A program made the position numbers and the translations under genes. This document shows positions 1 to 64,000 of a stretch of DNA of 64,000 nt, piece by piece (the stretch's first letter is position 1; each line of letters starts with the position of its first letter). The notes under the pieces are model-generated. The model made no database searches, was not told the origin of the DNA, and saw nothing but the letters and a program-made list of their open reading frames with translations. Source of the DNA: Apostichopus japonicus (Eukaryota; Echinodermata; Holothuroidea; Aspidochirotida; Stichopodidae); assembly GCF_037975245.1 (NCBI RefSeq), contig NC_092580.1, positions 21,190,501-21,254,500 on the forward strand, in the 5' to 3' direction.

Positions 1-286
1 TCAGACTACAAGACCAAGGATTTCTCGTCTCACACTCGTGCAACATTTCCGACACCATTTTTCTCACCTGTTTCATGTGCGGTCGTTGTTTCTTAGGTTG
101 AAGACAATCATTTGCAAGGCTGTACATCTGTTTGACTTGTCTGTCCACGAACGGACTGGATTTTTTATCGACCACGTCCATAATGGCATCTTCCACCTCT
201 GAGATTTCTTCCATGTACGTAATAATGTCCTGACCCACCCTATCCTTATCGAAAACTCGTTGACCGGTGATGATTTCCAGGAGTAC
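1..286 (-). CDS. irak4: IRAK4-like exon 9, C-lobe (partial, runs off the left edge)
   Basis: Acceptor AATAAAACAG. Starts VLLEIITGQRVFDKDR, continuing the SDVYSFGV of exon 8 exactly as in IRAK4 (FGVVLLEIITG). Includes QRPHMKQV, the usual C-lobe Arg segment. Ninety-five codons are open to the edge and no stop is reached. By family length only a few to about 15 residues are missing. Confidence 0.92.
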
Positions 287-3200
287 CTGTTTTATTCACA
301 CAAAAAATGTCACTCATTTGTTATGACCAGAAATGAAAACGTTTAGTGGTTACAATTTTACGATGCCTAACCATTACTTACTAGTGTGGTAAGCCATACA
401 TGTTAATGTACGTGAACTTGCGCACACCAAAATGAATGATTATCTATTGACTAATGGGGCAATACATAAAGAAAGATATCAGGAATCAGTTACCTTGTTG
501 ACAAAGCATCAACCATTTAATACACTGGTAAAGATTTTACATAATAGAATTTTTATTCCAATTCCTTATGCAAATCCCTTTAAGATTTGCTATGATAGAC
601 TGACAGCCTGCAAGAGATTGTTAACAAGCACAGGGAGATATTTTGACAACCTACAAGTCATCTGGAATTAATAACATTCCAAATTGCCAATTGAGATAAC
701 CTTTTGACCCTTGATCCAATTTTTTTTCTAGCCATTTTGAGATAACCTGTTGATCCCTTGAAGCTCAGAGGGTGAAACTGGAGAATGGCCACTTGAGTGT
801 GCTTAAAGCAATACTACATATCAACTTTCATTGAACTTTCCTGTATGAATGTATGTTAAAGACTTATAGAGCCCCTTCACAAAAATTAACTGAACTGAAT
901 TTGACCAAACTATGTTTACCAAAAGAAAACCATACCATTAGAGATTTGACAAATTTATTGGAGCTATAAATTTGTTTGAAAGGATTTCAGACTTTGACAC
1001 CTGTTGACCTATCTTGACTTCTTCCAAATTTCAATCATGGGGCATCTGTCTACCAAGTATGACATTGATTCAACTTGTGGTTGATGAGATATCATGTTTA
1101 CAAACTGTTTTTGACTATTTCCCATTAAGCCCCACCAACTCATGAATATTAATGAGGTCAAAGTTGTTGCTGCAAAGGAGCATTGACTTACTATGTAGTC
1201 ACCATACCAAGTATGAACTACATCTGAGATACAGTAGAAGATATATTGCCATTATAAAAAAAAAAATTATGTTCAGCCCTGACCACTCATCAATACACAT
1301 GAGATGGGAACCACGACAATAAGGCACATCTAAATTATCATGGGGCATCTACCTATCATACATCACACTGACTCAACGGGCTTGATATCACATTCACACA
1401 AGCCAGCATGATTACAAAGGTTACTGAGCCTTCGGCATCGTAACCAAAAACAGATAGTAATGAGGTTAATCATTTCCAAGGTTTCACTCCCCACCAAAAT
1501 TCAGTCATGTGACTAATGAAAGGTTCAGCATGGAGTCCTTTCCATTACTTTGCCCCTTTCACACACCCCTCCCCCCCCCCTCTATCTCTCTCCAGCTCTC
1601 ACACAACCCCTCAAAGCACAGAAAAATTAAACACTTAATCGTCTGAACAGCTTGTTTTAATACTTGGATTTCTATTCCAAGTATAGCCTAAGCCATTAAT
1701 ACATCTGCTACAAGAAAGCTCTTATAAAGTTTATATTTGTTTTCAACAGTTATAACTTTCATGTGACATGAAGGATACATCGAAATATTAATACAAGAAA
1801 CTGGTAAATGAATATTGCGCTGAGTTACTTGTATGATGAAAGATTTTACTTTGCAAACATAGTCAAGAGAAGAATTATTTTTAGGTAATATAAAATTTAC
1901 ATAAAAATGAGTGATTAATGGCCAAAAAAACTTGAGAGAATTCCCAAGCAGGTGCTTTAATATACAGCTGGATCAATTGCTGGTGACAAAGGTCAATTTC
2001 AGGAGTGAATCGGAAAACAATATTTAGCGAATTGTACATATATACCTAACAAATTTGATGAACGTATTCTGTTACAGCTTGTCTGGGTTCATTAGAACTT
2101 TTTAACAGCAGACTAGGTCTACAATCTGGGAGCAAATTCATGCATTATAACAAACTCTCGAAGCGTCTGTAACTTGATGAACCAAGATGAGTTTCTCCCG
2201 ATTGAAATGTCTATCGAAACCGTGACAACCACAACAGGAACAACTGCTACAAAGCACAAAAGGATTTGGAGCTCATTTTTTGGCTGAATCCCTGTACACA
2301 TTCATGTATTACTAAATATTACTACGTAGAGCCGCAATTGAATTTCTTATGTAGCTTTTACGCCACTTAGATGCTTAAAATCCGAGTTTGGGGCACCAAC
2401 AATTTAAGAGGTGTGGGAGGGGGCACAATATTTGTCCATTTAACTTGCTGTGAAACAAGTCTCAAATGGCGTACGATCTCAAAACATACTCACCACGCCA
2501 AAACTATACACGTCAGATCGGGATGAAAACTGGCCCGACCTACACTCCGGTGCGAGGTATATTATTGATGCGATCACGACTGAAGTATATTCTGTGGTAC
2601 GCTCGTCGTTTAACTTCCTGACCAGACCGAAATCTGCTATCTTAGGTATCAAGTTACCATCCAACAAAATATTGGCACTAGAAGAAATATAGACAAAGGA
2701 AGGAAAATTATAAATAGATTCTGAACGAACAAATGAATGCTAAAAATCTACATCAAAGTTACCCTCTTCCAATCTGGACCGATTAGAAATGGGATACAAA
2801 GAGAGAATTTTACTCCTCCAGTCCCACAATCCGGCACAATGATGCCCGAGAAGATGAATCTGTTCTCTCAAGTTTCAAGTCGGTAACTTGGGAGGTTTTA
2901 ATTCACTTTCTGCTGTTTAAAACAGTCAACATTAGAAATGCAAACCTCCACCTGTATTAACACACAGTATTGTACTTGTACATACTAAAACGTTAAGAAT
3001 GATGTTCAAACATAACAGTAATCATTGCAATAAACTCTATGAAATGGAAAACTACCCCAACAAAATGGCTGATTGATTCTTTCGAACCTTCTCTCCCACT
3101 TTGAAATCTAAGCATAATAGATTTGTAGAACATCCAAAATGGATTCTAGCCACAGACATTTAATACATAGAAGCCAATTCCAGCTTGTCGCTTGGAGCAA

Positions 3201-6200
3201 TTTGAAGATCAACAGCTCATGCAAAGCATCAACCTACACTACTTTACATGGAGTCTTAAGGTTAGGCAATGAAATGCCTAATTGGTTTTCCAGATTGTAA
3301 GAAATTCTTAAGATAAGAAAGTAAAATAAATACACAGCATTATGAGAAACATCTAGGGGTCCATATTTGTGGAATGGAAAGCAAAAAGGGATCTTCTACA
3401 TATATTTATTAAAAAAAGATTGGTTCCACAAAACAGTTTGTTGCTGCTGGATCTGTACTGCTCACACATAACAACACTTAACAGTACTATCTACGGAAAC
3501 ATACTGCACAATTAACAACATTTTCAATGTGCCAAGACATTGAAATGCGGCTTTTAACTGAACAAAGATACAACTCGTAGGATGCTATCAAATCATTCAT
3601 CAATCGGTATTAGATTACCGCTAGACTGTGTTTGTCCTTTGGTATATTACTGGCAGTGACACAACGGGCGAAAGCATACATGGTTTGCCTAGCCTAGGCC
3701 TAGCTACAAGTTCACTAGTAGTAGTACAGTAGTACTACTACTAGTGCAACTATACAGTTATGGTTGTATTCAAGCTACAGTAGTTACTAGGTCTAGGCTA
3801 TATCCAATTGCTAGGATATGAAAGTAGATTTCAACACAAGTATTGGTGATAACAAGCTTTGTTGGGACTGATATGACAATCTGTACTTGCTGTTAGCGCT
3901 TGTCTGGTAGGCTGATATGGGCCGAACTGATTTGAAATTGCAAATTAAGAAGCCTAAGGTGCAACACACGACGCAGTCCTTGTGCCTTCCAAGAAAATGA
4001 CGATGAAGATTAAAAGTTTGTGGTAAACGTATGCATCTTTTTTGAGGTTATGAAGTAAAAAAATATAATTTATGACAACTTAAAGTATGCACATGTGAGT
4101 CACCATGCATCACCAAAGACATCTGAGACAACTTAAAGATAAACTTGCAAAATGCAAACAATATCATAGTACAGAGGAAATAGACTAATTGTAAGCAGAC
4201 AACAATGTACTGTGTCAGACTACTAAAAATGCTGCAATTAAACGTCTGTAGGCCTACATCTATGAAGGTGCCTTGTAACTTTAATATTCTTCAATAAAGG
4301 CATGCGCATTATTAAAATTATAAAGACAGCTTGTCAATCATTGTTAAGCCACGTACTAAAGAAAAAGCCTATAATCATTTTATTGGAGTGGGGTTGAGGG
4401 GGGTAGAGTATGGGAGGTTATCTAGGCCTATTTCTTTTTTCATCTTGACTATTATTTTGCAAGTATGTAAACTACAATCCAAATATGTCGATTGAGAATG
4501 GTCAGAAAGTACAGAGAAATATATCTTGGGAAGTTCTATCCACAATCGTTTTGAATGTTGACCTATTTTCCATACCCCTGCATCTTCAACTTATACACAG
4601 CCATAATGGCATCTTGGTTGTTTCATCACTGAGCTTCAGCTTTTGTAGACTTAAGTGCCATAAAAACATTAAAGAAAATACTTTTAGCTCAAAATGACTG
4701 TAATTGTGCATCAGTTTATCATTCAAAGAGCAGGTGTCTAAGGTGGCTATATGGCTTCATTTGAATATGAACCCCTCCCCAGCAGTCCGGTAGCCAGGCT
4801 GGGACCAGGGGCCATTCCCCCTCCACTTTCAGACTAGTGTTCTTCCACCCAACCACCTTAATTTGTCCTGCCATCATGTGAACAAAAACTCCAAAACAAC
4901 ACATGAGTATTGTACCCCTCTTTTAATTCGCCCCTCCATAAATTTTTGGTGTCCTCCAACTCAAAGTACCTACCTCCCAAGGGGCTGAAACATTTCTGTA
5001 AAGCTGTCTCCCCTACATTTCAGTCTACTCAAAATTTACATGGTGAACGATAAAGACCACGATTGGGCTTTTTGCCCTATGTATCTAGTTAAGGGCCTAA
5101 CGTAAGATTGTACAACATTTGCGACCATGCAAAGATTTCTTCTCCAAAAGCAAGAACTGTGTAAGCAGTGGCTAAATACCCATATGTTGTAATTCATTTC
5201 AACTACTGTATTTTGTTCCACAAAATTCGAGCTAATGTGATGCATCAAGTGTTTCCATATGTGGAAATGAAAGATTTTGACGATAAGATCAGGATTTTCA
5301 ACGGAAACTTGTTACTATATCATAGGCGCCCTTTGCGTCAGTATTAGGTGTACCAAGATTGCTCGCGTGACCTTCAAGTAGCATGCAAAGCGTGTTTGTT
5401 GTCAGCAGGTGCGATATATATCAATTTCTGTGATTCTGGCCGGGCAAAGCAACTGAATGTAAAATAATCTAACCTTTTGATGTCCCTGTGCACATACTTC
5501 ATCTCATGTAAGAAATTGATTCCCTTAGCAGCTGCTGTTGCTATGGAGACACGAGACTTCCAGGAGAGGGGTGGTTTGTTATCTTCGCATGCGAGTCTCT
5601 GAGCTAGGTTACCACCAGAGATGTACTCCAGAACCAGGCTAAGGTTATCTAAGCAATACCCATAAATCTTTATCAAGTTGATGTGTTGTAAACTGTTGAG
5701 AAGGGGAAAGAACATTGGCTTATTTTTCATATAGACTGTTGTAGTTACAATGTAACATTCTCAACACACACACACGCACACACAAAAGCAACACAGTTCT
5801 GTAGTAATGCATGTTTTGTTGGTAAAGGTATCATCAATTCACTTGAGAGATTATCATAAAAGTGTCAATGAATCCCTGATGGACTAAAAATAATTAAACA
5901 GTCAATTTTGACATATTTTAAAAATACAGAGATTATTTGCATAATACACCATTTTTAAACAAAAAGTAGCAAATTTTCAGAAGCTTATATCCCACTGAGC
6001 AAAACAAGAAACCATAAAGAACAATTGTGCACAGACCTGATAGAAAAAATGGCTGAAAGGGAATCCTCCAATACCAACAACACTCCACAATTAAAGTTCT
6101 CTAATCATTATCATTTTCATCAAAATTCATCAATCTTCAAAATGTGAAACCACTCTACATCCACGGCAAATAAAAATGAAAGTTTCCTATGTCATTTTAT

Positions 6201-9200
6201 AAAAGAGGATGACAATTAAAGTTATGATATAATATCAAACTTCCTCTTACTTCATTAAAGTTGCTGCCTCAGTTTTTAATTGTTGTACGATGTTGAAATC
6301 TGGATGAAGCCCCTCCTGAAACAAAAACACAAGGAGAGATCCATCATAAATTTGTACTAAAAAAAAAACACTTTTTTTTCTATTTAGTTCCATAACCCCA
6401 GTACTAACTCAAAGGGCATTTAAAAAAAAAAACCCATCTGAAGTTACCTTGAATAGTCTTTTAACTGCACATTTTGTTCCGTCTCTGAAATAACCGAGAA
6501 ATACCGTTCCAAATCCGCCCTCTCCAATTTGACGGCCTCCGTCCAATAGCGATGTTGTGTTGAAGTTAGCTGTGAGTGCTGCCACTTCTCCCTGCGTAAA
6601 TTCACAGACTATCGGAAATGAGAGAATTTGAAAGTTCAAGTTCGGGTCCTTTGCTCATTGTCTTATTAAACTCTTGCGGGCTTTGCATCCCCGAGCGATA
6701 GATCATTTTTGAGCGAACTTACACAAGGATGAAACTCATGACTATTTGCCGGTCACGCAAATTTTTCATGCATTTTAATCATGTTATTTTACAAGTGAAA
6801 GTCTTAGTTCCCTTTTTCTTTAACTTTTCCTTTCTGTGCATCTTGTCAGGAACTGAATTAATGTGTAATGTGCCACATTAGCTACTTATGTCACTTTCAC
6901 TGATCAACCTAAAATGGAACCTTTTCATTGTCTATATGATATAAAATATTTCGATAAAAGTCAAAATGAATATCATTAAGAAAATTAAGAAACACAAACT
7001 TCGTCTTCAACTGGAGTGTGTACATATAATGAAGCGGGGTAAGATAACGGCTGGGCTTATGGGTAAGATAACGGCTGGGCTTATGGGTAAGATAACAGCT
7101 GGGCTCATGGGTAAGATAACGGTTGGGCTCATTGGTAAGATAACGACTGGGCTTATGGGTAAGATAACGGCTGGGCTTATGGTAATATAACGGCTGGGCT
7201 TATGGGTAAGATAACGGCTGGGCTTATGGGTAAGATAACGGCTGGGCTTATGGTAATATAACGGCTGGGCTTATGGGTAAGATAACGGCTGGGCTTATGG
7301 GTAAGATAACGGCTGGGCTTATGGTAATATAACGGCTGGGCTTATGGGTAAGATAACGGCTGGGCTTATGGGTAAGATAACGGCTGGGCTTATGGGTAAG
7401 ATAACGGCTGGGCTTATGGGTAAGATAACGGCTGGGCTCATGGGTAAGATAACGGCTGGGCTCATTGGTAAGATAACGACTGGGCTTATGGGTAAGATAA
7501 CGGTTGGGCTCATTGGTAAGATAACGACTGGGCTTATGGGTAAGATAACGGTTGGGCTTATGGGTAAGATAACGGCTGGGCTTATGGGTAAGATAACGGC
7601 TGGGCTTATGGGTAAGATAACGGCTGGGCTTATGGTTAAGATAACGGCTGGGCTTATGGGTAAGATAAGGGCTGGGCTTATGGGTAAGATAACGGCTGGG
7701 CTTATGGTTAAGATAACGGCTGGGCTTATGGGTAAGATAACGGCTGGGCCTATGAGTATGATAGGTACTATGTCATTGCAAATACTGAATGATAATTACT
7801 GAATAAATACTGATTTGTCAAAATAAGACTAAGAGAGTATGATTCACTCATGCAAAATGGGTGGATTTCAACTACTATATAACATCATCATACATCATGT
7901 ATATAAATCATTAATGAAATCTGTTTACTTTTGTTGGCATTGAATTCAGGTGTCTGCTTTCGGTATCCTGAGAAAAGGAAAGAGAGAAATTGTTGGGTTT
8001 TTTTTAAAGAATGTTTCCAAGTACAACTGCGAAAAGTATATAAGACTTTACTGGTAGGGGGATAGTGCTGATAGTCGACTCTTTCTTTTGTAACCGATTG
8101 ATCGCATAGCATAGCTCTTCTCACGGTTACTGCGGTTACTCGGTTACAGTCATGACGTCATCACTGTCATTTTTACATTGCAGAAATACAGTCAAAACAA
8201 ATCTTTCTCCCATGGTGCAATGTTTTTATTTGTTCTTTAGTGTCTCAACGTACGGTGTCTAAATCGTGTGAAGACATCTACCAAACAAAAACTGTCAACA
8301 ACTTTCAATCTACTTTCTACTACTGGTGATTAATCGATAACGACTATCCGCACTACGGGGCGATAAATGGGACAGTTTGACAAGAAAGAAATTAACATGG
8401 TAAAGTCACCTTCATAACAGATATATTAAATTCTACGGCAAATATTAATTTAATAAACTTGCCAACATACTTATGTTCTCATTTCAAACACCAACCTCTT
8501 TGTTCTGGAAATGTTCAAGTATGTTTGGAAGGTAAACTTGTAAATATTTTGTGAATGTGGGATGCATTCATTAGTTTACCCAGCTACATGTGCATACACC
8601 CTTACAAATATAACACTATGATATAATATCAATATCTGTATATATTGTTGCAAAACAAATCTGTATTTTTAACACAGATACGAAGCCCTACGGTCTATAT
8701 TCACCAATACGTTCATTACACGTTTTGAGATGATGTGATACTCCTGAAAGTGAAGATTGCTACTGACAGTATGATATCAAAATTATTTATTGGAAAACAC
8801 TGGAAGCAGTTTCATTCCTGGGATCTTTTGTCTGTGTCTTTTTACAGGAAAAAGAGGATTTTTCTTCTACAGACGATATATTCTACAAAATTTTTTAAAT
8901 TAAAATGTCAATGTTACCTTGACCAGGTAAATCACTGGATGGCACTGCGATAACATGATCTGCAAAAGAGGAAGTATAAAAGAGTTTATCAATCAACCAT
9001 GGTTTGATTGGGAATAATATAGCATCATTGTGCCCTTGGATTCAATAATCATGTAGGTATATGCCAAAAGGTAGGGGTAGTCCACTAACAAATAATATGA
9101 AACTATTCAAAACCTTTTTTTATCTTTTCTTTTTTTCATTCATCTTTTTTTCTCCCCATTTTGTGAACATGAGTGTGTGTGTCTGATAGTGTGTGTGTCT

Positions 9201-10638
9201 GATAGTGTGTGTGTTCCATGTTATGAGTTGGACCGATTTTTGTTTCTCTTTACATAAGCAGGGAAACTAAATACTTCTATGCCTCATAACTGACTGAAAA
9301 AGCTTTATTCTCTGCAGGGGGAGGTCAAAGGTCCCTTGGTGTCAACATGCAGATGCAGAAAATGTGTACATAAACACAGTATCTCAAGAAAGGAATCTTC
9401 ATGCTTCATATATAGCTGGTTCCTACAAAAATTCTAACCTATATATAAAGTCATCAAAACCTCAACGCATTTTCACATCTTTGGGTTTTGTTAGTTCACA
9501 CCACTTACGCTCCTGTGAGCTTCCCAGTTTTTTCGCTGCTCCTAAGTTGCTCTGCCTTCTGCAATTACCTCTTTCTATCCTCATGAAATAATGGTGAGCA
9601 ATAATAAATTGTTATTACCTGGCAAGAGGATTTGTATAGCTTCAAGATGGTTCATCTCTTCTAGAATTTTGACAATGTCTTTCACTCTAGTATTCAGAGT
9701 TCCCAAATCGGTCAAGATCGATTCTGTAGGACTCTTTCCACATGTTCTTTGTTTGTGAGTGATGTATCTGACAAAGAAATGGAATTAAAGAAAAAAAAAT
9801 CTATCTCACTGTATTATTTTTTTTTAAAGTGTTAGCTGTGTTTACACAACAGGATTTATTGTATATTACAGCTTGTAAATGCACAGTGCAATGATTGCTT
9901 GATGCAAATAATATTACAATATAGACGCTTTTCAATTAAGAGAGTTGGAGGGTGTAAAGACTCGTGCACAAAGAACATCTCATGCCGGTAATCTGACCTA
10001 GTCTTGAATGAGGTGTAACAAAAGTGTTAGACACCACCATCCATCCCAGAAAATACACACACAGCTTGCTACCGTCAGTAATTAGACACTAGTGTACAGT
10101 CAATACATACAGCTACAGTCAATACCCACAACACAGTGTGCATAGCAGCGATGGACGTCTCACGTCCAGCTAAAGATTACAAGGTATCACATTTCATTAC
10201 TGTCTGCATTTTGTAGCAACAAGAAAAATACTTCACTTGCAAACAACGGAAAGTTAACTTTTTCAGAGCGCGGTACGCGGTTTGGGGCGAGTCTTCAATG
10301 CCTTTAAAAGAATAATTAACCAGTAAGGCAAATCTGGAGAACATTGATAGATGATGTACTTAAGGCCTAGCCTATGCAACAACGTTCAGGATTCATAGAT
10401 TTTGGAAGACGTACGAGTGATGTACACAGTATTACTTGATATGATCTTACTGGATGTCTTTGATGTCATATCTCAGCTGCTGGCTGCCAGGCCTCTTTGG
10501 TAAACGCTGAGCAAAGTCCCTCCAGTCGACAGAGAGTTCATTCTCTACGTCAAGCACTCTTGCTAAGGACTTTACCGTCGTCAGTCTTAACCTTCTGACT
10601 AAGGTCTCCGGTGTACAGACTTCAGGGTCACCCATCAT
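1..10638 (-). CDS. irak4: IRAK4-like death-domain Ser/Thr kinase (Pelle/IRAK family), 9 exons, 3' end cut by window edge
   Basis: Coding exons in transcript order: 10451-10638, 9619-9767, 8918-8959, 7929-7967, 6448-6608, 6251-6315, 5474-5692, 2494-2677, 1-286. Phases agree at every junction, giving 444 codons before the edge (human IRAK4 is 460 residues). Residues 1-112 form a death domain; 113-139 a short linker; 140-444 a kinase domain with glycine loop GEGGFG (168-173), catalytic Lys189 (CAVK), helix-C Glu209, HRD 283-285, DFG 303-305 and APE 330-332. The family couples MyD88 to IRAK1/TRAF6 in the cytoplasmic Toll/IL-1R pathway. The start is the ATG at 10638; an in-frame TAA lies just upstream (10660-10662). 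Oddities: Leu at the gatekeeper position and an unusual P+1 loop. The HRD, DFG and Lys residues predict an active kinase. IRAK1-type paralogy is possible, but the short linker and overall length favour IRAK4. Confidence 0.92.
287..2493. other. IRAK4-like intron 8, no recognised feature
   Basis: Ordinary AT-rich intron DNA. A C-run with a pyrimidine tract lies near 1565-1597. I recognise no repeat family or conserved element. Confidence 0.5.
2494..2677 (-). CDS. irak4: IRAK4-like exon 8 (activation segment)
   Basis: Acceptor TTTCTTCTAG, donor GTGAGT. Encodes SANILLDGNLIPKIADFGL, an activation loop with candidate phospho-sites (TT and YTS), VIASIIYLAPE, and SDVYSFGV. Ends in phase 0. Confidence 0.93.
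2678..5473. other. IRAK4-like intron 7 with possible transposon remnant
   Basis: About 2.8 kb. It contains a short perfect hairpin (3713-3746). A C-rich stretch at about 4745-5030, with a GTAGCCAGG motif also seen at about 42430, may be an old DNA-transposon remnant. No coding signal seen. Confidence 0.4.
3713..3746. repeat. Perfect 15-bp inverted repeat (hairpin)
   Basis: Arms CACTAGTAGTAGTAC and GTACTACTACTAGTG are separated by 4 bases. The arms are built from AGT/ACT triplets, so this may be a microsatellite-derived palindrome. Confidence 0.8.
5474..5692 (-). CDS. irak4: IRAK4-like exon 7 (hinge to catalytic loop)
   Basis: Acceptor CTCAACAG, donor GTTAGA. Encodes LQHINLIKIYGY, the hinge LSLVLEYISGGNL and the catalytic loop YVHRDIK. 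The gatekeeper position is Leu (LVLEY), where human IRAK4 has Tyr262. Ends in phase 2. Confidence 0.93.
6251..6315 (-). CDS. irak4: IRAK4-like exon 6 (helix C)
   Basis: Acceptor TTTCAG, donor GTAAGA. Encodes EGLHPDFNIVQQLKTEAATL; the Glu in KTEA is the predicted salt-bridge partner of the catalytic Lys. Ends in phase 2. Confidence 0.88.
6448..6608 (-). CDS. irak4: IRAK4-like exon 5 (kinase N-lobe: glycine loop and catalytic lysine)
   Basis: Acceptor CCGATAG, donor GTAACT. Encodes the F-T-x-x-E entry helix, QIGEGGFGTVFLG and KCAVKRLFK. Ends in phase 0. Confidence 0.93.
7037..7754. repeat. 24-bp minisatellite, about 30 units, in IRAK4-like intron 4
   Basis: The unit is GGGTAAGATAACGGCTGGGC plus TTAT. 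Because 24 is divisible by 3, the array stays open and reads MGKITAGL repeatedly on the plus strand, which is not evidence of a gene. At about 7150-7340 a higher-order 71-bp unit (24+24+23) occurs, in which every third unit lacks a base (GGTAATATAAC). Confidence 0.95.
7929..7967 (-). CDS. irak4: IRAK4-like exon 4 (linker)
   Basis: A 39-bp exon, acceptor TTTTCTCAG, donor GTAAAC, encoding GYRKQTPEFNANK. Phase fits both neighbours. It could be alternatively skipped without shifting the frame, as could exon 3. Confidence 0.72.
8918..8959 (-). CDS. irak4: IRAK4-like exon 3 (linker)
   Basis: A 42-bp exon, acceptor TTTTGCAG, donor GTAACA, encoding DHVIAVPSSDLPGQ. Phase 1 in and phase 1 out fits both neighbours. 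Linker sequence is poorly conserved, so support is splice-site and phase based. Confidence 0.75.
9170..9217. repeat. GT-rich microsatellite with CTGATA interruptions
   Basis: Two repeats of a GTGTGTGTCTGATA unit in IRAK4-like intron 2. Confidence 0.7.
9619..9767 (-). CDS. irak4: IRAK4-like exon 2 (second part of death domain)
   Basis: Acceptor TTTGTCAG, donor GTAATA. Encodes KSPTESILTDLGTLNTRV then a leucine-rich helix ending QILLP, aligning with the SPTSELLFDW...LLLP part of human IRAK4. Ends in phase 1. Confidence 0.9.
9949..10303. mobile_element. TTAA-target MITE, copy A
   Basis: About 355 bp. Left end AGGGTGTAAAGACTCG; right end the reverse complement of AGGCATTGAAGACTCGCC, followed by TTAA at 10304-10307. 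It closely matches copies at 13118 and 41043. The left-flank TTAA has decayed. It lies in IRAK4-like intron 1 and has no coding capacity. Piggybac-like elements duplicate TTAA, but the termini are not ones I recognise. Confidence 0.8.
10451..10638 (-). CDS. irak4: IRAK4-like exon 1 (start codon, first part of death domain)
   Basis: Begins MMGDPEVCTPETLVRRL and ends DIKDI plus two bases of a codon (phase 2), donor GTAAGA. Two adjacent ATGs (10638 and 10635) could both serve as start; the first is used here. The Trp-containing VDWRDFAQ segment matches the death-domain helix pattern of IRAK4. Confidence 0.9.
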
Positions 10639-10944
10639 TTCGCACGGGATGAATTCCACTTATCTGTGACAGAACAACGTAATTTGAGATATATCTTGAA
10701 GATGTTATAAACTGTTTGTGCCATTTCCCAGCATGAAATATGAACCTAACATATATGTTCACTATAGACTGATGTGGTTCCTGGTGAATTTGCAATAACT
10801 GATTATAAGATTAACAAACTGGTAAATGAACATATTACCATTAGCTAAATCATTTATGGACCAACTTAATGTTGTTCCCTCACTACATGTTTTCTACTGA
10901 TACTTAAAAAATATCTATCATGGGGGTTTCTCATCCTGAGGGAC

Positions 10945-11525
10945 TGTCTAAAATAAGATAAGATAAGATAAGATAAGTAGAACTTTATTACTCCAAAGAA
11001 GGAAATTAAGATCTTGCAAATAAAATGTAAAAGACAGTACAAAAATATGGCTATGTTACAAATATGAAAAACAGGGATAGAACGGAACGATAAAACAGTA
11101 AACAATCGAACAATAAAACACACATAGGCAGGACCTAACGGCTCAAGTTATCATTGTAAAGCCTTATTGCACGTGGAATAAACGAATTGCGATGACGGTT
11201 TGTTCTCATGGGTGGGAGACGCAGTCTGCCAGTGCCCCTAGTTATGATATTATCGTGCAGATAACAGTGAAGCGGGTGATCATGGTCATTCCAAACAATG
11301 TCTAGTTTGTTTTGGAGCAAGCACACATAAATTTCCTCAACTGTTGATTGGGGGTCTCCAATGACTCTATACCCGCTTTACGAATAATGCTGTCAATACG
11401 ACCTTTGTCAGTCCCCGTTGCGTTCCCACCCCAGCCGACGAGACAATACCGCCATACGCCACAGATAGTAGCGTTGTAAAAAATATCCATTATAGAAGTA
11501 CGGACGTTAAAACTGGCCATCTTAT
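10945..11525 (-). pseudogene. CR1/L2-like LINE reverse transcriptase C-terminal fragment (3' part)
   Basis: Minus-strand frames read FNVRTSIMDIFYNATICG, VGWGGNATGTDKGRID, IRKAG and, after a frameshift, HPLHCYL and RTNRHRNSFIPRAIRLYN. This is the standard end of CR1/L2/Rex-type LINE ORF2. The 3' end is a short (AAGAT)n run at about 10950-10977, which fits the microsatellite tails of such LINEs. The frameshift and interruption make it non-functional. Confidence 0.82.
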
Positions 11526-11529
11526 TTAA

Positions 11530-12905
11530 AGAGGTTATGAAATGAAAAATTTTCATGTCTTGGAATGGTTTATCTACATTAATACAACACCAACCATGCA
11601 CAACTTTCCGTAAATACGGCTTCAAACGCCAGAAATTCGCTGTCAAAGTATTCCCTAGAGACCTCTCATTTCAGCCAAGAACCATTTCAGCCAAAGCCGA
11701 CTCCCTGCTGTTTATCAATACGGCGTTATACAGTTTACAACAATGTATCCACTACACTCTTCTCATCAATTGTCTTCTCCCGAATCTTCCGATTCCGAGG
11801 AAATAGGACTTCACCTCTCAGGACATTTGTAAGCTTTGACTAAAATTATTTTCTTGAGGAAGAAGAGGAGGAAATAGTTTTGAGGGTGATGAAGAAAATA
11901 TCGGTGTTTTTCCCTATCAATTGAGCCCCTTGCAGAAGAATTGTAAAACGATCCCGATGGCTGCCGTGCGAAGTCCTGAACTGAAACTGGTCGGTTGAGC
12001 ATAAACAAAACCACCGTTATTAAGACCTTCATATGATATAAATTATCTCGAATGTCGATGATCCTGCTACTTAACTTCGTAGCGAAGCTTCTACAATTTT
12101 GTGACTTGCAGTGCAAGGAAAATGTGACATTCTGTTACAGTGCAACCCTATAGTAGTACTGGTAACATGGCCCTAGACCTAACTAATAGACGTTGTATAA
12201 CAGGCTAGCCCGTGTAATTGTATCATCCAACGTTACGTAAAATCACAACACAATGCCAGTTTTACCACAAAAGAAATCTTGCAGATCTAGAATTGATTGT
12301 TCTAAAACCAACTGGCTCTAAGTTTTGAGCAAAATATTAGGTAACCAACAAAAAATCGTCATTTGCTGTATCAAGGAGGCCTATAGGCTATGGTCATAAC
12401 AAGTAATTTGGCAACAGTATAGGCCTACAGGCACTCATAACGTTGTGTATGTGTAGTGTTTTGAGCGAGTCGTGTTCAAATTCTTCGATTTCTGTCATCT
12501 TTTGGAAAAGCTTGCAGTAGAAATCCGTCTTTACTTGTGGTGGAGCAACCTGATACCACATATCGGCTCGGCATATTTAACAGTAACGAGATAAATTTAC
12601 ATAAATCAAAACTCCAAACACCAAATCTCAATTACTACGGAGCGCTGCAACAGTGTAATATTGTGAGTTCTCAGACGTTTAAAAATGTAAACATAGCGTC
12701 TCGGAGGTGAGCTGAGATCCTCGACTGACGTCACGCCGCATTACCGTAAATACAACAATTTTTCGAAAGTTTTCATTACCCTCGAATTTTTGATCGTTTA
12801 ATCCTCGAGGATGCAAGCTCCGTTTGACACAAATTGGATATCATTGGAAAGCTACGAGTATACAGAATACGATGAGAAAGAATTTTTTTCCATTACATAA
12901 CCTCT
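11530..12905. mobile_element. 1.38-kb TTAA-flanked inverted-repeat element inserted into the LINE
   Basis: Direct TTAA copies flank it (11526-11529 and 12906-12909). Its ends are inverted: AGAGGTTATGAAATG on the left and the complement of AGAGGTTATGTAATG on the right. Removing the insert plus one TTAA rejoins the LINE frame (FYCL on one side, NKMASFNV on the other). It encodes no recognisable transposase, so it is probably a non-autonomous piggyBac-like (TTAA) element. Confidence 0.8.
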
Positions 12906-12909
12906 TTAA

Positions 12910-12990
12910 ACAATAAAACCTGCTATTCAGCTTCTTGATTAGAGCATCCACCTGATTGCCCCAAGAAATATAGCATCAACTGCAAAATGT
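12910..12990 (-). pseudogene. CR1/L2-like LINE fragment (5' part, upstream of the insertion)
   Basis: Minus strand reads NQVDALIKKLNSRFYCL, the segment that precedes the FNV...IFY motif in LINE ORF2. It is truncated a little further upstream. Confidence 0.75.
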
Positions 12991-13117
12991 ATGCATATCT
13001 GTTGTTATGTAATATGATCTACTACACAAAATAGGGAGATTCACTTAGTCCTAGATCAATGGAATCAAGGGAGTATAGGCCTGTTAAAGGTGTGCATGGC
13101 AAAGCACAGCTCTTTAA

Positions 13118-13440
13118 TGGCATTGAAGACTCGCGCACAAAGAAACGTCTCATGCTGATAATCTGACCTAGTTTCGAATGAGGTGTAACAGAAGTGTTAG
13201 ACACCACCATCGATCCCAGAAAATACACACACAGCATGCTACCGTGGGTAATTAGACACTAGTGCACAGTCAATACATGCAGCTACGGTCAATAACCACA
13301 ACACAGTGTACATAGCAGCGATGGACATCTCAGGTCTAGATAAAAGATAACAACGTATCACGTTTCATTTCTGTCTGCATTTTGTAGCGCCACGGAAAAA
13401 ACTTCACTTGCAAGCAACGGAAAGTTAACTTTTACAGATG
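13118..13440. mobile_element. TTAA-target MITE, copy B (truncated on the right)
   Basis: Left TTAA at 13114-13117, then TGGCATTGAAGACTCGCGC. It is homologous to copies A and C up to the AACGGAAAGTTAACTTT segment, then stops. The right inverted repeat is missing. Confidence 0.78.
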
Positions 13441-15950
13441 GCTACCACTTACCAGTCTATGACTCATGCTAAGATTAAGGAAGTCCTTGCTTAACATTAA
13501 CAAATGTGAGGGCTTAGGCCTAGGCTAAAACATCTGTAGGCCCTATAACAAAACCAAAATCCTGACTAACCTTCAGAGAGGCTTAATATTGCTGCTGACA
13601 GAGACACTATTTTGTGTTAGACCTACACAACAATCTCGTTACTGTTAGTTACTGTAACATATCCTCTTTTCACAGAAAACCACTTAGATGGTGATAGCTT
13701 CCGTCGTGTTTCTGCGTTATGCAGCCAGATAATATACGCAATTATGTGGTTAGCTACTAACTCAATTTAAACTTTTTATCTCACCGAGACTAAGCGATTG
13801 AATGTTGAACCAAATTATCTTACAGTTACAGCCTCATAAATCCTGCAAAGTGTCAGGCTTCAGAGCTTACGTCAACCATAGTTTCCCAACATTAATGAAA
13901 CAACATTATAGATGATAAAGCCTCTTTTCGCGAAATGTCGAAACCACTTCCGGGAATAATACACCAATTTGACCAGAATCCCGCAGAAGAGAAATGCCAA
14001 AGGACGATTGTCCAATGGGAACTTGAACATGGAACGCAAAATTAGACATTAAGTAACAACTACTGTGGCTTCAAGTCACTCTGTCGCATGAAGCGTCATT
14101 GTCATATAACGGGATGGAGTGGCAAATGACATTATTTGGTACCTTTTCAACGCTTCATAAGGATTAATGCAATTTTCCAATTATTTGCACCGACATTATC
14201 TCAGAAAGATCGCATATTATTATTATAGGACCCACGTAGCCTACTCCCTGATCGTGTGAAACAAGTTGAACAATTTACAAGTGTTAACTCATTATTTGTG
14301 AGACAGACACTGTCATAGAACAGTTAATGCCTTTTTACCTGGCATTGCATATTTTTAAGAACACACTGTTAGTTGAGCCCTGGGCAGTCTATCACCTGCA
14401 TGGCTGCGTTTTGAAGTCTTCATGTTGCCTTAAGTATATTACGAAAGAGAATAAATTATTATTTATCCAATATTTCCTGGGCCGCCAAATTTACCCCAGT
14501 CAATGGGAGTGTATCCCCTGAAACCCCCCCCCCCTCCCCTCCCTCTCTCTATGTCTCTTTGGATCTGCAGACATTTGAAACAAGTAAAGTCCTTGCTGGT
14601 ATTGAAAATATTTGTATGAATGCTATTCAGAGAGTTGCTGATTCTGTACTGTTGTCTTTGTACAGAATTACAAAGAAATGTTGAAGCATTTTAGCAGTCT
14701 TATTGCAACATGTGGAAGACAAAGGTGGCAAGTTTATGTCATTAATATTGCAGAGTTTATACAACAAGAAGATATCTGTGAGATCTAAAGATATGAAACC
14801 TGGCACAACTTCTTTACTGTTTGAAATTTAGGATTTTAGCAGTAAAAATCAAAAAAGTCAATGCAGTTTCAAGTAAAGTTGAACTTCTTTGCAACAAGGA
14901 ATAGGTGATGGGCTTGAAACATGCCTGAAGAAAAGTATTCTTGGAATGTAGGAAAACATTGAAGGTCACACAGGGGGTGGTACAAAGGATTGAAACTCCA
15001 GCTGATACTAAATACATAAATGTTTCAATCCTAAGCCTATGTGAAGACTTGTACTATCTTTACAGAAGGTTACACAATAAACTCTGTACACCACAAAACA
15101 ACATTACATTAGTTAAAAGAGAACAAAAACAAGGGGGTTACAGTGTGTACTTTGATTCAAGACTTTTTTACTTTCCTTCACATTATTGAATGACTGAAAA
15201 CAAACACAAATATGAGTACCCTTAGATTCCTTACAGTAGAAATGTAACAAAGAAAGATTTCACTTTGCAGAAGTGATGCTAGTATTTTTCTTGGAATTAA
15301 GATCTCACAGAGCACAAACATAATTCTCTGAAGAGATGTTTTCCGGGGAGATGAACGGAGTCAGGTGTAGCCGATGGCGATAGTTGTATCTTTCATGAAC
15401 TACAAGCGTGACATTGGTGAAACCTTCCCAGGAGAAAAGAATGTCCACCACAACATCCCAACATATGTTGGGCATACCATTCAGTGCCTTTACATTTATG
15501 CACCAATTAAAACGCATAGTTATTCTTCCTAGCACAAAACTAGTTCTACTTACCTAATAAAATCGTTAATGATAATGGTAAAAACAATAAAGGTCAGAGA
15601 ATTAAAAATTTGTAAGTATTGATGGCTTATAATAACATAATTTTTGGCAAGAATGAAACTTGCCAACAGACTGCAGTCACATAATCTCTTATTCGACATG
15701 ATTTTTCTTAAATCTTTCACAGGGAAAATATCTTTACCTCAATGTTAGTAAACAGGCAAACATATCATTGCTTTCAAGAAAGTCACACACTTGGCATACT
15801 TTTTTGACAGTTTTGGAATATGAATAATTTACAGTCTGGTATTTTTATATTTGTGATAAGCTTTATTGCTCATAATGTTGTCACAGACAATATTGACCAA
15901 GCCCAAATCTGTTAGTACCCTCAGAAATTGGCTTTTTTCACCTCACCATA
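13441..15950. other. Intergenic stretch, no recognised gene
   Basis: Between the IRAK4-like 5' end and the RRP9 3' end. A C-run occurs at 14525-14533. A 76-codon minus-strand frame at 15305-15535 matches no family I recognise and is treated as chance. Confidence 0.4.
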
Positions 15951-15951
15951 T

Positions 15952-16245
15952 GGTCTATGGCTGAGTGGATAAAGGCAATGGCATTAGAAGCAATGAGAAC
16001 TAGCTAGCAGCTGAGATGTACTGGATTTGACAGCTGGCCGGCCAAAGTAATATGGGTTTCCCATCCAGAGATCCACGGTTTGCCCATCTGAAATGCTCTT
16101 CCAAAATGAAAAAAATATCCAAAGTGGACTAAAACATTTAATTGGAGAGAACACCCAACCTAAAGTGTGAGTAATAATCCATTCGGCTTCACCCATATGC
16201 ACATGGTGGCTGCTTAGAGCCATCAAAATAACTGCCTTAATACCG
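15952..16245 (+). mobile_element. tRNA-derived SINE, copy 1
   Basis: The head has an A-box-like TGGCTGAGTGG and a degenerate B-box region, of tRNA-Ser/Leu type. The body matches the copy at about 33090 (GATAAAGG, GAAGCAATGAG, CCCATCTGAAA, GTAATAATCCAT). It lies just downstream of RRP9. Confidence 0.75.
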
Positions 16246-16854
16246 TCCGACAAAGTTTGCATGTCTTTTCAAGCCTGCTTACAAAGGTTGAGTGATAAAA
16301 GTTTATTGTGCTGGGTAACGTCATTCAATAATCTCTCGTTTTCAATGGTCCATATGTCAGGGTCCAAATCTAACTTGCTTCAGTATCATTCACTAGAAAT
16401 TGTTGGACTAAGCTGTCATAGCAGGGTAGAGCCTGACTTCCCAACCCCCCCGCCCCCCCAAAAAAAACTAACGACTCATAGCATTCAGTTACTTTGTTGT
16501 CTCAAAGCCAATCACATTGTTCACAAAATATTTAGCACAGGGGAACAGGAACACCAATGTCACATGTGAAGGGAGCCACCAAAATCTTCACCAAGGGGAT
16601 TTGGTCAGTGGTTGTTACGAGCATCTTGGCAGAAGAATGAACCCGTTCCCGTTGCCATGACACTGGACAACAAGGCCCCCTCTTTGACGCTTCTCTTGGT
16701 CCATTCTCTCTTCCTTCTCTAAGATCTTTTTCATTCTTCTCTGTTATTGACAGTCCGAGGAATTGGTGAACATTCCAGGAAAGTCACTGTAGCCCAAGGA
16801 GAGGTGTTTATCCTTCCTGCTATATCTTGATGGTTCGGCCTGCCATCTACAGAT
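16246..16854. other. RRP9 3' flank / probable 3' UTR
   Basis: Follows the RRP9 stop codon on the minus strand. The only consensus AATAAA (minus strand) I see is at 16302-16307, at the SINE boundary. A C/A homopolymer pair lies at about 16445-16467. Confidence 0.35.
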
Positions 16855-17043
16855 TCACTTGTCTTTCTCTTCGTCGATTGGTCGGTCCTCACCGTTTGAC
16901 GGTTTCTTTTTGAGAGGAATGATCACTACGCTGTTCTTGGCTTCTTTGATCCTCCACCATCTTCCCAGCTTGTGTTCCTGACCGACGCCAGCGACGAGCC
17001 TAGCACCGTCGGCTGAAAACTGGAGGCAGTTGACGAATCCCAC
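16855..17043 (-). CDS. rrp9: RRP9 exon 13 (WD repeat 7 and C-terminus)
   Basis: Acceptor TTTCCATCAG. Encodes VGFVNCLQFSADGARLVAG, VGQEHKLGRWWRIKEAKNSV, IIPLKKK and an acidic/basic tail ending EEKDK, TGA at 16855-16857. Confidence 0.97.
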   Translation of the reverse strand: MGFVNCLQFSADGARLVAGVGQEHKLGRWWRIKEAKNSVVIIPLKKKPSNGEDRPIDEEKDK

Positions 17044-20000
17044 CTGATGGAAAATCGACAAGAGAATTAACGATGCAGGGAAGATAAGATTCTACTGTCA
17101 ATCCTACAGAAAATAAGACCTTACTTCAAGCTGAATCCATGTTTAAGAAATTGCATAAGTAAGAGCTCATTTACTTTGTCTAATACAAAGGTTTACAGGC
17201 AGCTTTAGAGTACATTGATTTACTATTAATCTGCATATATTTAAATGGTACTGCCAAACTCACCACGGGTATGTCAAAGAGGGGTCTTAGTCCTTTACAA
17301 CCTTCCTCTGCCCTCCAAAGACGAACTCGAGAATCTTTAGAACCTGCTGAGGCAACGGAAGAGAAGAGAGAGACGGACCATTATTTAAAAGTGATTCTGA
17401 GATAAGTTGGTTTGTATTCATCGTGTAAGTAAACGTTAGAAACGGTCAAAACTCAATTCTGTCTTCATGAGATAACCTGTACGGGGGAAATTGTCTTCAT
17501 CTCAGCCCAGAATAAGACAGGAAATTATGTGATCGGCTGGTGGGTGTGGCAAGATTCTGAATTACAAGTTTCTCTTAATTTACCATTTAGCAGAAATTTG
17601 ACAGAATATTGAATGCTTTAATGAATTATTTCATTCCTAAACTTCATTTCTTTGAAAGGGGATGTGTGTGGAGGGGGGGGGAGGTGTTTCATTTACAGAT
17701 TCACTATCATTTCAACATATGACAAAGACTAAGAGGCTGTATCAAATCCCTTCCAAATGGATTGAGTGATCATTATCGGGTAAACATTAAACTTGAACCC
17801 AAATCATCGCTGCTAGTAGTAGAACTAGAGAGCCTCGATTGATATTTCCCACAGTGGAACTTTTATTTTAATCCCTTGGTTCTGTAAAGTATAAGCATTT
17901 AATGGCATTGCTTTCAAAGTGCAGATAACTGGGCTCTAAGTGTATACACCTTCACACTTTTGTTTGGTATGAGGTAGTCTGAACCTGAATCAGTCTGTTC
18001 TATCCAAAATAAATAATAACAATACACCGAAATCATTCATAATGGATATTGACCAATCATTAGCTAGATATACTACTATGTACCTGAGGCCAGTAGATCA
18101 GTACTCTGCAAGGTAGCTAGTGATGATATCCAGTTCTCGTTTGCGAGACTTCCCGATTCGTTATGAGCATTGGGTATCACGACCAGGGGTCTCTTCTTAT
18201 TGAGCGTCCATAATGCTAACGACCTGATGACGAAGGTGAACATTAATGTAGGCATGTCCTTTTTAATTGACAATGTCATTGTGAGCAGGTAAAATAATGA
18301 CATAATGAAAATCCTACTACCAAATCTTGTTAGCTTCTAAAATAAAACTGTCACAAATTCTACCCTGGGGTTTTGTGGGTGCTTAATTCTTAGGGACAAT
18401 AATTCTGAATAAATGTTATTAAATTTGCTAATTGGAATCATTCAGTTAAGGATTAAACACACATTTTCTCAATGATCTGAGTAAAAAACCAGTATTATGA
18501 ATATTCAAATGCACCCATCATTGAGAGCTTACAAACTAGACGTAAAATACGCAAAAAGTTTACCCGTCGTCTGCACCGGAAAAGAAAAATTCTTCGTTGA
18601 GGTACTTAACACAGTCAATGCTGCCTCTGAAAGTCAAGCGAAAATTGTGAATGAAATGATGATTTGTAAACCAACCGAAACATTCCTTGGGTCGCTTCCA
18701 GTGACTAAATTCCGAACGACTCTGGTAAGAATCTTGGAAATAACAAAAACTTTTCACAAGTACAATTTCAGGATGACAACTTTGATTATAAAACTACTCT
18801 GCTTCACCTAGGAAGAAAGTTCTCCTTGTTTTTCTGTCGGTGAACATCCACACAAAATTAATGATTAGATTACAAAGCAATAATTATTCAAATTCCATTT
18901 GCAAAGTCACAATTTAAGGAAGAATGCACTACAGGTAAGTTTAAATTCTCAAAAAGTCAGATCTTACTTGTGGCCCGTGAAAACCAGCTGGGATTCTTCT
19001 ACCACTTTCCAGATGCGGATAGATTTGTCCCCGCCTCCCGATGTGATGGCTCGCTCCCTGATCAGGCTGTCTACGCTGGTGATTGCCTCCTGATGACCAA
19101 ACCTGTAGTAACATAATCAGACACACAAAATATGCCAAATCATGTCAAAAAGGCAGTGTACACTAATCTTGTCATTCAATAACTCTTAGAAGCTGATAGA
19201 GTTCTCAATTACCTTTCCATGAGGGCAAGATTGGGATAAGTATTGGTTGGGAGCAAATGTTGTTGCAACAGCAGCATGAGACATACAAACATTGTGGCAG
19301 TTGAGAGCAAAATATCCACCTTGGGTATATTTATGGCTTCTATACAATGTTATTACATAATACTTCACTTACCAGTATCTCCTTGACTGAAGAATAGAAC
19401 TTTCCAAAGAAAAAAAAAGAAAAAATGTCTATTCTATAAAAGAATGCTATTATCCCCTGTAGGACCTCTCGCGAGGTCGATCAGGGGTTAAACTCCTTTT
19501 TGTTGTTGCAAAATATCCTTGTTTTTCTTCAACATGAAATTTAAAGTCAATTGAAGCGGTAAAAAATTCAAACAGAATTACTCACAGGGTTTCCATGTAG
19601 GCGAAGTCATCCACATTCCACAATTTTACAGATCTGTCGTGTGATCCACTAAATAAGAGACTAGTCCCTTGGCGGAAAGCCAGGCCCTGTAAAGAAAGGA
19701 ACGGCCCAACTACAAATTAGGAACAGGCAAATTTACTAAACCGTTATGTGGCTTACAATGAACCTAAGAATAAGGTTCATATGCACATTGGCTGGACTTA
19801 TTGTTGGAGGACACATTTGTTGGGGGCTGAGAGGTTTTAGTAGTAGCAGACAAGGGAGGTGGGGTGGAGGGGAATTTTTTCATAGAGTTTGTCATGGGTG
19901 AAATGTGGAACAAAATGACAAGCTCTTCCAATAAGTTGGATTGGTAACCAGAACAGAAAAAAATAAAATTGCAGGCCTTCAAAAAAAACAGTGATACCAC

Positions 20001-23000
20001 AACTGAAGAAGATAATCTGTATCGTAGATATAAAGTTATGAAGTAGTATAGAGATAACTGCAAGCCCTGAGTTTGACATTGTATATACTGAAATAAATTC
20101 AACAAGTAAATAAAGGGATTTGTTTCTTTGACCATCCATGTTGACATTAACAACTAAGAATAATGAAGACAATTACTTGGTTCCTATCCTTGGAAATCAG
20201 TGAAAATATTTGGCACAGAAAATATGATACCTTGCAGGCACAGTCTTACCACCTGGCAATGCTATTCAAATACTCAAGTGCTCAGCAATAGTGTGTGCGT
20301 TTGTATTTTCAACATGTTTTTCAAAAACACCTCACATGTTCTTCCAAAACTTCTAACATTTGAGTAGAGTATTATTTCTTAGCTTTTCTGACATGCCTTC
20401 AGATTTACTCCTACAAAATCCTTCATGGTACAATGGCTTACCGAAATGAAATCTTTGTGACCTTTAAATGTATGGAGCAGCTCACACGTAATTGGATTCC
20501 AAATATGAATTATTTTATCTTTGCCACCGGTGGCCTACGTAAAGAAAAGAAGAAAGAATAAGAAGTAATGTTTCAAGGATGTTGATGATAATAACCAAGA
20601 TTCAAAAGCCTCTTAAATGTTTAAAGGATAGAACCTCAATGCTGAGGATATCCATGAAAGCTGGTCCAACTCCTCATTTCAGGCCTAACTTTAAATGTTT
20701 AATAAAACAATAAACCTTTCAGCTTGTATATAGCAAGGATTGTAGTTCAAAACCATTTGACAATGAACAAATTACAATGAATTGTAAACCTGTCATGTTT
20801 AGGTCATCAAATTGTAGTTTCCCTCATACTTTTTTTTTTTGGCCTGGTGCATGTTTGTTGCTTCTGATGAGCTAATGTTAATTACTGGTCTAGATTGGTA
20901 AGTCCAGCCATTTTGATAAATGAAAACGGATACTTCCAAGATGACAACGACATGGTGTTCTTGGATTGTGAAATTAATGCATCAATACAATGAATTTAGA
21001 TGGTATTAAAAAGAACCACACATTAACATTGAAGGGTATACTCGGTTAGCGTAAAGCTTATCTCCCCCAAAGGCCCTATTACTGCTTTGTTAAAGCTATT
21101 GCTGACGAAAAGATTCTCATGTTACATAGGTCAGATGACAAAACGTATTAAGCTCACAACATACAATTGATCAGCTGGCATGTTTGCCTGCTAATTACCA
21201 TCTTTGCAGGTGTCAAAATTACATTGCTACAAAAAATAGTTTGAAAATGCCATAAAATTTTATAAAAAGGATGACGATGATAAAGGTAATTATTAATATT
21301 TGCAACATTACCTCAACATTGTTAACCTACAAAAACTTACCAGATATTTGTTATTACTTGAGATGGCCATACAGAGCACATGGTCTGTGTGACCTTTGTG
21401 CTTGTCCTCTGTGCCCTTACGACCTCCGTGGATGACATGTTCTTTCCTTCTCGTGGCAATGTTCCCTTTCAAAGCAAAAAATATCATAACTTAGAATAAA
21501 TTCAAGACGGCTGCAGCTACAAACAAATACATCATAAATGAATTTAAAATTACTGCTAAGAAGAGGAGAATCAAGGAAAGGAAGGGCAGAAAGAAGGGAG
21601 AGGGGAGGGACAAGGGGAGGGGGAGGGACAAGGGGGAGGGACAAGGGGGATGGACAAGGGGAAGGGACAAGGGGAAGGGCAGGATGTCTTCTTTCATATT
21701 CAACCATAATGCAAACTACAGCAATAAACAAACCATTGATATTTAAATCAATACCAAATTTAATCTAGTCTTTACAAGGGTTTACTGTTCCCTCGGTTTC
21801 TCTTTTATCGTTTCGGATTACAGCTTGATCTCGTTAATAGGTCTCCCTTCCTTTTATCGTCTTTCTTTATCAGATTATGGACTTCCACATTGCATTTCAT
21901 TTGTTTGGTTTTATAATACTGCCTTGGATCCGATTTTAACTTTTTGAAGCTAACCAACTTTATACCACTTTTTTTGAAATTCAATAACACTGATGATGAT
22001 TAAACACACTGAGACATCTGTAAAGACATGAGACATGAATTGACTAAATAGATCAACTCCATCTAATTTGTTGAATATTCATGACATAATAACTATGTCT
22101 GACTAAATTAATGTTCATAGATACATAGCCATCACTGGGTTTATTTACTCACATTTAATCACAGAGCAATCCTTGGAACCACTGAAAATGTACTTGCTAT
22201 CTGGAGATATAACCAGGCAGGTCACAGCCAGTTTATGACCCCTTAATATGCAAAGGTCATCACCAGCAGGTTGTGCATATTCACAAGCTACATTCTTCAA
22301 AAGCCTGCCACTCTGCTCCAACTGCAAAATAAGACAAAATTAACAGTATTATAGACTGCTCTTTCGCTGTCTGGTGGTAAGCACATTCAAAAGTCCATGC
22401 AAGTCAAAACAATCTTGTGACTCTTACCTACATATGAGAGAAGAACTCCCCATATGTACTTTCTTTAAATGATTAAAACTAGAATCGTTTACGATAACAG
22501 AAATTTAAAAGAGAGTAACTCAACTTTGGAAACCAGAGACACATGTTTGCAAAAATGATTGCTTAATTCTGACACAGGCACTCATAGCACAAAATGCTCA
22601 TTTGATAATTTTGGAGTAAAATGAATAAACATACCACATCTTCTTTCAGCCGATGAGAGATTGCATCGTGATCAATGTCTTTACCCTCTTTATCTTTCCT
22701 TTCTGCAAACAAAACAAAAAACAAAAAAATAAATAAATAAATAAAAGAGTTATGATGACTACAATAATGCTGTTACTTTATAAGATTTGTACAAGTTAAC
22801 AATCCTAGCTGTACTAGTACGTTATCTAGACCTCATTTATAGTAATTTAATTTATGGCCCCTTAACTTTGAAATTTTTTCTGGGCAAGCACCCAGACCCC
22901 CCACCCCCCCCCCCCCTACATGACAGTCCCTTCAATGACACACCGATCATTTGTAAAATGGGAATGGCATTTTATCCCCAACTATGAAATTCTGTGCACT

Positions 23001-25511
23001 GTGCCACTGTCCTAGCCACCCCCCTCTCCCCCCTCCAACTGTCCCACAGGTCACACAGATAAACACAAAACTCTCAGTTAAAAGGCTAAACAATTCTTGC
23101 TATTGAGCAAACATATTGTTGAATATTCACATGTTATATTAACATATTATAGTTAACATATATATCTTAACACATTATTGAATTCATCTTCTCTCAATAT
23201 CTAAATCCCATCCAACCATATATATGATAACAAGCAATTGGTGAATGAGCTGTCATCAACTGGCTTTGGTTTTTACCTTCTTCAGCTAACTGTGCCAAAT
23301 ATTCTTTGGTTAGCCTCAATTTTTTCTCCTGTGCTGTTTCTTCGTCTTCCTCCTCCTCATCTGACGTTGCTTCTTTTGTTGGTTTTCCAGGTTGCCTGTT
23401 CACAAAAGTAAGAACAATAAAGCTGATGCCCACCGAGAAATTTCTCTCATGACATGTTATCCTACAGACCTTACTACATTGGAAGTACTTTTCATTACAT
23501 TTAAGGTATCTTTAATAATTGAGTTTATGTTTTCCTCTGTGTTTTTCTAAATTTGTCATATGGCTTCATTTCTATGCTTCCAGAATTTAGAAAAGTCATA
23601 TACAATTTTTTTTTTTTACTGTTTCATAAAACTTTACTTCTGACTCATTCATCTTAAATAGAATAAAAACAGTATACAACCAGTGAATGAAAAGAAGAGA
23701 CTGGGCAGTGATTACAAAAAGCTTGCAAAAGCTTGTAGGTGTAATTACATTAATGTGTGTTGAAAGTTGCCAATTTGAGGTTTACTACATAAACAAAAGA
23801 TACAGGTTGTTGTTACATTGTCATGCTTATGCACCAAATTTCCAACACACATATATACATTATTCTGAGCAATATGGCTGAAACTGACACGTGACAAGAT
23901 CCTGGGTTTACGAGAGAGAAAAAAAACATTCTTTAAACCTACCTCACATCCTCTTCGTCAGATTCACTTTCTATCTCTTCATCTTCAAAATGCTTTTTCT
24001 TTTTTTCTGTTAACTGCTGACTTTTTCTGTCACCTGTTTTCTGTAGTAAAGTAAAGGGATTTGCTCAATTAATTGCAGTACTGTATTTACATGCTATAAA
24101 CAGGAACCTCTATTCCGCCTTTTTAACTATCACTTTTTTGAGAGGGACTGGAGTATGACCTGAGTAGTTAAGTCTGTGACAGACTTTACATAATGTAGTG
24201 TAAGACCTATATAAGAATTGTATAACATATATACAGTAGCCTACCACAATAAAGATGGAGAACAAATGGCTGGTCAATACAATATATATATTTTCACCCC
24301 ATAAAAATTGACTTTAAAATAGCCCACCAGGTCTCCCAAACGTATGCTAAAATCATTTAGTGATTGCCTATAGGGTTAAATGTAGGCATACAGTAGTGCT
24401 AACATTTTGCAAAATTCAAAAAAAGCATCAACAAAAAGCAAATTCAACTAAAACGGACTTCCACTTGACAATGTTGTACAAGTCACTAACTTGGACTTGA
24501 GTCATATTCCCTGGTGACATTGAATCAACTAGTTTCTGAACCCAAAATGACTTGCTGACTTGTCAACCCAAATGGTTAATTTGACTCTAGGCACCACAAA
24601 ACTGACTTGAGTTTGACTCAGATTCAACTGTCACAGTTGCTTCAAGCCAAGAACTTACTTGTGTGTCTTTTGTCTTCTTTTGGAAGGAACTAATTGTATT
24701 GCTACTACTTACTCTAATGTAGAATTTTAGAAAACATTATTTTGTTATGGTTTCAAATATTTGTTAAGACACAGACTACTGACACAATGGATGCAAACTG
24801 TGCATATTTCCTAACTGGTGAGACTGTGTAAGTCAGTGGAAGAAAACAAACCAGCCTAAGGAGTCATGACAATGTGTTGGACCTTTAACGTACATGTCAA
24901 CTTTGTTAGTCCTTGAAATAAAATCCATCCCTAAGTTGCCTAACTTCTCTAACTAAAGCCAAGGCTATGCTTACTTATTTTCACAACAGTATAACATATT
25001 AACTTCAAACTAAAATGACTGACATTGCTTTTGTGTGTATGTTCAGTGTTCAGGCTTAGGGGGTACATACTACACAGACTAGAATAAGTAACATTATCAG
25101 TTGAGTTACGTTAAATGTTAGAGTTACCACCTCGGCACCCCTAACCCGGCCTTTAGTAAGATCTCACTGAACCTTACCTGTCATACAAACACACAAACAT
25201 TACTATCAATGTATGGATGGATTTGATCCAAACCATGCTGCAAACAGCAATGTTACTTAACAGTTAGGCCAACAACTGTTAGGCACCAAGGGAAAAAATA
25301 AGCAAATGGTCTAGCCTGGGTAAGCCCGAGCCTACTTAGTTTTAGTACTAGTATTTGGCCTGGGCTTAGTACTATGTATTAGCACTGAGCCTAAGTTGAA
25401 CTAAGTTAGCCTACGCTCGGCCCTAAGATATCTTTTTACCCTTTTTCGTGAGTGATTACTAATCGCGTCTGCATTACGACCACCGCGTTTCTTTCTGATA
25501 AAAAATGACAT
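16855..25511 (-). CDS. rrp9: RRP9 / U3-55K, U3 snoRNP WD40 protein, 13 exons, complete
   Basis: Coding exons in order: 25440-25511, 23943-24040, 23277-23395, 22635-22702, 22153-22321, 21341-21465, 20442-20534, 19586-19686, 18968-19102, 18564-18626, 18084-18223, 17264-17343, 16855-17043. They sum to 1452 bp, 483 residues plus TGA (human RRP9 475). The family protein binds the B/C motif of U3 snoRNA in the nucleolar SSU processome for 18S pre-rRNA cleavage. The N-terminus (1-119) is basic then acidic with ETAQEKKLRLTKEYL and SHRLKEDV, both characteristic of RRP9. Seven WD repeats follow, ending at LW, HIW, KLW, RIW, ALW, RLW and GRWW. The C-terminal VGQEHKLGRWWRIKEAKNSV is diagnostic. The start is the first ATG of an exon rich in nuclear-localisation-type basic residues. 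No disruption seen. Confidence 0.96.
17264..17343 (-). CDS. rrp9: RRP9 exon 12 (WD repeat 6)
   Basis: Acceptor CCTCAGCAG, donor GTGAGT. Encodes GSKDSRVRLWRAEEGCKGLR then PLFDIPV. Confidence 0.92.
18084..18223 (-). CDS. rrp9: RRP9 exon 11 (WD repeats 5/6)
   Basis: Acceptor TCATCAG, donor GTACAT. Encodes SLALWTLNKKRPLVVIPNAH and ENWISSLATLQSTDLLAS. Confidence 0.94.
18564..18626 (-). CDS. rrp9: RRP9 exon 10 (WD repeat 5)
   Basis: Acceptor GACTTTCAG, donor GTAAAC. Encodes KGSIDCVKYLNEEFFFSGAD plus DG, matching human QGSIDCIHLINEEHMVSGAD. Confidence 0.93.
18968..19102 (-). CDS. rrp9: RRP9 exon 9 (WD repeat 4)
   Basis: Acceptor TACTACAG, donor GTAAGA. Encodes FGHQEAITSVDSL, AITSGGGDKSIRIWKV and QLVFTGH. 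Confidence 0.94.
19586..19686 (-). CDS. rrp9: RRP9 exon 8 (WD repeat 3)
   Basis: Acceptor TTTACAG, donor GTGAGT. Encodes GLAFRQGTSLLFSGSHDRSV then KLWNVDDFAYMETL. Confidence 0.94.
20442..20534 (-). CDS. rrp9: RRP9 exon 7 (WD repeats 2/3)
   Basis: Acceptor CTACGTAG, donor GTAAGC. Encodes ATGGKDKIIHIWNPITCELL and FKGHKDFIS. Confidence 0.93.
21341..21465 (-). CDS. rrp9: RRP9 exon 6 (start of WD repeat 2)
   Basis: Acceptor GCTTTGAAAG, donor GTAAGT. Contains KGHTDHVLCMAISSNNKYL. The acceptor polypyrimidine tract is weak, but phase and homology fix it. Confidence 0.92.
21597..21685. repeat. GGGACAAGGGG-type purine minisatellite
   Basis: Seven or so imperfect units of about 12-14 bp, all G/A apart from a C and an occasional T, in RRP9 intron 5. 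G-runs give G-quadruplex potential on the plus strand. Confidence 0.8.
22153..22321 (-). CDS. rrp9: RRP9 exon 5 (WD repeat 1)
   Basis: Acceptor TTTTGCAG, donor GTGAGT. Encodes LEQSGRLLKNVACEYAQPAG and a first WD repeat with LRGHKLAVTCLVISPD and SKDCSVIK(W). Confidence 0.95.
22635..22702 (-). CDS. rrp9: RRP9 exon 4
   Basis: Acceptor TTTGCAG, donor GTATGT. Encodes ERKDKEGKDIDHDAISHRLK then EDV; matches the RLKEDV region of the family. Confidence 0.93.
23277..23395 (-). CDS. rrp9: RRP9 exon 3
   Basis: Acceptor TTGTGAACAG, donor GTAAAA. Acidic tract DEEEEDEE, then ETAQEKKLRLTKEYLAQL, strongly matching human RRP9 ETAQEKKLRLAKLYLEQL. Confidence 0.95.
23943..24040 (-). CDS. rrp9: RRP9 exon 2
   Basis: Acceptor TTTACTACAG, donor GTAGGT. 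Encodes the Lys-rich LTEKKKKHFEDEEIESESD segment. Ends in phase 2. Confidence 0.9.
24460..24650. repeat. Degenerate GACTTGAGT-type repeat
   Basis: Repeated ACTTGAGT/GACTTG words in RRP9 intron 1. A related GAGTCC/CTCGAG-rich stretch lies at about 26275-26440. Confidence 0.45.
25440..25511 (-). CDS. rrp9: RRP9 exon 1
   Basis: Encodes MSFFIRKKRGGRNADAISN and HSRKR, exactly 24 codons, donor GTAAAA. Basic nuclear/nucleolar targeting-like N-terminus. Confidence 0.88.
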
Positions 25512-25770
25512 CCCGAGTCTTGTTCGTCTGAAATTTTAATTGAGACCTTCTATGTGTACGTATTGACAATCATATGTTCTGTATTCAAGCATGTACACAT
25601 ATCACTGATAATCCGATTTCCAACACAACGTTAAAGCAATGAACACTGAGGTCTACACTATAAACATAGCACAGGTGAAACCCACGTTTTTAAGCCACTC
25701 TATTGCGTAATAAGCATGGCTTACTAGATGGTTCTGTTTAAGTATTTTACATTTGCCCTTGCCACCATCT

Positions 25771-25843
25771 GGTCGGTTAGCTCAGTCGGCAGAGCACCGT
25801 GCTAATAACGCGGCGGTCATGGGTTCGAGCCCCTTACCGACCA
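25771..25843 (+). tRNA. tRNA-Ile (anticodon AAT)
   Basis: 73 nt, cloverleaf by hand. The acceptor stem GGTCGGT/ACCGACC is fully paired. The D-stem is GCTC/GAGC. The anticodon stem is CCGTG/CGCGG with loop CTAATAA. The T-arm has TTCGAGC, and the discriminator is A. A-box and B-box (GGTTCGAGCC) are intact and there is no intron. T-runs follow within 10 bases. It lies head to head with RRP9, about 260 bp from its start codon. Confidence 0.96.
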
Positions 25844-25851
25844 ATACAGTC

Positions 25852-25860
25852 TTTTCTTTT
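25852..25860 (+). terminator. RNA polymerase III terminator of tRNA-Ile
   Basis: Two TTTT runs (25852-25855 and 25857-25860) start 9 bases after the tRNA 3' end. Confidence 0.85.
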
Positions 25861-28800
25861 CTCTTTCAAAGTGTACTGCTCTTTTACAATGGCTAAAGGA
25901 GCGCGATATGTACTATATGGGGAAATTTATCATTTATTTTCTTAACAGCTAAGGGAAATATGTCTTGTATTATCTTAATTACTTGACTGGGCTGGGGTGG
26001 CCATACTGTTATACGAGAAACGTTCCTCTCATTAATTGGGGGTGTAGGACCAAATTTCAACTGATCGACACTGACATCCCTGTTAGAGCCAACATGTTGC
26101 CAGATATTTTAAGGCAGTATCTGAGCTTTTTTTCTATTTCTTTCTTTTTTAGTGACAATAAAATTAAAAAACAATAGAAAAACTATATGACTTGCATGCC
26201 TCCTGGATTCTGAGATAAAATGCTGGGCAAGTAAATGAGGTAGGCTGAATTTTCAAGTGCCGGACGATGTTGGTCTCCTCACCAGTCCTCGAGCTGTGGC
26301 TTTTCAACTCCGAGTCCTGGCTAACCGATTCCGAATCCTCGAGTCATTACTGAACTTCCAAGTCAAAGTCCTAACATCCTCTTACGAGTACGGTTTCTGT
26401 ACAGCCGAGTCCTTAAAAACGGACTCGAGTCCCTAAAAGGGGCTTCAATTATTCATCTACGCCGCTGGTTCATCTCAAAGTGTACTCAGTGATGTCCTAA
26501 ATAATAGCCTGTGCAGAACGGTGAACAACTGAATTAAAGGATAACATTAGGCACAAAATGTTATAGACTCACTCACTGCTAATTTCAATCCAGGTCGTTT
26601 TTCAACCACTCTTTAAGTTTTGAGAAATGATACTTTAAACAGATATGGTTCATCAATGAAAGTGGCTGGCATTCTTAGTTTAATATAGAGACCCTGAAAT
26701 GCAACACAAAACTCAATGAAAAAATATATGACTAGTTTGGCCTTAAGTGGCATGTTTGTAATGCATTACAAATTTGTCAAGGACAAATGGTGTTGAATGT
26801 CGTAGAAACAATGGATAAACGCTTGGATAAACATTTTCGCTTGGTAAGAACATTACTATGATTTGATCATGTGGTAGACGGTGGAGGAAGGGAAAGTCGA
26901 TTCGATTTTCAAATTTAAGGGTAAATAGGTAATTTTTATCTAGATTGTATATAGACACTAAGCGAAACAGAACTCAGAGGTAACCCATGGTAACAGCATA
27001 TATCATTTATTTCTTGTAGTATTAATAACAAAATATGCTAAGACTGAAATAAACTATATGAGGCTACCTTTGTACAATGAACGTCCAGATATACGGAATT
27101 GTATATAAAGGTTACTTCAGAAACATGTATGTGCATAGTGCCTCCCCCCCCCCCACCCATTATACATTATTTGCTGTTAAATCATTGCGCACTTTTTCCT
27201 AGCTTACTGTCGCCGGGGCAAATAATTGGTGAATTAAGATAAGTATGGCACGCCAACAAGCCAGAAGTCATGTCTACTACTGGCGTGTTCGACACTAACA
27301 ATCAGTGCAGCGTATTCGAATCCATTCAGACACGCATCATCAAAAACTCCACAACGTGTAATCGTCGAAATTCAACAACTTGATTAACTGTATCATGTCA
27401 AGCGGGAATCTAGGGGTGGGGATGTGCACCCCTCTCTCCTTGGCAACCCAAACCCCAAAATGAAAAATAGTTATTAGCACAACCTTGCGAACCTAATTAT
27501 ATACCTTATTTATAGCCTCAACATGTCTCAGAATGCAACATTTCACGTCTAAATTATTCTTTTCTGGGCGGAAGGGGAACCCCAACTACCGCACCCCCTC
27601 CTCCCTCCCAACACGGGATTCGACGACATCGATCCTATGGCCACATCAGCCCCTTTTGAAACTCCTGCATCTGACCCTGAATGTTTCCAAGTTATAGTAG
27701 ATATGGAAGAAAGTTGCCGCTTATGTGTTTTGCGGGGAATTAAGAAGAAGAAACTTAAATTTGTACTATATATGTTACGTTTACACGATAGCTGGAAACG
27801 ACAAATCTACACTTGTATTTAACTCCCATGCATTCGAGAACGCGTTCTTGTAGATGATAGTGAATGGCGCCAACCGTCTATGACGCGTCATGGGAAACTT
27901 TATTACGTACTTATTTACTGAAAACACTGCACTGATTGGTTGTTTCGAGCGCGCGCATTAGACAGCCGTTATGTCCCAATTGGCTTGCCATAGACAATTC
28001 ATTATTTACTTCGAACGATACCATTTCAAACAGCCATTGTAGCTGTAATATACCGTTTTGAACGAAATCATCACTAACTTCAATTATTAAAATCCTCAGT
28101 TGAAGTACTACTTCATTTACATATCTTTTCTGTAACTACCCTTTTCTTCCGGTTCCTCAACAAATCACTTTCTTTCGTATCTCAATTTTCCGTGCACTCT
28201 CCCGTTTATCGTTGTGCTGTAGTCTTACAAACCAATATGGCACAAACCAATATGTCGGGAAGAACACTAATATTACGTTTTAAATCTTTCTATATTTATA
28301 AAAATAATAAATAAATAAAGTCATAGATATTTATGTATTTAACATTGTCTGTGCATGTTCAGCATTTGTTTGTAATAATTACAAGACGAAATATTCCCTT
28401 GGTCACCGAGAAGTTCATGACGTCACGCTGCATGGGAACTAGTAATTTGAAAACCAATTTCACGTAGGCCTTCATAAAAAAAATTATATATATAGCGCAT
28501 ACATGCAAAGTGCATGTAGATACTGGTATAACCATGGAGCAATAAACAGAGCTCCATGGTATAACATACCAACCCTGCACACACTTCAAAAACAATTGAG
28601 AGAGAGAGAGAACCCAAACAAGCTTAGCCCCATCTAAAATCTAAGTTTTTATTTTTATCTTTTCTGAAGTTCATGGGACTTAACATTATTAATCCACTAT
28701 TCATTCATACTTAGTAAAGATTCCTAAATCCTATTGGTCCATTCAGGTCAGCTGACCGTGGTTAATCCTGTGAGTAACGCACGGTAAAATTACGGGGCAT

Positions 28801-30997
28801 CACTTTAATAAATCTTTGGTTATGTAACCAAAAAAGTTTTGTTTTATGATTTTTCCCCCACACAAATGGTAGTGTATGAATGAACGGGGTTAATCGACGG
28901 TCTAGCGTGCGTTACTCACATGATTAATGCACTCCGGGTGTTAATGCTATCGCTGGATGCACTCGGGCTCCGCCCTCGTGCATCGCTTGCATTATCCCCC
29001 GATCGTGCATTAATCCTGTGAGTAACGCACGCTAGACCGTTGATTAACCCCTTATTCAAATTGGCGACCAAATCACGACACAATTCAATTTTATATATAC
29101 AAGGAACCAGTTATGATTACTTCTTTTCGATGTATAACTGGCGAAACTTGGTCAAAATTTTAGTATTATTCGCAAAAATGGTAAACATTACTTTTTTGGC
29201 ACATATTTTAGCCAGATATTCGAATTAAAACCAAATCCAACCTGATGAGGTAATTAATATATATATAATATATACCACTCATTGGCCAATACGAACAGTA
29301 GGTTTATATGAAGGAAAGATACTTTTCATTTAACCATTTGGAGGGTTTTACGTTGATTTTAGTGAGAGCCTCGTTTTTTAATTGAACATGTCCAAAAATG
29401 AAATCGTAGGTGAACTTAATATCCAGTTATGTAGTGTTGGTTCACGAGAAAAATCTTGAAATATTTAAGGTTAAGGTCCATGCGAGTCTTGAGCCTTCTA
29501 TGACAATATAAAACAGGTCCATGTTTGTCCCCGTTAACTGACTGTTGGTGACAGCAATTCAATTCTTGAAGTATTACATACGAAATTTCTTAGATGATTT
29601 TATCTATCTGTCCTTTATAAAAGATTACCGCTGTATAGGCAATAAATTCGTAACAGATAATAATCTACAAAAAAATGCATTTGCATTTTGTACAGTGAAT
29701 ATAGCGTGTTATGGGCAAAAGCTGCATGATACATCTATTGTAACTTGTCCATAGACAAACCTGGCGTTTGCATATTTGGCGCTCCTTACTGTTTTTGAGA
29801 AAGATTGCGTTGTTGATGAAGGTTCAGCAAGATGAAATATAATCCAGCAAAACGAAAATAAACGAGACGGTGACACAAAGAAACGAAAGAAAAGAGTACG
29901 GAACGTTCCAAATGATGTTTTAGCATAACATTGTACATATGTATGTAGTGCATTATACAACAAAACAGTTCAAAAAACTGTAAAAATCACCAAACTTCAG
30001 CTTCACCTGTAAAACGGGTGACACTTTTAACATCAAGTACTTCTTCGTCTAAAACTAAACTGTACAGATAATTCGTTCATACCACTATAGGTACAAATTA
30101 TTAGTATAATTATTGCGGGTATATAATGTTTCAAGTTATAATTCATAATAAAATAGTTTCGTGTCCAACTAAAGTATTTACTTGATAAGTAAATTCAATA
30201 TGAAAATCCGATGGTTAGCCAAGGCATTACATGCTCTTTTTACACCATCGTACAATGAACCTGAAACCTTGTGGTCATGGCGGTGTTAAGGTCAAGTAAA
30301 GAATATCACGAGTTTCTTCGAAAAGGAATAATACTTTTCTTAAGAGGAGTCACCATAGATAGAAGCTGGGCACAAATACCAAACAACTTTCCCCACACTC
30401 AACCCCTTACATCGATGAGGACATTTTCACTGATATGTTTTGACCATGCGCACTAGCTGAAGATGAGCAGCTGCAGTGACCTTATCTTCGGCGATGTGAA
30501 TTCAGAGGAGTAGGACCGCCATGTCATTGGACTAAAAAATCAAGCACGTAACGTTGGACCTAGACAGCAGAATGCAATGTGTTACCTTCTAGGACAACAA
30601 GTTGCTTCATTCACGAATGATAGGTAACGTGTTTGTTGTCTGCTTGATCACTGCGTCACGCTACACTCTTTGGCTCGATAGACCATGATTAGAAGTCTTT
30701 ATAAAGATTGACAAGTTTAGGGGTGCGCAGCCTATGGGCTTGACAGTGATTCGGTCAAACTCATTTTGAAGGCGCGGTCCTTTATCCTAAGCTATAGATT
30801 CGACTCCTAGTAAAATTGGTATCGGCAATGCATCAGTCTTAGAAGTAATATATATCAATGTTTATATTTCAGACATTTTGGCCAGCGTAAAATCCTCGGT
30901 GACGTCAAAGTTAAGCCATTTTGGCGATTCTCAGGCTCACGAGCTTCTCGGCGATTCAAACCTACGTCGCTCAACTATACTATAACCCCTCTTCCTC
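25861..30997. other. Intergenic region between tRNA-Ile and the NAALADase-like 3' end
   Basis: No coding exon recognised. Contents: a GAGTCC-rich degenerate repeat (about 26275-26440), C-runs at about 27142 and 27588, an old repeat fragment at about 27400-27640, and a fold-back element at 28889-29058. The NAALADase-like 3' UTR must lie in the right part; I found no consensus AATAAA close to the stop. Confidence 0.5.
28889..29058. mobile_element. Fold-back (near-palindromic) element
   Basis: Arms of about 50 bp: the left begins GGGGTTAATCGACGGTCTAG and the right is its near-exact reverse complement (two mismatches through GATTAATGCAC). A second, inner palindrome (GATGCAC...GTGCATC) sits at the centre. 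One arm-end motif (AATCCTGTGAGTAACGCACG) recurs alone at about 28764-28783. It is a typical MITE or fold-back structure, non-coding. Confidence 0.8.
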
Positions 30998-58918
<27,921 letters not shown>

Positions 58919-60256
58919 CTATAAAGAAATAAGTAATAATTATAATCATTATAATAATAAATTGATAATTTTCCCCCTGCTGAGTGAACATTTATGTGAG
59001 TAAATCAGCTACAGGTCACTCAACCTAAATCAGTTATATCGAAATAGTAAACATAGCGCGGCGGGTAACTTGTTAGTATACCGGTACTTAATAGCATACT
59101 TAAATCATCTAAACTTAAACCACATGCATGACCACTCAGCATAATTCAGTCAAATATATGGCGAGTACTATATGCAATTGATATATACGAGCTATACAAT
59201 TTGAACCGTTTCTGCACTATACAGTATAACATTGAATTGACAATTACACTTGCATTTATTTTTTGGAGTTGCATTTATCCAAAGTCTGATGTCATCATAC
59301 TTGACCGACTAAAGACAGATAAGATAACCTACGGAAGGGGTTCAACTGGAGGGGTGGACTGGGGGTGAGGGGGGGGGAACAAACGCCGAAGTGCAGTGGG
59401 ACGTGGGAATTTGATTTGAGGAAGCAAACCGCAAATTCACCTCTAAAAACGTCTCGAAAAGATGGATCATCTTTGCATTCTGAACCACAAATTCCAATGT
59501 TTTATCACCAACTTACGGCACTTTTTAATTTACTGTAGGCCTACTTTTATTCTTTTATTTTAGTAACAAAACTGCATTTCCTAATAACAGCTTCATGTTA
59601 CTTTCTGAACTAACAAAGGGGCACTTTTACATTACAATAGGTGAAAAGGGTAAGGCTTTTCGTGAACAAAAGGGGCACTTTTGAAGTTAAAACTGGGGAA
59701 TGCCCACTCCCACCACTAAACCTTCGCGACTTCTCTAGTGCGGCCAAAAAGTGGTATCGAAGATGCCGATGTCATCTAGGTCTTGAGAGTTTCATCCAGG
59801 AATGTGGATATTGTAACCATTGTTTTATCGGAACCGCCAAGCCCTGCTGTAGTTGCGTCAAGTTCCCATATCCGCCTGTTTGGATCATTGAACCGGTATC
59901 GACTAAAGGTCCACAATGCGTTTATTTGGAATTGTTAGCATTCCGTTGTCACTTATACATTCAAACACATGTAAGCCTTGCGATTGATGAAAGAGAGATT
60001 ACTGTGATAGAATTTTTACTCGGCGAACACTAATTAACTTAGGAGTAAAGAACCTTTTCGTAAAAAATTACAATTTTGTTGGCCCAAACAATTGTGCATG
60101 TAGCATGCATACCACACCTTTCTTACTCATATTTTAGAACCGACCAATCAAATCATCTCTATGACGTGACGTCCGACAATCATGATAACAAACCGCCCAT
60201 TTTCGCTGATTTTACACGTACATTAATGTAGAAGGCCTATACTACTACATGTAACT
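58919..60256. other. Upstream or first-intron DNA of the NAALADase-like gene
   Basis: A G-rich repeat at about 59330-59660 resembles 35370-35520 (shared GGTTCA, AGTGGGAC, AACGTC words). A plus-strand 130-codon frame (59641-60033, GTG start) is Cys-rich but unrecognised. No signal-anchor exon identified on the minus strand. Confidence 0.4.
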
Positions 60257-60268
60257 AAGTCATGTGGC

Positions 60269-60459
60269 ATCGCTTCTCGGCTTTTTGGCTAAGATCATGT
60301 GTAGTATCTGTTCCCTTTCGAGGGGAATGGTGATGCACACCCGACGATGATCACACAGTCACAGTCCCGATGCAAGGGGACTGGGTTTGAGAGCGGATCA
60401 GTCGTTTGGTAGTTTGGTTTCGTGCCCAGTTTCTTTCCTGGGCGACTTTTCCTTAAAAC
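60269..60459 (+). mobile_element. U2-headed retroposon, full-length copy
   Basis: The first ~45 bases match the U2 snRNA 5' end (ATCGCTTCTCGGC, then GTGTAGTATCTGTTC). The remainder has three hairpins (60311-60327, 60362-60383, 60424-60443) and no U2 Sm-site or stem IV equivalent. It ends CTTTTCCTTAAAA. Flanking direct repeats AAGTCATGTG (60257-60266) and AAGTTATGTG (60460-60469) indicate retroposition. Confidence 0.85.
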
Positions 60460-60469
60460 AAGTTATGTG

Positions 60470-63134
60470 TTTTAGCAATTTCCTTTACACGTAACGACAA
60501 CTACCGATCAAACCTTCCAAACAGAAGAAAACAAAGCTCTTATAATAACGTATTATACGAATACTCATTACGCGTTTTGAAGCTTTCGGAAACACGAACG
60601 AGCTAGGTAGCCTATAACGCGGACAAACCATATAGGTATATTAGCTGCAGCCTGTGCACGCATACTGTTAGAGTATTACTAACGAGTAACGTTATAGTTG
60701 GTGTATTAGATGATCGTGAAACGAATCAATATGGCAAATTGCAAGGCGTATATATACAATTAATTATAGACTTGACTTATGCTATAGTCCTAAGGCATCA
60801 GTTAGGCCATCATGCGATATACCGGTAATCCACGTTATGTTCCGAATGTTTCCGTTCAAAATGTCAATTTAACGTGTTGTTCAATTTGACCAATCAGTGT
60901 CCATGTGGGTATATGCTGTCACGTCCGATTTGTGATTGACAGCACGTTGTAGCATAGTCAGTCATGGCCGACTTTGGGCTTTGATTTTCCGTAAACTAAT
61001 GATGGTTTTAGCCATGGATGATTTCTTTGAAATTAAATCATTCGAACACTGGTACAGTTCATGGAACGGTCAGGAATCTAACAATTTTCACAGGTATTGC
61101 TCAATACGAAGGCAAACCGACGTGACCTATATGCATGAAATAGGGAACGTTTATAGGCGTGGTTATCATTGGATAATGTTCATCCTTTTTGATAAATGTT
61201 GTAAAATTCGAGACGTTTTTCGCACAGAATATGTTTGGTACATGTTTAATCAATGGTATGCAGGCGTCACTTTGGGGTGATATTTAACGCAATATGCTCC
61301 TTTAACGACCCAGTACACCCTTATAGATGTCCTCTGGAACATACCCTAAATACTGCACTACAAGATCAAATGGTCGCAGTTCCGCGATGTATGAGGAGAT
61401 TGGAACCGTGCAGTGTTACATATATATATATATATATATATAGGCTATATATATATATAGGCTATATATATATATATATATACTCTTTTAGGCTTTGCAT
61501 TGCGTCACTATTCCTATATGAAAGCCTCCTCTACATTCGAGTCCCTGTACGGTCGTGTCCCCGTAAAGATGGATGAACGCATGTTATTGTAGAATCATGA
61601 CTTTATGCTCATTGGCCTATTTATATATAGATATATTATATTGTTACATTGTTAATACATACAGTACACGATGAAATGACTTTCAAACATCCGTGTGTTT
61701 TTCGATATTGTGACGGTTAGGAAGTCCCTCGTTGATAAAGGAGTTGATTAATCCTTTTAGATTGAAACCTCCGACAAATTGAGCCATTGGCATTAGCCTA
61801 CCGAGATAACATCTATATATTGTCTCATTATTAGTTGAAAGCTGTCTCCATTATAATACGTTCTTGTCCTAGTTCCTGAAGGATGTGACCTATCCCCGTG
61901 GACTAGTTTATTTACATTCTAAAGCTTAAACACACACAGGTTATAACAAACGCAGATCCAGGGTGCACCGTGTGTGGGTAAACAAACCCCACCCCCTCTC
62001 TTTTCAAGACCTTACTTAGGGCCCATAAACATGCTTCAGAATGCACCATTGCACGCCAAGTTATTTTGGCAACCCAGAATCCCCTACAAGGGAAATCGTT
62101 TATTGGCCCCCTGGGTCACATAGGGTACCCGTCCTTTTGTAAAAATCCTCCGCCCGCGCCTGCTATATCACTACTAAACTATTGTATCAATGTCTGCAGA
62201 GGTTAAAGGGAAGAAAAGCGTCTCCATCAAGTCTTCATAAAGCAGTTACAACCATATGTCAGCTAATTTGGTGAAATGAGAGCGGTAACCTGTTGTACTT
62301 ATATTGGTTCGATATTACTAGACACTATAGGAGAGGGTTATACAGATCAACTGCTTCCTCCTGGCATTCCCTTGTTGAGTTCAACAGATGCTAATATGTA
62401 AGAAGAAAACTATATATTAAATCGCCCGGGAAGGGACTTCTCTTCGAGGTAATATTATTACATGTAGATCTTATATGTTGATCACATATTACATGTAGAT
62501 CTTATATTGCAAGTAAGGCACACGTTCTTGCTACAAGAACTTGGAATAGTTAAAAGACAAAGAAACATATGAAAAAATTATTTATACGTCGATTGTTTCA
62601 TGTGTTTCGATTACAATTTCAGTCCAAGCCAATGCCATTTAGATTTGCTGATAACTGATTTTGTTGCCTGCATGTCTTTCAATTAGTTCACGGGTATTTC
62701 CGGCTCGATTTTAATCATGATGGAGGAGAATTTGACAGGAGAAAACATTACTCCCCTTAAAAAAATCCCTCTCCTGTTTCTCCTTCCCCACGGCTTTCCG
62801 TTCCTTACCAAAAATAAAAAACTGGGCCGAAGAAGTTTCATGAAGAACTTGTGTTCCGGTTGTTAGGTAATATCTATTCACATGTGTGTTTTATAGGTAT
62901 GTACGAATATGCCCGTTTGGAGCTGCACTGCAGTGTATCTTCTTCAGGTTGGAAAAAGGTATTTACAAAAAAACGATAAATTCAAGAAAGAGAGTATATA
63001 GTAGTATAAAAGGCAATAAGAAATGTTAGACAAGAATCTGTCAACAGATGGAAGCAGCTGTATGCATGCCAAACGACAAAACAAGAGACTAAGTAACACA
63101 GAATAGGTTGACGTTAGCCGGGAACTGCCCCCGA
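60470..63134. other. No recognised gene
   Basis: Contains TA-rich simple repeats (61418-61482), an old repeat fragment (about 61960-62170), and a direct repeat ATTACATGTAGATCTTATAT at 62457 and 62487. The missing NAALADase N-terminal exon could lie here or beyond the window. Confidence 0.4.
61418..61482. repeat. (TA)n with GGC interruptions
   Basis: Three TA blocks separated by TAGGCTA. Confidence 0.93.
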
Positions 63135-63142
63135 CCTGGTAC

Positions 63143-63993
63143 CAGGGGCGCCGTTTCCCGCAGGGACACGGGGACGCGTCCCCACCAAAAATTTCAGAGG
63201 TGGGGACATGGTATACCATGTCCCCACCATCTTTTGAGTGAATTTTGGAAGTCCGACTATCCATGATATCCTGCTATACCGCGTGGTAGGATAGCCACCC
63301 CTTACCTGGTCTCTAAACTTTTAGAGTAGCGATATTTATTTACTTTCGTACCGGTTTTCCTAAGTTCACAGTTGCCACTTCCTCCCCTTCCACTGGCTGA
63401 TTTTGCACTCCAACGACTGATGCTGCTCATCATACCTATAGTTGACCCTGTTCGCCTTTCTCCAGCACAATATTCTATTTCATCTGCTTTGTTTATTTGT
63501 TGTTATCTGTTTGTCTGGGAGCTAGCTAATGCAGAACCCAGCGGTCGAACCAGGGGGGCAGCAGGACTCCCTGTTCAGTCTTGTTTGTGTATTCCAATGT
63601 TGTTGTTGTTGCGTCAACTTGCGTGTAGCTCCCAGCACATATTAATGGGACCCCACGCCCAACTGCCCAAAGGGCGGTGAAGGAAGGTGAAGATGGACTA
63701 ATTTCTTGTTTTATATCGGCTCATTATGATGTTTGTATTTGATAAATTCATCATCAGTAACTCTTATTCTTGTATTTTTTTAGTTACTATTTTTCATGAA
63801 ACATTTAAAACCGTGAAATATTAAAATGAATGACCCATTTTTGATCATAATTGTGTCTGGGAAATGCAATTTCCGGCAATCTGGGGGGTACATCTGTCAA
63901 AAAAAATTCTGGTACGCTCCGCGCGAACCCATGGTCGCGCTCCGCTTAGATAGTCACGTCCCCACCAATTTTCAAAACAAAACGGCGCCCTTG
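63143..63993. mobile_element. hAT-like element, target duplication cut by the right edge
   Basis: Left end CAGGGGCGCCGTTT, right end complement of CAAGGGCGCCGTTT. The left flank is CCTGGTAC (63135-63142); the right flank shows CCTGGTA before the window ends, so seven of eight bases are confirmed. 851 bp. Repeats of GTCCCCACCA occur near both ends. No transposase. Confidence 0.87.
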
Positions 63994-64000
63994 CCTGGTA

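Follow-up and report, generated by a model that had tools for sequence, protein, structure and literature searches.

How does the 5' end of U2 snRNA come to head a short element whose remainder is something else? The question arises near the end of a 64,000-nucleotide stretch of the Apostichopus japonicus genome (hereafter the window), at a locus that a sequence-only reading had described as about 45 bases of U2, including stem-loop I and the GTAGTA word, joined to about 140 bases of non-U2 sequence. Both parts of this description hold for the element, here called copy 1 (60,269-60,459, plus strand; Table 1). The Rfam U2 model (RF00004) aligns to 60,269-60,345 with 50.0 bits (gathering score 46, E 6e-07), and at the level of single residues the likeness covers U2 nt 1-45. 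The body taken by itself (60,314-60,470) matches Rfam at chance level, the best scores, 14.7 and 11.4 bits, falling well short of the respective gathering scores (74 and 39), and it is therefore not U2. An alignment by cmscan of the body ACCC to the U2 3' end had raised the possibility of an internally deleted U2, which was rejected since the body alone has no U2 match. A U2 snRNA gene would comprise a full RNA of about 190 nt, an Sm site and further stem-loops, which the element does not offer: in a pattern scan copies 1 and 2 have no AU4-6G Sm site, the loose three-T matches GTTTGA and GTTTGG being all that was seen. Nor is it a U2 retropseudogene, which would be U2 only, full or truncated, because a constant non-U2 body follows the head in 43 copies. 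At its 3' terminus copy 1 reads GACTTTTCCTTAAAAC, and at the other end the dinucleotide GC (60,267-60,268) lies outside both U2 and the flanking repeat.

Table 1. Copies of the U2-headed element in the window, with their parts and flanking repeats
Feature	Position	Strand	Basis and remarks
Copy 1, left target-site duplication, AAGTCATGTG	60257..60266	+	Direct reading; best 1-mismatch repeat between the flanks
Copy 1, head: U2 snRNA nt 1-45, stem-loop I and GTAGTA, with A30T	60269..60313	+	cmscan RF00004, 50.0 bits
Copy 1, non-U2 body; 3' end is the hairpin CCCAG..CTGGG and GACTTTTCCTT	60314..60454	+	No Rfam match; constant in 43 copies
Copy 1, short A-rich tail (AAAAC)	60455..60459	+	Direct reading
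Copy 1, right target-site duplication, AAGTTATGTG	60460..60469	+	10 bp, 1 mismatch against left AAGTCATGTG
Copy 2; 183/190 alignment positions as in copy 1 (96%)	33781..33970	-	BLAST; U2 head 47.6 bits, passes Rfam gathering score
Copy 2, left target-site duplication, AGTATACTTC	33967..33976	-	CTTC common with U2 nt 5-8, boundary ambiguous by 4 bp
Copy 2, right target-site duplication, AGTATACTTC	33771..33780	-	Abuts or overlaps old copy 3
Copy 3, old, directly 3' of copy 2; clear body homology	33563..33774	-	nhmmer E 1.1e-9, profile of copies 1 and 2
Copy 4, older 3' fragment: body and tail	30335..30452	-	nhmmer E 2.5e-6 (30334-30414); 1.8e-5 (envelope 30335-30452)

Copy 1 had been noticed as a single element. 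It is real, and three further copies lie in the window, one young and two old, the old pair found with a profile that reaches no better than E 0.36 when run against the reversed window. Taken alone, the copy 3 head is not significantly U2-like (360 of 4996 random segments do equally well, and Rfam gives no U2 match); we therefore rejected copy 3 as U2-headed on its own evidence and retain it through its body homology. The flanks of copies 1 and 2 are unlike each other, and each copy is bordered by a repeat. That of copy 1, ten base pairs with one mismatch (AAGTCATGTG/AAGTTATGTG), is as previously described and is weak alone, being equalled by 52 of 5000 random flank pairs; it gains weight from the exact 10-bp repeat at copy 2 (AGTATACTTC, equalled by 4/5000) and from exact repeats at 19 of 43 copies genome-wide. 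The surroundings have a GC content of 35-40% in 4-kb steps and contain fragments of animal-like genes, namely one kinase exon and one transferrin-receptor-like dimerisation exon. Elsewhere in the window there are a 24-bp minisatellite of 30 copies (7,037-7,763), a 181-bp tandem repeat of 3.2 copies (36,838-37,439) and a tRNA gene (25,771-25,843, plus strand; Rfam, 61.2 bits).

A nucleotide search of the element's own genome (671,581,487 bases in 35 contigs) returned 2370 unverified first-look candidates, 40 of which were scored, making the figure of at least 40 places a floor on copy number. Among the scored candidates, 47 matches lie at 40 places on 21 contigs, one place being the query itself: besides the query (100%) there are 39 further main matches, almost complete in length and 94-97% identical, and seven neighbouring pieces. 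At about 190 bp, non-coding and dispersed in many copies, the element is built on the scale of a SINE. The analysed set comprises 40 loci (L003-L043; L015 was dropped, being covered by L043) with 43 copies of at least 190 bits; copies that are older or shorter within the same 40 loci are left out of the counts, and the 43, as the best-scoring set, are biased to young full-length copies. Within this sample head and body have diverged from the consensus alike, at 41/1763 letters (2.3%) versus 120/5615 (2.1%). The head carries a mark of its own: 41 of the 43 copies have T at U2 nt 30 (the remaining two have C and G), where the Rfam consensus and two ordinary U2 genes from elsewhere have A. The copies begin, unbroken, at U2 nt 1 (18/43) or nt 2 (7/43), together 25/43. 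They usually end in YCTT followed by 4-11 A, with L018 (3 A before G) and L031 (no A) as exceptions. The short A-run reported for copy 1 is there (AAAAC), and what that report left out is a GTA after the A-run, present in at least 23/43 copies, tails often ending AAAGTA. At L005, L017, L023 and L027 this GTA stands wholly or partly on the right side and is absent from the left repeat, so that it must be at least partly element sequence; in other copies it belongs to the target repeat.

Target-site duplications were examined in the same 43 high-scoring copies. Exact flank repeats of at least 10 bp border 19/43, where swapping flanks between copies predicts 0.31 (13/1806), and repeats of at least 12 bp border 13/43 against 0.14 expected on the same control; with one mismatch allowed the count rises to 28/43 versus 1.38. 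Eleven of the 43 have exact repeats of just 4-6 bp, which is chance level, and the long repeats at L005_1293, L032 and L037 are extended by tail or head letters of a tandem neighbour. The duplications are of variable length, as in SINEs. A consensus drawn from 33 target sites, 21 of which start with A, otherwise shows a mild A/T preference. Together, the high-identity dispersed copies, the constant head-body fusion, the target duplications, the equal divergence of head and body and the lack of shared flanks among dispersed copies make it very probable that the element is a SINE, that is a non-autonomous retroposon, with a U2 snRNA head and an RNA that starts at the U2 cap site; the SINE-like family with an snRNA head proposed from one locus is in this sense borne out, target duplications in the 43 high-scoring copies included.

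Could such loci instead have arisen separately, as independent U2 retropseudogenes or as one-off chimeras made when a LINE enzyme jumped from the body RNA onto U2 snRNA? U2 pseudogenes occur widely, and snRNA retropseudogenes are a known class. U6-L1 chimeras figure in the reference list of PMC4476161, a paper whose table leaves U2 out. One locus even looks the part: at L009 an extra U2 piece (nt 7-23; L009:1482-1498) lies after the left repeat and before the complete head, inside a flanking repeat (CACTATGTGGtCCA, 14 bp with one mismatch, read by eye) that the automatic test missed because the add-on lies between, and this is what a template jump would leave. The reverse transcriptase would there have switched templates to a further RNA resembling U2. 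Template jumping may explain this add-on but not the whole family, as separate jumps would not yield one junction, one body and A30T in 41/43 copies, and we regard independent origins as very improbable.

Some copies lie side by side. A same-strand neighbour is found within 120 bp at 6 of the 40 loci, an opposite-strand neighbour at none (0/40). The clearest case is L005, where one repeat, GCTACTAAACTTTTTCT, stands on either side of, and between, two copies that differ in haplotype; L032, L037, L043 and the window pair of copies 2 and 3 are similar, if less clean. The simplest reading is repeated insertion at the same site, the nicking enzyme cutting again at the site that each insertion regenerates. 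L033 is unlike L005 and is a local duplication, since about 94 bp of upstream flank was copied along. Two further arrangements were seen: a head-to-tail array at L043:1247-2300, with about six copies, full and truncated, of different ages and A-run/GTA-type tail joints; and, at L014:2456-2529, a copy in which a U2 head is followed by the beginning of the body, the 3' portion being absent or replaced, which is unusual because LINE-type insertion truncates 5' ends.

A further rival is that the copies are genes for a functional chimeric small RNA rather than a selfish SINE. The predicted fold contains U2 stem-loop I, a CCC/GGGG hairpin, a central stem and a 3' CCCAG/CTGGG hairpin, and it is stable: copy 1 folds at -66.9 kcal/mol (z -2.88, equalled by 2/200 shuffles) and copy 2 at -70.3 kcal/mol (z -3.19, 0/200). 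This stability, together with the retained U2 branch-recognition sequence, speaks for function. Covariation does not: across 16 copies double changes occur at 2/23 pairs and the covariation term is unfavourable (+0.59). The three hairpins of the sequence-only reading are thus upheld as a predicted fold, while a conserved RNA structure was tried and is not supported by covariation. Other features point away from function as well, (i) the insertions are dispersed, have target duplications, share no promoter and include truncated tandem copies, (ii) head and body drift equally, and (iii) the pattern scan of copies 1 and 2 found no AU4-6G Sm site. We consider a functional RNA gene family highly implausible and retain the U2-headed SINE.

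How is such a SINE transcribed? U2 snRNA genes have an external promoter, and an upstream PSE-like promoter had been proposed as something to look for around the copies. The check went against it: in the upstream flanks of the 40 loci no promoter travels with the dispersed copies, positions -70 to -1 holding at most 0.28 bit of information and the 500-bp upstream flanks matching between or within tandem groups, with no match among dispersed copies. None of the loci examined proved to be a source locus carrying a U2 promoter. The alternative is the same SINE with an internal Pol III promoter, U2 TGGCTAAGATC (nt 18-28) serving as box A and the body supplying box B. The TGGCTAA in this segment matches the relaxed half of box A, and its position fits box A spacing for a Pol III start at nt 1; several source lineages, for which we argue below, would also be easier to explain with an internal promoter. 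According to PMC10886601, Pol III is the polymerase that transcribes SINEs. Against this, the pattern scan of copies 1 and 2 found neither a full box A nor a box B at one mismatch, so that the internal Pol III promoter expected in a SINE head is missing from the two copies scanned, and T-runs interrupt the heads of both (TTTTT in copy 1, TTTT in copy 2); the copy 2 body has another, and in each copy TTTT precedes the tail. We rate Pol III transcription as unlikely. We judge it slightly more likely than not that RNA polymerase II makes the transcripts, from a handful of source loci with a U2-type external promoter in front of them, and that the ordinary copies are promoterless and mostly silent. 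The missing Pol III boxes bar a SINE of the tRNA, 7SL or 5S type; they do not bar SINEU, whose snRNA heads are an exception to the rule of Pol III heads.

The family does not appear to descend from one gene. At the four most variable sites seven haplotypes each occur in at least three copies, and the site pairs 121/152, 121/186 and 141/186 show all four combinations, well supported (for 121/141 one combination rests on a single copy). From the seven haplotypes and the four combinations at three site pairs, several source lineages are likely, a single master gene being insufficient unless mutation recurred or copies recombined. We can sketch how the pieces might fit. Pol II source loci with a U2-type external promoter would supply an RNA made of U2 nt 1-45, the body of about 140 nt and an A-run, often followed by GTA; LINE enzymes recognising the 3' body and tail would then copy it into the genome, presumably by target-primed reverse transcription. 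As to the fusion itself, we conjecture that it began with the insertion of a LINE 3' end into a U2 gene immediately past nt 38-45, beside the target site of the LINEs Utopia and Keno; with a short duplication, this would place the U2 promoter and nt 1 to about 45 ahead of a tail derived from the LINE. A partner LINE was not found in the window, where a motif scan gave two weak stretches, one of them in a Penelope-like fragment; an open frame at 54,084-54,719 (plus strand) with LPKVHKLP and LADD motifs recalls a Penelope-like reverse transcriptase, and it has no Pfam match. The whole scenario, namely an echinoderm SINE of independent birth, several of whose source genes have U2 promoters read by Pol II and whose copies a site-preferring LINE inserts over and over at the same sites, is one that we put forward tentatively, as possible rather than probable. 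Were it true, snRNA-headed SINEs would be a recurrent class outside the Pol III rule.

Whatever its origin, a young family in a farmed animal is a test bed for the transcription of a SINE without an internal promoter. It may also matter for annotation: copies 1 and 2 pass the Rfam U2 threshold, meaning that an annotation can mistake such heads for U2 genes. For A. japonicus the genome paper gives 996 splicing snRNAs (Rfam/Infernal) and SINEs totalling only 159,644 bp (PMC10344927), and we infer from these figures that the former count may be inflated by the U2-headed family.

Is the family found elsewhere? In public collections four patterns (two for the head-body junction, one for the body, one for the U2 head) gave 0 matches in viral contigs; a search of phages likewise gave 0. 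Among genome contigs the pattern search hit two filed as prokaryotic that carry ordinary U2 (L001 and L002). These two U2 genes of other organisms, one complete and one cut at nt 76, continue as ordinary U2 past nt 45, and their contigs, filed under prokaryotic MAGs, look like eukaryotic contamination. Within 5.6 kb L001 has, besides U2, U1, 5S rRNA and three histone stem-loops.

Several known systems resemble the element in part. SINEs headed by tRNA, 7SL or 5S sequences share with it the order of small-RNA head, body and tail, the target duplications and, as we suppose here, the dependence on a LINE; they differ in that the head of the element is an snRNA and that internal Pol III boxes were not found in copies 1 and 2. 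The snRNA retropseudogenes and snRNA-L1 chimeras covered by PMC4476161 likewise carry retroposed snRNA sequence with target duplications, whereas the element is one fixed fusion amplified as a family. Then there are the LINEs Utopia and Keno, which insert in U2 genes at nt 38/39 (PMC4640811). That paper records Utopia in sea urchins and in a starfish, and occasional tandem insertion in one wasp family. The insertion site of Utopia and Keno falls 7 nt before the point where U2 ends in the element; unlike it, they are protein-coding LINEs residing in U2 genes, while the copies described here lie outside U2 genes.

The closest counterpart, already named in the sequence-only reading, and rightly, is SINEU. 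These SINEs with heads derived from U1 or U2 were reportedly described from crocodilians by Kojima in 2015, with repeated 5' addition of U1 or U2 pieces said to mark SINEU-1; they are reportedly mobilised by a Tx1-clade LINE, with a preference for a Mariner target. Like them, the element has a head from the 5' end of U2 (nt 1-45; RF00004 50.0 and 47.6 bits in copies 1 and 2), a non-U2 body and probably LINE-type retroposition, and the 5' U2 add-on at L009 resembles the SINEU-1 additions. It differs in its echinoderm host, in tails often ending AAAGTA and in repeated insertion at one site. Among the titles that our literature search listed, with Repbase and most subscription papers outside its scope, there was no snRNA-headed SINE from an echinoderm and none outside the SINEU work. 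An echinoderm family would mean either that fusions of snRNA and SINE arise repeatedly or that they are far older and wider than the crocodilians. The SINEU class itself is already known.
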